Assembly (NCBI RefSeq): GCF_036568125.1
Contig: NZ_DATCTF010000004.1
Coordinates: forward strand, 62,001 to 126,000
Length of the DNA: 64,000 nt
Source of the DNA: Magnetovibrio sp.
Lineage (GTDB): Bacteria; Pseudomonadota; Alphaproteobacteria; Rhodospirillales; Magnetovibrionaceae
Direction of reading: 5' to 3'
Made by a program: the position numbers and the translations under genes. The notes beneath the pieces are model-generated. The model searched no databases and was not told where the DNA came from. It saw only the letters and a program-made list of their open reading frames with translations. Shown one piece after another: positions 1-64,000 of the stretch; positions within the stretch are counted from its first letter, which is position 1, and every line of letters begins with the position of its first letter.

Positions 1-603
1 ATCGTCATCGTCGACGACTGCTCCGCCGACAACTCGGCCGCCATCGCCGAAACACTGGCAAATTCCGACCATCGCGTCCGCCTCATTCGTCACCCCATCA
101 ATCAGGGCAAAGGCGCAGCGTTACGCACCGGATTTACGGCAGCCAGTGGAGATTTGGTGATCGTTCAGGATGCCGACCTGGAGTATGACCCCGCCGATTA
201 CGTCAAGCTGCTGGCCCCGATCCTCAACGGCGAAGCGGATGTGGTTTATGGTTCGCGGTTTTTGGATCGCGGCGCCACCGAGGCGCATTACCTGCTGCAC
301 GGTCTTGCCAACCGCTTTTTGACAGGTCTGTCCAATTTACTGACGGGTCTCAAGCTCACGGACATGGAGACCTGCTACAAGCTGGTGCCCAAGCGACTGC
401 TGGATCAAATTACCATCACCGAAAATCGCTTTGGCATCGAGCCCGAAATCACCGCTAAACTTGCGCATATGAAACCTAAACCGCGTCTGGTTGAAGTACC
501 TGTTTCCTATATCAATCGGTCTTATGCCGAAGGCAAAAAAATTGGCTGGAAAGATGGTGTCAGCGCCATTCGCTGCATTTTGAAGTTCAATCTTCTGCGC
601 TGA
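1..603 (+). CDS. Family 2 glycosyltransferase (5' end cut by window)
   Basis: The reading frame is open from base 1 to the TGA at 601-603, so about 200 residues are visible and the start lies outside. The first visible residues, IVIVDDCSADNS, are the nucleotide-binding start of the GT-A fold. They are followed by NQGKGAALRTGF and by the metal-binding QDADLEYDP, the pattern of dolichol-phosphate-mannose or polyprenol-phosphate-glucose synthases. No membrane segment is seen in the visible part, so this looks like the short soluble type that loads a sugar onto a lipid carrier at the inner membrane. The next gene is a CapD-like dehydratase, which suggests a role in surface polysaccharide or lipid-linked sugar synthesis. 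The sugar cannot be told from sequence. Confidence 0.85.
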   Translation: MVIVDDCSADNSAAIAETLANSDHRVRLIRHPINQGKGAALRTGFTAASGDLVIVQDADLEYDPADYVKLLAPILNGEADVVYGSRFLDRGATEAHYLLHGLANRFLTGLSNLLTGLKLTDMETCYKLVPKRLLDQITITENRFGIEPEITAKLAHMKPKPRLVEVPVSYINRSYAEGKKIGWKDGVSAIRCILKFNLLR

Positions 604-704
604 TCCAGCCCCACAGAAAAGACTGCCGCCACAAAGCGTTGCTGTGCTAACGTTCCCGCCCAGAACTACCAGACCAGCGACATCCGATCCGGGTATTATC
701 GACC

Positions 705-2630
705 ATGGCTTACCTGCCCAAAGCTTTGATTATGAAGCCGCGCAATTTGATCGCGTTCATTCATGACGTGATTATGGCGGCTTTGTCGTTCGGTGTGTCG
801 ATGATATTGCGCATTGGCGATGTTTTCGACCCGTTCCATGGCAAGGTTCTGCTCACCGGCACGGCGACTTTCACCGCCACTGCCGCCGTGGTGTTTTTAA
901 GCCTCCGCATGTATCGCGGTATTTGGCGTTACGCATCGATGAACGATCTGGTGACCTTGGCCAAAGCCGTCACCATTTTGATGCTGGTATTTTCGCTGGA
1001 GATGTTCTTTTTCTTCCGCCTCGAGGGTGTGCCGCGCTCGCTGCCCGTAATCAATTGGTTCGTTTTGTTGGCCATGCTGGGCGGGCCCCGGTTTCTCTAT
1101 CGTTTAGTGAAAGACCGCCGCTTCGATTGGCACCTGGACCTCAACGCGACCCCCAAAATTCCTGTGCTTTTGGTCGGTGCCGGCGACGAGGCGGAGTTGT
1201 TTATTCGCACCGCCGCCCGGTCCGACACATCACCCTATCGGCCCGTGGGCATCGTCTCTGAAAGCCCCGGACGCGTAGGTCGGCAAATTCACGACGTCAA
1301 CGTCTTGGGCACGGTGTCCGACATCGACACTATCGTGTCGCAATTACAAGGCGAGGACCGCCCCCAGCGTTTGGTACTGACCAAGCACGAAATCAAAGGC
1401 GCGGGAGTACGTGAACTTCTGAGCATGGCCCAAAGCCTAGGCATGACCGTGGCGCGCATGCCACGCGTCGACGATCTCAAATCCGGTGATGATCAAGACG
1501 TGCGCATCCGCCCGATCGCCATTGAAGATCTATTGGGCCGACCTCAGCAGCCATTGGATCGCGACTCGATGACCAAGTTAGTGGCGAACAAGCGGGTACT
1601 CATTACCGGTGCAGGTGGCTCGATCGGCTCAGAACTGGCGCGCCAAGTTGCCGCAATCGGACCCCAAGAATTGGTGCTGTTGGAAAATTCAGAATTCGCG
1701 CTCTATTTGATCGATCGCGAAATGGCCGCGCAATGCCCTGACATGGTGCGCCATGCGGTGATCGCCGATGTGCGGGACCCTGCCCGGATCAATCAGATTT
1801 TTAACCGTTACAGACCCGAATTGGTTTTTCACGCTGCTGCTCTCAAGCACGTGCCTTTGGTTGAAGACAACCCTTTCGAAGGTATGCTAACGAACGCCAT
1901 CGGTACCCGCAATGTCGCCGACGCCTGCGAAACCGCGGAGGTCGACGTGATGGTGATGATTTCCACCGACAAGGCCGTCAACCCCACCAACATCATGGGC
2001 GCGACCAAGCGCATTGCGGAAACCTATGTACAGGCGCTGGACTTGCGTCGGGGAACCGATGCAGGCACCCGGTTCGTAACGGTACGATTTGGCAATGTTT
2101 TAGGTTCCACCGGGTCGGTGGTGCCGCTGTTCCAAAAACAATTGGAGGCTGGCGGTCCGCTGACCGTTACGCATCCGGATATGACTCGCTATTTCATGAC
2201 CATCCGTGAGGCTGTCGAGTTGGTCTTGCAGGCTTCCGCATTAGGTGTCACCAGCCACGCAACCACGGGCAAGCTGTTCGTTCTCGACATGGGCGAACCG
2301 GTCAAAATCGTTGAGCTGGCGCGCCAGATGATCCGCTTGGCCGGACTGCAGCCTGGCGAAGACATTGAAATTCAATTCACCGGCACACGTCCCGGAGAAA
2401 AGCTGTTCGAAGAAATTTTTCACGGTGCGGAACCCCCGGTGCCGACCACCGCACCGGGGGTGTTGCTTGCATCGCCGCGTACCCACGATGTTGAAGACGT
2501 ACGCAGCACTTTAGACCAGTTGGACGCTGCCGCGCACGCGGAAGACCGTGACGGCTTGCTCGCTGGGATCGCCAAACTGGTGCCCGAATACGCCCCACCG
2601 CCTACGGATCAAAACAATTTGGCTCGATAA
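705..2630 (+). CDS. Membrane-bound nucleoside-diphosphate-sugar 4,6-dehydratase (CapD/FlaA1/WbpM family)
   Basis: This 641-residue protein has the two-part build of the WbpM/CapD family. About 120 N-terminal residues form four or so membrane segments, followed by a CoA-binding-like Rossmann domain (VPVLLVGAGDEAELF near residue 150). The C-terminal extended SDR domain starts at ITGAGGSIGSELARQ (about 300-315) and continues with HAAALKHVPLVEDNP and STDKAVNPTNIMGATKR. The last motif carries the Met-x3-Lys that replaces Tyr-x3-Lys in this family. The likely reaction is NAD(P)-dependent 4,6-dehydration of a UDP-HexNAc, the first step to rare amino sugars of the envelope. No clear ribosome site precedes 705, and an in-frame ATG at 735 is an alternative start. 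Confidence 0.9.
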   Translation: MAYLPKALIMKPRNLIAFIHDVIMAALSFGVSMILRIGDVFDPFHGKVLLTGTATFTATAAVVFLSLRMYRGIWRYASMNDLVTLAKAVTILMLVFSLEMFFFFRLEGVPRSLPVINWFVLLAMLGGPRFLYRLVKDRRFDWHLDLNATPKIPVLLVGAGDEAELFIRTAARSDTSPYRPVGIVSESPGRVGRQIHDVNVLGTVSDIDTIVSQLQGEDRPQRLVLTKHEIKGAGVRELLSMAQSLGMTVARMPRVDDLKSGDDQDVRIRPIAIEDLLGRPQQPLDRDSMTKLVANKRVLITGAGGSIGSELARQVAAIGPQELVLLENSEFALYLIDREMAAQCPDMVRHAVIADVRDPARINQIFNRYRPELVFHAAALKHVPLVEDNPFEGMLTNAIGTRNVADACETAEVDVMVMISTDKAVNPTNIMGATKRIAETYVQALDLRRGTDAGTRFVTVRFGNVLGSTGSVVPLFQKQLEAGGPLTVTHPDMTRYFMTIREAVELVLQASALGVTSHATTGKLFVLDMGEPVKIVELARQMIRLAGLQPGEDIEIQFTGTRPGEKLFEEIFHGAEPPVPTTAPGVLLASPRTHDVEDVRSTLDQLDAAAHAEDRDGLLAGIAKLVPEYAPPPTDQNNLAR

Positions 2631-2683
2631 CCCCACCGTAGGGCTGGTCTTGGCCGCCTGGGGCTGGTATATCGCAAGCGGTT

Positions 2684-2701
2684 TATGACAAAACTGTCAT
2701 A
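2684..2701. promoter_or_regulatory. Perfect 7-bp inverted repeat upstream of purH
   Basis: TATGACA-aaac-TGTCATA lies 49 bases before the purH start. A perfect dyad with a 4-bp spacer in the only gap before the gene is a plausible operator. I do not recognise it as a known purine-regulator site, so the function is inference. Confidence 0.35.
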
Positions 2702-2749
2702 TGCACTTAAAGTCATCGCCGCTCCATCGCCAACAGGGGACCCGCTCAC

Positions 2750-4318
2750 ATGTCCGAACCCATCCGCCGCGCACTGCTTTCCGTTTCCGATAAAACCGGC
2801 ATTGTTGAATTTGGCCGTTTTCTCGCCGATCAAGGCGCCGAAATTCTGTCTACCGGCGGTACCGCCAAGATGCTGGCCGAGGCGGGCGTGCCTGTGACCG
2901 AGGTTTCCGAACACACCGGCTTTCCCGAAATCATGGACGGACGGGTCAAGACACTTCAGCCCGCGATCCACGGTGGTCTGCTGGCGGTGCGCGACAATGC
3001 CGAGCACGTTAAGGCGATGGAAGAACATAACATCGCGCCCATCGATCTGCTGTGCGTCAACTTATACCCGTTCGAGGCAACCCTCGCCGCCGGGGCAAGT
3101 TATGACGATTGCGTCGAAAATATCGACATCGGCGGTCCGGCGATGATCCGTGCTGCGGCGAAGAACCACGGCGACGTCACGGTGGTGGTCGAACCCGAAG
3201 ATTACCAGCGCGTTATGGATGAAATCGCCAGCCATTCCGGCGCGACCACGCTAGAAACGCGCAAATTTCTCGCTCAGCGCGCTTATGCCCGCACTGCTGC
3301 CTATGACGCCGCGATCTCAACCTGGCTGGCCGATGAAACCGATCAGATCTGGCCCAAGCGCTTGAGCTTCGCCGGTGAACTCAAACAAACCATGCGCTAC
3401 GGCGAAAACCCCCACCAAGCGGCGGCTTTCTATGTCAACGGCGATCCGCGTCCCGGTGTGGCGTCGGCCACCCAGTTGCAAGGCAAAGAGCTCAGCTACA
3501 ACAACCTGAATGACACCGATGCTGCGTTCGAACTGGTCAGTGAGTTCGAGGACACCGCCTGCGCCATCATCAAGCACGCCAACCCCTGCGGCGTCGCCGT
3601 GGGCAACACGTTGGCCGATGCGTACCGCGCCGCGTATGTATGTGACACTGAAAGCGCGTTCGGCGGCATCGTTGCGCTGAACCGTACCCTTGACGGCGAA
3701 ACGGCGGAAGAAATCACCAAAATCTTCACCGAAGTGATCATCGCCCCGGCTGTCGACGAAGACGCATTGAAGATACTTAGCGGCAAAAAGAACCTGCGTG
3801 TTCTGACCACCGGCGCAATGCCTGACCCGAAAGCGGGTGGGCGCACCGTCAAGATGCTGGCCGGCGGCTTGCTGGTCCAGGGCCGCGACAACGCGATCTT
3901 CGAAGATCTCAAAGTGGTCACCGAAAAAGCCCCCACCGATGCACAGCTGGCCGACATGAAATTCGCTTACACGGTCGGCAAGCACATCAAGTCCAACGCC
4001 ATCGTCTATTGCAAGGATGGCCGCACCGTCGGCGTCGGCGCCGGCCAGATGAGCCGTGTCAATTCGTGCCGCATTGCCGCTTTCCGCGCCGAGCAGGCTG
4101 CAAAAGCCCAAGGCGAAGATCAAAGCTGGGCAATCGGCTCGGTAGTTGCGTCTGACGCGTTCTTCCCGTTCGCCGATGGCCTGTTGGAGGCCGTCGAGGC
4201 CGGAGCCGTGGCTGTGATCCAACCGGGTGGTTCGATGCGCGACGAAGAGGTCATCGAGGCCGCCAACAAGGCCGGCATCGCCATGGTCTTCACCGGTATG
4301 CGCCACTTCCGCCACTAA
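2750..4318 (+). CDS. purH: Bifunctional AICAR formyltransferase / IMP cyclohydrolase
   Basis: PurH catalyses the last two steps of de novo purine synthesis: it formylates AICAR with 10-formyl-THF and then closes the ring to IMP. The 522-residue length is normal for the family. The N-terminal MGS-like cyclohydrolase domain shows [17 protein letters not shown]. The transformylase part has RYGENPHQ at 216-223, then [14 protein letters not shown] and [13 protein letters not shown]. The protein ends in the usual GMRHFRH. The ATG at 2750 is preceded by AGGGGA at good spacing. The gene stands alone between a short upstream gap and a strong terminator, and in many alphaproteobacteria purH is likewise single. 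Confidence 0.97.
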
Positions 4319-4335
4319 GGTTTACAGAAAACAGA

Positions 4336-4371
4336 ACGCCGACCCTGAAAATCCGGGGTCGGCGTTTTTTT
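4336..4371. terminator. Rho-independent terminator between purH and the convergent ABC permease
   Basis: A 10-bp stem, ACGCCGACCC with GGGTCGGCGT, closes a 10-base loop and is followed by seven T. It ends purH. The A residues on the left side are interrupted, so termination of the leftward permease gene is less certain. Confidence 0.9.
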
Positions 4372-4380
4372 GTGCGTTGT

Positions 4381-5580
4381 TCAACCCAGCACGAACATCT
4401 TTTCGCGGCGGAACCATTTCGCGGCGAGCAGGAAAATCAGCGCCGCCGATACAGTCGTGGTCAACGTCGCGATCATGACATGCTGCGGGTCCAGCGATTG
4501 TTCCGCCACCAGTTGATTGATCAGCAGCATCTGCCCCAACACCGGCACCGCCACCGTCGCGTCCGTCGGGTTCATCGGTGAAAACACCATCACCATGCCC
4601 GGCAACGCGGGCACCAGCGGCAGCAGCCCCAGATAGATTTGTGCCTCTTTCATCGAACGCGTGATCACCGCCACCGACATCTGCAATGCCACCGCGATGG
4701 CCATCAGCGGGACGGTCACCGCAAAGATCAAGACGAACACATCCCAACCCGGTGGCGCGACCAAGCGCTCGGACGAAGACGCCGCCAGGCCCATGAACAG
4801 CCGAAACGCACCTAAGTTCACGACCGTGGTCACGGCGGTGAACGCCAACGCCGCCAGCGCTTTCGCCAATAGCAACACCCATCGCTCCACCGGCGCCAGC
4901 AGCAACGGCTCCAACGAGCCGCGTTCGCGTTCACCCACCGTGGTGTCAATGGCCAGATGCACCCCGCCGAGGAAAATCATAAAGATCACCAACGGTGGGA
5001 CCATGTTATAGAAGAACACTGCAATGTTGGCGTCGCGCGCGACGTTGACGCGCTCAATCTTCACTGGTGTCGCATACCCTTCCGGCAGTCCCGCTGCCAG
5101 GGCTTTTTCATCGGCGACGCGATCATTGAAGCCGCGTACGATCCAGCTGAGACGCGAGGTCACGCGCAAGTTGTCCACCCGTCCGGTATTGGTGATCAGC
5201 TCGACGGTGAATGTATCGCGATCAGCCGCCGCATCGGGTACGATCATCACCACCGGCAAACGGCCATCACGTACCGCCGCTTCTTGTTCTTGGCGGCTGA
5301 GAGGCGCTGCACTGAAGCGCACGTTGTTGTCTTCAAGATAAGCTTTCAGCTCCGGCGCGTGCTCGATACCCACCGCCGGGACAGTGACGAAATGTTCGCG
5401 AAAATCGCCTTGCAGGGTCTTACCGGCTAGAAACAGGCCGCCCGCCACCAATAACGGGCCCAACATCGGATAAATCAACGCCAACATCAGTGAACGCCGG
5501 TCTCGGCTGTGATCGCGCAGCTCTTTCGTCACCACGATGAGCACCCGGCGCAGCCACCCGTTTGCGGTCTGCTCGCTCAT
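4381..5580 (-). CDS. ABC-2 type exporter permease (NatB-like)
   Basis: The start at 5580 overlaps the stop of the upstream ATPase gene by four bases (ATGA), which fixes it and gives 399 residues; longer frames upstream are not credible. The N-terminus reads MSEQTANGWLRRVLIVVTKE, followed by one membrane segment, a periplasmic region of roughly 130-150 residues, and then five or so membrane helices. This is the layout of NatB and CcmB/YhfP-type ABC-2 permeases with a large outer loop. With the ATPase it should form an export pump in the inner membrane. NatB of Bacillus exports sodium, but the substrate here cannot be read from sequence. Confidence 0.85.
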   Translation of the reverse strand: MSEQTANGWLRRVLIVVTKELRDHSRDRRSLMLALIYPMLGPLLVAGGLFLAGKTLQGDFREHFVTVPAVGIEHAPELKAYLEDNNVRFSAAPLSRQEQEAAVRDGRLPVVMIVPDAAADRDTFTVELITNTGRVDNLRVTSRLSWIVRGFNDRVADEKALAAGLPEGYATPVKIERVNVARDANIAVFFYNMVPPLVIFMIFLGGVHLAIDTTVGERERGSLEPLLLAPVERWVLLLAKALAALAFTAVTTVVNLGAFRLFMGLAASSSERLVAPPGWDVFVLIFAVTVPLMAIAVALQMSVAVITRSMKEAQIYLGLLPLVPALPGMVMVFSPMNPTDATVAVPVLGQMLLINQLVAEQSLDPQHVMIATLTTTVSAALIFLLAAKWFRREKMFVLG

Positions 5581-6320
5581 TGCGCGGCCTCCGCTTGAGT
5601 GGATGCGCGCGCCAAAATGCGCACGAACACTTCTTCCAAATCTTCTGCCCCGACCGCTTCGCGGAGTTCGTCGGGGGTGCCGCTGGCCACCGTGCGTCCC
5701 TCGGAAACGATCACCAGATCGTCGCACAGCAGCGAGACCTCGCTCATGATGTGGCTGGAAATCAAGATACAATGACCCTCGGCCTTCATCTCGCCGATCA
5801 GCTCGCGCACGGCACGCGAACTCATCACATCCAGGCCGTTGGTCGGCTCGTCCAAAATCAAATTGCGCGGTCGGTGAACCAAGGCGCGGCCCAGCGCGAC
5901 TTTGAGTTCTTGGCCGCGCGAAAAGCCCTTGGCCAAACGGTCGGCGAAATCGGTCATGCCCAAACGTATCACCAAGCGATCAATATCGCTGTCCAGATCA
6001 GCACCTTGGGCGCCGTGCAGTTGGCCGAAATAACGGATGTGTTCGCGCGCGGTGAGCCGCGGATAGAGGCCGCGTACATCCGGCAACACACCCAGTTGGC
6101 GCTGTGCCGACATGCGATCTTGAGCGACGTCGACACCATCCACGCGCGCGAGGCCCCGGTCCGGTGTCAGCAAACCATAGACAATACGAAATGCCGTGGT
6201 CTTGCCCGCGCCGTTTGGTCCAATCAAGCCGGTTACCCGGCCATCTTGCGCCGTGAGGCTGAGACCACCGAGAGCCTGAACCGAACCGAAGCGTTTGCAG
6301 AGGTTTTCCATCTCGATCAT
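5577..6320 (-). CDS. ABC exporter ATP-binding protein (NatA-like)
   Basis: This 247-residue nucleotide-binding subunit pairs with the permease directly downstream, the two genes overlapping by ATGA. Walker A is GPNGAGKTT at 34-42 and Walker B is LILDEPTNGLD at 154-164. An H-loop histidine lies in ISSHIMSEV. The signature motif is FSRGQ (133-137) instead of LSGGQ, a variant common in NatA-like ATPases but worth noting. A second possible ATG lies three codons in. The gene likely has its own promoter in the 128-base gap shared with the divergent response-regulator gene. Confidence 0.9.
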   Translation of the reverse strand: MIEMENLCKRFGSVQALGGLSLTAQDGRVTGLIGPNGAGKTTAFRIVYGLLTPDRGLARVDGVDVAQDRMSAQRQLGVLPDVRGLYPRLTAREHIRYFGQLHGAQGADLDSDIDRLVIRLGMTDFADRLAKGFSRGQELKVALGRALVHRPRNLILDEPTNGLDVMSSRAVRELIGEMKAEGHCILISSHIMSEVSLLCDDLVIVSEGRTVASGTPDELREAVGAEDLEEVFVRILARASTQAEAAQ

Positions 6321-6448
6321 GGCAAGAGCCTAGCATTCAGTGTTTGCAGATCAACCGTGTTATTGGCACGACGCTTGCTTTTTAAGGGCTGGGTGCGGCG
6401 GCTGTCGCATTCTGCACATCGGGGGGCCGGTATGAGGGGGAATGTGAT

Positions 6449-6823
6449 ATGGCGCGTATCTTGGTGATCGATGACGATCCGGACATTCGTGGATTGCTCA
6501 CAACCTATTTTCAAGGTATCGGCCATCAGGTTTTTGTCGCCGAAGATGGCGCGCACGGAATCGGTGTGGCGGCTCAACGTCGCCCCGATGTGGTGATTTT
6601 GGATGTCGATATGCCTGTTTTGAATGGTCATTCGACTTTGCATGTGATGAAGAACGATCCGAAAATGTCGGCCATCCCGGTCGTGGTTCTGACGTCACGC
6701 GACGACGAGCTAACCCGAGAGCGCCTCCACCGCGCCGGATGTGCGGACTTTCTCGGTAAGCCGTTCGAATTGAACGCATTAGACTTGGCCGTGGCAAATA
6801 GCCTGAAAACGAGCCGAGGCTAA
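6449..6823 (+). CDS. Single-domain response regulator (CheY-like receiver)
   Basis: The 124-residue protein is a receiver domain and nothing else. The acidic pocket is IDDDPD (7-12), the phosphoacceptor is Asp52 in ILDVDMPVLNG, the switch threonine is in VVLTSRDD, and the conserved lysine is in GKPFE. There is no output domain and no histidine kinase nearby, so it must act by protein contact or in a phosphorelay with a partner encoded elsewhere. A GAGGGGGAA ribosome site precedes the ATG. It is divergent from the NatAB pair and convergent with the glutamate dehydrogenase gene. Confidence 0.9.
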   Translation: MARILVIDDDPDIRGLLTTYFQGIGHQVFVAEDGAHGIGVAAQRRPDVVILDVDMPVLNGHSTLHVMKNDPKMSAIPVVVLTSRDDELTRERLHRAGCADFLGKPFELNALDLAVANSLKTSRG

Positions 6824-6886
6824 ACAGAAGTTGAGCGCGTACTTCGCGCTTACACTCGTCCGGGGTTTGCCCTTGACGCACACCTT

Positions 6887-6924
6887 GCGGGGCTCAGGAT
6901 CACATCCTGACCCCCGCACTTTTT
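6887..6924 (+). terminator. Rho-independent terminator after the receiver gene
   Basis: A 13-bp stem with one C/C mismatch (GCGGGG-C-TCAGGAT with ATCCTGA-C-CCCCGC) has a 3-base loop and is followed by ACTTTTT. It lies in the 140-base gap before the convergent glutamate dehydrogenase stop. Confidence 0.85.
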
Positions 6925-6963
6925 ATCCATGATTCGCATTTTGCCTCGCAATTTGCGATGACC

Positions 6964-9900
6964 TCAGCTTGCCCGCTCATCAACCAGTGACTTGAACGCC
7001 CGACTGGCCACCGCGATCATGGAAATGTCGTTGATGTCCCCGGCCCACAATTCCGTCAACAATTGCTCGGTGCGATTGATGGCGTCTTGGTAGGTGTCTG
7101 CCCACAGCGCCAGCGCCTTGAGCGGATCGGTAACGTTCCGCGAAACGTCGAGAACATGAGCCGCCAGATTGTACTGATGGCCAAACAGTTCTTCCACCAA
7201 GGCCGAGATTGCCAGCTTCTGCCAATGGCTATCGCTGGTTAGCGCTTCGCATGCCGCGCGCATACGGCCCAGACGGAACTTGGAGCCCACCGCGAAATAC
7301 AGTGCCGCGACGTCGCAAACCTTCAGGCCACGTTGTTCGGCAAGCAGCACGATGTCGATACCCGACGCCATGTTGACCAAGCCCGCAATGCGCAAAGCCA
7401 AATCCTTGGGCACGCCGTCACTGATATATGCCTCTGCCCGGCGATCCAAATCTGCAAGGTAGTGCGCCGGCAAAACATCGTGCAGACCCGCATACAGTTC
7501 ATTGTTGCCTGCCTGAAAGCGTTCGACACTGGCCTCCAACGATTGTCCTGCGACTCCATTGCGCAAGAACCACATGGTCGCGCGTTCCAACAACTTGTTG
7601 ATGTCGAGCAGCATGGCGGTCTGAGTCCGCGCGTGCACTCTATTATCCAGGGCCTCGATGGGATGCCACATGTCGCGCACCGAAAAGACTTCGCGCGCGA
7701 GGATAAAGGCACGCGCAATGTCGCCCGGCGCCATGCCGGTCTTTTCCATCAATTGGGTGACGAAAGTGCCACCTACTCGATTGATCATGGAATTGGTGAC
7801 GCGCGTGGCGACGATTTCGCGGCGCAGACGATGTTGGCCGATGTCGGCTTGATATTTCTTTTGCAACGGTGTTGGAAAATAGCGCAATAAATCACGAACC
7901 AAAAACGGATCGTCAGGCAAATCACTGGCGAGCAACTCATCGAACAGCCAGATCTTCGAATACGACATCAGCACCGATACTTCAGGGCGGGTTAGACCTT
8001 GCCCACCGACAGCGCGCTCGCTCAGGGTTTCGTCATCGGGCAGAAACTCCACGTCGCGATCCAGGCGATCGGATTTTTCCAACATCCGCATCAAACGGAT
8101 CTGATGATCGACCAGATCGGTGCCACGCGCCTGAATGGTGGAAATGGCCTGGGTTTGTTCGTAATTATCCCACAACACCAATGCACCGACCTCATCGGTC
8201 ATGCGTTCCAGTAATGCGTTGCGTGCGCGTTGGCCGAGTTTTTTCTGCGCCACCATGACATCAAGCAGGATCTTGATGTTGACCTCGTGGTCGGAGCAAT
8301 CCACACCGGCGGAGTTGTCGATGGAATCCGTGTTCAGACGTCCACCCGCCAACGCATACTCGATGCGCGCGCGTTGAGTAACACCCAGATTGGCGCCCTC
8401 GGCGATGACCTTGGCGCGAACCTCGCGGGCATTGACGCGCACCGCATCGTTGGTGCGGTCGCCGACATCTGCATGGCTTTCGCTGCTGGCTTTGAGATAG
8501 GTACCGATGCCGCCGAACCACAGCAAGTCGGCCTCCAACTTCAAGATCAGCTTGATCAGATCGTTGGGCGCCATTTTGTCCACGGTGACGTCAAACAGAT
8601 CTTTCATCTCTTTGGATAACGGGACCCACTTGGCACGCCGTTCGAACACGCCGCCGCCTTTGGAGATCCGTTTGGCGCTGTAGTCCGACCACATCGAACG
8701 CGGCATATCGAACAAACGACGACGCTCGGCAAGCGAGGTTTGCGGATTGGGATTGGGATCGATGAAGATGTGCATATGGTTGAAGGCCGCGATCAAACGA
8801 ATGTGTGGGCTGAGCAACATGCCGTTGCCGAACACATCCCCTGACATGTCGCCGACGCCAATGACGGTGAAGTCTTCGTTTTGGGTATCGACGCCCATTT
8901 CGCGGAAATGGCGTTTGACCGATTCCCACGCACCGCGCGCGGTGATGGCCATTTTCTTGTGATCGTACCCGACGCTTCCGCCCGACGCGAACGCATCGCC
9001 CAGCCAAAAACCGTATTCAACTGAAACGCCATTGGCAATGTCCGAAAACGTCGCCGTGCCTTTGTCCGCGGCGACCACCAAATAGGGGTCGTCGGGATCG
9101 TGACGCACCACACGTGGCGGCGGCAACACTTGACCTTTGCTGTCCAAATTGTCGGTCAGGTCCAACAGACCGCGGATGAAAATCTTGTAACACGCGATGC
9201 CTTCGGCCGTGACCGCCTCACGACCCCCTTCGCTGGGCGGATTTTTCACCACGAAACCGCCCTTTGAACCGACCGGCACGATGACGGCGTTTTTGACCTG
9301 CTGGGCCTTGACCAGGCCAAGGACTTCGGTGCGGAAATCCTCGCGCCGATCCGACCAACGCAACCCACCACGCGCGACGTTACCAAAACGCAGGTGCACG
9401 CCTTCGACACGCGGCGAATAGACGAAGATTTCAAACTTTGGACGCGGTAGCGGCAGTTCTTCAATGTCGTGACTCGACAGCTTGAACGACAGCCACGTCT
9501 TGAGTTCACCATCTTCGGTGATCTGAAAAAAATTGGTCCGTAACGTCGCATCCACCAGATTGATGTAACGGCGCAAGATACGGTCTTCATCGGCACTGCT
9601 GACATCATCGAGTTGCGTAAACACTTTTTTGCGCAAACGGGTGGCTTTTCGCGATGCTTTGAGGGCGTCTTCTTTGACGCTGTGTGGCTGAAAGCGCGCC
9701 ATGAACATATCGACGATGCCACGCGTAATGGCGGCGTTTTCCACCAAGGTGCGGGCCATGTAGGTTTCCGAGAAGGTGATCCCGGTTTGGCGCAAATATT
9801 TGGTGTACGCGCGCAGCACCGTGACTTCCCGCCAGTCCAACCCTGCTGACAAGATCAGCGCGTTGAGCGCATCGCTTTCCATCGCTCCGGACCAGATTTG

Positions 9901-11835
9901 ATCAAAGGCGGCATGAAAGCGCGAGCGCACATCGTCGCCACTGCCCATCAGTGTTTCACGCGGTTCCAGGCCAAAATCATGGATGACGATTTTGTAAGGC
10001 GCTTCCTTGGGCCGTGCGCGATAGGGAATTTCCTCCATCACCCTAAGGCCCATATTTTCCAGCATCGGCAAAATATCCGACAACGCCACCGGTCCCTTGG
10101 GATTGTAAATTTTGAAACGCAAAGGCGGTCCCGAAGGTGCGGCGAGTTGGTAGAGATACAAACCTAAGCGACCAAATATATATGTCAGTTCGATGCGCTT
10201 GATGTCGTCGAGCGTCTCTTCGGTGGAGAAGTTTTCTTCGTAGTTGCGATTGAACGCGTTTTGGTACGCATCCAAAAGACGCATGCCTTCCATTTCACCG
10301 TGCTGTTCAATCAACGCACCGCCCAAACGATCACCCCAGGAGCGCGTCAATTCCGCAATTCCCGCTTCGATGACTTTGGGGTCATACTTGGGTATCTCGC
10401 CCGGCGTGGTTTTGATCACCACATGCAGACGCGTCAATGCCTCGTCGCCCAAGTGCGCGTAATGGGCGCTGACCAAACCGGCGAAGGCATCTTCCAAGTG
10501 AGTCTGAATTTTTTTGCGAAGATCGGTGCTGTAGCGATCACGCGGCACATATACCAGACAGCTTATGAACCGTTCGAAATCATCGCGGCGCAAAAACAAG
10601 GAAACCTTTTGGCGGTCTTGCAAACGCAGTATCCCCAGACTGGTTTCCAGCAATTGCTCGGTCGAGATCTGAAACAACTCATCGCGAGGAAAGGTTTCCA
10701 AGATATTCAGCAACGTTTTGCCGTTGTGACTGTTCGACGGCAAGCCGGCATAGTCGAATGTGCGTTGGATCTTGCGCCGCAACAGCGGAATGTCGCGGGC
10801 GCTTCTGTTATAGGCTCCGGCCGTGAACAGACCGACGTATATACGCTGTCCGATCACGCGCCCCTTGGCGTCGAGCCGCTTGATGCCGATCGAATCCATT
10901 TGTACCGGGCGGTGAACCCGTGAACGCATATCTGTTTTGGTCACCTGCAGCAGGTCAGGGCGATTGACGAAACTGCGCACTTCGGGCGGCATCTTGGCCA
11001 AATCCCGCAATTCCTGAAACACCACCCGCGACGGATCGCTCAACACACCTAAGCTACTGTTCTTGGAGATGGTTACCCGCGCGCTGGTGCCCGTGCCGGC
11101 GAATTCATATTCGCGGTAACCCAAAAAGGTAAAATTGTCGTCGTGCAGCCAGCGTAGAAAATCGCGAACCTCGCTGACTTCTTCCAACGGCACGTTCGCT
11201 GTCAAGGTTTCCAATTCATCGACCAAATCGGCAAGGGTGGCGCGCATGGTGCGCCAATCGCGCACCGCCAGTTCCACATCGCTCAGCACTTCAAGCAAGC
11301 CGGTACGGATTTCGTCGTGAACGATTTCCGGTTGTTCATCGATTTGAATGTGGATGAGGCTTTCGGCGCCGACGCCCTTATCGACGCCGAGCACGGCGGT
11401 GTCCATCACCTCTGTCAACTTACCGGCCCCGGTCCGGCGCACGCGCATCACCGGATGAATCGACAGGTGCACGCCAAAACCGTGACGATTCATTTCGGCT
11501 GTAACGCTGTCGATCAAAAAGGGCTTATCTGTGGTGACGATTTCCACAACCGTGTGATCGAGATCCCAGCCGACTTTTTTGACGCTGGGATTGTAGATGG
11601 TGACAATCGGCGCGCCCGATTTGTGTTTGCTAGCCGCCTCCAAATGATGAAGCGCGAGACCGGCGAGAACTGCGGGCTCTAAGGCGGCAAGATCGTCAAT
11701 GGCGACTTGGCTGAAGTACTGTCCAATAAATTGCGGAAGGAGAGAACGCTCACTCTTTTTGACGCGCTTGAGCGCCACATCGAGAATGGATTTGACGATC
11801 TTCGTCCGACGACCATGATCTGCATCGAGCGGCAT
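6964..11835 (-). CDS. gdhB: NAD-specific glutamate dehydrogenase, large (180-kDa) class
   Basis: At 1623 residues this is the very large NAD-dependent glutamate dehydrogenase found in Streptomyces, Pseudomonas, Caulobacter and many alphaproteobacteria. It deaminates glutamate to 2-oxoglutarate, feeding carbon into the TCA cycle. The N-terminal 600-700 residues hold the ACT-like and helical regulatory part of the family, followed by the catalytic region with RFGNVARGGLRWSDR and PVGSKGGFVVKN, the substrate-lysine motif. A Rossmann region and a long helical C-terminus complete it. The ATG at 11835 has GGGAG ten bases upstream. The gene is monocistronic and faces a convergent terminator. The symbol follows usage in Pseudomonas and is not universal. 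Confidence 0.96.
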   Translation of the reverse strand: MPLDADHGRRTKIVKSILDVALKRVKKSERSLLPQFIGQYFSQVAIDDLAALEPAVLAGLALHHLEAASKHKSGAPIVTIYNPSVKKVGWDLDHTVVEIVTTDKPFLIDSVTAEMNRHGFGVHLSIHPVMRVRRTGAGKLTEVMDTAVLGVDKGVGAESLIHIQIDEQPEIVHDEIRTGLLEVLSDVELAVRDWRTMRATLADLVDELETLTANVPLEEVSEVRDFLRWLHDDNFTFLGYREYEFAGTGTSARVTISKNSSLGVLSDPSRVVFQELRDLAKMPPEVRSFVNRPDLLQVTKTDMRSRVHRPVQMDSIGIKRLDAKGRVIGQRIYVGLFTAGAYNRSARDIPLLRRKIQRTFDYAGLPSNSHNGKTLLNILETFPRDELFQISTEQLLETSLGILRLQDRQKVSLFLRRDDFERFISCLVYVPRDRYSTDLRKKIQTHLEDAFAGLVSAHYAHLGDEALTRLHVVIKTTPGEIPKYDPKVIEAGIAELTRSWGDRLGGALIEQHGEMEGMRLLDAYQNAFNRNYEENFSTEETLDDIKRIELTYIFGRLGLYLYQLAAPSGPPLRFKIYNPKGPVALSDILPMLENMGLRVMEEIPYRARPKEAPYKIVIHDFGLEPRETLMGSGDDVRSRFHAAFDQIWSGAMESDALNALILSAGLDWREVTVLRAYTKYLRQTGITFSETYMARTLVENAAITRGIVDMFMARFQPHSVKEDALKASRKATRLRKKVFTQLDDVSSADEDRILRRYINLVDATLRTNFFQITEDGELKTWLSFKLSSHDIEELPLPRPKFEIFVYSPRVEGVHLRFGNVARGGLRWSDRREDFRTEVLGLVKAQQVKNAVIVPVGSKGGFVVKNPPSEGGREAVTAEGIACYKIFIRGLLDLTDNLDSKGQVLPPPRVVRHDPDDPYLVVAADKGTATFSDIANGVSVEYGFWLGDAFASGGSVGYDHKKMAITARGAWESVKRHFREMGVDTQNEDFTVIGVGDMSGDVFGNGMLLSPHIRLIAAFNHMHIFIDPNPNPQTSLAERRRLFDMPRSMWSDYSAKRISKGGGVFERRAKWVPLSKEMKDLFDVTVDKMAPNDLIKLILKLEADLLWFGGIGTYLKASSESHADVGDRTNDAVRVNAREVRAKVIAEGANLGVTQRARIEYALAGGRLNTDSIDNSAGVDCSDHEVNIKILLDVMVAQKKLGQRARNALLERMTDEVGALVLWDNYEQTQAISTIQARGTDLVDHQIRLMRMLEKSDRLDRDVEFLPDDETLSERAVGGQGLTRPEVSVLMSYSKIWLFDELLASDLPDDPFLVRDLLRYFPTPLQKKYQADIGQHRLRREIVATRVTNSMINRVGGTFVTQLMEKTGMAPGDIARAFILAREVFSVRDMWHPIEALDNRVHARTQTAMLLDINKLLERATMWFLRNGVAGQSLEASVERFQAGNNELYAGLHDVLPAHYLADLDRRAEAYISDGVPKDLALRIAGLVNMASGIDIVLLAEQRGLKVCDVAALYFAVGSKFRLGRMRAACEALTSDSHWQKLAISALVEELFGHQYNLAAHVLDVSRNVTDPLKALALWADTYQDAINRTEQLLTELWAGDINDISMIAVASRAFKSLVDERAS

Positions 11836-12053
11836 CTGAATAATCTCCCGCAGCTGAATTCATTAGCTCCCCACTAAAAGCTAGTACATCCATTGCAAAA
11901 CACAAAAGAATTCGCAGCTAACGTCTTATTTATCCAATGTCTTAAGGCGTGGATTCTTGACCGCACGTGATCGCTATGAGACGCTTATGACTGATGGTAC
12001 GTATTGCACCCCCCCTATTAGCGTGTTCCGTACCACACAGGAGATCGGCGCAA
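11836..12053. other. Divergent intergenic region (gdh / small membrane protein)
   Basis: These 218 bases must carry promoters for both the leftward dehydrogenase and the rightward 99-residue gene. The part next to gdh is AT-rich. The AGGAG at 12039-12043 is the ribosome site of the rightward gene. I see no convincing operator or RNA structure. Confidence 0.4.
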
Positions 12054-12353
12054 ATGAACGGTGACATCACCACCGAAACACATGATCGGTTGCTGACAGG
12101 AAAAGACGATCCGACCAGTTGGGTCAGTCATCCTATCGATATCCGCATTTCGGTGCCGTTTTTGCACACGAGATTTTATTTCACCATCGTTGCCGGGCGC
12201 GAACGCCGTCCGGCCCATCGTCGCAAAGCGGAGCGTAAGGACTTTCCGATCTTAACGGTCGGAAACGCATTCTTCGTCTTAGGTGTGACCACTTTGTTTA
12301 CAATGGTGGGGCTGGCGATTTTGATCGCACGCAGTGCCATCATCGAATACTGA
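12054..12353 (+). CDS. Small single-span membrane protein of unknown function
   Basis: The start at 12054 is chosen because AGGAG lies ten bases before it; an upstream in-frame ATG at 11994 lacks a ribosome site. The 99-residue product has a polar N-terminal half that includes a basic stretch (GRERRPAHRRKAERKD). One hydrophobic segment near the C-terminus (about residues 70-93, FFVLGVTTLFTMVGLAILIA) should span the membrane with the basic part in the cytoplasm. I do not recognise a family. It lies alone between gdh and tRNA-Gly and is followed by a strong terminator. Confidence 0.6.
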   Translation: MNGDITTETHDRLLTGKDDPTSWVSHPIDIRISVPFLHTRFYFTIVAGRERRPAHRRKAERKDFPILTVGNAFFVLGVTTLFTMVGLAILIARSAIIEY

Positions 12354-12394
12354 ACCGAGATCGCATGACGTATAGAAATGGCCGCAGATTCGGC

Positions 12395-12428
12395 AAAAAA
12401 AAGCCGGGCCTAAGCCCGGTGTTTTTTT
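12395..12428. terminator. Bidirectional terminator (small membrane protein / tRNA-Gly)
   Basis: A 6-bp GC stem, CCGGGC-ctaa-GCCCGG, is flanked by A8 on the left and T7 on the right. It can therefore end the rightward small gene and the leftward tRNA-Gly transcript. Confidence 0.85.
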
Positions 12429-12444
12429 GCCTGAACTTGGAAGA

Positions 12445-12519
12445 TGGAGCGGGCGATGAGATTCGAACTCACGACTTCAACCTTGGCAAGGTTGCGCTCT
12501 ACCCCTGAGCTACGCCCGC
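12445..12519 (-). tRNA. tRNA-Gly (anticodon GCC)
   Basis: On the minus strand the 75-base gene starts GCGGGCG and ends CGCCCGC-T-CCA, giving a perfect seven-pair acceptor stem, a U discriminator and an encoded CCA. The D arm is GTAGCTCAGGGGTAGAGC. The anticodon loop reads CTTGCCAAG (anticodon GCC). The T arm contains GTTCGAATC. There is no intron or missing arm. Confidence 0.97.
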
Positions 12520-12545
12520 AAACCGCCTTCCAAAAGGCGAGGCGG

Positions 12546-12573
12546 ATAATACCCACCCGCCCAAGCAATGCAA
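12546..12573 (-). promoter_or_regulatory. Sigma-70 type promoter of tRNA-Gly
   Basis: On the minus strand TTGCAT (12568-12573) and TATTAT (12546-12551) are separated by 16 bases. The -10 element ends 26 bases before the tRNA 5' end, a fitting distance for a short tRNA leader. Confidence 0.6.
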
Positions 12574-12655
12574 GCCCTCTTTTGCACTTTTTTTACCGAA
12601 TTCGTCATTTATTTTCATGCCGCCCGCTTTGATGTGCGTTCGACCAAGGATTCCC

Positions 12656-13168
12656 ATGACCACATGCTCGCCCAAAACGCCACACCAACTGTTCGAGGCG
12701 CTCAAAAAGTTAGCCATTCCATGTGTTACCGTCAGTCACGCAGCAGCCAAAACGGTTGAAGACAGCCGCGCGTTTCGTGGCGACATTCCCGGACGACATT
12801 GCAAAAACTTGTTTCTCAAGGACAAGAAAGGTGCGTTGTGGTTGGTGGTCACCGACGAACATCAAACCATTGACCTCAAGCAAATGCGCAAGCGCCTTGG
12901 GGTGGCAAATTTATCGTTCGGCAAACCTGAATTGTTGTTCGAAACGCTGGGCGTCACGCCTGGTTCTGTCACGCCGTTTGCGGTGATCAATGATGTTGCT
13001 GGACACGTGACCGTGGTTGTTGATCAGGCCCTTTTGGAGGCCGATCGCGTCAGCTTTCACCCACTCGTCAACACGCAAACCACGACCATTTCGGGACACG
13101 ATCTGGGAACATTCCTGCACGCCACCAATCATGCGCCCATCGTGATCGATTTCTCGACAACGCCGTAA
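12656..13168 (+). CDS. Prolyl-tRNA deacylase of the YbaK/ProX family
   Basis: The 170-residue product belongs to the YbaK/aminoacyl-tRNA-deacylase fold, most like ProX/PrdX, which hydrolyses mischarged Ala-tRNA(Pro). The diagnostic stretch is GRHCKNLFLKDKKG, with the lysine of the active site, then LGVTPGSVTPFAVIND, typical of the family's C-terminal half. The start at 12656 is supported by AAGGA five bases upstream; an ATG at 12617 lacks one. It complements editing by prolyl-tRNA synthetase, which in many alphaproteobacteria lacks the inserted editing domain. The gene stands alone. Confidence 0.88.
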   Translation: MTTCSPKTPHQLFEALKKLAIPCVTVSHAAAKTVEDSRAFRGDIPGRHCKNLFLKDKKGALWLVVTDEHQTIDLKQMRKRLGVANLSFGKPELLFETLGVTPGSVTPFAVINDVAGHVTVVVDQALLEADRVSFHPLVNTQTTTISGHDLGTFLHATNHAPIVIDFSTTP

Positions 13169-13269
13169 ATCGAATAATACTGCCCACTCAGCCCTTGCAG
13201 CATGGTTGTTTTCCCGCCATTTATTGGTCAGCCCGTTTACAAGCCGAACACTGAAGGCGAGACCGCACG

Positions 13270-14253
13270 ATGAACGATATCATCCTCGATCCCAATCACA
13301 GCCCCAGAACTTCTCAGGACAAGCCCAAACTCGACTTGGGACCTGCGCCTGCGCATCAAACTGGCGCACCTTCCTCGATGGAAAGCCCGATTAAGGATTC
13401 AGATACCAAGCATTTCGTTCAAGACGTTATCGATGTCTCCATGCAAACTCCGGTGATTGTCGATTTTTGGGCACCGTGGTGCGGTCCGTGCAAGACCTTG
13501 GGGCCGATGCTGGAAAAGCTGGTCAAACGTGCAGGTGGCTTGGTCAAGATGGTCAAGATCAACGTTGACGACAATCAAGGGCTTGCCGGTCAACTGCGTG
13601 TTCAATCCGTGCCCACCGTGTTCGCTTTCAAGGATGGTCGTCCTGTCGACGCGTTCGCCGGGGCGTTGCCGGAAAGTCAAATCCAGTCCTTCATCGATAA
13701 GCTCATCGGTGACGCCAAGCCCCCCATCGAAGCTGCCATGGAACAAGCCCTGGCGGCGCTTAAGACTGGTGATGCCGTGGCTGCCGAACAGCTTTACACA
13801 TCCGTCCTAGCCCAAGATCCGACGTTCGTGCCGGCTTTTGCTGGAATTATCCGCGCGATCGCCGCGCAAGGCTCGTTCGAACGCGCCCGCGAAATGTTGA
13901 ACAGCTTGGACGCCAAGACCCTGTCCAGTTCCGACGTGCAACAGGCTATTTCCGCGCTTGAGCTTGCCGAGGAAGGCGCGCATGCCGACCAATCCCAAGT
14001 TGGCGAACTTCAGGCGGCGGTCGATCGCAAACCCAAGGATCTTGAGGCGCGTTTCGCTCTTGCCCAAGCCTTGTTCACGCATGGTCAACATGACGACGCC
14101 ATCAACAACTTGCTTGAACTGGTGCGCATCGACCGCAATTGGAACGACCAAGCAGGTCGCAAACAGCTTATCAAGATTTTTGACACTCTCGGCCCGACGG
14201 ACCCGCTTACGGTCGATGCGCGCAAGCGTTTGTCGGCGATTTTGTTCTCTTAG
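13270..14253 (+). CDS. cnoX: Thioredoxin-domain protein with TPR-like tail (CnoX/YbbN type)
   Basis: The 327-residue protein starts with about 45 low-complexity residues, then a thioredoxin domain with FWAPWCGPCKTLGP (CGPC at 71-74) and the cis-proline in VQSVPTVFAF. From about residue 165 there are helical repeats ending in a YbbN-type TPR region (ALFTHGQHDDAINNLLELV). In E. coli and Caulobacter, CnoX holds unfolded proteins and passes them to GroEL. E. coli CnoX has lost the CxxC redox pair, while this protein keeps a full CGPC, as the Caulobacter protein does, so redox activity is likely. It is followed after 35 bases by a Lon-N protein, a common pairing. Confidence 0.9.
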   Translation: MNDIILDPNHSPRTSQDKPKLDLGPAPAHQTGAPSSMESPIKDSDTKHFVQDVIDVSMQTPVIVDFWAPWCGPCKTLGPMLEKLVKRAGGLVKMVKINVDDNQGLAGQLRVQSVPTVFAFKDGRPVDAFAGALPESQIQSFIDKLIGDAKPPIEAAMEQALAALKTGDAVAAEQLYTSVLAQDPTFVPAFAGIIRAIAAQGSFERAREMLNSLDAKTLSSSDVQQAISALELAEEGAHADQSQVGELQAAVDRKPKDLEARFALAQALFTHGQHDDAINNLLELVRIDRNWNDQAGRKQLIKIFDTLGPTDPLTVDARKRLSAILFS

Positions 14254-14288
14254 ACAATCGCGCCCTACCAATCAAACCAAAGGCTCAT

Positions 14289-14957
14289 ATGCTTGGCGAA
14301 CGCCCCCCACTCGCACTGCCCACCCGTCTTCCGGTGTTCCCGTTGACGGGCGCTGTGCTGTTGCCGTTCGGACATCTGCCGCTGAACATTTTTGAGCCGC
14401 GCTATATCCATATGGTCGACGATGCGTTGGGCGCGTCGCGCTTGATCGCCATGATTCAACCGCGCATACCGGAGAGCGGTCTGGTTGCGAACGATGCCGA
14501 ACTTTACGACGTCGGCACTGTAGGGCGTATCATTCAATTTAGCGATCCGGGCGATGGGCGGTATTTGATCACTTTGGAAGGTCTGATGCGTTTTCGCACC
14601 GTACCGGCGAGCGTTGTTACGTCCGAGCGTGGTTATCGTACACTTGAGGCAGATTACAGTCCCTTTCTCGGCGATCTCGATTCCGGCAAACACGACGACA
14701 AACCCAGCCGTGATCGTATCGTCGAACTCATGAAAATTTATTTTGCCGAGCAAAGCATCGATGCAGACTGGGATGCCGTCAAAAACGCGCCTTATGAAGC
14801 TCTGGTCGCCTCGCTGGCGATGAGTTGCCCGTTCGCGCCCGAGGAAAAGCAAGCGCTGTTGCAATGCGACAGCCACAAAGACCGTGCGCACATGTTGATC
14901 GCTCTGTTTGAAATGAGTGGCGATGACGGCCACAATTCAGGCAAGCTCAAACACTGA
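14289..14957 (+). CDS. Lon N-terminal-domain protein (LON peptidase substrate-binding domain)
   Basis: This 222-residue protein is the N-terminal substrate-binding domain of Lon without the ATPase or protease parts. The family hallmarks are [26 protein letters not shown] near the start (shown in part: PLNIFEPRY at about 34-42), then [19 protein letters not shown] and RFRTV. Its biochemical role is not established. It is encoded between cnoX and a Trm112-like gene, an arrangement repeated in alphaproteobacteria, and these three are probably cotranscribed. Confidence 0.9.
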
Positions 14958-14970
14958 GGATCCCTTTGTC

Positions 14971-15153
14971 ATGAACGACACCCCACACGACGTTGATCGC
15001 AAATTGCTGGAAATTTTGGTTTGTCCGCTGACCAAAAGTACTCTGGAATATGACGCCGAAGCCCAGGAACTGATCAGCAAACAGGCCGGCCTTGCCTATC
15101 CAATTCGTGATGGAATCCCGATCATGCTTGAAAGTGAAGCCCGGGAACTCTAA
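14971..15153 (+). CDS. Trm112-family protein (YcaR-like)
   Basis: The 60-residue protein carries the Trm112 signature: [17 protein letters not shown] near the start and [19 protein letters not shown] at the end. Trm112 proteins activate methyltransferases in eukaryotes and archaea; the role of the short bacterial forms is unclear. The start at 14971 follows GAGGA (14957-14961), which overlaps the stop of the upstream gene, so the two are translationally close. Bacterial forms often keep only one of the zinc cysteines, as here (one Cys in VCP). Confidence 0.88.
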
Positions 15154-15267
15154 ATCTGAGCGAACGCTAATATACGCTGGCCCCGTCCAGCCGCCTGACG
15201 GCAAGTCACCGCGAACCCTGCGGTATGTATTCCTTGCTCAGGCGCTCACTGCGCAAAGGATAAACCG

Positions 15268-15654
15268 ATGATCGCTGCCACCCGTCAATTTGGCCAGACC
15301 CATACCCCGACTGAAATTCGTCTCAACCGCGAAGAAAAGCGCCTCGAAATCCAGTTCGACGACGGTCAGAGCTTTTCCATCCCCGCCGAACTGCTGCGCG
15401 TTGAAAGCCCCTCCGCCGAAGTTCAAGGTCACAGCCCCGATCAAAAAAAGCTCGTGGGTGGACGCCGTCACGTCAACATCATGGAAATCACCCCGGTCGG
15501 CAATTACGCCGTGGCGTTGAAATTTGATGATTTGCACGACAGCGGCATCTACACATGGGATTATTTTTACAACATGGGTCAGAACCAAGACGCCATTTGG
15601 GAAAACTACCTCAAGGAACTGGAAGCCGCAGGCATGAGCCGCGATCCCTCCTAA
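15268..15654 (+). CDS. DUF971 / gamma-butyrobetaine hydroxylase-like N-terminal domain protein
   Basis: The 128-residue protein matches the DUF971 (GBBH-like N) family. It opens with TEIRLNREEKRLEIQFDDGQ, then SIPAELLRVESPSAEVQGH, and ends with NYAVALKFDDLHDSGIYTW and LGxLxx-like text replaced by YFYNMGQNQDAIW. In the eukaryotic enzymes this domain is a small beta-rich module in front of the dioxygenase; the bacterial stand-alone forms have no proven function, though a link to Fe-S or apbC-type genes has been noted. It lies 114 bases after the Trm112 gene and ends in a strong terminator. Confidence 0.88.
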   Translation: MIAATRQFGQTHTPTEIRLNREEKRLEIQFDDGQSFSIPAELLRVESPSAEVQGHSPDQKKLVGGRRHVNIMEITPVGNYAVALKFDDLHDSGIYTWDYFYNMGQNQDAIWENYLKELEAAGMSRDPS

Positions 15655-15674
15655 ACCCTATTCGTTTCGAACAG

Positions 15675-15707
15675 AAAACCGCCCGGTGAAAACCTGGCGG
15701 TTTTTTT
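15675..15707 (+). terminator. Rho-independent terminator after the DUF971 gene
   Basis: The stem AAAACCGCC-C-GG pairs with CC-T-GGCGGTTTT around a 6-base loop, with seven T at the end. Confidence 0.9.
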
Positions 15708-15978
15708 GTGCCGCTGCATGAATGAGAGCAGCAAGCACCTATAAAACATTACGATATAGAAATGTAAAGTGCGCTGTATGTAAGGCGTGGAGATCGCATT
15801 ATAACTTATTGAAAATACATATAAATATTCAAGATGTCATATTAGTGCAAATATTATTTCTAAATACAACGTCACAAATTCAATGTGTTCTATAAAGGCA
15901 TATGAAATGCACAATTAATGCATATGCATTATGCCATTATAAAATAATGATTTTTTGTCTTACTGTCGTACCTTGCCA
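15708..15978. other. AT-rich gap between convergent genes, no gene seen
   Basis: These 271 bases after the terminator are far richer in A and T than the flanking genes. They contain no open frame of note. They hold one perfect 16-bp palindrome (entered separately) and short AT repeats. Both neighbours end here, so promoters are not expected; a small RNA cannot be excluded. Confidence 0.5.
15916..15931. repeat. Perfect 16-bp palindrome TAATGCATATGCATTA
   Basis: Both half-sites are exact (TAATGCAT / ATGCATTA) without spacer. It lies about 50 bases past the stop of the leftward ubiquinone hydroxylase gene. It lacks a T-run on the minus strand and so is not a classical terminator. Confidence 0.7.
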
Positions 15979-17244
15979 TTAGAGAGCCTCACCCCGCATC
16001 AGGCGCGGTAGTTCGCCCACTGTACCCATGGCGTGGCGCATGAAAAATCGTTTCATGTCCGGAAGTTGATTGACCGCGGCCATGCCGAGATCGCGGGCGA
16101 GCTTGATCGGTTCGATGTCATTTGAGAACAGTCTCACCAGCGCGTCGGTAACCCCGAGCATGAGATCATTGTCGAACCGGCGCCAGCGTTCGTACTTTTC
16201 CAACACCGCCAGCGAACCGATGTCTTGACCCAGACGGCGCGCCTCGACCAAAACTTCGGCCAACGCAGCCACATCGCGCAGACCCATGTTCAAGCCCTGG
16301 CCCGCGATCGGATGCATGCCGTGGGCGCTGTCGGCCACCAGCGCCAAGCGCTCGGCGATATACGTTTCGGCGTATTGCAACGACAGGGGGTACGCGAAAC
16401 GCGGCCCCACCACCTCGATTTCGCCCAGAAAATCACCAAAACGCAGTTCAAGTTCTTCTTTGAAGTCGTCGTCGTCCAATTCCATCATGATCGGCCATAA
16501 ATCGGCGCGTTCGGTCCATACGATCGACGAGCGGCACGCGGGCTTATCCTTGGTGCCCGGTAACGGCAAGATGGCGAACGGGCCGGACGGCAGAAAATGT
16601 TCTTGAGCGCAAAAATCATGCGGACGCTCGTGTTCGACCGTGCACACGATACCTGCTTGTTTGTAGTCCCACTTGGTCAACTTGATACCCGCCGCGTCGC
16701 GCGTCGGCGAACCGCGGCCTTCGCACGCCACCACCAGATCGGCGTGAATGACCGTGCCGTCTTTTAAAGTTGCGTGTACGCCGTCCTTGCCACGCTGCAA
16801 ACCCACCACTTCATTGGGTGCAAAATAGGTCAAACCCTCGGTTTTCGGCACCAAGACGTTGAGACCTTTGCGGATCGACCGGTTTTCGACCATATAGCCG
16901 AACGGCTCGTCGCCGAGCTCTTCATGATCGTAATGCAAAAACAACGGTGAAGCACCGTCGGCAACACGGATGTCGTGGATCGGCGCGGTTTCATCTTTGA
17001 TCACGTCCCAAAGCCCCACACCCTCAAGCACGCGTTGCGACGACAAGGCGATCGCCGAGGCGCGACCATCGAAGCCCTGATCGGTCCAGCCCGCCATATC
17101 CTCTTTATCCACCGTCGCCACCGCAAAACCGTGTTGCGCCAGCGCCAACGACAACGTTCCACCCGCAAGTCCGCCGCCAATCACCAAGATGTCTGCATTA
17201 ACCGTTTTTGATGTTTTTTGTCGCGTGTGTGCGGAAGTGCTCAT
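15979..17244 (-). CDS. FAD-dependent ubiquinone biosynthesis hydroxylase (UbiH/UbiF/COQ6 family)
   Basis: The 421-residue protein is a class A flavoprotein monooxygenase. The FAD-binding motif ILVIGGGLAGGTLSLALAQ is at about 20-38. The DG-type motif is in CEGRGSPTRDAAGI, and the second FAD motif is DSAHGMHPIAGQGLNMGLRD. The last is typical for UbiH, UbiF, UbiI, UbiL and COQ6, which hydroxylate the quinone ring in ubiquinone synthesis using O2 and NADPH. Which ring position it attacks cannot be decided, as alphaproteobacteria use one to three such enzymes with broad regioselectivity. It is monocistronic and divergent from glnK. Confidence 0.9.
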   Translation of the reverse strand: MSTSAHTRQKTSKTVNADILVIGGGLAGGTLSLALAQHGFAVATVDKEDMAGWTDQGFDGRASAIALSSQRVLEGVGLWDVIKDETAPIHDIRVADGASPLFLHYDHEELGDEPFGYMVENRSIRKGLNVLVPKTEGLTYFAPNEVVGLQRGKDGVHATLKDGTVIHADLVVACEGRGSPTRDAAGIKLTKWDYKQAGIVCTVEHERPHDFCAQEHFLPSGPFAILPLPGTKDKPACRSSIVWTERADLWPIMMELDDDDFKEELELRFGDFLGEIEVVGPRFAYPLSLQYAETYIAERLALVADSAHGMHPIAGQGLNMGLRDVAALAEVLVEARRLGQDIGSLAVLEKYERWRRFDNDLMLGVTDALVRLFSNDIEPIKLARDLGMAAVNQLPDMKRFFMRHAMGTVGELPRLMRGEAL

Positions 17245-17935
<691 letters not shown>

Positions 17936-17948
17936 GGAGATTAATTCC

Positions 17949-19262
17949 ATGAAAAATCGTCTGATCATTCCGGGCCTTGCTGCCGCCGTCTCTTTGATGG
18001 CAGCTCCGGCCTACGCTGTGGACGCGGAAACCGCGTATATTCTCAACAGCTTTTCATTCTTGGTGAACGGCGCGCTGGTCATGTTCATGGCCGCGGGTTT
18101 CGCCATGCTGGAATCGGGTTTGGTGCGGTCCAAAAACACCGCCACCATCTGCCTGAAGAACATCACCCTGTACGCCATCGCCGGCATCATGTTCTACGCC
18201 GTCGGCTATAACTTGATGTACATGGACGTTACCGGCTACATCGGCTCTTTCATGCCGTGGGCTGCCGATGACGCCGCCGCCATGGCGGAAACCGGTGCGA
18301 ACTTCGAAGCCGGCTATTCGGCCTCTTCCGACTGGTTCTTCCAGATGGTGTTCGTCGCCACTGCCGCTTCGATCGTGTCCGGCACCGTTGCCGAGCGCAT
18401 CAAGCTGTGGCCGTTCCTGATCTTCACGGTCGTTTTGACCGCCATCATCTACCCGATCCAGGGTTCCTGGACGTGGGGCGGCGGCTGGCTGACCGAAATG
18501 GGCTTTGCCGATTTCGCCGGTTCTTCGATCGTTCACTCCGTCGGCGGCTGGGCGGCACTCACCGGTGCCATCATCCTCGGCGCACGCAAAGGCAAATACG
18601 GCACGGATGGTTCCGTGCACCCGATCCCGGGCGCAAACCTGCCGCTCGCCACGGTCGGTACCTTTATCCTGTGGCTCGGCTGGTTCGGCTTCAACGGCGG
18701 TTCGGTTCTGGCTCTGGGTTCGGCTGGCGACGCCATCGCGATGTCCAACGTCTTCGCCAACACCAACATGGCAGCTGCCGGTGGCGTGGTCGCCGCAGTG
18801 ATCCTCACGCAGTTGGTCTACAAGAAAGTCGATCTGTCCATGGCGCTCAACGGTGCCATCGGTGGCCTGGTTTCGATCACCGCCGGTCCGGACACGCCCA
18901 CGCTCGGCTCCGCCATCCTGATCGGTGCGGTCGGCGGTGCGATCGTGGTGTTCGCGGTACCGCTGCTCGATAAACTGAAAATCGACGACGTGGTCGGCGC
19001 CATCCCCGCTCACTTGATGTGCGGCATCTGGGGCACCATGGCGGTTCCGCTGACCAACGGCGACGCCAGCTTTGTCACCCAGTTGATCGGTGTGGTCGGT
19101 ATCGGCGCCTTCGTTATCGTCACCTCCACCATCGTGTGGCTGGCTTTGAAATTCACCATCGGCATTCGGGCTGACGAGGAAGCAGAAGTTATGGGTCTCG
19201 ACAAAGTCGAACTCGGCCTCGAAGCCTATCCGGAGTTTGGACGGGGCGCCCACAGCATCTGA
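17949..19262 (+). CDS. amtB: Ammonium transporter AmtB
   Basis: The 437-residue product begins with a signal peptide, cleaved probably after PAYA (about residue 23), followed by eleven membrane spans. The conserved Amt stretches FMAAGFAMLESGLVRSKN, DFAGSSIVHSVGG and NLPLATVGTFILWLGWFGFNGGS are all present, including the pore histidines in VHSVGG and in AHLMCGIWG. It exports nothing but admits ammonium across the inner membrane. AAGGAGA lies just before the ATG, and glnK is 13 bases upstream, forming the classical glnK-amtB operon. It ends in a perfect terminator. Confidence 0.97.
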   Translation: MKNRLIIPGLAAAVSLMAAPAYAVDAETAYILNSFSFLVNGALVMFMAAGFAMLESGLVRSKNTATICLKNITLYAIAGIMFYAVGYNLMYMDVTGYIGSFMPWAADDAAAMAETGANFEAGYSASSDWFFQMVFVATAASIVSGTVAERIKLWPFLIFTVVLTAIIYPIQGSWTWGGGWLTEMGFADFAGSSIVHSVGGWAALTGAIILGARKGKYGTDGSVHPIPGANLPLATVGTFILWLGWFGFNGGSVLALGSAGDAIAMSNVFANTNMAAAGGVVAAVILTQLVYKKVDLSMALNGAIGGLVSITAGPDTPTLGSAILIGAVGGAIVVFAVPLLDKLKIDDVVGAIPAHLMCGIWGTMAVPLTNGDASFVTQLIGVVGIGAFVIVTSTIVWLALKFTIGIRADEEAEVMGLDKVELGLEAYPEFGRGAHSI

Positions 19263-19285
19263 TTCCCCAACCACCCCGTCCAAGC

Positions 19286-19320
19286 AGGGCCGGAGACGCA
19301 AGTCTCCGGCCCTTTCTTTT
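19286..19320 (+). terminator. Rho-independent terminator after amtB
   Basis: A perfect 12-bp stem AGGGCCGGAGAC / GTCTCCGGCCCT closes a GCAA tetraloop and is followed by TTCTTTT. Confidence 0.93.
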
Positions 19321-19337
19321 GCGTGAAAATTAGGCAA

Positions 19338-19354
19338 GTGCACCTTTCGTGCAC
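19338..19354. promoter_or_regulatory. GTGCAC repeat, possible NtrC-type enhancer of the second amt
   Basis: GTGCAC-ctttc-GTGCAC is a pair of palindromic hexamers about 90-105 bases before the sigma-54-like promoter. It resembles the NtrC site TGCAC-N7-GTGCA but the spacer is two bases shorter. The role is inferred from position. Confidence 0.35.
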
Positions 19355-19443
19355 AGAAATCGTGTGAAACCGATCTGCACAATATTGTGGCAGACCGGTT
19401 CTTCGTGTCGACATATCAAGGCGTTGTCACGTTTACGACAAAT

Positions 19444-19459
19444 TGGCACGAAACTTGAG
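19444..19459 (+). promoter_or_regulatory. Sigma-54-like promoter of the second amt gene
   Basis: TGGCAC-gaaac-TTGAG matches the element before glnK, including the TTGA variant of the -12 box. It lies 69 bases before the ATG. A small hairpin (AGGCCC / GGGCCT, 19470-19488) occurs in the leader. Confidence 0.6.
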
Positions 19460-19527
19460 AGACGCGGGCAGGCCCGATTGGGGGGCCTTTTCGATGCTGT
19501 GACAACAATTGTTGGGGATTTATCGCC

Positions 19528-20751
19528 ATGCAAGTGGGTATGGACGTCTTTTTCGTGCTTATGGGCGCGGCCATGGTGCTGGCCATGCACGCCGGTTTTG
19601 CTTTTCTTGAAGTGGGAACCGTGCGGCGCAAAAACCAAGTCAATGCGCTGGTCAAAATCATCACCGATTTCGCGATGTCGACCATCGCATATTTTTTTAT
19701 TGGGTATTCGGTTGCATACGGGGTGAATTTTTTCTCTTCCGCGGCCGTATTGACCGGCAGCGTTCCCGGTGACGGTGTCAGCTTCGCCGCCAACGGCTAC
19801 GATTTGGTTAAGTTCTTCTTTCTGTTGACCTTCGCCGCTGCCATCCCGGCGATCATTTCCGGCGGGATCGCCGAGCGCGCGCGCTTTTGGCCGCAACTGA
19901 TCGCCACCGCGATGCTGGTGGCGTTCGTTTATCCTGCATTCGAAGGCATGGTGTGGGGCTCGCGCCTCGGCTTTCAAGACTTGGTGGAAAGTATCGCCGG
20001 TGCGCCGTTCCATGACTTCGCCGGCTCCATTGTCGTTCATGCGGTCGGCGGCTGGCTTGCCCTGGGCGCTGTGGTGATGCTCGGCGCCCGTCAGGGTCGT
20101 TATAAAAAAGATGGACGTTTGGTCGGCATCCCGCCGTCGAATATTCCGTTTCTGGCCTTGGGCTCTTGGATTTTGGTGGTCGGTTGGTTCGGTTTCAACG
20201 TCATGAGCGCCCAATCGGTCGAGGGTGTTACCGGTCTGGTGGCCATCAATTCACTGATGGCGATGGTTGGCGGTACCCTGGCCGCAGTGATTGCGGGCAA
20301 AAACGATCCTGGTTTCATTCACAACGGTGCTCTGGCCGGTTTGGTCGCGGTGTGCGCAGGCTCCGACATTATGCACCCGCTGGGCGCATTGGTGGTCGGC
20401 TCTGCGGCTGGCGCCCTATTCGTATGGGGCTTCAACCAATGCCAAGAAAAATGGAAGATCGACGACGTGCTCGGTGTGTGGCCATTACATGGCATGTGCG
20501 GTTTGTGGGGTGGCCTTGCGACCGGAATTTTCGGTCTCGAAGCCTTGGGTGGCCTTGGCGGCGTGACGTTCCTGGGCCAGTTGATCGGCTCGTTGAGTGG
20601 TGTTGCCTTCGCATTGGCGGGCGGATTTCTGGTCTACGGTGCGCTCAAAGCCGCTATCGGCATACGCTTGGATCCCGAAGATGAATTCCGCGGCGCGGAT
20701 TTGAGCCTGCACCATATCAGCGCTTATCCCGAAGAGGACACGCATGCCTAA
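19528..20751 (+). CDS. Second ammonium transporter (Amt family)
   Basis: The 407-residue protein is a full Amt channel with eleven spans: FAFLEVGTVRRKNQVN near the start, DFAGSIVVHAVGGW with the first pore histidine, and LHGMCGLWGGLATGIF with the second region. Unlike AmtB it lacks a cleavable signal peptide and starts directly with the first helix (MQVGMDVFFVLMGAAMV). It is clearly diverged from AmtB and closer to the Amt2 group that accompanies GlnK-AmtB in some Rhodospirillales. It may work at other ammonium levels or as a sensor; sequence alone does not tell. Confidence 0.93.
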   Translation: MQVGMDVFFVLMGAAMVLAMHAGFAFLEVGTVRRKNQVNALVKIITDFAMSTIAYFFIGYSVAYGVNFFSSAAVLTGSVPGDGVSFAANGYDLVKFFFLLTFAAAIPAIISGGIAERARFWPQLIATAMLVAFVYPAFEGMVWGSRLGFQDLVESIAGAPFHDFAGSIVVHAVGGWLALGAVVMLGARQGRYKKDGRLVGIPPSNIPFLALGSWILVVGWFGFNVMSAQSVEGVTGLVAINSLMAMVGGTLAAVIAGKNDPGFIHNGALAGLVAVCAGSDIMHPLGALVVGSAAGALFVWGFNQCQEKWKIDDVLGVWPLHGMCGLWGGLATGIFGLEALGGLGGVTFLGQLIGSLSGVAFALAGGFLVYGALKAAIGIRLDPEDEFRGADLSLHHISAYPEEDTHA

Positions 20752-20780
20752 CACCCCAATATTCCTCAACAAATAGACCA

Positions 20781-20816
20781 AAGGGCCGATGACCATGGTT
20801 GTCGGCCCTTTTTTCT
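20781..20816 (+). terminator. Rho-independent terminator after the second amt
   Basis: The stem AAGGGCCGA / TCGGCCCTT (9 bp) is followed by six T in all. Confidence 0.88.
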
Positions 20817-20897
20817 GCCTTATGCTCGACGCATTTAACCCCCACCATGAGGGTTCGTTGTTAAGGTCTTATAAAGCCTCACGGTGTACAAAAAGCT

Positions 20898-23306
20898 ATG
20901 GCTTGGTTGACCGACAAAATGGGGTCCGGACCCCTTCTGCCGGAAGGAAGTTCGGCCTTTTTTGCCCGCCGGGTGAGTGAGCTCGCCGGCGTGTTTCTTG
21001 TTGTCTTGGCCGCAGGCTATTTCACTGCATTGATTTCATACGCACCAACGGACCCCTCGTTGAATGCCGCCGCAGACGGTCCTGTTCAAAATTTGTTGGG
21101 CGCTTCGGGTGCGATGATTGCCGACCTGTCAATGCAGACCTTTGGCCTTGCCGCCGTTGCGCCAGCGTTGGCCGTATTGGCCTGGGGTATTTTGCTGGTA
21201 CGCAAAATCGGCATCAGTCAGTTGTGGCTGCGCGTTACGTGTGCGCTTACGGCTACGGTTCTGGCGGCCATATCATTCGCCATTCTTTATCCTTTCGCCA
21301 GTTGGCCGCTGGCCACCGGGCTTGGCGGCGTTAGCGGCGCGGTGCTTTTAGAGCGTCTCGCCGATTTGTTGCACACGCTCGGTTCACCGCGCACGGGCTT
21401 GAACGCCGTTCTCGTCGCTGCGGTGTCGGCGGTACCCGCGATTGCGGCTTTCATCTGGTCTCTGGCGCTGCCGGCATCGGACTGGAAAGCCATGGGCCGC
21501 TTGCTTGCGCGGGCAAATCATAAAGTCGGCGCACTTTTGCTTAAAGCGGTCCGCCATACGGTTGGGCGTATGCCTTGGTCACGCAACGCCATTGACGATG
21601 ATGGTCTCGACGACTTGGAGCTGAGCGCTGCGGGTGAGCAAAGTGTCGCAAAAGCCCGCACGCGTCGCGCTTCTGGCACAACGCAAAAATCCAAAGCCAA
21701 ACCCAACGTTAAAGGCTTGGTCGAAAGCAACGCGGGACGGGTGAAACCGGGGCGTAAAGCCCAGGCTGAACGCCAGCGAACCTTGGATCTGGGCCTCAAC
21801 AGCGATTACCAGCTACCGCCACTGGATATTTTGGACGCGCCCGAACCCAGCAACAACAGCCACCAACACAGCAAGGAAGCGTTGGAACAAAACGCCATCA
21901 TGCTGTCCAGCGTGTTGGAAGATTTTGGCGTCAAAGGCGAAATCGTAAAGGTCCGTCCCGGTCCGGTGGTCACGCTGTACGAATTGGAACCCGCGCCAGG
22001 CACTAAAACCTCGCGGGTCATTGGTCTTTCCGACGATATTGCGCGTTCCATGAGCGCCGTATCGGTGCGTGTCGCAACGGTGCCAGGACGAAACGTCATC
22101 GGCATCGAAATGCCGAACCAAAGCCGCGAAATGGTTCACTTGCGCGAATTGATCGCCTCCCAAGACTTCGAAAAGGCCAAGGGTGCACTCAATCTCGCGC
22201 TGGGCAAAGACATTGGCGGTCACCCGGTAACCGTTGATCTGGCGCGCATGCCCCATCTTTTGGTCGCAGGCACCACCGGGTCCGGTAAATCGGTGGGTAT
22301 CAACGCGATGATTTGCTCGTTGTTGTATCAATATTCGCCCGATCAATGCCGCTTCATCATGATTGATCCGAAGATGCTGGAACTCAGCGTTTACGACGGC
22401 ATACCCCATTTACTCAGCCCGGTGGTCACCGAACCCGGTAAAGCGGTGGTGGCGCTGAAATGGGCGGTACGCGAAATGGAAGACCGCTACCGCCTAATGA
22501 GCCAGATGGGCGTGCGCAACATCACCGGTTACAACCAACGCCTGGCCGAAGCCAACAAACGCGGCGAAGTCATCATGCGCACCGTGCAGACCGGTTTCGA
22601 CGCCGATGGCAAACCTGTGAACGAAGATCAGCCGCTGTCCATGGATCCACTGCCTTACATTGTCGTAATCGTCGATGAAATGGCTGATTTGATGCTGGTC
22701 GCGGGCAAAGATGTCGAAGCGGCCATCCAACGTCTGGCGCAAATGGCGCGCGCCGCGGGTATCCACCTGATTATGGCCACTCAGCGTCCGTCGGTCGACG
22801 TCATCACAGGCACCATCAAGGCCAATTTCCCGACCCGCATCAGTTTCCAGGTAACGTCGAAGATCGATTCCCGCACCATTTTGGGCGAACAAGGCGCGGA
22901 ACAGCTTCTCGGCCAAGGCGATATGCTGTATATGGCGGGCGGCGGACGCATCACGCGCGTGCATGCGCCGTTCGTATCCGATGAAGAAGTGGAAGACGTG
23001 GTGCTGCACCTCAAAGATCAAGGCGCGCCTGAATACATTGAATCCGTGACTGAAGAACAAATCAGCGGCCCCGGCGACCTGCCGATCGCCGGTGGCGGCA
23101 CGCAGGATGATGCCCTGTACGATCAAGCCGTCGCGCTGGTCGCAAGAGAAGGCAAGGCTTCAACCAGCTTCGTCCAACGCCACTTGCAGATCGGATACAA
23201 TCGCGCCGCGCGCATCATTGAACGCATGGAAGCCGAAGGCGTGGTTAGCAAGGCCAATCGCGTCGGACGGCGAGAGGTCCTTATCGGCGATGTCAGCGCA
23301 GCCTAA
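20898..23306 (+). CDS. ftsK: DNA translocase FtsK
   Basis: An 802-residue FtsK/SpoIIIE protein. Four membrane helices occupy about residues 28-200, followed by a basic linker rich in Lys and Ala, shorter than that of E. coli. The motor shows Walker A GTTGSGKS at 458-465 and Walker [13 protein letters not shown] near 588. The C-terminal gamma domain (about 735-802, with [21 protein letters not shown]) reads KOPS sites and activates XerD at dif. It anchors at the septum and pumps the chromosome terminus during division. lolA starts within its last codons. Confidence 0.96.
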
Positions 23307-24015
23307 AGCGTCACCACACGATACCAAACCGGAAATACCTGGAATCCCCAATCGGCCGTTCCCGCTCAAGCGCGTTGTCGGCGCCCTTTTGGCTGTAGCC
23401 GTCGCATTTGCCGCGGCGGCACTGGTGTTGCCAAAATCTGCCAATGCTAAGGACGCCATCGGCTTAAACGATAGCCAAATCGATTCGGTCGAGCAGGTAC
23501 AAACTTACCTAAACGCTATTTCGACGCTACGCGCGCGATTCATGCAGGTCACAAATCAAGGAAATTTCGCACAGGGCGAATTTATGTTGTCCCGCCCAGG
23601 GCGCATGCGTATCGACTATGATCCGCCGGTACCGGTGTTGATCGTGTCCGATGGCAATTTGGTCATGTACAAAGATGAAGAGCTCGATCAAATCAGCTAC
23701 GTGCCTTTATCGACCTTGCCTGCCTCGATGTTCATCGGCGAAACCGTGAATTTTTTTGGCGACGATCTGTTGATCACCAATTTCGAGCATGAAAAAGGTG
23801 CGCTGCGCCTTACGTTGCAGCGCAGTGAAGACCCGATGGAAGGCAGCCTGACATTGGTGTTCGCCACCGCACCGCTGGCGTTAAAAAAATGGTCGGTGGT
23901 CGATGCCCAGGGAATCACCACCACAGTTTCGTTGTTAGGCCCGACCTTCGGCGAAGCCCTGAACGAAGAGTTGTTCAAGGTCGAAAATCGCATCTTGCCG
24001 CGCAAACAAGATTGA
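23290..24015 (+). CDS. lolA: Outer-membrane lipoprotein carrier protein LolA
   Basis: The 241-residue protein starts inside ftsK with a 17-base overlap. An unusually long N-terminal region precedes a hydrophobic segment (about 27-47) with a signal-peptidase site after SANA. The mature part fits Lol[19 protein letters not shown], then [18 protein letters not shown] and [14 protein letters not shown]. LolA shuttles lipoproteins through the periplasm from LolCDE to the outer membrane. LolB is often absent in alphaproteobacteria and is not seen here. The ftsK-lolA pairing is standard in this class. A terminator follows. Confidence 0.92.
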
Positions 24016-24136
24016 CCTGCGCAACCCTGGCAAAACCGCCTTCTCGTTCCCATATTTAACTTAAGGCCGATGCGCAAGGCATCGACGCGTCGTTGTGTGA
24101 TTCCCCCTTAAGTCCACAACGGCTCTTTAAAAGAGC

Positions 24137-24170
24137 AAAAGCCCGGTCGCCCCCCTGGCCGGGCTTTTGT
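24137..24170 (+). terminator. Rho-independent terminator after lolA
   Basis: The 10-bp stem AAAAGCCCGG / CCGGGCTTTT has a 12-base C-rich loop. A second small hairpin, GCTCTT-TAAA-AGAGC, lies just before it. Confidence 0.8.
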
Positions 24171-24219
24171 GTTTGTGCGCTTTGGTGTTTCAGAGTTGAG
24201 TGCAGGAGCCCTAATCTAA

Positions 24220-24927
24220 TCACGGTATCAATCGATACCCACCCGGCTCTGTCACCAGAATTTCCGCGTGAGAGGGGTCTGCCTCCATTTTCTGACGCAA
24301 CCGGTAGACGTGCGTCTCCAGCGTGTGGGTCGTTACGCCCTCGTTATAACCCCAAACCTCATCCAATAGCTCATCCCGGCCAACCACCCGCTCACCGTGA
24401 AGATAAAGAAATTTCAATATTTGAGCCTCTTTATCCGTTAGACGAATGGGGTGAGCCACGGCTTGTGAACCCCCTTCACCGTCAACCTTAAGCAATTTGC
24501 TTCCCGGACAAAACGCAAACGGTCCGATGCTCAACACCGCATCATCGCTCTGTTCGAACTGACGAATATGAGCACGCATACGCGCAAGCAAAACGCCCAG
24601 CTTGAACGGCTTGGTAACATAATCGGTGGCCCCTGCATCGAGGCCACGAATGGTATCGCTGTCACTGGCGGAAGCGGTGAGCATAATGATCGGCGCCATC
24701 ATACCTTGGGCCCGCAATTGCCGACATGTTTCACGACCACTGATATCGGGGAGTTCGACATCGAGCACCACCAGATCGAAGTACGCGTTTTTCGCTGCTT
24801 CCAAACCATCTTTACCGCTGTGCACGCATACGCATTTAAACCCCTCCATCTGTACCAGTTGCTCGCAAAGCATCTCGGTCAGAATTTCATCATCGTCGAT
24901 AATCAGGATGCGCTTGCCGTCTGTCAT
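24220..24927 (-). CDS. OmpR/PhoB-family response regulator
   Basis: The start at 24927 gives 235 residues and the normal receiver opening, RILIIDDDEI; the longer frame upstream is not protein-like. Phosphoacceptor Asp56 lies in LVVLDVELPDISG, the switch threonine in IIMLTASASD, and the lysine in TKPFKLG. The C-terminal winged helix shows RLTDKEAQILKFL and THTLETHVYRLRQKM, ending GGYRLIP. No kinase gene is adjacent, so it is an orphan regulator. A GCGAGA precedes the ATG. It is divergent from ribA, with 192 bases between. Confidence 0.92.
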   Translation of the reverse strand: MTDGKRILIIDDDEILTEMLCEQLVQMEGFKCVCVHSGKDGLEAAKNAYFDLVVLDVELPDISGRETCRQLRAQGMMAPIIMLTASASDSDTIRGLDAGATDYVTKPFKLGVLLARMRAHIRQFEQSDDAVLSIGPFAFCPGSKLLKVDGEGGSQAVAHPIRLTDKEAQILKFLYLHGERVVGRDELLDEVWGYNEGVTTHTLETHVYRLRQKMEADPSHAEILVTEPGGYRLIP

Positions 24928-25119
24928 GTCGGTATCTCGCTTACACTGCATGTCAATGATCTTAGATAGTATATCGGGTGCTTGAGGGGGCCCGACAATA
25001 ACGCACTTTGCCGCATTCGCTCTTTTCTTACCTCTACGCCTTGGGGTAATGTCCAGCTCAGACCTGTGCAATAGTATGGCACAAACATAATACCGCCCCA
25101 ATGAGGTCCTGACTTTCCA

Positions 25120-26280
25120 ATGCCCCATCGCCAACACCTTTTGACCATGCCAGCCACGCGGCAGCCCGCGTCGCTGCTGAGTGTCGATCGCGCTGTGTTC
25201 GAACTGCGCCGTGGCCGCGTTGTCGTCATCGCAGCGGCAAACGGCGCGCGTGCGCTGGTCATGGCCGCCGAAGGGGCAAGCCCGCAAAGTCTCACGGACT
25301 TAACCAATCTCGCTGCAAGCCTTCCTGATCTAAGCATCACGCGACGACGCGCGGAAGTCCTCGGTTTGACTGATAAATCTGATGCCGATGCAGGTACCGT
25401 TCTAGCGCTCAGCTTATCCGGCGGTTTGGATGCCGAGGCGGTTTTACGCTTGGCCGACCCGCTCACCGAAGCGCCCACTGCTGAGCTCGAGCGCACAACT
25501 GTCCATGACGTTGACAAACACGGCCCGCACACCGCGGCCGTGGGTCTGGCTAAGATCGCGCGCCTGTTACCCGCCGCTCTGGTCGCCACCATCGAAGATC
25601 CCGACAGCAAGGACCTAGCGGGATGGGCTGCGCGGCGCAATTTGGCTCTGGTCGATGCCGGCGACATTTTTCAATACGAGCGTACGGCTGCGCGCACGCT
25701 CACGCGGGTTTCTGAGGCACGGGTGCCGCTTGAAGACGCCGAACACACCCGTATCATCGCCTATCGACCGCAAGATGGTGGTCTTGAACATCTCGCCATC
25801 GTTATCGGTGAGCCCCAGCCAGGCGAACCGGCTTTGGTTCGTATTCACAGTGAGTGTTTTACCGGCGATCTTCTGGGTTCGTTGCGCTGCGATTGCGGCG
25901 ATCAACTGCGCGGCGCGATTCAAGCCATTGGCGCCAGCGGATCGGGCGTATTGCTTTATCTAGCTCAAGAAGGGCGCGGCATCGGTCTGGTCAACAAATT
26001 GCGCGCTTATACGCTGCAAGATCGCGGTCTTGATACTTTGGATGCTAACGAAATGCTCGGCTATGATGCCGACGAACGTGTTTACCTGCCGGCTGCGCAA
26101 ATGCTTCAGGATCTGGGACTTAATCAGGTTCGACTGCTGACCAACAATCCCGACAAGGTCGCGGCACTGTCGGGATGCGGCATCACCGTGAGTGAGCGCG
26201 TCGCACATGCGTTTCCCTCGAACAAGCATAACGAACAATATCTACACACCAAAAAAGCCAAAGGCGGCCACCTGTTCTAA
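25120..26280 (+). CDS. ribA: GTP cyclohydrolase II with an inactive-looking RibB-like N-terminal domain
   Basis: The 386-residue protein has the length of a bifunctional RibBA. The C-terminal half is a complete GTP cyclohydrolase II, with zinc cysteines in ECFTGDLLGSLRCDCGD and the motifs LAQEGRGIGLVNKLRAY and RLLTNNPDK. It opens the imidazole ring of GTP to start riboflavin synthesis. The N-terminal half aligns with RibB (DHBP synthase), but the acidic active loop DDEDRENEGD before LVMAAE reads AAANGARA (38-45), so this half should be inactive. Another gene must supply RibB. Starts at 25120 and 25147 are both possible. No FMN riboswitch is seen upstream. Confidence 0.92.
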   Translation: MPHRQHLLTMPATRQPASLLSVDRAVFELRRGRVVVIAAANGARALVMAAEGASPQSLTDLTNLAASLPDLSITRRRAEVLGLTDKSDADAGTVLALSLSGGLDAEAVLRLADPLTEAPTAELERTTVHDVDKHGPHTAAVGLAKIARLLPAALVATIEDPDSKDLAGWAARRNLALVDAGDIFQYERTAARTLTRVSEARVPLEDAEHTRIIAYRPQDGGLEHLAIVIGEPQPGEPALVRIHSECFTGDLLGSLRCDCGDQLRGAIQAIGASGSGVLLYLAQEGRGIGLVNKLRAYTLQDRGLDTLDANEMLGYDADERVYLPAAQMLQDLGLNQVRLLTNNPDKVAALSGCGITVSERVAHAFPSNKHNEQYLHTKKAKGGHLF

Positions 26281-26455
26281 CGGTCCCGGCAAATACGTCC
26301 ACACGACCAATCCGAACGGCAGATGTTGCCGGTCTATGTGATAGTTTCGTCAACGCAAGAATATATATCCTATTGATATAAAATCATTATTACCTTGGCA
26401 TCCACTTTGCATCGCCTAGATGTAGTCGTACGTAGAGTGCGTCCGCGGTGAACAA
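26281..26455. other. AT-rich gap upstream of the unassigned gene
   Basis: These 175 bases include an AT-rich core at about 26365-26395. It probably holds the promoter of the next gene. I see no terminator with a T-run after ribA and no clear dyad. Confidence 0.35.
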
Positions 26456-27112
26456 ATGTGGACTAAAGATATGGATATATCCCAATATCGTACCGAAAGC
26501 CTGTTGGCACTACGCGAACCAACGCGCGAGCTAGCCAAGGCACCTATCTCACCCGTCAAGGCCATTGGTGACGATAGACCCCAATTATCTGCCGAGAATG
26601 GCACCAGCCTATTCGATACCTTGCTTGATACCGTCAATCCGTTACAGCACATCCCCGGTGTTTCTCAGGCCTATAGGGCGGTGAGCGGCGATGAAAGTAG
26701 TGCACTCGCAAACATGGCGGGCGGTTTTCTGTTTGGCGGTCCCGTCGGCTTGGCTGCAGGTGCGGCGAGCTCTTTTTTTGAAATGCTCACCGGTAAAGAT
26801 CTACTCGGCCATGCCATGGCCTTTTTTGAAGGTGATAGCGCACCGTCAGGCATTCAAAATCTGGAAACGGCTGCTGCTCAGGATACGGAATCTCTCATTA
26901 AACCTTATGGCACATCTCTAAGCCTTGAAAATTATCAGGCATTCGCCACCGCCAAAGACGCGCAACAACTGGGCATAGGCGCTACAGCCACTGCTGTTGG
27001 ATGGGCGGAAAACATATGGACCGACAAGGCTTTGAAGGAAGCCACAGGAATCTATGACAATAGCCAGAACCTTGGCGAACAAACCAAGCGTCACAATGAG
27101 GCCATTGCATAG
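26456..27112 (+). CDS. Unassigned protein with a glycine-rich hydrophobic core
   Basis: I do not recognise a characterised family. The 218-residue product (or 213 if it starts at 26471) has a polar N-terminal 60 residues. Next come VNPLQHIPGVSQAYRAVSGD and a glycine-rich amphipathic or hydrophobic stretch (FLFGGPVGLAAGAASSFFEM, about 85-105), then GKDLLGHAMAFF. The rest is polar and helical. There is no signal peptide or cysteine pattern. The Gly-rich stretch resembles those of membrane-inserting or pore-like peptides, but this is only an impression. An L,D-transpeptidase gene starts 14 bases after the stop, so the two are probably one transcript. Confidence 0.6.
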   Translation: MWTKDMDISQYRTESLLALREPTRELAKAPISPVKAIGDDRPQLSAENGTSLFDTLLDTVNPLQHIPGVSQAYRAVSGDESSALANMAGGFLFGGPVGLAAGAASSFFEMLTGKDLLGHAMAFFEGDSAPSGIQNLETAAAQDTESLIKPYGTSLSLENYQAFATAKDAQQLGIGATATAVGWAENIWTDKALKEATGIYDNSQNLGEQTKRHNEAIA

Positions 27113-27126
27113 CCAAACTTAAAGTA

Positions 27127-27645
27127 ATGTATCAGATGCAAATCATCGTCGACCCCGTTGGTTTTATACGTTATTTGGGACACAATTCCCCCTGCGCGCT
27201 TGGAAAGGGTGGATTACAACGCGACAAACGTGAGGGTGATGGCGCTACCCCTGTCGGCACGTTTACGATGGGGCGTATCTTTTATCGCGCCGACCGAACC
27301 ACACGACCGTTATCTGGTTTGCCCTGCCATCCAATCTCACCCGATATGGGCTGGTGCGATGATCCGGACCATCCTGACTATAACCGACTCATCACCTTAC
27401 CCCACCCGGCGCGCCACGAAAAATTGTGGCGGGACGATCATGTTTACGATGTGGTCGTTGAGCTTGGTTACAATACGGAGCCCGTAATAGCAGGTCGCGG
27501 CAGCGCCATATTCATCCACGTTGCCAAACCGGACTATGCGCCGACCGAAGGCTGCATCGCCCTGAAATTCGAAGATCTTTTAGATCTATTACAGATGTGC
27601 AATGAAGGCGACAACGTCACCATTCCCGCACCGCAATCGCCCTAA
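27127..27645 (+). CDS. L,D-transpeptidase (YkuD domain) without signal peptide
   Basis: The 172-residue protein is a bare YkuD catalytic domain. The active-site block is IFIHVAKPDYAPTEGCIAL, with the histidine and nucleophilic cysteine spaced as in the family. GDGATPVGTF near the start is the usual substrate-side motif. YkuD enzymes make 3-3 peptidoglycan crosslinks or attach proteins to the wall, which needs export, yet there is no signal peptide or lipobox here. The start may be 27127 or 27142; neither adds one. It overlaps by three bases the stop of the convergent yggS gene. Confidence 0.85.
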   Translation: MYQMQIIVDPVGFIRYLGHNSPCALGKGGLQRDKREGDGATPVGTFTMGRIFYRADRTTRPLSGLPCHPISPDMGWCDDPDHPDYNRLITLPHPARHEKLWRDDHVYDVVVELGYNTEPVIAGRGSAIFIHVAKPDYAPTEGCIALKFEDLLDLLQMCNEGDNVTIPAPQSP

Positions 27646-28340
27646 GCTGCGTTAGCCTTTGGTCTTTCGCCAAAAATGGCCGTTCCCACACGCACATGGG
27701 TGGCGCCGAAAGCGATCGCCGTTTCAAAATCGCCACTCATGCCCATACTCAATAAAGACAGGTTATTGCGCATCGCGATTTTTCCCAACAAAGCAAAATG
27801 TAAAGATGGTTCTTCGTTCGCCGGCGGAATACACATCAATCCCTGCACATCGAGACCAAGCTCTTCACGGCATAACCGTATGAATGCATCTGCATCCTGC
27901 GGCAAAACACCGGCCTTTTGCGGTTCCTCTCCCGTATTGATTTGCACCAACACCGCCATGTGTTTGCCCACGCGGCTCAATTCTGTCGCGAGGGCACGGG
28001 CCAGTTTTTCACGATCAACGCTTTCAATCACATCAAAGGTTGCCACGGCATGCTTGACCTTGTTGGTTTGCAGCGGACCTATTAGATGCAACACAACATC
28101 CGGAAAGTCCTGACGCAAAGCCGGCCATTTGCCCTCGGCTTCCTGAACGCGATTTTCCCCAAACAAACGTTGACCGGCTTCGAGGACGGGGCGGATGCGT
28201 GTTTCATCGTGATTTTTCGACACCGCAACCAATTGTACTGAACCTTCCGAACGGTTTGCAGCGCGTTCTGCGGCAGCAATAGACGCCCGAACTTCAGCTA
28301 CGCGTGTTGTGGGATCAAATGTTGTGGCTGGTAAAGACAT
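27642..28340 (-). CDS. Pyridoxal-phosphate homeostasis protein (YggS/PLPBP family)
   Basis: The start at 28340 is set by GGAGG on the minus strand about ten bases upstream and gives 232 residues, the family norm. PLP binds the lysine in LVAVSKNHDETRI, and the phosphate-binding end shows LSMGMSGDFETAIAFGATHVRVGTAIFG (shown in part: MGMSGDFETAI). The family has no known enzyme activity; it balances the B6 pool and free amino acids. It is divergent from the ThiE-like gene, with 53 bases between. Confidence 0.93.
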   Translation of the reverse strand: MSLPATTFDPTTRVAEVRASIAAAERAANRSEGSVQLVAVSKNHDETRIRPVLEAGQRLFGENRVQEAEGKWPALRQDFPDVVLHLIGPLQTNKVKHAVATFDVIESVDREKLARALATELSRVGKHMAVLVQINTGEEPQKAGVLPQDADAFIRLCREELGLDVQGLMCIPPANEEPSLHFALLGKIAMRNNLSLLSMGMSGDFETAIAFGATHVRVGTAIFGERPKANAA

Positions 28341-28393
28341 TAATAGAAGCCTCCGGCTAGGCTGGCGGGCAAACGAGTGATACAAACATCGCT

Positions 28394-29005
28394 ATGGCAA
28401 AATTAGCAAAGCTCGGCGCGCGGTACAATTGTGTGCGCCCCGGACAAACCATAAAATCCCTGCCCCTATGTTATGTGCTGAGCGATATACAACGCCTGCC
28501 GGATCCAGGGATACTGCTGGCGCGCCTGCCGCGTGGAGCTTGCGTCATTTTACGCCATGACGACAACGATGCTTTGGCAAACCTTGCATATCGGATCATA
28601 CCACGCGCACGCATCCGCGGCATTAAGGTCCTCATAGCCAACGATCTGCGGCTTGCGCTCCGCTGCAAAGCTGATGGCGTTCATTACTCCGAACGTGTGG
28701 CGCGACGCGGACAGTCGCGTTTGGTTTTTCGCAAACCGTCATTCATCGTGAGCGCAGCCGCACATAATCGGCTTGCGTTGTGGCGCGCAGCACGTGCTGG
28801 GGCTGATATCGCTTTGCTCTCGCCCGTTTTTGCGACCCGAAGTCATCCCAATGCAAAATTTTTAGGTATTTTGCGCTTTGCCGTTTTGGCCCGAATGAGT
28901 GCCATACCCGTGGTGCCCTTAGGCGGTGTATCGCTCTTAAATGCTCGACGTCTACGATTTGGTCCAGGTTATGGATTTGCCGCCATCGATGCCTGGAAGA
29001 ACTGA
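28394..29005 (+). CDS. Thiamine-phosphate-synthase-like protein (ThiE/TenI fold)
   Basis: The 203-residue protein belongs to the TMP synthase/TenI superfamily. Visible marks are LPLCYVLSDIQRLPDP, GVHYSERVAR, IALLSPVFATRSHPN and VVPLGGVSLLNARRL. True ThiE has a pyrophosphate-binding set of Lys, Asn and Asp residues that is only partly kept here, and no other thiamine gene is near. I therefore call it ThiE-like; it may be a TenI-like relative rather than a thiamine synthase. No TPP riboswitch precedes it. It is preceded by a short divergent promoter region shared with yggS. Confidence 0.8.
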   Translation: MAKLAKLGARYNCVRPGQTIKSLPLCYVLSDIQRLPDPGILLARLPRGACVILRHDDNDALANLAYRIIPRARIRGIKVLIANDLRLALRCKADGVHYSERVARRGQSRLVFRKPSFIVSAAAHNRLALWRAARAGADIALLSPVFATRSHPNAKFLGILRFAVLARMSAIPVVPLGGVSLLNARRLRFGPGYGFAAIDAWKN

Positions 29006-29070
29006 GCGTTAGCATGCGACACTAAGCAAACTCCCATTTCCAAGCCTTTGTATTAGATGTCGTTAAGACA

Positions 29071-29100
29071 AAAAGAAAGGGCGGCCGAAGCCGCCCTTTC
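29071..29100 (-). terminator. Rho-independent terminator of the porin gene
   Basis: A perfect 11-bp stem GAAAGGGCGGC / GCCGCCCTTTC with a four-base loop (TTCG on the minus strand) is followed on that strand by TTTTG. It lies 28 bases past the porin stop. Confidence 0.92.
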
Positions 29101-29127
29101 CGTAGTCTATCCACAAGTCACTTCAAA

Positions 29128-30231
29128 TTAGAAGCCGACTTCGATACCAGCGATCAAGCCGCTGATGCTCGTGGACTTACCGGTGGCGATGGTCGTGCCG
29201 GTGCCTTCCGGGTCAGCCTTGGCGTGGAAGTAGTTGGCAGCCAATGCAACACCAGCGCCCATGTCGTAGGTCGCAGCGATGTTCCACTTGGTGTCTTTGT
29301 CGCTACCAGCAGCGGCCGTGCCTTTGTCTTTAGCAGACATGTAGCCAGCGGAAACGCTGTAAGGACCGGTGGCGTAGGAAACGCCGAGTTCCCAAGCGTC
29401 GCCGTCAGCCAGGTTGGAGCCCGTGCGGGTGTCGTTGAAGTCGGAGTAGCCACCACCAACGGTGAAGCCAGCCATGCCGACGTTCAAACCAAAGTGGGTC
29501 ACGTCCTGGTCGTTTGCACCGAAGTTCATGCGCGTCAAGTCAGCGGAAACCGCTGCGCCGCCCAGGTCGCCGGAGTAAGCGATACCCAGCGTGGAACCGT
29601 CTTGTGCCGTGTTACCTTGAACGCGACGTGCGTTGGAGGCGTCAGCAGCTTCAGCAGCCGAGTAGGAGAAGCCAACCGTGATGCCGGAGAAGTTCGGCGA
29701 GGTGTACTTCAACTTAGCGGAGTCGCCACCGGCGTCGGAGATGTCCGGAGCAACCGTTGCGAAAGCGGCGGTCGGAGCGGTAGCAGAGGTAGCAACACCG
29801 GCCCAGGGATCCGTGTCACCCCAGTCGAAGTTACCGGCGTTCGGAACGCGAACCATGTTGTCGTCACCGAAGTGCGGGTGGTGACCGATGCTCAGGGCAC
29901 CCATGGCGTCGGAGCTGATGGTCAACCAGGAACGGTCAACGTTCTTGCTGACGGCGCCGTCGGCTTCCATTTCGACGCGAGCGGCAACTTTGATGCCGTT
30001 GTCGAGGGTGGTGTTGCCGGTGAAGTAGATCTCGGTGTTGGACCACTGAGAAATGTCTTTGTCACGCGAGGTGTCGGAACGCGTGGAAGCAACTTCGTCA
30101 GAGTTGGTGAGACCAACGTAGTGACGCATGAAGCCGCCGAGTTCCAGTTTGATTTTATCAGCAGCGAAAGCTTCGCTGGACATGGCGCCCAGGGCGATAA
30201 CGGCCGTGGTACCGAGCAGAATCTTTTTCAT
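29128..30231 (-). CDS. Outer-membrane porin (Gram-negative porin family)
   Basis: The 367-residue protein has a clean signal peptide, MKKILLGTTAVIALGAMSSE, cleaved after AFA (about residue 23). The mature part opens with KIKLELGGFMRHYVGL, alternates polar and hydrophobic residues as a 16-strand barrel does, and ends with GIEVGF, the C-terminal Phe used by the BAM machine. AGGAGA precedes the ATG, and codon use looks strongly biased to a few codons, fitting high expression. It should be a general diffusion channel. A long leader and a perfect terminator frame it as a single-gene unit. Confidence 0.93.
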   Translation of the reverse strand: MKKILLGTTAVIALGAMSSEAFAADKIKLELGGFMRHYVGLTNSDEVASTRSDTSRDKDISQWSNTEIYFTGNTTLDNGIKVAARVEMEADGAVSKNVDRSWLTISSDAMGALSIGHHPHFGDDNMVRVPNAGNFDWGDTDPWAGVATSATAPTAAFATVAPDISDAGGDSAKLKYTSPNFSGITVGFSYSAAEAADASNARRVQGNTAQDGSTLGIAYSGDLGGAAVSADLTRMNFGANDQDVTHFGLNVGMAGFTVGGGYSDFNDTRTGSNLADGDAWELGVSYATGPYSVSAGYMSAKDKGTAAAGSDKDTKWNIAATYDMGAGVALAANYFHAKADPEGTGTTIATGKSTSISGLIAGIEVGF

Positions 30232-30761
30232 GGTTTCTCCTATACGATTTTTTCCCCTATCGCGTTTATTTCGTGTGTTGGTCGTTCACAAACCATGAAA
30301 CACCACGTCGCGATAGACGTTTTACCCCAAATGGATGATGCATGCTGTACTGCTACGAACATAAAATCAAGAAACTCTAACCCATTATGTCTTCAAATGT
30401 TTGTCGGCGTGACAATTATGCAACAGAACGAGCTGTGCGCTCGAATATCTGACCTAAAATTCCATTTGACTGGCCCATATTCTATATCAGTTCTGTGACA
30501 TGCACGCTACACCTTGCGCCACACATCATATAAACCCTGCGCGCGCCCGATATTATCATGTGTCTTATGCTGATGTTTGCAATTGAGTGCGAAATCTATA
30601 CCGATGCGCACTTCGCCCGTTGCTCCAAACGCTAAGCCGCGTATTATTGGGCGACTGTTTCGCCTCTTGATGATGCACAGTGCATGGGATACGTAGCGGC
30701 GACGACTGTTAGTATAGTTGCCCTTGGCTACTGCCCATGTATATTTTTGCCTGCGGAGAAT
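30232..30761. promoter_or_regulatory. Divergent control region porin / DUF3576 lipoprotein
   Basis: This 530-base gap is the largest in the window. On the porin side an 8-bp inverted repeat, CTATCGCG (30257-30264) and CGCGATAG (30309-30316), could fold the porin leader. On the right is a palindrome (30673-30685, separate entry). A possible promoter for the lipoprotein gene is TTGCCC (30718-30723), 16 bases, TATATT (30740-30745), though it would give a leader of only about ten bases. A 94-codon leftward frame here looks like chance. Confidence 0.4.
30673..30685. repeat. Perfect palindrome ATGCAC-A-GTGCAT
   Basis: A 6+1+6 exact dyad 77 bases before the lipoprotein start, a possible operator. 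Its core GTGCA is also seen upstream of the amt genes, but no regulator can be named. Confidence 0.5.
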
Positions 30762-31322
30762 ATGGACAATATGAAAAAGACCACCTTTCATTTAGCGGTC
30801 ATCTCAACGGCCCTGCTTTCAATTGCGCTGAGTGCATGTGAGGGCGGTAAAGTCTTGACCCCACGCAAAAAACAGGTCGGTGAAATCGGCAAACAATATG
30901 AAGAAACCAACCCGCGCAATACCCTGTTCGGCGAAGGCGGTATTCAATTCGGCAACGACGCCAAGAAACCCGGCACGGCAGGCAGCGGCGGCATCGGCGT
31001 CAACTCCTATCTCTGGCGGGCCAGTTTGGACACCATCGCCTTTATGCCCGTGACCAGCGCCGATCCCTTTGGCGGTGTGATCATTACAGATTGGTACGCC
31101 CCGGTCGAAACACCCATGGAACGTTTTAAACTAAATGTCTATGTGCTGGGCCGCGCTTTGCGCGCCGATGGCATTCGTGTTTCCGTTTTCCGCCAGGTCG
31201 ACGATGGCGCAGGCAATTGGCGGGATGCTGCCGTGGAAGAAGGCGCTGACCGTAAATTGGAAGATGCCATCCTCACGCGTGCGCGGCAATTGCGCAACGA
31301 AACACGCCTTCAGCAAAACTGA
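30762..31322 (+). CDS. DUF3576 lipoprotein
   Basis: The N-terminus is a type II signal peptide ending in the lipobox LSAC, with lipidated Cys26 when counted from 30762. GGAG at 30755-30758 serves either this ATG or the one at 30771. The mature part has the DUF3576 pattern: NSYLWRASLDTIAFMPVTSADPFGG (in part: WRASLDTIAFMP), ITDWYAP and FKLNVYVLGRALRADGI. The function is unknown. The gene is fixed in front of leuS across alphaproteobacteria, suggesting an outer-membrane assembly role along with lptE two genes on, but this is inference. Confidence 0.9.
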   Translation: MDNMKKTTFHLAVISTALLSIALSACEGGKVLTPRKKQVGEIGKQYEETNPRNTLFGEGGIQFGNDAKKPGTAGSGGIGVNSYLWRASLDTIAFMPVTSADPFGGVIITDWYAPVETPMERFKLNVYVLGRALRADGIRVSVFRQVDDGAGNWRDAAVEEGADRKLEDAILTRARQLRNETRLQQN

Positions 31323-31389
31323 TCGAGCGGCTGTCGTCTCAGTTTATCTCATCAACTCGACAACACGTTAAGTAGGACTCCGTACGCCC

Positions 31390-33954
31390 ATGTCGCGCTA
31401 CAACTTCAAAGAAACCGAAGCCAAGTGGCAAAAGGCCTGGGAAGACCAGGGTACATTCAAGGTCATCGAAGACCCCACCCGCGAAAAGTACTATGTCCTC
31501 GAAATGTTTCCTTATCCTTCGGGTCGAATTCACATGGGCCATGTGCGTAACTATACGCTGGGCGACGTTGTGGCGCGGTTTAAGCGCGCGCAAGGCTTTA
31601 ATGTCTTGCACCCCATGGGCTGGGATGCATTTGGGTTGCCAGCTGAAAACGCCGCGATCCAAAACAAAACTCACCCCGCTAAGTGGACCCATCACAACAT
31701 CGCGACCATGAAGGCGCAGCTCAAAACCATGGGCTTGTCCTATGATTGGGACCGCGAGATCGCCACGTGCACGCCGGAATATTACAAACACGAACAAAAA
31801 ATGTTCTTGGATTTCCTCAAGGCCGGCCTGGCTTATAAGAAGGAATCCTGGGTCAACTGGGACCCGGTTGAAAATACCGTGCTGGCCAACGAGCAGGTCA
31901 TCGACGGCAAGGGATGGCGCTCCGGCGCGCCTGTGGTCAAAAAACAGCTGTCGCAATGGTTCCTCAAAGTCACCCAGTACGGCGACGATCTGTTGCAAGA
32001 GCTCAAAACCCTTGATCGCTGGCCTGAAAAGGTCCGCATCATGCAGGAAAATTGGATCGGCCGATCCGAGGGTGCACGGGTCTTTTTCGAACGCACCGAT
32101 TGTGACGAAACCCTCGAAATCTACACCACCCGGCCCGACACCCTGTTCGGTGCATCGTTCATGGCTATCGCCGCAAATCATCCTGTTGCGCTTAAATTGG
32201 CGCAAACCGATCCCGAATTGGATGCCTTTATTAAAGACTGCAACGCGCTCGGCACCTCGGAAGCGGCGATCGAAAGTGCCGAGAAAAAGGGTTTCAAAAC
32301 ACCCCTAAGCGTCAAACATCCATTTATCGACGGCCATACCCTGCCCATCTACGTGGCCAACTTCGTCCTCATGGAATATGGCACCGGGGCGATTTTTGCC
32401 TGTCCCGCTCATGATCAGCGCGATATGGACTTTGCCCGAAAATACGGTTTGCCGGTGATCCCCGTGGTGGCACCCAAGGACATTGCCGGTACGGACCAAG
32501 AGGCCGACTGGCTTGCCGATTTTGCCGCCAATTCTACCGATGCCGTCACCGATGATGGCGTTGCGGTGAATTCCGATTTTCTCAATGGTCTCGATGTCAA
32601 CACGGCCAAATCGACAGTCATTCGTAAACTCGAGGATATGGGCCGGGGTAAAGGCACGGTTCAATTCCGTTTACGCGATTGGGGCATTTCACGCCAACGC
32701 TATTGGGGTTGCCCGATCCCCGTGATTCATTGCGCCGATTGCGGCACCGTTCCCGTGCCCGAAGATCAGTTACCGGTCGAGTTGCCAGATGACGTAACCC
32801 TGGGTGATGCCGGCAACCCGCTCGATCACCATCCGACCTGGAAGCACGTTGATTGCCCCAGTTGCGGCAAGCCTGCGGTTCGTGAAACCGATACGTTCGA
32901 TACTTTTTTTGAATCGTCTTGGTATTACGCCCGTTTCACCGACCCGAAATCGGATCAAGCTTTTAGCAAAAGTGCCGTCGAATACTGGCTGCCCGTGGAC
33001 CAATACATCGGCGGTGTCGAGCATGCCGTACTCCATCTGTTGTATTCACGTTTTTTCACCCGTGCGCTCAAGGACTGCGGATATCTTGATATCAAGGAAC
33101 CGTTCGCCGGCTTGATGACACAAGGCATGATTTGCCACGAAACCTATAAAGATCAAACCGGTCAATGGTTGACACCCGAAGAAGCGCAAGCACTCGACTC
33201 AAGCACTGTGACTGTGGGTCGATCTGAAAAGATGTCCAAGTCCAAGAAAAACGTTGTCGATCCGGAATTGATTATTGGCACGTACGGCGCGGACACCGCG
33301 CGGCTGTTCATGCTGTCCGACAGCCCGCCAGACCGCGACCTGGACTGGACCGATGCCGGAGTCGAGGGTGCTTGGCGATATGTCGGCCGCGTATGGCGTT
33401 TGGTTGACGGCGGCGCCAGCAAGATCGCAGATATTGGCACTGTGTGTCCTGCAGAACTTGATGGTCCTGCGCTTACGATACGTAGCCTGGTGCACAAAAC
33501 CGCCCACGCCGTAAGCCAGGATCTCAACAATTTCCATTTTAACAAAGCCGTTGCGCGCATTCGTGAATTAACCAATACGCTCGAAGGCTTTGATAATGAT
33601 ACCCCCGCAGCGAACTGGGTACGGCGCGAGGCGTTCGAATTCATCGCCAAATTGATCAATCCAATGATGCCGCACCTAGCCGAAGAATTATGGAAACGAC
33701 TGGGCTTTTCCGACCTCATCGCCAATGAAGAATGGCCGGTCGTCGATCAGTCCCTTCTGGTTGACGACACCGTGACCGTCGCGGTTCAGGTCAACGGCAA
33801 AATGCGCGGCACCATCGAGTTGGCCAAGGATTGTCCCAGTGCAGATGCCGAAGCCGCTGCCCTGACCTTAGACACGGCCCTCGCCGCCATGGACGGTAAA
33901 TCACCACGAAAAGTGATCGTCGTCCCTAACAGGATTGTGAACATTGTTGTTTAA
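31390..33954 (+). CDS. leuS: Leucyl-tRNA synthetase
   Basis: An 854-residue class Ia synthetase charging tRNA-Leu. The HIGH motif is HMGH at 48-51 within [15 protein letters not shown], and KMSKS is at 614-618. Between them lies the CP1 editing domain with [13 protein letters not shown] and [10 protein letters not shown], whose Asp and Thr residues clear mischarged norvaline and isoleucine. The zinc-ribbon-like pair CADC / CPSC appears near 440-500, and the leucine-specific C-terminal domain ends the protein. lptE begins within its last codons. Confidence 0.98.
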
Positions 33955-34507
33955 CCCTCAGATATTTCGCACATCGACTCCAGCAATCTTGCTTGTTGCT
34001 GGACTTGCGCTGAGCGCATGCGGTTATCGCCCCCTTTACGGCCAAAACACCTCGGCACCGGCGGCGCAACAGCATTTAGAAAGCGTCAATGTCAAACCGA
34101 TCCCTGATCGTGTAGGTCAGATGATGCGCACGGCACTGACGCGTCGGCTCAGCCCACGTGGTGCCAAGTCGAGCCATGCCTATGACGTCGTCATCACACT
34201 TGATGAATCCGTCACTACGTTAGCGGTCGAGCGCAATGCCTTCGCCACCCGCGCAAATTTGACCTTGTCCGCCAACTATCTTCTCACGCGCCGCGCTGAT
34301 CATGCCACGCTTACTTCCGGTTCCGTCAAATCCGTCGCCAGTTACAACATTCTGGCATCCGACTTCGCCACCAAGGCGGCTAAGGATGATTCGCGCAACC
34401 GCGCCATTCAGGATGTCGCCGACACTTTGCGCACCCGTTTGGCCATTTATTTCCAAGGCCCTGGGCAAAATCAGCCGCCATTGAAGTCGGGAACCGTTCG
34501 TCCGTGA
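33944..34507 (+). CDS. lptE: LPS assembly lipoprotein LptE
   Basis: The gene starts at a TTG that overlaps the leuS end by 11 bases, with AGGA nine bases upstream; no ATG is available. The 187-residue product has a lipobox LSAC (Cys26) followed by GYRPLYG, the mark of LptE in this class. LptE plugs the LptD barrel in the outer membrane and helps deliver LPS to the cell surface. It overlaps holA by four bases at its end, so leuS-lptE-holA are translationally coupled. Confidence 0.9.
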
Positions 34508-35541
34508 AAATTTCCGGGGCTAAGATCGAAGGTTTTCTGCGCACTCCCGATCCTACGGCGCGCGCGATCTTGGTTTTTGGTCCCGATGAAGGTTTGGTTC
34601 GCGAGCGCGCTCAGCGTTTGGCCAAAACCGTAGTCGACGACCTCAACGATCCGTTTCGCGTGGTCGAACTGAACGGCGCTGATCTCAAAAACGATCCCGC
34701 ACGTTTGCCCGATGAGGCCGCATCCATGTCGTTTGGTGGCGGATCACGTATCGTTCGCGTTCGTCAGGCGGCTGATTCCTGCACGGCGGCATGCAAATCA
34801 TTTCTGCAGCTCGACACCCCAGTCGAGGCCCTGGTGGTGATTGACGCTGGCGATTTAAATCCACGCTCCACTTTACGAAAACTCTTCGAGAGCGCAAAAA
34901 ACGCCGCCTGTATTCCCTGTTATGCCGACGACCTGCGCTCTCTGCCTGATGTGATACGTGAAACGCTCAATCGTTTTGAACTCACTGCCGATCGCAACGC
35001 CATGTCTTTATTGGTTCAAAATCTCGGTTCCGACCGCTCGGTCACGCGCGGTGAGCTGGAAAAACTGGCGCTTTACATGGGCGGACCCGGTCAGATCCAT
35101 GAAGACGATGTGCGCGCCGCCATCGGCGACACGGCGGCCAGCGGCATTGACGACGTCATCTACAGCGCCGCAAGTGGCGATACCGCAAAGTTGGAATCAT
35201 CCCTGAATCGCGTGTTGTCGGAAGGCGTCAATGCGGTTCAGCTCGTGCGTGCGGCCGAACGTCACTTTCAGCGCCTTCATATGGCCCGAGGCCATATGGC
35301 GCGGGGACACACTGCCGATCAAGCGACGAAATCCCTTCGCCCGCCGATCATTTTTAAACTTGCCGATGCATTTCGCGCGCAATTGGGCCTATGGCCAGAA
35401 CAAAAATTATCGCGCGCCTTCGAGATTCTCACTCAAGCGGAAATTGATTGCAAAACGACCGGCTTACCGGCGGATGCGATTTGCGGACGTGCCATGTTGA
35501 CGATAGCGCAGGCGGCGAAAGCCGGCCAACGCCGTTCCTGA
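34504..35541 (+). CDS. holA: DNA polymerase III, delta subunit
   Basis: The 345-residue delta subunit is part of the clamp loader and opens the beta clamp. It starts at GTG 34504, overlapping lptE by four bases (GTGA). The N-terminal domain shows AILVFGPDEGLVRERA, then ALVVIDAGDLNPRSTLRKLF and RGELEKLALYMGG, all usual for HolA. No Walker site is expected, as delta lacks ATPase activity. It ends the leuS-lptE-holA operon. Confidence 0.93.
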   Translation: MKISGAKIEGFLRTPDPTARAILVFGPDEGLVRERAQRLAKTVVDDLNDPFRVVELNGADLKNDPARLPDEAASMSFGGGSRIVRVRQAADSCTAACKSFLQLDTPVEALVVIDAGDLNPRSTLRKLFESAKNAACIPCYADDLRSLPDVIRETLNRFELTADRNAMSLLVQNLGSDRSVTRGELEKLALYMGGPGQIHEDDVRAAIGDTAASGIDDVIYSAASGDTAKLESSLNRVLSEGVNAVQLVRAAERHFQRLHMARGHMARGHTADQATKSLRPPIIFKLADAFRAQLGLWPEQKLSRAFEILTQAEIDCKTTGLPADAICGRAMLTIAQAAKAGQRRS

Positions 35542-35779
35542 ATCCACCGACTTCATAAAAAAATTGAAAAACAATAAGATAGCCTATCTATAGATTAATT
35601 GTGCAAACTACAATTCATAATGAGACATCAATCGGCCTCAATGTCTCACTACGATATATGAATTGCACAAAAATGCCAGGCGATATCATCGCGTAATATC
35701 AAAGAGATAGTCACCATCAACCGCTTATGTAGATTATTTTTTGTGCTTTATGTTTCGGATTGGCAAGAAATTAGCAGTT
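35542..35779. other. AT-rich gap between convergent holA and parB
   Basis: A 238-base gap with much higher A+T than its neighbours and no gene. It contains the nested inverted repeats entered at 35599-35670. No GC stem with T-run is seen, so holA and parB lack classical terminators here. Confidence 0.5.
35599..35670. repeat. Nested inverted repeats forming a long imperfect hairpin
   Basis: Three arm pairs nest in order: TTGTGCAA (35599-35606) with TTGCACAA (35663-35670), ATTCATA (35613-35619) with TATGAAT (35657-35663), and TGAGACAT (35621-35628) with ATGTCTCA (35641-35648). The loop is 12 bases. The outer and middle right arms touch at one base, so not all pairs can form at once without distortion. 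Confidence 0.65.
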
Positions 35780-36658
35780 CTACGCGTCGTCGGAACCACC
35801 GCCATGGGTCAAGCGTGCCAAAATACCATCCAGCTGTTCAAGGCTTTCGTAGTGGATGACTACCTGTCCTCGGCCACCCTTGTCTTGGATATCGACCTTA
35901 AGGCCGAGCAGGTTGGCGAGGTCGTGTTCCAGGGCAATGGTGTCGCTGTCTTTGCTGGGCTTGGCCGCCTTCGGTTTGGCGCCGACGGCACCGCCTGCCT
36001 TGACCAGATGTTCGGTCTGACGCACATTGAGGCCCTTGCGCACCACCTCTTTGGCGAGATCCGCCGCGCCGGAAACGCCAACCAGACAGCGCGCATGGCC
36101 GGCCGAAAGATCCCCAGCTTCAAGCAGATCTTTCACCTCGCCCGGTAACGTCAACAGACGCAAAGTGTTGGCTACGTGCGAGCGGCTTTTGCCCAAGGCG
36201 CGCGCCAATTGTTCTTGGGTGTGGTTGAATTCATGCATCAAACGGTGATAGCCGTCGGCCTCTTCCAGCGCAGACAGATCTTGGCGTTGCAAGTTTTCCA
36301 CCAAGGCGACTTCCAGGGTTTCTTTGTCATCGAAATCGCGGATGATAACCGGGACTTCGTGTACCTGGGCCATTTGCGCCGCACGCCAACGGCGTTCGCC
36401 GGCGATGATTTCAAACTCGCCAACGTGCTGAGGATGGGGGCGAACCAGCAGCGGTTGCAACACACCCTTTTCGCGGATGGATTCCGACAGATCGCGCAGC
36501 TGATCATCACCGAAATTGTGGCGCGGCTGATATTTGCCCGGATGCAAATGCGACACCGCAATATGTTTGGCGCCCTCGCCGCTGTGAATTTCCGAAAAAT
36601 CGGCTTCATCTTGTCCCAGCAAGGCGGACAGGCCCATGCCTAATTTTTTCTCAGCCAT
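35780..36658 (-). CDS. parB: Chromosome partition protein ParB
   Basis: The start at 36658 gives the typical MAEKKLGMGLSALLGQ and follows AAGGAAGAG; the product has 292 residues. The CTP-binding ParB domain shows GERRWRAAQ and ALVENLQRQDLSALEEA. The helix-turn-helix is TQEQLARALGKSRSHVANTLRLL (in part: GKSRSHVANTLRLL), and a C-terminal dimer domain follows. ParB loads on parS as a CTP-dependent sliding clamp. Two perfect parS sites lie 1.6 and 3.6 kb upstream, in the same gene block. Confidence 0.97.
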   Translation of the reverse strand: MAEKKLGMGLSALLGQDEADFSEIHSGEGAKHIAVSHLHPGKYQPRHNFGDDQLRDLSESIREKGVLQPLLVRPHPQHVGEFEIIAGERRWRAAQMAQVHEVPVIIRDFDDKETLEVALVENLQRQDLSALEEADGYHRLMHEFNHTQEQLARALGKSRSHVANTLRLLTLPGEVKDLLEAGDLSAGHARCLVGVSGAADLAKEVVRKGLNVRQTEHLVKAGGAVGAKPKAAKPSKDSDTIALEHDLANLLGLKVDIQDKGGRGQVVIHYESLEQLDGILARLTHGGGSDDA

Positions 36659-36709
36659 CTTCTCTTCCTTAAGCATGCGCAATGTGATCGTCTTGTATTA
36701 AATATTGCG

Positions 36710-37549
36710 TTAAACGCGGACGTGACCTTCGCGGCGCAGAACCTCGCCCGCCAAGTGCAGGTAAGCCTGAGATCCCGCGCATTTCATGTCGTACATCAGC
36801 ACCGGACGACCGTGCGACGGCGCTTCGGAAACGCGTACGTTGCGGGGGATGACCGTTTTATAGACCTTGTCGCCGAAATACTCGCGCACGTCCGCTGCAA
36901 CCTGATCGGATAGTTTGTTTCGCTTGTCAAACATGGTCAGTACGATACCCTGGATTTCCAGGTCCGGATTGAACACGTTTTTCACCCGTTCGACGGTTTT
37001 GAGCAAATGGCTCAAACCTTCAAGCGCGAAAAACTCGCATTGCAGCGGGACCAAAATCGCCTGTGATGCGACCATCGCATTCAAGGTCAGTAGACCCAAA
37101 GCGGGCGGGCAGTCGATCAAGACATAATCATAGTCTTGCGCGCCATCGCCAATGGCCTTTTGCAGCTGGTGCTCGCGGTCATCCATGCCAACCAATTCCA
37201 GCTCCGCACCGGACAAATCCATGCCCGCCGGCACGATATCGAGCCCCGGCACACTGGAATGCTGGACCGCATCGCTCAGACGCACCCCGCCGATCAACAT
37301 GCGATACGTATCCAGGCGACGGTTTTTGCGGTCAACGCCCAAACCGGTCGAGGCGTTGCCTTGCGGGTCGAGATCGATGATCAGCACGCGTTGCTTTACC
37401 GCCGCCAATGCGGTGGCCAAATTGATGGCCGTGGTGGTTTTCCCCACTCCGCCCTTCTGATTGGCGACAGCGATGATGCGTGGGCCTTTTTCCGGCTCGG
37501 GCATGTTGATGATATCCCCTATGGTGCCGCCCATGTTTTTCTTGGGCAT
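36710..37549 (-). CDS. parA: Chromosome partition ATPase ParA (Soj)
   Basis: A ParA/MinD ATPase with the deviant Walker A motif QKGGVGKTTT, then LIIDLDPQGNASTGLG and IDCPPALGLLTLNA. It forms the nucleoid gradient that pulls ParB-parS complexes to the new pole. The start at 37549 (279 residues) lies two bases after the rsmG stop and has a weak TGGAA; an upstream ATG at 37567 would overlap rsmG by 17 bases and add six residues. The 51-base gap to parB suggests one operon. Confidence 0.96.
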   Translation of the reverse strand: MPKKNMGGTIGDIINMPEPEKGPRIIAVANQKGGVGKTTTAINLATALAAVKQRVLIIDLDPQGNASTGLGVDRKNRRLDTYRMLIGGVRLSDAVQHSSVPGLDIVPAGMDLSGAELELVGMDDREHQLQKAIGDGAQDYDYVLIDCPPALGLLTLNAMVASQAILVPLQCEFFALEGLSHLLKTVERVKNVFNPDLEIQGIVLTMFDKRNKLSDQVAADVREYFGDKVYKTVIPRNVRVSEAPSHGRPVLMYDMKCAGSQAYLHLAGEVLRREGHVRV

Positions 37550-37550
37550 T

Positions 37551-38198
37551 TTATTCCAGATGCTCATGACGTCGGATGCACTCTTTCATCTCAAGGATCA
37601 TGCCCGCCGGATCGGTCCGACTGGGGTGATGAATGACGCGCATCTTCCAGGTTTTTTCAGCCTCGGTCAATTCCTCGGACCAGCGTTTACCCTTGAGAAA
37701 CAGGTATATCCCTGTGGATAAACTGTGCATCTCGGCGAACGCCAAAAGTTTATCCAACGAAGCCAAAGCGCGCGACGTCACCACGTCGGCATTCAGGGGA
37801 GCGAGATTTTCAATGCGATCGTTGTGCACCGTAGCCCCGCAGCCCGCAGCCCGGTTGACCTCGCGCAGAAACGCACATTTGCGCTGGTCACTTTCGACCA
37901 AATGAACATCCAGGGTCGGATCCAAACACGCTAGCACCAAACCGGGAAATCCCGCCCCACTACCGAAATCCACAACTTTTTTACCCTGCGGTACCAAAAC
38001 AGCGATTTGTGCGCTGTCCAACATGTGTCGTTGCCACAAATCGGGCAGCGTGTCAGGCCCAACCAGATTGATTTTGGCCTGCCACTTCACCAACAACTCG
38101 GCGTAAATTTTCAGCCGCGCCAGCGCATCGTCCGATGCTCCTATTGCAGCCTGAAACTCCGCTGCGCTTCTGACCGCGGGGTTGCCGACCTCATTCAT
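37551..38198 (-). CDS. rsmG: 16S rRNA (guanine-527-N7)-methyltransferase
   Basis: The 215-residue RsmG (GidB) shows the SAM-binding stretch KVVDFGSGAGFPGLVLA and further marks NLVGPDTLPDLWQRHMLDS and VTSRALASLDKLL. It makes m7G527 in 16S rRNA, whose loss gives low-level streptomycin resistance in several bacteria. It sits between mnmG and parA in the order normal for alphaproteobacteria. A perfect parS lies 24-39 bases upstream of its start. Confidence 0.95.
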   Translation of the reverse strand: MNEVGNPAVRSAAEFQAAIGASDDALARLKIYAELLVKWQAKINLVGPDTLPDLWQRHMLDSAQIAVLVPQGKKVVDFGSGAGFPGLVLACLDPTLDVHLVESDQRKCAFLREVNRAAGCGATVHNDRIENLAPLNADVVTSRALASLDKLLAFAEMHSLSTGIYLFLKGKRWSEELTEAEKTWKMRVIHHPSRTDPAGMILEMKECIRRHEHLE

Positions 38199-38221
38199 GT
38201 GAAGACCTTTCGATGGGGCAA

Positions 38222-38237
38222 TGTTTCACGTGAAACA
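38222..38237. promoter_or_regulatory. parS site 1 (ParB-binding centromere)
   Basis: TGTTTCACGTGAAACA is identical to the universal 16-bp parS sequence. It lies in the 66-base gap between mnmG and rsmG, about 12 kb from the proposed origin. Confidence 0.97.
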
Positions 38238-38264
38238 TTGTGCCGCTTTTTCCCAAATAAATAC

Positions 38265-40148
38265 TTAAGCGGATTTACGTTGTTTGGTGCGGCGGACGAA
38301 CGATAATAACAATGTCAGCGCTGACGGTGTGACGCCGGAAATGCGTGACGCCTGACCCAAAGTTGCCGGTCGAACAATTTTGAGTTTGGCACGGACCTCG
38401 TTGGACAGACCGCTGATCGCGTCATAATCCAGATCTGAAGGAAGCGCCAAGGCCTCATCTTTACGAAAGGCCAACACATCTGCGTCTTGCCGATCTAAAT
38501 AAACGCTGTATTGAGCCTCGATCTCAGCTTGTTCCTTGGCTTTTGCCTCAACTTCAGCCATTTGGGGCCAAATGTGTTCAAGCTGATCCCAGGTGACCTC
38601 AGGATAGGACAGCATCTGCTTGGCGCTACGCCGCTGGCCATCTTGATTGACCTTTAGGCCAAACTTGGCAAGCTCGACCGGGGTTGCGGAGAGCATTTCG
38701 ATCAGGTCCAGCGCCGAACGAATTTGCTGATCCTTTTCCTTAAATGCTTGAGATCGAGGTGAACCCACACATCCCACTGCTATACCGCGCTCGGTCAGCC
38801 GTCGATCCGCGTTGTCTGCACGCAGGCGCAGTCGATACTCGGCGCGCGACGTGAACATGCGATAAGGCTCTTGGGTGCCCAGCGTCACCAGATCGTCGAT
38901 CATCACGCCGATGTATGCTTCTGATCGATCAAGGACAAAGTGCTCACCCCCCTGCCCGACTTTGAGTGCCGCGTTGATGCCAGCCATCAGGCCTTGTGCG
39001 GCCGCTTCTTCATAACCCGTGGTGCCATTGATTTGACCGGCCAAGAAAAGTCCCGGTGCCCGGCGTGTTTCTAGCGACGGGTTCAATTCACGCGGATCGA
39101 CAAAATCGTATTCGATCGCATAGCCTGGCTGAAGCATGCGGGTGTTTTCCAAACCCGGTATGGTTTTGAGCAGTGCCAACTGAACGTCCCGCGGCAACGA
39201 GGTTGAAATGCCATTGGGATACACCGTCGGATCGTCATAACCTTCCGGTTCAAGAAAGATCTGATGACTGTCGCGATCAGAAAACCGAACGACCTTGTCC
39301 TCAATCGAGGGACAGTAGCGCGGCCCCGTGCTTTCAATCTGACCCGAATACATCGGACTGCGGTCCAGATTGGCCCGAATGAGAGCATGACCCTGCGATG
39401 TCGTGTTGGTGATGTAGCAATCAATTTGGCGCTGGGTGATCGCCTTTGTCATAAACGAAAACGGTTCGGGATCCGGATCACCGGGCTGGGGTTGCAGGCT
39501 CGACCAATCGATGGTGTTGCCATCCAAGCGCGGCGGCGTGCCGGTCTTCAACCGGCCCATGGCGAAGCCCAGGCGCCGCAATGTATATGCCAGCCCCACC
39601 GCGCGCGGATCACCGACACGGCCAGCGGGAAAAGTTTCTGGACCAAGATGGATCAAGCCGCGCAAAAAAGTTCCCGTGGTCAAAACCACCGCACCGGCGA
39701 TAAGGGTCTCTCCATCCGCCAGCTTGACCCCGCGCACCGCGTGTGCGGCGTCCAATAGGATGTCTTCGACCGAGGCCTCACGCACGGTGAGGTTATCTTG
39801 TTCGTTCAACAAGTCCTGAACGGCCTGACGATACAGTTTGCGGTCGGCCTGGGCGCGCGGTCCGCGCACCGCCGGACCCTTGGAGCGATTGAGCATGCGA
39901 AACTGAATGCCGCCGCGGTCCGCCGCACGACCCATGATGCCGTCCAGCGCATCGACCTCCTTGACCAACTGACCTTTCGCCAATCCGCCAATGGCCGGGT
40001 TGCACGACATTTCACCGATGGTGTCGAGGCGGTGGGTGATCAAAACGGTTTTTGCACCCATGCGCGCAGAAGCCGCCGCCGCTTCCGCGCCGGCGTGCCC
40101 GCCACCGATTACGGCGACGTCAAAGGTCATGTCATCTCGATCACTCAT
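38265..40148 (-). CDS. mnmG: tRNA uridine-5-carboxymethylaminomethyl modification enzyme, FAD subunit
   Basis: The 627-residue MnmG (GidA) works with MnmE to build cmnm5U34 in tRNAs. The FAD site [19 protein letters not shown] lies at about 12-30; [20 protein letters not shown] (in part) and the cysteine region [11 protein letters not shown] follow. The C-terminal helical part ends near [14 protein letters not shown], as in the family. A second parS lies 64-79 bases before the start. Confidence 0.97.
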
Positions 40149-40211
40149 GGGGCGGAACTTAGGTGCGCGCGGTGGTCAAGTCAAACCCGCAGTGAAACCA
40201 CGCGTGCGGAA

Positions 40212-40227
40212 TGTTTCACGTGAAACA
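40212..40227. promoter_or_regulatory. parS site 2 (ParB-binding centromere)
   Basis: A second exact TGTTTCACGTGAAACA, in the 133-base gap between mnmE and mnmG. It is 1990 bases from site 1. The flanks are alike too (AATG before, TTG after in both). Confidence 0.97.
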
Positions 40228-40281
40228 TTGCGGCATAGAAACAGCACTGATAAAAGCAGCGCTCAAGCGTATGACCGGAAC

Positions 40282-41643
40282 TCACTTACCGATGCAAAAA
40301 TCGCGAAAAATAACATCGAGCAAATCTTCCACATCAACCCGACCCGTAATGCGCCCCAGCTCACGTGCTGCTAGGCGCAAGTCCTCTGCTTCCAATTCAG
40401 CCCCAATGTGCTGGGCATTGTCGCGAACCAAAAACCGCTCCAGCGCATCAGCCGTACGTACTAGGGCTTCACGATGCCGCGCCCGCGTCGGCGCGGGACC
40501 ATCGGTGCTTACGCGACATCGTACCGAGACCAGTTCAGCCAGGCGCGTCAATAATTCATCAAGCCCCTGCCCTGTCTTAACCGACAGCGGCCAAACGGGA
40601 TGGCCATCGATGGTATCGGGGATAGGCACGGCGGCGACCTCGGCCTTGTTGATCGCAACCAACGTATCGCTCTCCAACAGATCACGCGTGGTGGGATCGA
40701 GGGCCGGCAAGGTCAAGGCATCGAAAACCGCCAATTTAATATCAGCGCCCTCCGCCCACAAACGCGCGCGGCGCACGCCTTCTTGTTCGATCGCGTCGCC
40801 CGTTTCACGGAGCCCCGCCGTATCGGCGACCAGCAGCGGATAGCCTGATAGGTTCAAATGGACCTCAACCACATCACGGGTGGTCCCGGCAATATCAGAA
40901 ACGATCGCCGCATCACGCCGGGCCAGTGCGTTCATCAGCGACGACTTGCCGGCGTTGGGGGGGCCGATGATTGCCAACCGCACCCCTTCGCGCAATCGCT
41001 CCCCTTTGCGACCATCGCGTAAGTGAGCCAACAACTGAGTGTGAAGTTCGCGCACGCGATCCATAACCGCCGCGTGCAAATGCTCGGGTAGTTCTTCGTC
41101 GCTAAAATCAAGCTCGGCCTCAAAGTGCGCCAAGGCACGCACCAATTCATTGCGCCAGCCGTCGTATAGGCGGCCCAGTTCTCCTTCGGACTGGCGCAGG
41201 GCCTGCTTCTTCTGAGCCTCGGTTTCGGCCTCGATCAAATCAGCCAGACCTTCGACTTGGGTGAGATCGAGTTTGGCATTTTCAAACGCGCGGCGGGTAA
41301 ACTCGCCGGCCTCCGCCAGGCGCAAACCTTGAACCCTTGACAGCGCCGCCAACACACCGTCGACCACCGCAGGGCCGCCATGCACGTGCAGCTCGACCAC
41401 GTCTTCGCCGGTGAAGCTGCCTGGTGCGGCAAACCACAACACCAACGCATCGTCCAGCACCGCCCCATCACCAGGATCGCGCAGCCGAACCAGTTTGGCC
41501 AGACGCGGCTGAGGCAGGTCGCGGCCGCTCAACGCACACAAAGCCGCACCGGCATCGGCACCGGAAATGCGGATCACCGCAACGCCGGAACGGCCGGTAC
41601 CGCTGGCCAGTGCGTAAATGGTGTCACCTGTCATCGTAGACAT
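40282..41643 (-). CDS. mnmE: tRNA modification GTPase MnmE (TrmE)
   Basis: The 453-residue protein has the N-terminal formyl-THF-binding domain (DTIYALASGTGRSGVAVIRI, in part), a helical domain, and an inserted G domain with GPPNAGKSSLMNAL and DIAGTTRD near residues 220-255. It ends in FCIGK, the catalytic C-terminal cysteine motif. With MnmG it modifies U34 of tRNAs. A further ATG three codons in is possible. mnmE-mnmG-rsmG-parA-parB is the standard order. Confidence 0.97.
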   Translation of the reverse strand: MSTMTGDTIYALASGTGRSGVAVIRISGADAGAALCALSGRDLPQPRLAKLVRLRDPGDGAVLDDALVLWFAAPGSFTGEDVVELHVHGGPAVVDGVLAALSRVQGLRLAEAGEFTRRAFENAKLDLTQVEGLADLIEAETEAQKKQALRQSEGELGRLYDGWRNELVRALAHFEAELDFSDEELPEHLHAAVMDRVRELHTQLLAHLRDGRKGERLREGVRLAIIGPPNAGKSSLMNALARRDAAIVSDIAGTTRDVVEVHLNLSGYPLLVADTAGLRETGDAIEQEGVRRARLWAEGADIKLAVFDALTLPALDPTTRDLLESDTLVAINKAEVAAVPIPDTIDGHPVWPLSVKTGQGLDELLTRLAELVSVRCRVSTDGPAPTRARHREALVRTADALERFLVRDNAQHIGAELEAEDLRLAARELGRITGRVDVEDLLDVIFRDFCIGK

Positions 41644-41675
41644 CCCAAGCGGTTAAAATAGATTGTCTGCTATGT

Positions 41676-42005
41676 TTATTGATCGGGCTGAAGCATCAGG
41701 CGATCCACACGGCCACCCTTTTCGATGTGGTCGATAAGGATTTCGTCGACATCTTCGAATGTCTTGATCGAATACCAGATCCCTTCCGGGTACACCACGA
41801 CCGCCGGACCCAGTTCGCACCGGTCCAAGCAGCCCGCGGAATTGACACGCACACCTTCAAGACCAAGCTCTTTGGCGCGCGCTTTCATATAATCGCGCAG
41901 CTTTACCGAGCCCAACGCCGCGCACGATCCGCGCGGATGTTTTGCAGGCCGCTCATTGGTGCAGCAAAAAATATGCAGACGATAGTAAGGGCGTGGATCG
42001 GTCAT
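41676..42005 (-). CDS. Thioredoxin-like [2Fe-2S] ferredoxin
   Basis: The 109-residue protein resembles the Shethna-type or NuoE-like ferredoxin. The cysteines are in HIFCCTNERP, RGSCAALG and SAGCLDRCELGPAVVVYPEG (in part), spaced as in the (2Fe-2S) thioredoxin-like fold. It likely carries single electrons for an unknown partner. It lies 32 bases upstream of mnmE on the same strand and may be cotranscribed with it. Confidence 0.88.
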   Translation of the reverse strand: MTDPRPYYRLHIFCCTNERPAKHPRGSCAALGSVKLRDYMKARAKELGLEGVRVNSAGCLDRCELGPAVVVYPEGIWYSIKTFEDVDEILIDHIEKGGRVDRLMLQPDQ

Positions 42006-42166
42006 AAATCGGTTCTCGATGGTGGCGGAGGAAAGTTATCCCGCGTTTTAAGGGTTGTAACATGGCTTTGCTCACACAAAGTAAGCAAGCAGGTACCGTT
42101 GTGCAACGGTGCCACGATTGCATGGTGAATTCATATTCAAATTCGCAATACATAAGGCGATCAATC

Positions 42167-44215
42167 ATGCCCAAGAATAGACTGGCCAACGAGTCCAGCC
42201 CCTACCTGCTGCAACATCAGGACAATCCCGTCGACTGGTACCCTTGGGGCGAAGAGGCATTACAGGCAGCGCTCGCCACCGGCAAACCGATCTTGCTGTC
42301 GATTGGGTATTCGTCGTGCCATTGGTGCCACGTCATGGCTCACGAGAGCTTTGAAAATCCCGAAATCGCCAAGCGCATGAACGATCTGTTCATCAACGTC
42401 AAGGTCGATCGGGAAGAACGCCCCGACCTGGACGTCATTTATCAGTCCGCGCTCAATCTCATGCGCCAGCCGGGCGGGTGGCCCTTGACGATGTTTTTGA
42501 CCCCCGACGGCGACCCGTTTTGGGGCGGCACCTACTTCCCCCCCGAAGAACGGTATGGACGGCCTGGATTTATGCAGGTGCTAGAAGGCATCGCCGGGGC
42601 CTGGAACGACAATTCGAAACAAGTGATCAGCAACGTCGCCGTCATCCGCGAGGCGCTCGAAGCACTGTCGACCTCACGCACAGGCAAAGAGCTGGATATG
42701 GCAACGGTCGACGAGGTCGCCGACGGCGCCTTGCGCATGATCGATCCGGCCTTGGGCGGCTTTCGCGGCGCGCCGAAGTTCCCCCAGGCGCCGATGTTAC
42801 ATCTGCTGTGGCGGGCGTGGCGCCGCACCGGTCTGGAACTCTATCGCGACGCGGTGACCAACAGCCTCGACCACATGTGCCAGGGCGGCATTTTCGATCA
42901 CATCGGCGGCGGCTTCGCCCGCTACTCCACCGACGAAAAATGGCTGGTGCCGCATTTTGAAAAGATGCTTTACGACAATGCCCAGCTGATCAGTCTGATG
43001 GCCGACGTGTGGAAAGAAACTCGTTCACCGCTGTACGAAACCCGCATTCGCGAAACCATCGACTGGGTTCTGCGCGAGATGAAAGTCGAAGACGGCGGGG
43101 GTCTGTTCGGTTTCGCCTCCGCGCTCGACGCCGACACGCTCAACGACGATGGGCATAACGAAGAAGGGCGCTTTTATGTCTGGACCCAAGACGAAATCGA
43201 CCGCCTGCTCACCGATATGGCGCCGCTGTTCAAACAGACCTATTCCATCACGCAGCGCGGCAATTGGTCCGAAGGCGGCCCCGGCGCAAACGTGATCGCA
43301 CGCCTAAAACCCTACCCCGCCGATCCGGCGATCGAAGACATGCTGGGATCGGCTCGCACACTTTTGTTCGACGTCCGCAATCAACGCCCCAGGCCCGGGC
43401 GTGACGACAAGGTGCTCGCAGATCTCAACGGTTTGATGATCCAGGCGCTGACCAAAGCCGGCTCTGTGTTCAAACGTGCCGATTGGATCGACGTGGCGAA
43501 GACCGCCTTCGCCTTCGTCTCCAAACACATGGTTCAAGATGGACGCCTGAGGCGCAGTTGGGCACAAGGCGCGGCGCGCCACAATGCCGTGCTAGACGAC
43601 GTCGCGCACATGAGCCGCGCCGCACTACATCTTTATGAAGCCACCGGCGAAGATACATACCTTGCGCAATGCGAGGCCTGGGTTCACCAAGCCAACACAC
43701 TGTTCTGGTGCGCTGACGATGGCGGCTTTTGTTTGAGCGCGCGTGACGTCACCGATGTCATCACCCGCACACGGTTGTGCGCCGACAACGCCGTTCCCAG
43801 CGGCAACGGAACCATGGCCGATGTTTTGGCGCGGCTTTATCTGATAACAGGTGAAAACGATTATCGCGTGCGCGCCGAAAACGTAATCCATGCCTTCCCG
43901 GCTGAAAACGCCAACGCGGTCGCCAACATGCCAACTTTGTTGAACGCCTTCGAACTGCTCAGCGAAGGCGCTCAAGTCGTCGTCGCCGGAATCAACGGCA
44001 ACGCCACTGCGTTGATCGAGGCTGCGTTCGGCGCACCCAGCACCCTGCACGTGCTGATTCGCACCGATCCGGACAATACCTATGCCCCGGGACATCCCGC
44101 GCATGGAAAAACACCTGTCGACGGCAGGGCCGCCGCCTATGTATGCCGGGCGGGAACGTGCTCTGCCCCGGTCATCGACGAGCATGCCTTGATCGCCCAG
44201 CTCAAGGGGCTGTAA
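42167..44215 (+). CDS. DUF255 thioredoxin-domain protein (YyaL / SPATA20 family)
   Basis: The start at 42167 is backed by AAGG at 42154-42157 and gives 682 residues with the family opening [21 protein letters not shown]. The thioredoxin-like domain has [20 protein letters not shown] with a CxxC pair. The rest is a six-hairpin (alpha/alpha) barrel as in glycosidases ([20 protein letters not shown], in part). The molecular role is unknown; the human homologue is SPATA20. It is followed closely by ogt-like and qor-like genes. Confidence 0.9.
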
Positions 44216-44225
44216 AGTCCACGCC

Positions 44226-44681
44226 ATGGAAACGCTTTGCATCAAGACACCGGTCGGTGAGCTCACCTTGTTCGAGGACGGCGGGCAAATCGTCGCGCTC
44301 GATTGGGGTCAAGGGCTCGATACCCCACGCACCAGCAAAAATCCCGTGCTCAGCCAGGCGGCCGAAGCCCTGCGGGACTACTTTCGCAGCGGCGATGAGA
44401 ACTTCAAAACACTGCCGCTTGATCCCGGCGGCACCGAATTTCAACGCCGAGTGTGGAAAGAGATGCAAAAGATCAAACCCGGCAAGGTGAAAACCTACGG
44501 CGAGATCGCCAAATCCTTGAATTCATCGCCACGCGCGGTGGGCAATGCCTGCGGCGCCAACCCCATACCCATTCTCATTCCCTGTCACCGCGTGGTCGGG
44601 CAAAGCACGCTCGGCGGTTACACCGGTGACGGCGGACTGGATACCAAAACCCAACTGTTGCGCCTTGAAGGCTACCTTTAG
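44226..44681 (+). CDS. ogt: Methylated-DNA-protein cysteine methyltransferase
   Basis: The 151-residue protein moves the methyl group of O6-methylguanine onto its own cysteine in PILIPCHRVVG (PCHR). The DNA-binding helix is KTYGEIAKSLNSSPRAVGNA, and GGYTGDGGLDTKTQLLRLEG (in part) follows. There is no Ada-type regulatory domain. It starts 10 bases after the DUF255 gene and ends 12 bases before qor, so the three form an operon. Confidence 0.93.
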   Translation: METLCIKTPVGELTLFEDGGQIVALDWGQGLDTPRTSKNPVLSQAAEALRDYFRSGDENFKTLPLDPGGTEFQRRVWKEMQKIKPGKVKTYGEIAKSLNSSPRAVGNACGANPIPILIPCHRVVGQSTLGGYTGDGGLDTKTQLLRLEGYL

Positions 44682-44693
44682 GAGACCTCCCAC

Positions 44694-45686
44694 ATGAGCT
44701 CGGCCACCACATGCAAAGCCGTTCGTCTGCACGCTTACGGCGGACCCGACGTGCTGAAGTACGAAGACATCACGGTCAACGATCCGGCAGCCGGTGAAAT
44801 CCGCATCCGCCATACCGCCATCGGTTTGAACTTCATCGACGTCTATATGCGCACCGGACTTTACCCCTTGGCCGATTTCCCCGTCACCATCGGCATGGAG
44901 GGCGCGGGCGTGGTCGACGCCATCGGCGACGGCGTCGCGGATCTGCAAGTCGGTGATCGCGTCGCCTATGCGGCACAACCGCCGGGATCTTATGCCCAGA
45001 TGCGCACCATCGCGGCCAACCGCGTGGTCAAGCTACCCGACGCCATCGGCGACAAAACCGCTGCGGCGATGATGTTGCAGGGCCTGACCGCACAGTATCT
45101 GTTGCGCCAGACGTATCGGGTCGAGGCTGGAGACACCATTTTGATGCACGCCGCGGCGGGCGGCGTTGGCTTGATCGTTTGTCAGTGGGCCAAACATTTG
45201 GGCGCCACCGTGATCGGCACCGTCGGCAGCGCAGCCAAAGCCGATTTGGCCAAGGCGCATGGTTGCGACCACACCATTTTGTACCGTGAAGAAAGCTTCA
45301 AAGACCGGCTTATGGATCTCACCGACGGGCGCGGCGTCAACGTGGTTTACGATTCCATCGGCAAAGACACCTTCATGGACAGCCTGGGCTGCTTGAAAAA
45401 ACGCGGCACCATGGTGACGTATGGCAACGCGTCCGGTCCGGTGGAACCGTTCCAGCCGGCGTTGCTCGGCAAAATGGGTTCGCTCTACGTAACCCGGCCG
45501 ACGTTGTTCGATTACATTGCCGAACGCGAAAACCTGGTCGCCATGGCCGATGAACTTTTCGACGTTGTGACATCGGGCATCGTCAAAATCGAGATCAATC
45601 AGGAATATCCGCTCGCCGACGTGGCCCAGGCGCACACGGATTTGGAAGCGCGTAAAACCACAGGTTCCACGGTTTTGATCCCATAA
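44694..45686 (+). CDS. NADPH:quinone reductase (zeta-crystallin-like MDR family)
   Basis: The 330-residue medium-chain reductase shows the Qor pattern: GLNFIDVYMRTGLYP, then MEGAGVVDAIGDGV and the nucleotide-binding AAAGGVGLIVCQWAKHLGA. No zinc-binding residues are present, as expected for quinone reductases. It should reduce quinones one electron at a time with NADPH. AGGAG precedes the ATG. It ends the ogt operon, and a long bidirectional terminator follows. Confidence 0.9.
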   Translation: MSSATTCKAVRLHAYGGPDVLKYEDITVNDPAAGEIRIRHTAIGLNFIDVYMRTGLYPLADFPVTIGMEGAGVVDAIGDGVADLQVGDRVAYAAQPPGSYAQMRTIAANRVVKLPDAIGDKTAAAMMLQGLTAQYLLRQTYRVEAGDTILMHAAAGGVGLIVCQWAKHLGATVIGTVGSAAKADLAKAHGCDHTILYREESFKDRLMDLTDGRGVNVVYDSIGKDTFMDSLGCLKKRGTMVTYGNASGPVEPFQPALLGKMGSLYVTRPTLFDYIAERENLVAMADELFDVVTSGIVKIEINQEYPLADVAQAHTDLEARKTTGSTVLIP

Positions 45687-45700
45687 CGTCATCACCGACG

Positions 45701-45740
45701 AAAAAGCCCCGGCCCTCTTCATCGAGAGCCGGGGCTTTTT
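45701..45740. terminator. Bidirectional terminator between qor and rho
   Basis: A perfect 13-bp stem AAAAAGCCCCGGC / GCCGGGGCTTTTT has a 14-base loop. T and A runs lie on both sides, so it can end both genes. Confidence 0.92.
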
Positions 45741-45756
45741 TCGGATGAAACCAAGT

Positions 45757-47013
45757 TTAGGTGTTCATGGTGTCGAAGAAATCATTGTTGTTTTTGGTTT
45801 CGCGCATCTTGCCCATGAGGAATTCCATCGCGTCGGTGACACCCATCGGCATGAGGATGCGACGCAACACCCACATTTTCGACAGCGTGCCCTTGTCGAC
45901 CAGCAACTCTTCCTTACGCGTGCCCGACTTGGTGATGTCGATCGCTGGGAAGATGCGCTTGTCGCTGACTTTGCGGTCCAAAATGATTTCCGAGTTACCC
46001 GTACCCTTGAACTCTTCGAAAATCACTTCGTCCATGCGCGAGCCGGTATCGATCAACGCGGTGGCGATGATGGTCATCGAGCCGCCCTCTTCGACGTTAC
46101 GCGCCGCACCGAAGAAACGCTTGGGACGTTGCAGCGCGTTCGCGTCGACACCACCGGTCAACACTTTGCCGGAGCTTGGCACCACGGTGTTGTAGGCACG
46201 CGCCAGACGGGTGATGGAATCCAACAAGATGATCACGTCGCGTTTGTGTTCGACCAGACGCTTGGCCTTTTGAATGACCATTTCCGCGACCTGCACGTGA
46301 CGTGCGGCGGGCTCGTCGAAGGTCGAGCTGATGACTTCGCCTTTGACCGAACGAGCCATGTCGGTGACTTCTTCGGGGCGTTCGTCAATCAACAGAACGA
46401 TTAGATAGCTTTCGGGATGGTTGGCCGCAAGCGCATGAGCGATGTTTTGCAGCATCACCGTCTTACCGGTGCGCGGCGGGGCCACCACCAGGGCGCGCTG
46501 ACCCTTACCGATCGGCGTGATCAAATCCATGATACGCCCGGTGTAGTCTTTGCTTTCGGGGTTTTCGACTTCCATGGTCAGGCGCTCGTCGGGATAGAGC
46601 GGCGTGAGGTTGTCGAAATTGATGCGATGGCGCACCGCGCCGGGATCTTCGAAGTTGATGGTGTTGACTTTCAACAGCGCAAAATACCGCTCGCCATCCT
46701 TGGGGCTGCGAATTTCGCCTTCCACGGTGTCGCCGGTGCGCAACCCGAAACGCCGCACCTGGCTGGGCGAAACGTAAATGTCGTCGGGGCCCGGCAGATA
46801 GTTGGCTTCGGGGCTACGCAGAAATCCAAAACCGTCCTGCAAGACTTCCAACACACCTTCGCCGTAAATGGATGTGCCTTGTTCAGCCAGTCGCTTGAGA
46901 ATGGCGAACATGATGTCTTGCTTGCGCAACGAACTGGCATTTTCAATTTCCAGCTTTTCGGCGAAAGCGAGCAGGTCTGCGGGTGATTTCTGTTTGAGTT
47001 CTTTGAGATTCAT
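45757..47013 (-). CDS. rho: Transcription termination factor Rho
   Basis: The start at 47013 gives [20 protein letters not shown] and the usual 418 residues; a longer frame to 47085 is not conserved-like. The N-terminal Rho-N helical part is followed by the cold-shock RNA-binding fold with [20 protein letters not shown]. Next come Walker [10 protein letters not shown] near 173-181 and the R-loop end ([14 protein letters not shown]). The hexamer unwinds RNA to end transcripts. It sits downstream of hemJ in the order hemE-hemH-hemJ-rho, common in this class. Confidence 0.98.
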
Positions 47014-47281
47014 GTCTGAACCTGTCTTTGGATCGTGAAAGGGAAAGATGAGGCCGGATAAAGTTGGCGGAGAGCCACGCGGCAAAAAGGAAAAAATTGG
47101 AAAGACGTCTGGTGGAGGTGGGATGGTGTATTCAGACGGGGTGGCGGCTACTTATAAAAACTTAAGTCCACTTACAGTGAATCAAAAGTGCGAGCCGCTT
47201 GAAATACACGAACATCAATACCCGAAGCTGGAATTGAAGTCAAAGCCGATTTGTTGTGAGCAATAAAGGTGTTGAAGAGCC
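47014..47281. other. Rho leader region
   Basis: 268 bases between hemJ and rho, read leftward. rho is autoregulated through its leader in several bacteria, and the length fits, but I see no clear rut-like C-rich stretch or hairpin. A 72-codon rightward frame here looks like chance. Confidence 0.35.
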
Positions 47282-47734
47282 TCAAAACGGTTTAACGATG
47301 ACAATAATCACAATTGCAATCATCAACACGGTCGGAACTTCGTTGGAAATCCGATAAAAGCTTTCCGGCTTTTGGTTGTCGTCACGCTCGAAGGTTTTAC
47401 GCCATTTGGCCAAAAACATATGAAAGACGGTCATCAACACGACCAAGGTCAATTTGGCGTGAACCCAAGCCTCAGTCCAGGCGTCGAGACTGTACATCAT
47501 CCACAATCCGAAAATCCACGTGCAGATCATTGCCGGGTTCATGATTGCGCGCAACAAGCGCCGTTCCATGATTTTGAACGTTTCCGACTGGTTGGATCCC
47601 ACTTGCGACTGGCAGTGATATACGTACAACCGCGGCAAATAGAGCAACCCAGCCATCCAGGCAATCACCGAAATGACGTGCAACGCCTTGACCCAGTTGT
47701 AGGCATCACCTTCAAGCAGCAGGTTTTCAAGCAT
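47282..47734 (-). CDS. hemJ: Protoporphyrinogen IX oxidase HemJ
   Basis: The start at 47734 gives 150 residues with four membrane helices. The heme-ligand and active-site patterns of HemJ are present: VKALHVISVIAWMAGLLYLP (in part), RLYVYH, and a buried lysine in HAKLTLVVLMTVFHM. HemJ oxidises protoporphyrinogen to protoporphyrin and replaces HemY and HemG in most alphaproteobacteria. The context, just after hemH and hemE, supports the call. Confidence 0.92.
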   Translation of the reverse strand: MLENLLLEGDAYNWVKALHVISVIAWMAGLLYLPRLYVYHCQSQVGSNQSETFKIMERRLLRAIMNPAMICTWIFGLWMMYSLDAWTEAWVHAKLTLVVLMTVFHMFLAKWRKTFERDDNQKPESFYRISNEVPTVLMIAIVIIVIVKPF

Positions 47735-47805
47735 GGATGGACCCTTTGAGCCGTCGTTTATTGATCTTTGTTTTGCACTGGCCAGGAGTTTACCCGTTCC
47801 AGCGT

Positions 47806-48873
47806 TTAGAGCAAGCCCATGGGACAAGCTTTTGCATCCTTGGCGCAGATCCGTGCCGTCGATCCGCCGGGACACAAGCTCAGCTGTTGATCGAGCGTGC
47901 TTTGAACTAAGTTGGACAAACCCTTTATAAAAGCCTCATGGGTTGCAACCGCCGGAACGCGGACATAAGTCTTCACACCCACTTCATCAGCTAAGTGTTT
48001 GTATTCTATATCTAATTCTACAAGAGTTTCGGAATGCTCGGACACAAATGCAATCGGCAATACCACCAGCGCCACGCCATCGCGACCAGCGCGACGAATT
48101 TCGTCATCGGTCGAAGGTCCGATCCATTCCAATGGTCCGACCCGGCTTTGATAACTGACCAACCACTCATCCAATTCAACACCTTGGGTTTGCAGCTCTG
48201 CAACAATGGCCTCCGCCCCTTGTTGCACATGTTGGGGATAGGGATCGCCCTTTCGGTCGACAATTTTTTTCGGCAATCCGTGAGCTGAAAATAAAATCCG
48301 TACTGGGCCTTGGCCAGCAAGTGCGCGGGCTTTATCCAACGCTACCTTCAGCAATTCCGTCTGTGCCGCGACCAAACCAGGTTCCGTCGGATAACAGCAA
48401 ATTCGTTGATTGGGTACGCGCAGGCCCACTGCGGACGCCGCCCGATCCCAATCCAAAAACGAGCTTTCACTGGTGGTGGTGGAATACTGGGGATAGAGCG
48501 GCAGCATTACGATGTGATCGGGATTGAACGCCTTAACCTCTTGGGCAACGGCATCGCTCATCGGATGCCAATAGCGCATGCACACGAAAGCCTGAACGTC
48601 GACATCGGAAAAATCACGGCGAAGTGCCGTTTCCAACGCGCGGGCCTGTTCATTGGTCAAATCCAACAGCGGTGATTTTCCGCCGATGTGTTTATAGATG
48701 TCTTGAGCCAGGGGCGCGCGGCGCTTGGAAATCAATTTGGCCAACATCCAGCGAAACGGCTGCGGGACGGTGATAATCGCCGGATCCATGAACAAATTGA
48801 AAAGAAACGGTTCCACCGCCTCCAACCGATCCGGGCCGCCCAGATTGTAGAGAACGATCGCCAAACGTTTCAT
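47806..48873 (-). CDS. hemH: Ferrochelatase with a cysteine-bearing C-terminus
   Basis: The start at 48873 follows GGGGATA and gives 355 residues. Ferrochelatase motifs are LYNLGGPDRLEAVEPFLFNL (in part), the histidine and tyrosine region MLPLYPQYSTTTSESS, and FSAHGLPKKIVDRKGDPY. It inserts iron into protoporphyrin. The last 25 residues hold three cysteines (LCPGGS, RICAKD, KACPMG). Caulobacter ferrochelatase carries a [2Fe-2S] cluster, so one is plausible here; the spacing C-x8-C-x6-C should be compared. Confidence 0.95.
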   Translation of the reverse strand: MKRLAIVLYNLGGPDRLEAVEPFLFNLFMDPAIITVPQPFRWMLAKLISKRRAPLAQDIYKHIGGKSPLLDLTNEQARALETALRRDFSDVDVQAFVCMRYWHPMSDAVAQEVKAFNPDHIVMLPLYPQYSTTTSESSFLDWDRAASAVGLRVPNQRICCYPTEPGLVAAQTELLKVALDKARALAGQGPVRILFSAHGLPKKIVDRKGDPYPQHVQQGAEAIVAELQTQGVELDEWLVSYQSRVGPLEWIGPSTDDEIRRAGRDGVALVVLPIAFVSEHSETLVELDIEYKHLADEVGVKTYVRVPAVATHEAFIKGLSNLVQSTLDQQLSLCPGGSTARICAKDAKACPMGLL

Positions 48874-48891
48874 GGATATCCCCAAATCTGA

Positions 48892-49923
48892 TTAGGCTTC
48901 GCCGCGCACCAAAGCACACAAACGCTCGACGTGTTCCGGCGGGGTTTGCGGCACGATTCCGTGGCCGAGATTGAAGATAAAGGGACCTTGACCCAAAATT
49001 TCAAGGATGCGCGCAACCTCGCGCTCCATCTGCTCGCCACCCGCAACCAACAACAGATTGTCCAGCGTGCCCTGAACCGTCGCCAAAGGTTGTAGCACGT
49101 CGCGCGCCCATTCCAGCGGCACGGTGTGATCGAGACCGATGCCATCGACCTTGGTTTCGCGGATGTAGGCTTCGTAAAGCGGTCCCGCACCACGGGGAAA
49201 CCCAATGATCGGCACGTTCGGGTGCACGGCTTTGACCCGCTCGACGATGCGCGCCATCGGTTCGATCGACCATTTGTAAAACTGTTGTTCCGACAACACA
49301 CCGGCCCAGCTGTCAAACACCTGCAGACATTCGGCGCCACGGTGCACCTGTTCGATTAAATACATCGATGTGCTTTCGACCAACATGTCGATCAAGCGCT
49401 GGAAAAACGCCGGATCGGAGTACGCAACCGACCGAACGTCTTCGTAATTTTTACTTCCCTTGCCTTCGACCATGTAAGTCGCGACCGTCCACGGCGCCCC
49501 AGCGAAACCGATCAAGGCGGTGGTGTCGGGAATTTCCTGCGAAAGGCGACGCACGGTTTCGTAAACCGGCGCCAAATGCTGGTGTAAATTGCTAAGATCA
49601 AGCGTCGCTTCCAACTGAGCTTCGTTTTTAATCGGCTCAAGCTGGGGGCCCTGTCCGGACACAAATTCGACCTTTTGGCCCAAAGCGTCGGGAATCACCA
49701 AAATGTCGGAAAACAAAATCGCTGCGTCAAAGGCATAGCGCCGCAACGGCTGCAACGTCACTTCAACGGCCAAATCTGGGGTATAACAAAAATGCAGGAA
49801 GTTGGTCGCTTGGCTGCGGATCTCGCGATATTCGGGCAGATAACGCCCCGCCTGTCGCATGAGCCACATGGGCGGAGGGTTGAGCGTTTCGCCTTGAAGA
49901 GCCTGAAGGAAGCGTTTGGTCAC
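48892..49923 (-). CDS. hemE: Uroporphyrinogen decarboxylase
   Basis: The 343-residue HemE removes four carboxyl groups from uroporphyrinogen III. The signature [17 protein letters not shown] lies near residues 17-33, with [17 protein letters not shown] and GFPRGAGP further on. It is the first gene of the leftward hemE-hemH-hemJ-rho run; hemH begins 18 bases after its stop. It borders the proposed replication origin, as it does in Caulobacter and Rickettsia, and its promoter must lie inside that region. Confidence 0.97.
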
Positions 49924-50054
49924 GTTTGATCAATCCTGATTTTCGAAGAGTTATCCCGTTTTCGAGTGCCCCTAACAAACAATATATTTAGATAAATAAA
50001 AAGGATGTTGTTGTTGTAGTGACGTGGATATCGGGGATTTCTTTTTGCCCCGGA

Positions 50055-50066
50055 GTTTTCCCGGCT
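50055..50066 (+). repeat. GTTTTCCCGGCT, copy 1 of a 12-bp direct repeat in the origin region
   Basis: An exact copy occurs at 50327-50338, and the related GTTATCCCG at 49950-49958. The core is close to a weak DnaA box (TTATCCCG against TTATCCACA). Confidence 0.7.
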
Positions 50067-50316
50067 TTCATGCACAGCCCCTTTTCAACCGATCTCGATG
50101 ATGGTGAAAAGCCTCTGCATAAGATTTTGTTAACCATGAAAACAGCGCTAAAAACGGATAAAATGAAAGTTGTGAATTATGGGGATCGGTTTGAGCATCC
50201 GGTGCCAAACGATGAGATGTCCAGCCGTCGTGGAGAATGTTGTACACTGAGGGCCAAGAGGCTAAAAAGAACCAAGTTATACAAGCATAAATGCCAATCT
50301 CGCATTCGATGCGATT

Positions 50317-50325
50317 TTGTCCACA
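50317..50325 (+). promoter_or_regulatory. DnaA box TTGTCCACA
   Basis: One change from the consensus TTATCCACA, lying directly before the second 12-bp repeat. Confidence 0.6.
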
Positions 50326-50326
50326 T

Positions 50327-50338
50327 GTTTTCCCGGCT
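50327..50338 (+). repeat. GTTTTCCCGGCT, copy 2 of the origin direct repeat
   Basis: Identical to 50055-50066; it sits one base after the DnaA box. Confidence 0.7.
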
Positions 50339-50386
50339 GAAAAAGCCCTGCGTTCGACACGATAGACTTAAAGGCCTTGGGCTCAC

Positions 50387-51205
50387 ATGACGTCATTGAT
50401 CTTACATAAAATTTCCGACAGCACCGGTGAAACGCTGGATGTGGTCGCGCGTGCATGTTTGGTTCAGTTTCCCGACGTCAAAGTGATCGAAAAACGTTGG
50501 ACCATGGTCCGCAATCAAGCTCAAGTGAATGAAATCCTGAGTGAAATCGAGGCCAACCCGGGCTTTGTCATCTTCACTTTGGTCGATGACGACTTGACGG
50601 AAAAGCTGGTGCATGGATGTAAGAAATTCAAAGTCCCGTGTATCGATTTGCTCAATCCGGTGCTAGGTCAACTCGGAAACTACTTGGGTGTCGAACGTGA
50701 ACACCGTCCCGGCAGCCAGCATGTCATGGATGCGGATTATTTTTCCAAGATAGCCGCTCTGCACTTCGTTTTGGCTCACGATGACGGTCAGTCCATGCAC
50801 GATATCGACGATGCCGATGTTGTGTTGATGGGCGTGTCGCGCACCACCAAAACGCCGACGTGTATTTATCTCGCCAATCGCGGTATCAAAGCGGCGAATG
50901 TGCCGATTGTGCCGGGTATGGCGCTTCCCGACGAGGCGCTACGCGCCAGTCGACCATTGATCGTCGGTCTGACCAAAGATCCGCGCCGGTTGGTGCAAAT
51001 CCGCCGCCAGCGCTTGAAAATGCAGGGTCACACCGAAGAAACCGATTATATCGATCCCGATGCGGTGGCCCAGGAAATGCGTGAGGCCAAGCGCCTGTAC
51101 GCCGAACACAATTGGCCGGTGATAGACGTCAGCCGCAAATCGGTTGAAGAAACCGCGGCGACCATTTTGCATCTGTACAACGAACGCCTCGATGCGGCCT
51201 CCTGA
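50387..51205 (+). CDS. ppsR: Pyruvate, phosphate dikinase / PEP synthase regulatory protein (DUF299)
   Basis: The 272-residue protein is a bifunctional serine/threonine kinase and phosphorylase that switches PPDK or PEP synthase using ADP and phosphate. The opening LILHKISDSTGETLDVVARA and the P-loop GVSRTTKTPTCIYLANRGIK (in part) are typical. It is the homologue of Rickettsia RP001, the first gene right of the origin. maf starts within its last codons. Confidence 0.94.
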   Translation: MTSLILHKISDSTGETLDVVARACLVQFPDVKVIEKRWTMVRNQAQVNEILSEIEANPGFVIFTLVDDDLTEKLVHGCKKFKVPCIDLLNPVLGQLGNYLGVEREHRPGSQHVMDADYFSKIAALHFVLAHDDGQSMHDIDDADVVLMGVSRTTKTPTCIYLANRGIKAANVPIVPGMALPDEALRASRPLIVGLTKDPRRLVQIRRQRLKMQGHTEETDYIDPDAVAQEMREAKRLYAEHNWPVIDVSRKSVEETAATILHLYNERLDAAS

Positions 51206-51785
51206 GATCGTATTGGCGTCAGCCAGTACCGCACGAACACGCATGTTAACAAACGCAGGTGTACGCCACTGCTGCGATCCAGCCGATATCGATGAAACTT
51301 CGATCAAGCAAAATTGGCTAGGTTCCCCGCAAGGTCTGGCGCAAAAGTTGGCTTTTGAAAAAGCCCGTGTCGTGAGTTTACGCCATCGTGGGGCTTTGGT
51401 GATCGGTTCGGATCAAATTTTGGCGCTGGATGACGAAATTTTGGACAAACCGGGCAGCGTCGAAGCTGCCGCCGAGCAGCTCAGGCAGTTGCGGGGACAC
51501 ACGCACCGTTTGATTTCAGCCGTAAGCGTGGTTTGCGACGATCAAGAGTTGTGGACCTACAGCGACCATGCCGATTTGAGCATGCGTGATTTTTCAGATG
51601 TTTTTTTACATGACTATCTGGACCATGTCGGTGCGGACGTAACTTCAAGCGTTGGCGCGTATCATTTGGAAGGGCTTGGTGCGCAACTTTTTCAAAGTAT
51701 CGAAGGCGACTTTTTTACCGTGTTGGGAATGCCGTTGATCGCATTGTTGAACTTTCTACGCCACAAGGGTGCCCTGACTCTCTAA
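51192..51785 (+). CDS. Maf-like nucleoside triphosphate pyrophosphatase
   Basis: The start at 51192 overlaps ppsR by 14 bases and gives 197 residues. Maf marks are IVLASASTARTRMLTNAGV (in part), LVIGSDQIL with the metal-binding aspartate, ILDKPGS and HTHRLISAVSVV. Maf enzymes hydrolyse modified or canonical nucleotides (dTTP, UTP, m7GTP) and are thought to clean the pool. Which subtype this is cannot be settled by eye. The order ppsR-maf-aroE-coaE-dnaQ is typical. Confidence 0.9.
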   Translation: MRPPEIVLASASTARTRMLTNAGVRHCCDPADIDETSIKQNWLGSPQGLAQKLAFEKARVVSLRHRGALVIGSDQILALDDEILDKPGSVEAAAEQLRQLRGHTHRLISAVSVVCDDQELWTYSDHADLSMRDFSDVFLHDYLDHVGADVTSSVGAYHLEGLGAQLFQSIEGDFFTVLGMPLIALLNFLRHKGALTL

Positions 51786-51900
51786 TAGGTAGAATATTTT
51801 TTATGAAGCGCTATTATTTCGTTTGACCTTCCCGCAAATGGAACCTTTAGGGTGCCGAAAGCACAGTACGTATGTGTATTAATGGTGGGGGGGCACCGTT

Positions 51901-52260
51901 TTGGCGATCTTGCATTTTCACGAAGCCGTCGAACAGCATCATAAATGGTTGGATCGGTTAACTGCCGCGCTTCAGGACTCTCTAGACGATTTTCATGAAC
52001 GCGAAATCGTTCACGATGACGCATGTGTCATTGGCCAATGGCTGTATGGTGACGGATTGGCGTTTGAAGGTCTGGCGGAATTCAAAAAAGTAAAAGAACT
52101 GCACAAGGAACTTCATGCCATCGCCGCCAAGGCCTGGATGCGAAAAGTCCAGGGCAACCTCGATGACATTCAAGAATGCCTGAATGAGATAAAGGAGGCT
52201 GGCCACGCATTATTTATGTCGTGGAGCGAGTTGAATTTGCAAATCGGCGCGCTCGATTGA
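51901..52260 (+). CDS. Stand-alone CZB (chemoreceptor zinc-binding) domain protein
   Basis: The 119-residue protein has no ATG near its start; TTG at 51901 follows a G-rich stretch (GGGGGGG) and is the best start. It consists of one CZB domain: HHKW at 13-16, DACVIGQWLYGDG with Cys42, and HKELH with His68 and His72. These form the zinc site (usually three His and one Cys) in chemoreceptors and in the diguanylate cyclase DgcZ. Here it has no partner domain. It sits between maf and aroE, where related genomes often have no gene, which points to a late insertion. Confidence 0.85.
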   Translation: MAILHFHEAVEQHHKWLDRLTAALQDSLDDFHEREIVHDDACVIGQWLYGDGLAFEGLAEFKKVKELHKELHAIAAKAWMRKVQGNLDDIQECLNEIKEAGHALFMSWSELNLQIGALD

Positions 52261-52329
52261 TCACAAAAGTTCGTTTATGAATTCATTTTCCGTATGCCGA
52301 CTGGGCACGGATATCCTTATACTGCGCTT

Positions 52330-53199
52330 ATGACTGAAACACCCCACACCACCCAATCGTCCTTTCGCCGAGCCGGCGTCATTGGTTGGCCCGTTGACCA
52401 TTCTTTATCGCCGCGGGTACATGGCTTTTGGCTTCGTCAATATGGGATTGATGGCGAGTATGTTCGCATTCCCGTCCCGCCAGAAGATTTTGCTCGACAG
52501 TTGAAAAACTTGCGCATTGACGGTTTTGTCGGTGCAAACGTCACCGTGCCGCATAAAGAAGCCGCACTGGCGGGCGTTGATGAAGTTCACCCACTGGCCC
52601 AACGCATCGGTGCCGTTAACACCGTGGTGGTGCGTGAAGACGGCTCGCTTTATGGGTTCAATACCGATGGTTTCGGTTTTCTGGAAAATTTGAAAGCCGG
52701 CTTCGCCGACTTCTCTGCGTCTGCTGGACCCGCCGTCATCTTAGGTGCCGGCGGTGCCGCCCGCGCGGTCATCGTCGCCTTGTTGGATGCCGGAGCGCCG
52801 GAAATTCGTTTGCTCAACAGAACCAAAGAACGCGCCGAACAGTTGGCCGATCAGTTAAGCGGGATCGGATCCGGTGTTGTGCTGGTCGGCGATTGGAATA
52901 AGCGCGCCGACTATCTGGACGGCGCAAGCCTGCTCGCAAACACCACCACCCTGGGTATGAAGGGCCAAATGCCGCTCGACATCGATTTGTCTGCATTGCC
53001 GCAAACAGCGCTGGTCAATGACATCGTTTATGCACCGCTGGAAACGGATTTACTGGCGCGGGCGCGGGCGCGGTCCAACCCGACGGTCGATGGCCTTGGT
53101 ATGTTGTTGCATCAAGCCCGCCCTGGCTTCGAGGCTTGGTTTGGTCGTATGCCGGAGGTCACCGAGGCCCTTCGCCAGCACGTTTTGGCCGGTGTGTAG
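52330..53199 (+). CDS. aroE: Shikimate dehydrogenase
   Basis: AroE reduces 3-dehydroshikimate with NADPH. Family motifs are GWPVDHSLSPRVHGFWL, then GANVTVPHKEAAL with the catalytic lysine, FNTDGFGFLENL, and the glycine-rich GAGGAARAV. The ATG at 52330 gives 289 residues; an upstream ATG at 52294 would add twelve. Neither has a clear ribosome site. coaE starts three bases after the stop. Confidence 0.95.
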   Translation: MTETPHTTQSSFRRAGVIGWPVDHSLSPRVHGFWLRQYGIDGEYVRIPVPPEDFARQLKNLRIDGFVGANVTVPHKEAALAGVDEVHPLAQRIGAVNTVVVREDGSLYGFNTDGFGFLENLKAGFADFSASAGPAVILGAGGAARAVIVALLDAGAPEIRLLNRTKERAEQLADQLSGIGSGVVLVGDWNKRADYLDGASLLANTTTLGMKGQMPLDIDLSALPQTALVNDIVYAPLETDLLARARARSNPTVDGLGMLLHQARPGFEAWFGRMPEVTEALRQHVLAGV

Positions 53200-53202
53200 G
53201 CG

Positions 53203-53829
53203 ATGTTTATTCTGGGTCTGACCGGTTCCATCGCCATGGGAAAAACCTGGGGAGCCAGGTGTTTTCGACTTCAAGGCGTGCCGGTGCACGACGCCGATGC
53301 ATGTGTACATCAATTAATGGGCCCGGGTGGTGCGGCAACCCCACGGGTTGCGGCTGCATTTTCCGATGTGCTTGATTCAAAAGGCGGCATCGATCGCCAG
53401 AAGCTCGCACAGCGAGTACTCGGTAACGACGGCGCGTTGAATAGATTGGAAGCTATGCTTCATCCATTGGTGCGTCTGGATCAACGGCGGTTTTTGCGCC
53501 AGTGTCAGGCCAGGGGTGAAAAATTGGCGGTGTTGGATATTCCGCTTTTATATGAAACCGGCGCGCGCGCGCGGCTTGATGCAGTGGTGGTGATGTCCGC
53601 GCCCCCGTTCATTCAGCACCAACGGGCGTTGCGTCGTGCGGGGATGAACGAGCAAAAATTCCAAGCCATCATCGCGCGCCAAACCCCTGATGAGGTTAAG
53701 CGTCGACTGGCCGAATTCGTCGTTACGACGGGCTCGACACGTGGGCAATCCTTGCGCCAAATCGCGAACATCGTCAAAGTGTGCAGGTCGCTGAGGGGTC
53801 AAACATGGGGCCCGAACTGGGTTCGATAA
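53203..53829 (+). CDS. coaE: Dephospho-CoA kinase
   Basis: CoaE adds the last phosphate of coenzyme A. The P-loop reads GSIAMGKT (normally GSIGMGKS), which still fits GxxxxGK[ST]. GVPVHDADACVH and VLDIPLLYETG are normal. The region usually reading FVVDTG near the C-terminus is FVVTTGSTRGQS, and the last 15 residues look diverged. The 208-residue length is in range. I expect an active but somewhat diverged enzyme. Confidence 0.92.
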   Translation: MFILGLTGSIAMGKTWGARCFRLQGVPVHDADACVHQLMGPGGAATPRVAAAFSDVLDSKGGIDRQKLAQRVLGNDGALNRLEAMLHPLVRLDQRRFLRQCQARGEKLAVLDIPLLYETGARARLDAVVVMSAPPFIQHQRALRRAGMNEQKFQAIIARQTPDEVKRRLAEFVVTTGSTRGQSLRQIANIVKVCRSLRGQTWGPNWVR

Positions 53830-53861
53830 TCAAAACCGTCCCATCCGAACAGGAAAAATGC

Positions 53862-54539
53862 ATGCGCGAAATCGCCCTCGATACCGAAACCACCGGCCTC
53901 AATCCCAAATCGGGACATCGAGTCGTCGAAATCGGCTGCGTGGAGATGATCAACCACGTCGCCACCGGTGAGGTTTATCACGCCTACATCAATCCCCAGC
54001 GCGACATGCCCGAAGAGGCTTTTAACGTTCACGGCCTGTCCGAGGAATTTCTGAAAGACCATCCAGTGTTTGCCGAGGTCGCGGACGCATTTTTAGACTT
54101 CATCGGCGATGCTCCGTTGGTGATTCACAACGCCGCGTTCGACATGGGGTTTTTGAACTGGGAACTGGAAAATCTCGGTAAGCCAACCTTGGATATGGCC
54201 CGCGCCATCGACACGGTGCAAATGGCGCGCAAAAAATTTCCCGGCGCACAAGCAAACCTGGATGCGCTGTGTCGCCGCTTTGGGATCGACAATTCAGACC
54301 GACAACTGCACGGCGCGCTGCTGGATGCGCGGCTGTTGGCCGACGTCTATCTGGAATTGAAAGGCGGCCGCCAAACCGGCCTTGGTCTCGGGGTCGAAGA
54401 GACGGTCGAAAGCGAAACGGAAATTCGCGTTGAAAAACGCCAACAGCGCGATGCGCGCGTATTTGCGCCCACACCCGAAGAGATTGCCGCGCACGAAGCG
54501 TTCATAGGAACGCTGAAAGACCCGATCTGGAAGCTCTAA
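53862..54539 (+). CDS. dnaQ: DNA polymerase III, epsilon subunit (proofreading)
   Basis: The start at 53862 follows AGGA seven bases upstream and gives 225 residues beginning MREIALDTETTGLNP. The three exonuclease motifs are seen: DTETTGL (ExoI), VIHNAAFDMGFL (ExoII) and HGALLDARLLADVY (ExoIII-epsilon). The C-terminus binds the alpha subunit. A strong terminator follows, ending the ppsR-dnaQ run. Confidence 0.96.
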   Translation: MREIALDTETTGLNPKSGHRVVEIGCVEMINHVATGEVYHAYINPQRDMPEEAFNVHGLSEEFLKDHPVFAEVADAFLDFIGDAPLVIHNAAFDMGFLNWELENLGKPTLDMARAIDTVQMARKKFPGAQANLDALCRRFGIDNSDRQLHGALLDARLLADVYLELKGGRQTGLGLGVEETVESETEIRVEKRQQRDARVFAPTPEEIAAHEAFIGTLKDPIWKL

Positions 54540-54544
54540 ACAAA

Positions 54545-54574
54545 AAACGCCCCCGATTGGGGGCGTTTCTTTTT
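54545..54574. terminator. Bidirectional terminator between dnaQ and secB
   Basis: A 10-bp stem AAACGCCCCC / GGGGGCGTTT has a GATT loop; T-rich sequence follows on the right and A6 precedes on the left. Confidence 0.92.
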
Positions 54575-54597
54575 AGTGGTAGCTGCGACTGCCGGCT

Positions 54598-55119
54598 TTA
54601 AGCGTTTCCTTGGGTCGTGGACAAATCATCGACGGTTTTCTGTGCGTCCTGAACTTGTTGCGCCAAATTCGCCTGATACATCGCGGCGAAATCGATCGGC
54701 TGCAAAAGCAGCGGTACAAAGCCGCCGTCGCGAGTGGCGTCGGCCATGATGTTGCGGGCAAACGGGAACAGGATGCGCGGGCATTCGATCAGCAGCATCG
54801 GCCCCAAGTGTTCCTCGGGTACGTTAATGGTGAATACACCACCGTATTTCAGTTCGACGATGAAGCCGACCTTGCCTTCGAGCTTCAGTTCCGAGCGCAT
54901 GTCCAAAACCACTTCGAACATGTTGTTGGCGGCTTGACCTTCGATACGAGCGGCCTGAACGTCCACGTTGACATTGACGTCTGGCTGCTTGTTTTGCAGT
55001 TCGGCCAAAATACCCGGCGCGTTGGGTGATTCAAAAGACAAGTCCTTGATGTACTGGCCGTTGACCGCCAGGACCTGCTGTTGGGCGTTGGCGCCGCCGG
55101 TTTCGGGAGTGTCGCTCAT
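54598..55119 (-). CDS. secB: Protein-export chaperone SecB
   Basis: The start at 55119 has AGAGGA before it and gives 173 residues. SecB marks are GQYIKDLSFESPNAP, VVLDMRSELKL, then CPRILFPFARNIMADATRDGG (in part) and QPIDFAAMYQ. The tetramer keeps precursors unfolded and hands them to SecA. The position next to dnaQ and fxsA is usual in alphaproteobacteria. Confidence 0.97.
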   Translation of the reverse strand: MSDTPETGGANAQQQVLAVNGQYIKDLSFESPNAPGILAELQNKQPDVNVNVDVQAARIEGQAANNMFEVVLDMRSELKLEGKVGFIVELKYGGVFTINVPEEHLGPMLLIECPRILFPFARNIMADATRDGGFVPLLLQPIDFAAMYQANLAQQVQDAQKTVDDLSTTQGNA

Positions 55120-55260
55120 GGGATATGTCCTCTGATACCTGAATATTGATAAAGAACAGCGGAAAGACCGCATGTGTTCGATAAAACTCGCCGATTGTCG
55201 GCGCAAAACCTGGATCTTTCGCTAACACGGATTGCTGACGTGAACAAGGCTGCAGCCGTT

Positions 55261-55773
55261 TTAGGGGCGATCTTTGGGTTCGCTGTCCGCACTTGGTGGG
55301 TTTTTGGTGATGGTGACATCTTGATAGTCGACTTCAATGACATCGTCGCTTGCGTCACTGTCGGGTGATCGGTTCTGGGTGCTGTGCCAATAAAAATATT
55401 GTTGTCCGCTGTGGCGGGCGGCCTGCATGCGGCTGACGATCAGGCGCTTAAGCGCGGCGCGCAGCGGCGGGGTGAACAGCAAAAAGCCGATTGCATCGGT
55501 AAAAAAACCAGGCGTCAGCAACAAAATCCCGGCCGCCAACAAACAAAACCCGTCGAACACGGGATCTATCGGTGGCTCGCCGCGATCGAGGCTGTCTTGC
55601 AATCTCGTCAAGGCGCTCAGACCCTGGTGACGCAACAGCGCGGTGCCCGCGATGGCCGTCAAAACCACCACCGCAATGGTCGGCCACAACCCGATCGCCC
55701 CGCCAACTTGTATGAACAGCGCGATTTCGATCAGCGGTACGCCAATAAACCCGGCCAATAAAAGCAAAGCCAT
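55261..55773 (-). CDS. fxsA: FxsA family membrane protein
   Basis: The start at 55773 follows AAGGAAT and gives 170 residues. Three membrane helices carry the FxsA pattern: PLIEIALFIQVGGAIGLWPT (in part), then DGFCLLAAGILLLTPGFFTD and PPLRAALK. Overproduced FxsA relieves exclusion of phage T7 by the F plasmid in E. coli; the native role is unknown. A polar, acidic tail follows. It is 141 bases upstream of secB on the same strand and divergent from the Tim44-like gene. Confidence 0.9.
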   Translation of the reverse strand: MALLLLAGFIGVPLIEIALFIQVGGAIGLWPTIAVVVLTAIAGTALLRHQGLSALTRLQDSLDRGEPPIDPVFDGFCLLAAGILLLTPGFFTDAIGFLLFTPPLRAALKRLIVSRMQAARHSGQQYFYWHSTQNRSPDSDASDDVIEVDYQDVTITKNPPSADSEPKDRP

Positions 55774-55948
55774 ATTATTCCTTATGCCTTGCCCTTCCAT
55801 TGGCATCGGCCTATCTAACGGTTATCGTGAGGTGATGATCTGCGTATAGTCATCGTACGATAGCCTTTTTAATCTAGGGCAGATGTGGGGTCCAGTTCGG
55901 GGCCACGCAACCCAGCCCGGCCCATGGACATAAGCGACGGATAGCGGC

Positions 55949-56662
55949 ATGCAGTTTTTCGACATTATTCTTTTTGCCCTGATTGCCATCTTCTTGGTTT
56001 TGAGGTTACGCAGCGTGTTGGGCAATCGCGATGGCCATGAAGGCGGGTACGGCGATGTGTTCAAACGCGACCAGGATGCCAAGGCTGAGCCTCGCGACGA
56101 CAATGGAAATGTGATCGAGCTGCCCGGCGCGCGCACAGCCGACAGCGATCTCTTCGGTGACGAAAAACCCGTCGAGAAAGCCCAGCCACAAGAGGACCTG
56201 CCCGAAGGTCCGCTTGGCGACGGCATCCGCGCCATCCGCGAGAACGACCCAAGCTTTACCACCAAGGACTTTATCGGCGGCGCCAGCATGGCGTTCGAAA
56301 TGATTTTGAACGCCTACGCCGACGGCGACACCAAGACGTTGAAAAACTTGCTCAGCAGCGATGTGTTCGCAGGGTTCGAACAGGCCATATCCGAACGCAA
56401 CGCCGAAGGCCAAACGTTGCAGGAAACCCTGGTTGGTATTTCCAAGGCCGAGGTCGTGGAAGCTTATATGGACGGACGCGATGCTGTCGTAACGGTGAAA
56501 TTCGTGTCGGAACAAATTAGCGCGCTGTTGGACAGCGACGGATCGGTCATCGACGGGGATCCCACCAAGGTCGTAGAGGCGACGGATTTTTGGACTTTCT
56601 CGCGTCCGGCGAAATCGCGTAACCCCAACTGGTTGCTGGTCGGCACCGGCAGCCTGGAATAG
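55949..56662 (+). CDS. Tim44-domain protein
   Basis: The 237-residue protein has one N-terminal membrane helix (QFFDIILFALIAIFLVLRL, in part), a charged linker, and a Tim44-like domain (about 100-237: DFIGGASMAFEMILNAYADG, in part). It is the bacterial relative of mitochondrial Tim44, which tethers the import motor; in Caulobacter a homologue (TimA) has been described, with unclear function. Conservation next to mltA and secB is strong. Confidence 0.93.
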   Translation: MQFFDIILFALIAIFLVLRLRSVLGNRDGHEGGYGDVFKRDQDAKAEPRDDNGNVIELPGARTADSDLFGDEKPVEKAQPQEDLPEGPLGDGIRAIRENDPSFTTKDFIGGASMAFEMILNAYADGDTKTLKNLLSSDVFAGFEQAISERNAEGQTLQETLVGISKAEVVEAYMDGRDAVVTVKFVSEQISALLDSDGSVIDGDPTKVVEATDFWTFSRPAKSRNPNWLLVGTGSLE

Positions 56663-56673
56663 GGCCTGCCTTC

Positions 56674-57909
56674 ATGAGGACATCGGCCCTTTTATCCGCG
56701 TTCGCGCTCCTCGCGTTGACCGCCGGGTGCGCGCCGATGCCTGCCTCGCCCACCCTGCCCGCCTCGCCCCAGGCGGAAACCGGGCCCGAACCCAAGGTCG
56801 AACTGCGCAGTTGGACCTTTTCGGCCTTGCCCGGCTGGTCTTCGGATAAACACGGCGAAGCATTGGCCGCGTTTCAAAAATCGTGCGCACGTATGATGAC
56901 GTTGCCGCACAATCGCAACGTAGCTGCCAACGATGCCGCGCCGGGCGGCATGGTGCAAAATTGGCAAGGTCCATGCGGCGCGGCCAAAACGGTTTCGGTT
57001 GGCGATCACGCCCAAGCCAAGCGGTTCTTCGAAACGTGGTTTGTACCCTACGAGGTCGCCGACGTCGGCGATCCCGAAGGTCTGTTTACCGGCTATTACG
57101 AGCCTGAGCTCAACGGCGCTTGGAACCGCGGCGGACCTTATCAAACCGCGCTTTACGCCCGTCCCGACGATTTGGTCAGCGTCAGCCTGGGTGCGTTTGA
57201 CGACGAACTGGGCGGCAACACCATTTGGGGTCAGGTAAGTGATGGCAAGCTGGTGCCCTACGCCGACCGCGCCCGCATCGAAGCGGGTGAGGTCAAGGGA
57301 TTGCGCCCATTGCTGTGGGTCGACGATCCTGTCGATGCGTTTTTTCTTCATGTCCAAGGTTCGGGGCTGGTGAAGCTGTCGGACGGATCCTTTGTGCGGG
57401 TCGGCTTTGCCGGCAAAAACGGCCGCACCTATAAATCCATCGGCCGGGTGCTGATCGACAGCGGCGAAATCCCCGCCGACCGCCTGACCATGGACGCCAT
57501 TCGCGATTGGGTGCATGCCCGTCCGGTTGCAGGGCCGGAGCTGCTGCGCAAAAATCCCAGCTACGTGTTTTTTCGTCTGTTGGACGGCATCGGCGACGGC
57601 GACGGTCCATTGGGCGCACAAGGCGTATCGCTGACGTCGGGACGCTCGCTGGCAGTGGATCGGCGCTATCTGCCGTTGGGCGCGCCGTTATGGTTGATGA
57701 CCCACGATCCATTAGACGCAAACAGGCCGTTTCAACGTCTGATGATCGCGCAAGACACCGGCGGGGCCATTCGCGGCGTGGTGCGCGGCGATATCTTTTT
57801 CGGTCACGGCGCGGACGCCGGTAAGCGTGCGGGCAATATGAAACGGCCCGGACGATACTTCATCCTGCTGCCGCTGTCGGTGGTGCCGACCCTGGCCGAT
57901 AACCGATAA
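56674..57909 (+). CDS. mltA: Membrane-bound lytic murein transglycosylase A
   Basis: The 411-residue lipoprotein has its lipobox in LTAGC (Cys19). The MltA domain shows GLFTGYYEPELNGAW, and the 3D domain near the C-terminus has LAVDRRYLPLGAPLWL with IAQDTGGAIRG, holding the catalytic aspartates. It cleaves glycan strands to 1,6-anhydroMurNAc. It starts 11 bases after the Tim44-like gene. A gap of only 38 bases leads to lutA. Confidence 0.95.
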   Translation: MRTSALLSAFALLALTAGCAPMPASPTLPASPQAETGPEPKVELRSWTFSALPGWSSDKHGEALAAFQKSCARMMTLPHNRNVAANDAAPGGMVQNWQGPCGAAKTVSVGDHAQAKRFFETWFVPYEVADVGDPEGLFTGYYEPELNGAWNRGGPYQTALYARPDDLVSVSLGAFDDELGGNTIWGQVSDGKLVPYADRARIEAGEVKGLRPLLWVDDPVDAFFLHVQGSGLVKLSDGSFVRVGFAGKNGRTYKSIGRVLIDSGEIPADRLTMDAIRDWVHARPVAGPELLRKNPSYVFFRLLDGIGDGDGPLGAQGVSLTSGRSLAVDRRYLPLGAPLWLMTHDPLDANRPFQRLMIAQDTGGAIRGVVRGDIFFGHGADAGKRAGNMKRPGRYFILLPLSVVPTLADNR

Positions 57910-57947
57910 CGCTTGAATTGGGACTGTGCCGGGCACACAGTAGCGCT

Positions 57948-58742
57948 ATGAATGATACTTTACCTCCCCAGCCCCGTTTTTCTAAGCCACGCGTCGGATT
58001 GTTTGTCACCTGCCTGGTCGATTTGATGCGTCCGTCGGTCGGGTTCGCCGCATTGCGGCTGCTGGCGCGCGCGGGCGCCGAGGTGGTGGTGCCGGACGGG
58101 CAAACCTGCTGCGGCCAACCGGCATATAATTCCGGCGATATGAAAAACGCGCGCAAGCTGGCTCAAAACGTGATCGAGGCCTTTGCCGATTTCGATCACG
58201 TGGTCGCGCCATCGGGATCGTGCGCCGGCCAGATCGTGCATCACTATCCAAAACTGTTTGCCGACGACCCTGACTGGCGCAGCAAAGCCGAAGACCTGGC
58301 CACGCGCACGTTCGAACTGACCGCCTATTTGGTCGAACATCTCGACCTAAATGATAGTGGCGCGGTGTTTCACGGCAGCGCCACCTATCACGACAGCTGC
58401 GCGGGCCTGCGGGAGCTTGGGATCAAGAAACAGCCTCGCCACCTATTGGCCACCGTCGATGGACTGATATTGAACGAACTGGAAGAGTCTGAAGCATGTT
58501 GTGGTTTCGGCGGTTTGTTTTCGATCAAGTATCCCGACGTGTCGGGGGCTATCGTCGACAAAAAAGCCGATCGCGTCGAAAAGGCTGAGGCCGATTTGCT
58601 GCTCGGCGGCGACCTCGGTTGTTTGATGAACATGTCCGGTAAGCTCAGGCGGCGGGGTTCGGGGGTGCGGGTCTTTCACGTCGCTGAGGTGCTCGCCAAT
58701 ATGACCGATGGCCCCGCCATCGGTGAGGATGTGGACGCATGA
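57948..58742 (+). CDS. lutA: Lactate utilization protein A (Fe-S oxidoreductase, YkgE-like)
   Basis: The 264-residue protein carries the two CCG-domain repeats of LutA: GQTCCGQPAYNSG with CAGQI, and HDSCAGLREL with EACCGFGGLFS. These cysteines bind Fe-S clusters. LutA, LutB and LutC together oxidise L-lactate to pyruvate. The start at 57948 is preferred over 57918 because it matches the family. It overlaps lutB by four bases (ATGA). Confidence 0.93.
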   Translation: MNDTLPPQPRFSKPRVGLFVTCLVDLMRPSVGFAALRLLARAGAEVVVPDGQTCCGQPAYNSGDMKNARKLAQNVIEAFADFDHVVAPSGSCAGQIVHHYPKLFADDPDWRSKAEDLATRTFELTAYLVEHLDLNDSGAVFHGSATYHDSCAGLRELGIKKQPRHLLATVDGLILNELEESEACCGFGGLFSIKYPDVSGAIVDKKADRVEKAEADLLLGGDLGCLMNMSGKLRRRGSGVRVFHVAEVLANMTDGPAIGEDVDA

Positions 58743-60175
58743 GCCAAGATCCGCACTGTCACGATTTTCAAAAAGGCGCGAAGAAGGCACTGGACGACGA
58801 ACGCTTGCAGACCCTGCTCGGGCGTACGCTCGAAAACGGATTTCAAAAAAAACGTCTTCAGGGCATGGCGCGATTGCCGGAATACGACCGGCTGCGCGAT
58901 CAGGCGCGCGATCTGAAAAACCATGTGCTCGATCACCTGGATATGTATCTGGCCCGTTTCGAAACCGAGGTCATGAAGGCCGGCGGCCATGTGCATTGGG
59001 CCAGCGACGCGGCCGAAGCGCGCGAGATTATCGTCGAGATTTGCCGCAAGGCCGGCGCCAAGACGGTCAGCAAAGGCAAGTCGATGATCGCCGAAGAGAT
59101 CGGCCTCAACGACCACCTGATCGCCAACGCCATCACCCCGGTGGAAACGGACTTGGGCGAGTACATCATTCAGCTGCGCAATGAGCCGCCTAGTCACATC
59201 ATCGCACCCGCGTTTCATATTTCGAAGGAACAGGTCGCGGAAACGTTTTTGGAAAGCCATCCGCACCTCGACCCTGCGCGCGATCTCTCGGAACCAACTG
59301 CGCTGTTGAGCGAAGCCCGCGGTGAGTTGCGCGAAAAATTTCTGCGCGCCGACGTCGGCATCACCGGGGCGAACATTTTGGTCGCCGAAACCGGAACCGC
59401 GATGATCGTCACCAACGAAGGCAATGGCGATCTAACGCAAAATCTACCGCCGGTGCACATCGCTTTGACCTCGATCGAAAAGGTGGTGCCGACGTTGGAG
59501 GACGCGACCCTGATTTTGCGCCTGTTGGCGCGCACCGCGACGGGCCAGGAACAAAGCGTCTACAACACGTTCTTCACCGGCGCCAAGCGCCCGAGCGACA
59601 TAGACGGGCCAGAACAGTTCCATGTGGTGTTGTTGGACAACGGCCGTTCAGAGCTGCTGGGTTCGGAGTTTCGCGACATCTTGCGCTGCATCCGTTGCGG
59701 TGCGTGCATCAATCATTGCCCGGTGTATGGCGTAACCAGCGGCCATGCCTACGGCTGGGTCTATCCCGGTCCGATGGGTTCGGTGCTGACGCCGTATTTC
59801 GTCGGTATCGAAGAGGCCCACCCGTTACCAGGCGCTTCGACGTTTTGCGGGCGCTGCGAAGAGGTCTGTCCGGTGCGCATCCCCCTGCCCCAACTGTTGC
59901 GCAGTTGGCGGGTGCGTGCGTTTGAGCGCAAATTGCCCGGCGGCGCGTCCGGCGTTGTGCAACGTATAGCGCTTGGAGGTTGGGCGATGTTGGCACGGCG
60001 GCCGTGGCTGTACCGTCCGGCGATGAGTCTCGGTGTGGGGCTCTTGCATAAGCTGGCGGGCGGCAGAGGTGCGTTTCGCCGTTTGATCGGCGCAGGCGGT
60101 TGGACCAAAGCGCGCGATCTTCCCGCGCCCCAAGGCGGCACGTTTCAATCCAGATACCGCAAGGGGGAACGATGA
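58739..60175 (+). CDS. lutB: Lactate utilization protein B (Fe-S, YkgF/LldF-like)
   Basis: The 478-residue LutB has the LUD domain (NAITPVETDLGEYIIQLRNE, in part) and two 4Fe-4S sites, CIRCGACINHCPVYG and CGRCEEVCPVRIP, in the C-terminal third. It passes electrons from lactate oxidation to the respiratory chain. Overlaps of four bases join it to lutA and lutC. No LutP permease or LutR regulator is adjacent. Confidence 0.94.
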   Translation: MSQDPHCHDFQKGAKKALDDERLQTLLGRTLENGFQKKRLQGMARLPEYDRLRDQARDLKNHVLDHLDMYLARFETEVMKAGGHVHWASDAAEAREIIVEICRKAGAKTVSKGKSMIAEEIGLNDHLIANAITPVETDLGEYIIQLRNEPPSHIIAPAFHISKEQVAETFLESHPHLDPARDLSEPTALLSEARGELREKFLRADVGITGANILVAETGTAMIVTNEGNGDLTQNLPPVHIALTSIEKVVPTLEDATLILRLLARTATGQEQSVYNTFFTGAKRPSDIDGPEQFHVVLLDNGRSELLGSEFRDILRCIRCGACINHCPVYGVTSGHAYGWVYPGPMGSVLTPYFVGIEEAHPLPGASTFCGRCEEVCPVRIPLPQLLRSWRVRAFERKLPGGASGVVQRIALGGWAMLARRPWLYRPAMSLGVGLLHKLAGGRGAFRRLIGAGGWTKARDLPAPQGGTFQSRYRKGER

Positions 60176-60849
60176 GCGCGCGCAAAGACATCTTCGCCCG
60201 CCTGAAGACGACGCTGGATCGGGTGCACAATCCGACGGTGCGCTATTCGCGCGCCGATCGGTATATCCAAAAGGGCGGATCGCACCTGATCCCCGAACGC
60301 GGCCGCGCCGACGGTGCTGCACGGACCGCGCTGTTCGTATCCGAAGCCGAATATGCGGCGGCCGACGTACGCCGCTTGGCGCGTCTCGACGATGTGCCGG
60401 ACGTGGTGAAAGGGATCTTGAACGAGGCTAAAATCGGCGCGGTTAAGATCGCACCCGACGATAGATTGCAAGCAATGGACTGGTCGGGTATCGAGGTCGC
60501 CTTTGGTCGCGGCGTAGGGTCGGACCATGCCGGTTTATCGTTCGCGTATGGCGGGGTTTCTGAGACAGGTACCTTGGTGATGACCTCGAGCGCCCAGTCG
60601 CCGACGACGTTGAACTTCCTGCCCGACGTGCATATTGTTGTGGTCCGCGAAGAAACGATCGCGGCCAATTATGAAGAGGTGTGGAATCTCCTGCGTCAGG
60701 ACGCCAAACCCGACACCCCGCGCCTGCCGCGCACGGTCAACTGGATCACCGGCCCGTCGCGCACCGCGGATATTGAACAAACCTTGTTGTTGGGTGCGCA
60801 CGGTCCGCGCAAGTTGATAATTTTGCTGATCGATGCCGAAATCTCGTAA
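60172..60849 (+). CDS. lutC: Lactate utilization protein C (YkgG-like)
   Basis: The start at 60172 overlaps the lutB stop by four bases and gives 225 residues beginning SARKDIFARLK. It is a LUD-domain protein with AYGGVSETGTLVMTSSAQSP and GPSRTADIEQTLLLGAHGP (in part). It completes the LutABC complex. A Smr-domain gene starts 17 bases before its end. Confidence 0.93.
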   Translation: MSARKDIFARLKTTLDRVHNPTVRYSRADRYIQKGGSHLIPERGRADGAARTALFVSEAEYAAADVRRLARLDDVPDVVKGILNEAKIGAVKIAPDDRLQAMDWSGIEVAFGRGVGSDHAGLSFAYGGVSETGTLVMTSSAQSPTTLNFLPDVHIVVVREETIAANYEEVWNLLRQDAKPDTPRLPRTVNWITGPSRTADIEQTLLLGAHGPRKLIILLIDAEIS

Positions 60850-61399
60850 ACCCCGTCCACCAAAAAAGAAAAAGGCAGAAACGCCCGAGGATGACCTGAA
60901 TCTGTGGCGCGCCGTGGCGCAAACGGTCGAACCCTTGAAAGGCCGTGACGTTCCGCCGGAAGATTTCGGCGCCAAGCCACCGGCGAAATGCCGCCCGTCC
61001 CTGCCCGTCGTCCGCCCTGAAACACCGCCGCCGATGCTCAGGCCACTGCCCGAGCTGACCCACGAAGATCAGCCGGGTTTGGACAAAGCCACCGCAAAAC
61101 GTATGCGCCGCGGACAGGTGCGGCTTGAGGGGCGCTTGGATCTGCACGGCCAAACCCAGGCCGAGGCGCACCGCGCATTGGATGCTTTTTTGGACGCGGC
61201 CTACATGGTGGGCAAGCGCGAGGTGTTGGTGATCACCGGCAAGGGCACGCGGGCGGATGGCTCGATCGGTGTTTTGCGCGAACAGGTGCCGCGCTGGCTG
61301 AGCTCGTACCCCAACCGCGCCAAGGTGGTTGCATTCAGTTATGCCTCGCCCAAAGATGGTGGCGTAGGGGCGCTGTACGTGCGCCTGAAAAAGCGCTAA
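60833..61399 (+). CDS. Smr-domain protein (MutS2-type endonuclease domain)
   Basis: The 188-residue protein has a basic, proline-rich N-terminus (SRKPRPPKKKK) and a C-terminal Smr domain with LDLHGQTQAEAHRALDAFL and VITGKGTRADGSIGVLREQV (in part). The motifs LDLHG and GKG define the family. Smr proteins cut DNA or RNA; the bacterial YdaL type nicks DNA in vitro. Its overlap with lutC suggests coupled translation with a lactate operon, though function does not obviously connect. It commonly follows mltA in alphaproteobacteria, so lutABC may have been inserted between them. Confidence 0.9.
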   Translation: MPKSRKPRPPKKKKAETPEDDLNLWRAVAQTVEPLKGRDVPPEDFGAKPPAKCRPSLPVVRPETPPPMLRPLPELTHEDQPGLDKATAKRMRRGQVRLEGRLDLHGQTQAEAHRALDAFLDAAYMVGKREVLVITGKGTRADGSIGVLREQVPRWLSSYPNRAKVVAFSYASPKDGGVGALYVRLKKR

Positions 61400-61455
61400 C
61401 AGTTACCTTATCCCCTTGATACTTTGAGTATTTCGACATTTCAGGAGTTTGTCTA

Positions 61456-61791
61456 ATGCACCCCTACGCTCTGTTGGGCCTTGCGATATTCGCCGAAGTG
61501 GTCGGTACGTCGGCGTTGAAGGTGTCCGAAGGCATGTCCAAGCTGGGTCCCGTGGTGCTGGTCGTTGTGGGCTACGGACTGTCGTTTTGGCTGCTATCGT
61601 TGACGTTGCTGAGCATGCCGGTGGGCTTGGTTTATGCGATTTGGAGCGGTGTGGGCATCGCCGCCATCGCCCTGATCGGCCAGTTTATGTTCGGTGAAAC
61701 GCTCACCCTGGGCTCGATGCTTGGCATGGGCTTGATCATTGCCGGGATCGTGGTGTTGCAGATGTCGGGTACCGGCTCAGCCGCGCACTGA
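61456..61791 (+). CDS. Small multidrug resistance exporter (EmrE/SugE type)
   Basis: The 111-residue protein has four membrane helices. Glu14 (AIFAEVVGTSALK) is the proton and drug binding residue, and Tyr60 and Trp63 (VYAIWSGVGIAAI) match the EmrE positions. These favour the EmrE-like drug exporter over SugE-type guanidinium exporters. AGGAG precedes the start. It should exchange protons for quaternary ammonium or similar cations. Confidence 0.92.
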   Translation: MHPYALLGLAIFAEVVGTSALKVSEGMSKLGPVVLVVVGYGLSFWLLSLTLLSMPVGLVYAIWSGVGIAAIALIGQFMFGETLTLGSMLGMGLIIAGIVVLQMSGTGSAAH

Positions 61792-61853
61792 TCCATTTGA
61801 CGGGAATTTAACCACTTATCGCTAACCTCAGCCCCACGGATCGAGGAGCTGCG

Positions 61854-62237
61854 ATGACGCCGTTTGGGGAAAAAATGCGAACCTTGCGCGATGCCAAGGG
61901 GGTATCGCAAAAACAGATGGCCACGGCACTGGGTGTGTCCGGGGCTTATTTGTCGGCGCTGGAACACGGCAATCGTGGCCGTCCCGGTTCCGGTCTGATC
62001 ATGCAAATCTGTGATTATTTCGGCCTGATCTGGGACGACAGCGAAGAGCTGAAACGTTTGGCGCGCCTGTCTCATCCGCGCGTCACGGTGGACACCGCCG
62101 GGATGAGCGCCAAGGCCACCGAACTGGCCAACGAGCTGGCGGAATCCATCGGCGATCTGGACGAGCCGACGCTGCAATGGATCCTTGACGAAATCCGCGC
62201 CCAGAAGCTCGCCAAAAGCTCCGGACCGGCCTATTGA
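61854..62237 (+). CDS. XRE-family transcriptional regulator
   Basis: The 127-residue protein starts with a helix-turn-helix: MRTLRDAKGVSQKQMATALG, then SGAYLSALEHGNRGRP. The remainder (LANELAESIGDLDEPTLQWI, in part) is helical without a known ligand domain. It is close to short conserved XRE regulators of alphaproteobacteria. Targets are unknown; the exporter before and the hemerythrin after it are candidates by position only. Confidence 0.9.
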   Translation: MTPFGEKMRTLRDAKGVSQKQMATALGVSGAYLSALEHGNRGRPGSGLIMQICDYFGLIWDDSEELKRLARLSHPRVTVDTAGMSAKATELANELAESIGDLDEPTLQWILDEIRAQKLAKSSGPAY

Positions 62238-62316
62238 ACCGTCCTTCAATGCCGGGTTTGCCGAAAGGCTAAAGTTCTCATACAATTGACGTGGGTGCCG
62301 AGGAGGAGAACTGGAC

Positions 62317-62754
62317 ATGCTTATGCAGTGGTCCAAGGCGCTTGAGATAGGCCATCCGATTATCGACTACGATCACCAGATGCTGGTGAACATCGCCAAC
62401 GATCTACACCATGCGGTTCATGCCAATCTTGGCGATCAGATGATCGCGCAGTCCCTGCAGCGCCTGGTGCAATACATCGAAACGCATTTCGCCCGCGAAG
62501 AAGAGCTTTTTTCCAAAACCCGCTATCCCCATGTTGAAAAGCATAAACAAAATCACCGCGATATCGAAAAATTGGTCCACGGATTTTTAACCGCTTTCGA
62601 AGCCGACCCCAATGCCGTGGATATGAACAAGTTGCTCGGCTTTATGAAGGAATGGTTGATCAAGCACATCGGCAAGCTGGACAAAAGTTATGCGTCATAT
62701 GTGATCAAGTCCGAAAAATCATCGACCCTGGGCCAGCGCCGCGGATTTGCGTGA
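62317..62754 (+). CDS. Bacteriohemerythrin
   Basis: A 145-residue hemerythrin with the di-iron ligand set: His20 in DYDHQMLV, then THFAREEELF with His and Glu, HVEKHKQNH with two His, and HIGKLDKSY with His and Asp. Single-domain bacterial forms bind O2 and may serve as store, carrier or sensor in microaerobic life. GAGGAGGAG before the start is a strong ribosome site. The gene is monocistronic. Confidence 0.93.
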   Translation: MLMQWSKALEIGHPIIDYDHQMLVNIANDLHHAVHANLGDQMIAQSLQRLVQYIETHFAREEELFSKTRYPHVEKHKQNHRDIEKLVHGFLTAFEADPNAVDMNKLLGFMKEWLIKHIGKLDKSYASYVIKSEKSSTLGQRRGFA

Positions 62755-62847
62755 ATACGATTTTATGAAGATTTAACCCCTCGTTTTTACCATATTATAT
62801 GAAATGGGCGTAAGATCACCAAAAGCCGAAACGGTGGATGAGACAGC

Positions 62848-63804
62848 ATGGCGGCAGAGCCGAAGAAAAAACCGGAAGGCCTGATCGGTAAAATTACCGG
62901 CGTGCTGGGATTGAAAAAAAATCAACCCACTGCCAAAAGCGCCGCGCCGAAAGCGGCATCACCGTTTTCTGACGCCAAAAAAAGTCGTCCCGCCGCACCG
63001 GTTCATTGGCCCGCCAACCGTCTCAATGTCGTCGAAAAGTTATGGGGTCTGGGTTACACCACGCCGGGTGGCGCCGACTTCGTCAAGTTGCTGTTGCCGC
63101 TGTTGGGGCTGGATGAAAAGAAAAGCTTGCTTCTGCTGGGCGCGGGATTGGGCGGAATATGCGAAACCATTGCCGAAGAAACCGGCGTTTGGATCACCGG
63201 TTACGAGCCCGATAAAGAACTTGCCAAAATGGGTCAGGAAAGCATGAAGCGCGCAGGTCTGCAGCGCAAAGCGCCGATCCGTTTCGATCACATGGAAGAC
63301 CTCAAGCTCAAGCCCAAGTCCTTCGACGCGATGATGGCGTTCGATGCCATCCACACGGTCAAAGATAAAAAAGCTTTGTTCACCGCGGTCAGCGAGGCGC
63401 TGCGCCTTGACGGCGAGATGCTGTTCATTAGCTACGTTTTGCCCAACACCAATCCGCCCAGCGAAAAGGTGCAAATCTGGGCGCGCCATCAGAGCCTAAT
63501 GCCGCATCTGTGGCCGCAAGAGGCGATGGTGGCGATGTTGCAGGGCTGCAATCTAGATGTGCGCCCGCCCGATGACATCACCCACGACTTTCGCGTCCGA
63601 GTGTTGAAGGCGTGGATGGACTTTTTATCGACGATGAAAAAGGACGAACTGTTGAACATCGCCGCCGATCTGGTCGGGGAATGCGAACGTTGGGCCGACC
63701 TCATCACGGCGATCGATTGCGGCGACCTCAAGGTGATGAAATATCATTGCATCAAATTGCCCGATCAGCGTAAATCGGTGCACGAATTGATGGCCAAAGC
63801 CTAA
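62848..63804 (+). CDS. SAM-dependent methyltransferase, class I
   Basis: The 318-residue protein has a Lys/Ala/Pro-rich N-terminal 55 residues and a Rossmann methyltransferase domain with motif I LLLLGAGLGGICETIAEE, an acidic end of strand 2 (YEPDKE) and FDAMMAFDAIHTVKDKKALF (in part) as motif II and post-motifs. The C-terminal 80 residues are helical. The substrate is not evident. It converges on hslU, with five bases between the stops. Confidence 0.8.
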   Translation: MAAEPKKKPEGLIGKITGVLGLKKNQPTAKSAAPKAASPFSDAKKSRPAAPVHWPANRLNVVEKLWGLGYTTPGGADFVKLLLPLLGLDEKKSLLLLGAGLGGICETIAEETGVWITGYEPDKELAKMGQESMKRAGLQRKAPIRFDHMEDLKLKPKSFDAMMAFDAIHTVKDKKALFTAVSEALRLDGEMLFISYVLPNTNPPSEKVQIWARHQSLMPHLWPQEAMVAMLQGCNLDVRPPDDITHDFRVRVLKAWMDFLSTMKKDELLNIAADLVGECERWADLITAIDCGDLKVMKYHCIKLPDQRKSVHELMAKA

Positions 63805-63809
63805 CCGGC

Positions 63810-64000
63810 TTAAAGAATGAATTTCCGCAAATCGGCGTTTTGCGCCAAGTTCGATACCGTATCGCGCACGTTGCTCGCGTCGATGACCACGGTTTCGCCG
63901 TTGCGTTCGGACGCTTCGAAACTGATCTCTTCGAGCAGCTTTTCCATCACCGTGTGCAGGCGGCGTGCGCCGATGTTTTCCATCGATGCGTTGATTTCCG
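63810..64000 (-). CDS. hslU: HslU ATPase subunit, C-terminal part (gene cut by window)
   Basis: Read on the minus strand from the right edge, 62 full codons precede the TAA at 63810-63812. The peptide includes [20 protein letters not shown] and ends ADLRKFIL. Both are diagnostic for HslU, whose C-terminal tail inserts into HslV to switch the protease on. The rest of the gene, and hslV if the order is usual, lie beyond the edge. Confidence 0.95.

Follow-up and report, generated by a model that had tools for sequence, protein, structure and literature searches.

The non-coding gap between hemE and ppsR (49924-50386) is very probably the chromosomal replication origin, oriC, of this marine Magnetovibrio sp., as the original prediction had proposed. 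GC skew, parS sites, synteny and sequence conservation all concur on this location. The case is built on a switch in strand composition, nearby parS sites, conserved neighbours and a set of conserved, mostly weak DnaA-box-like sites, and this comparative evidence makes the assignment close to certain; the origin would be ordinary in kind. The part worth testing is a conserved, thymine-centred array of three-base units beside the AT-rich stretch.

Positions refer to the window, the whole 64-kb stretch of DNA that was analysed, which corresponds to bases 62001-126000 of contig C4 (289,970 bases) in a draft genome of 19 contigs and 3,392,337 bases. We compared it with 110 loci anchored on ppsR, a set that includes the window's own locus and some species twice. 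These yielded 98 distinct hemE-ppsR gaps, of which 18 come from the host's family (one from each of 18 family genomes) and 6 from its genus. By ppsR identity (85-87%), the closest named relatives are three genomes assembled from metagenomes and labelled Magnetovibrio sp. Of 193 class genomes searched, 136 had a ppsR match, and the best 29 of these, the window's own apart, supplied further alphaproteobacterial loci.

Strand composition, partition sites and gene order

The sign of the GC skew changes from minus to plus at window position 49-51 kb, and the cumulative skew reaches its minimum at 49509-49777, within the start of hemE. Left of this switch the skew is negative apart from local stretches near 19-23 kb, 28-31 kb and 45-48 kb, and all 2-kb steps starting at 49 kb or later are positive. 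The same signs hold on C4 outside the window, where the samples to the left are negative (3/3) and those to the right positive (7/7). The original prediction had placed the skew minimum of the full chromosome at this gap. Because the genome is a 19-contig draft, whole-chromosome skew could only be sampled, over about a quarter of its length, with C1 and C3 unscored and C2 and C18 given one sample each; the minimum agrees with the gap.

All ten samples on C10 are positive, and 10 of the 13 other contigs scored at two or more points keep a single sign. On C14, clearly positive values (+0.068, +0.049) give way to values around zero (-0.028 to +0.016), a terminus-type change, and the replication terminus may lie on or near this contig. 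C12 is negative, with three weakly positive samples among 16, and C17 (40 kb) drifts from -0.010 to +0.019; given these two exceptions, a second, minor skew switch is possible.

A family relative assembled as one contig (G006; 3,066,297 bases) gave a single minus-to-plus switch over 20 samples. Its minimum, calculated over 1945001-1985000, falls at 1963460, about 0.4 kb past the corresponding gap and, again as in the window, within hemE; the plus-to-minus switch falls between 340 and 480 kb, half a genome from the gap. In G033, which belongs to another family, the minimum within 3385001-3445000 lies some 4 kb away from ppsR, and one distant sample has the wrong sign. It should be noted that the deposited sequences of both G033 C1 and G041 C1 start at dnaA; in G033 this start is not the origin, since the skew minimum lies near 3.42 Mb, about 410 kb from dnaA across the circle.

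Searching the whole genome for parS at up to one mismatch recovered only two sites, both exact (TGTTTCACGTGAAACA), flanking gidA at 10-12 kb from the gap, with parA and parB close by. The site at 38222-38237 lies between gidA and an open reading frame (37551-38198) that we take, from gene order alone, to be gidB; the site at 40212-40227 lies between gidA and mnmE. The nearest exact parS is 9-22 kb from ppsR in all eight chosen relatives, one of which, G045, has two additional exact sites about 130 and 300 kb off.

The gap is bounded on the left by hemE (48892-49923, minus strand; Pfam URO-D, 2.6e-121) and on the right by ppsR (50387-51205, plus strand), encoding a COG1806 / DUF299 kinase-pyrophosphorylase (Pfam Kinase-PPPase, 1.2e-92). 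As predicted, hemE, hemH and rho run leftward and ppsR and dnaQ rightward, and the two flanking genes are those of the Caulobacter crescentus (Cori) and Rickettsia prowazekii origins, which are also of similar length (PMC1914354, PMC8959179). The spacing between hemE and ppsR is 312-574 bases in 108 of the 110 loci, the contig ending too early in the remaining two, and the same order was found in 29/29 further class-level loci (the best 29 of 136), with gaps of 336-702 bases. This synteny is not universal, since ppsR was not detected in 57 of the 193 class genomes, nor in 5 of 60 nearer relatives.

Coding explanations for the gap were rejected. An in-frame stop (TGA, 49930-49932) just before the hemE start argues against an extension of that gene, and the open frame at 50019-50390 (123 codons) is crossed by genus alignment gaps that are not in threes. 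No Rfam match was found in 49700-50600 up to E = 1; a non-coding RNA such as Caulobacter CcnA has no Rfam support, though the gap may still yield a transcript.

DnaA boxes and conserved blocks in the gap

The gap contains seven DnaA boxes at up to two mismatches, a number reached by none of 500 dinucleotide shuffles (mean 1.54) and by none of 271 other window stretches of 463 bases. The exact sequence TTATCCACA does not occur within it. On its own, a box at up to one mismatch carries little weight, as at least one was seen in 67/500 dinucleotide shuffles and in 13/271 of the other stretches. The main box TTGTCCACA (50317-50325, plus strand, one mismatch), already singled out by the original prediction, lies on the ppsR side and is conserved in place: a plus-strand box at up to one mismatch is present 57-90 bases ahead of ppsR in 16/18 family gaps. 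Searched for at 25-90 bases ahead of ppsR, such a box was found in 50 of all 98 gaps, against a mean of 0.5 and a maximum of 3 in 100 dinucleotide-shuffled sets; this tally is by position, the first site neighbouring the aligned box in L013, L096 and L100 and lying off the aligned column in L105. The genus alignment adds a weak box-like site, TTTTCCCG (50328-50335, plus strand), behind the main box.

At 56% A/T, the gap has a composition reached by only 3 of 635 same-size window stretches, positions overlapping the gap being counted. The AT-rich stretch expected next to hemE is borne out, with 38 A/T among the 50 bases at 49974-50023, a richness exceeded by 52 of the 63,950 50-base stretches in the window. 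The part at 49974-50004 is the probable unwinding element, and its right portion, ATAAATAAAAAGG (49992-50004), is identical in 6/6 genus gaps.

When the six genus gaps were aligned, 134 of 443 ungapped columns were invariant. These columns are clustered, with a longest run of 13 and, in the best span of 30 columns, 25 invariant ones, each reached in 0/2000 column shuffles. The longer invariant pieces comprise AGTTATCCCG (from 49949), ATAAATAAAAAGG, CGGGGATT (from 50032), TGTGA and TGGGGA (50171-50185), GTTGTACACT (from 50239) and the CACAT of the main box (50322).

Most of these pieces coincide with weak DnaA-box-like sites. AGTTATCCCG (49949-49958, plus strand), identical in 6/6 genus gaps, adjoins hemE; the weak-box-like pattern TTWTCCCG occurs seven times on both strands of the 64-kb window, three of them in the gap and all three on the plus strand. 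The box ATATCCACG (50023-50031, minus strand, two mismatches), also forecast, turned out to be part of the best-conserved element; at the aligned place the five other genus gaps have TTATCCACG in two cases and ATATCCACG in one, and two differ. It is followed head-to-tail by a second weak box, AAATCCCCG (50032-50040, minus strand, four mismatches), whose CGGGGATT (50032-50039) was found in 18/18 family gaps. The weak box TCATGCACA (50068-50076, plus strand) retains TTCANNCACA in all six genus gaps and TTCATNCACA in five, and the weak box TAATTCACA (50171-50179, minus strand) sits within the conserved block holding the invariant TGTGA and TGGGGA. A last conserved block (50229-50248) combines the weak box TTCTCCACG (50229-50237, minus strand) with GTTGTACACT (50239-50248), identical in 6/6 genus gaps.

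Two other features of the gap were noted. A 24-base direct repeat (79%) occupies 50043-50066 and 50315-50338, 272 bases apart; both copies contain a TTTTCCCGG site and the second also contains the main DnaA box. GANTC (CcrM) sites are absent from 49924-50386, and at least one is present in the gaps of many relatives.

Could the gap be only the shared promoter of hemE and ppsR, with its blocks serving as promoter or regulator sites and the origin lying elsewhere nearby? The two genes do diverge from it, and some blocks, such as GTTGTACACT, do not clearly resemble DnaA sites and could belong to a promoter. We nevertheless consider this highly improbable, as the skew switch coincides with the gap here and comes within 0.4 kb of its counterpart in G006, the seven box-like sites far exceed the shuffle mean, and the AT-rich stretch, the array and its box are conserved together. 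An origin located at dnaA, or at some other DnaA-box cluster, would be more improbable still. The gene dnaA lies at C4:232590-234143, about 120 kb from the gap, so that the expectation of its absence nearby was right, and this distance is in line with what PMC8116508 says of Rhodospirillales; tight box clusters also occur, among the matches listed, at C12:31926-31968 and C11:191202-191276. However, the sample around dnaA (C4:230001-238000) and six other right-hand samples are positive, C11 is negative in 5/5 samples, C12 is negative around its cluster, and both clusters look regulatory, the C12 one lying directly before a gene for a dnaG-like primase and the C11 one before a gene for a B12-type ribonucleotide reductase (both named by reading the proteins). 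The C12 cluster (L151:2926-2968) consists of TTTTGCACA, TTATCCACA and TTATCCACA within 43 bases, and the C11 cluster (L152:3202-3276) of three boxes within 75 bases; control of primase by DnaA through the former, and of nucleotide supply through the latter, are possible.

The original prediction also included a CtrA half-site, TTAACCAT, at 50130-50137. The site is indeed present, but it is not conserved, occurring in 2/18 family gaps, a level reached by 44/500 shuffled sets. A Caulobacter-type origin blocked by CtrA through this site is accordingly very unlikely, even though the 64-kb window has no other such site, a CtrA with 70% identity to part of the Caulobacter protein is encoded in the genome, and one genus relative, L005, has a half-site together with a full TTAA-N7-TTAA near the aligned place. 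The full box was found in 1/98 gaps, and the half-site arises in 50/2000 shuffles of the gap itself. We rejected CtrA control of the origin for this lack of conservation, and the absence of conserved sites agrees with PMC4468827.

A three-base array beside the AT-rich stretch

Between the AT-rich stretch and the box at 50023 lies a period-three array (50008-50022, plus strand) of three TTG units followed by TAG and TGA, the TGA being nearest the box. It is placed and oriented like a DnaA-trio, the units being read outward from the box in the 3' to 5' direction, and its register is present in 18/18 family gaps. Because a search for TNG runs fixes the T and the G by construction, we re-examined the register on the 18 family gaps lined up solely by CGGGGATT. 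Guanine was found at -25, -22, -19, -16 and -13 in 17, 16, 18, 18 and 18 gaps, respectively, and thymine at -27, -24, -21, -18, -15 and -12 in 14, 15, 18, 18, 17 and 18; the guanine of the box-nearest unit (-10) is kept in just 10. Going outward from the box, the commonest middle bases are A (15), A (14), T (17), T (13), T (15) and T (9). The T-N-G register is nearly fixed across the family, and adenine is the usual middle base only in the two units nearest the box.

TNG runs were found in 44 of the 98 gaps, against 3 on the opposite strand and between 1 and 10 in each of ten shuffled sets. By group, they occur in 18/18 family gaps, 26/80 other gaps and 12/29 gaps of the class sample. Thymine predominates as the middle base over these runs in the family (T 50, A 26, G 10, C 2), and adenine in the other gaps (A 47, T 24, G 22, C 1) and in the class sample (A 22, G 12, T 12). 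Other families of the order have TAG, TGG and TTG units at the same place, L106 for example having TAG four times. Loci L020-L083, largely Acetobacteraceae, show a TNG run in only 10/62 gaps, some of them at other places, and our claim for the array is therefore limited to the family and part of the order. The core pattern without mismatch occurs once in the genome, and TTGTTGTTGTAG alone twice.

With respect to the published rule for DnaA-trios, which calls for a box with no more than two mismatches at a distance of 0-16 bases, ATATCCACG has two mismatches and lies 0 bases from the first unit. Our own version of the rule, asking for at least three NAN units, gave five matches in the gap, all with 0 exact GAT units; the two matches listed fall outside the array, which itself has one adenine-centred unit.

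Taken together, the placement and conservation of the array incline us to see in it a DnaA-trio variant, which DnaA would use to open the AT-rich stretch. More tentatively, the single-strand element that DnaA grips at the family's origin may have changed its code, the G and T of each unit being held and the middle base, decisive in B. subtilis, relaxed to thymine in the outer units, alongside a DnaA with tyrosine at the position of the middle-base contact Asn187. The array would then be a natural, conserved 'deviant' DnaA-trio, read by guanine rather than adenine. Deviant trios without the middle adenine have been suspected (PMC8287927), and the phrase 'degenerate DnaA-trio' appears in a Campylobacter jejuni paper (PMC6052347). 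Both the hemE-COG1806 origin rule (PMC1914354) and a broad trio survey are already in print; in the open-access main texts searched, neither this origin nor a thymine-centred array in the family was found described.

A less likely reading, still to be reckoned with, keeps the gap as the origin but treats the TTG array as a single-strand motif of the E. coli kind, TTGT or TT[G/A]T(T), or just as DNA that melts readily, and not as a trio read three bases per subunit. The stretch 50008-50017 contains TTGT three times, and TTGT and TTATT are E. coli DnaA motifs on the upper strand (PMC10316083). The G found at every third base (-25 to -13) in 16-18 of 18 gaps, the TA that mostly begins the box-nearest units, and the TAG arrays at the same place in other families sit better with a three-base reading, and the two readings predict different effects of a one-base shift.

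Relation to known origins and to DnaA

Like the origins of Caulobacter and Rickettsia, the gap has an AT-rich part, few strong boxes and several weak ones (PMC1914354, PMC8959179). It differs from them in its lack of conserved CtrA sites, in the distance to dnaA and in having no Rfam match, and its boxes are of a different number, order and spelling. The flanking genes, the skew shift, an AT content above that of the genome and the several DnaA boxes that define the hemE-COG1806 class were all found here; of the CtrA sites, which concern Caulobacter and possibly Rickettsia only, there is the one unconserved half-site.

The basal unwinding system of Bacillus subtilis, made up of two DnaA boxes, a spacer and DnaA-trios, offers a close parallel in layout for the hemE side of the gap. 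Shared features are the order box, box, three-base array, AT-rich DNA (PMC8287927, PMC10721633), the strand and direction of the array, with 3'-GAT-5' units read away from the box (PMC8287927), and, in most family gaps, adenine-centred units adjoining the box. In contrast to B. subtilis, units 3 to 5 are mostly thymine-centred and DnaA has Tyr for Asn187. The TTGT of the E. coli oriC unwinding element, where the motifs are TTGT and TTATT (PMC10316083, PMC10797057), also occurs here on the expected strand and side; in contrast to E. coli, it forms part of a strict three-base repeat that touches the box. A tandem three-base repeat inside the unwinding element is likewise a feature of the Thermotoga maritima eTrio, with three TAG repeats there and mostly TTG here (PMC10316083).

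These likenesses suggest how the origin might open. DnaA-ATP would collect on the ppsR-side box and on weak boxes across the gap, and the two head-to-tail minus-strand weak boxes (50023-50040) would direct a DnaA filament leftward onto the plus strand of the array, whose T-N-G units would be held one per DnaA subunit. The AT-rich stretch would then open, the helicase be loaded there and forks depart both ways.

In B. subtilis, the first two bases of each trio unit are captured, the adenine via Asn187 (PMC10721633). Strand separation by B. subtilis DnaA was slower when trio 1 had thymine instead of its adenine, and initiation was less frequent in strains whose trios 1-3 carried thymine than in those carrying cytosine (PMC10721633). 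Because thymine hampered the B. subtilis trios, an array centred on thymine might fail to act as a trio. The residue aligned with Asn187 is Tyr in 30/30 DnaA proteins compared (the best 30 of 59 genomes with a match). A change in DnaA as the cause of the thymines was rejected, the Tyr and its neighbours being the same in all 30, including those of families with TAG arrays; since the Tyr is invariant with A and T arrays alike, the protein does not track the change of middle base. The tyrosine could permit thymine without explaining it.

The specificity of DnaA for the origin is held to rest in part on contact with the DnaA-trio adenine (PMC10721633), and a family that keeps the three-base register while losing the adenine in most units would be a natural test of the adenine rule. 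In practical terms, the array together with CGGGGATT may serve as an origin mark in draft genomes of the family.
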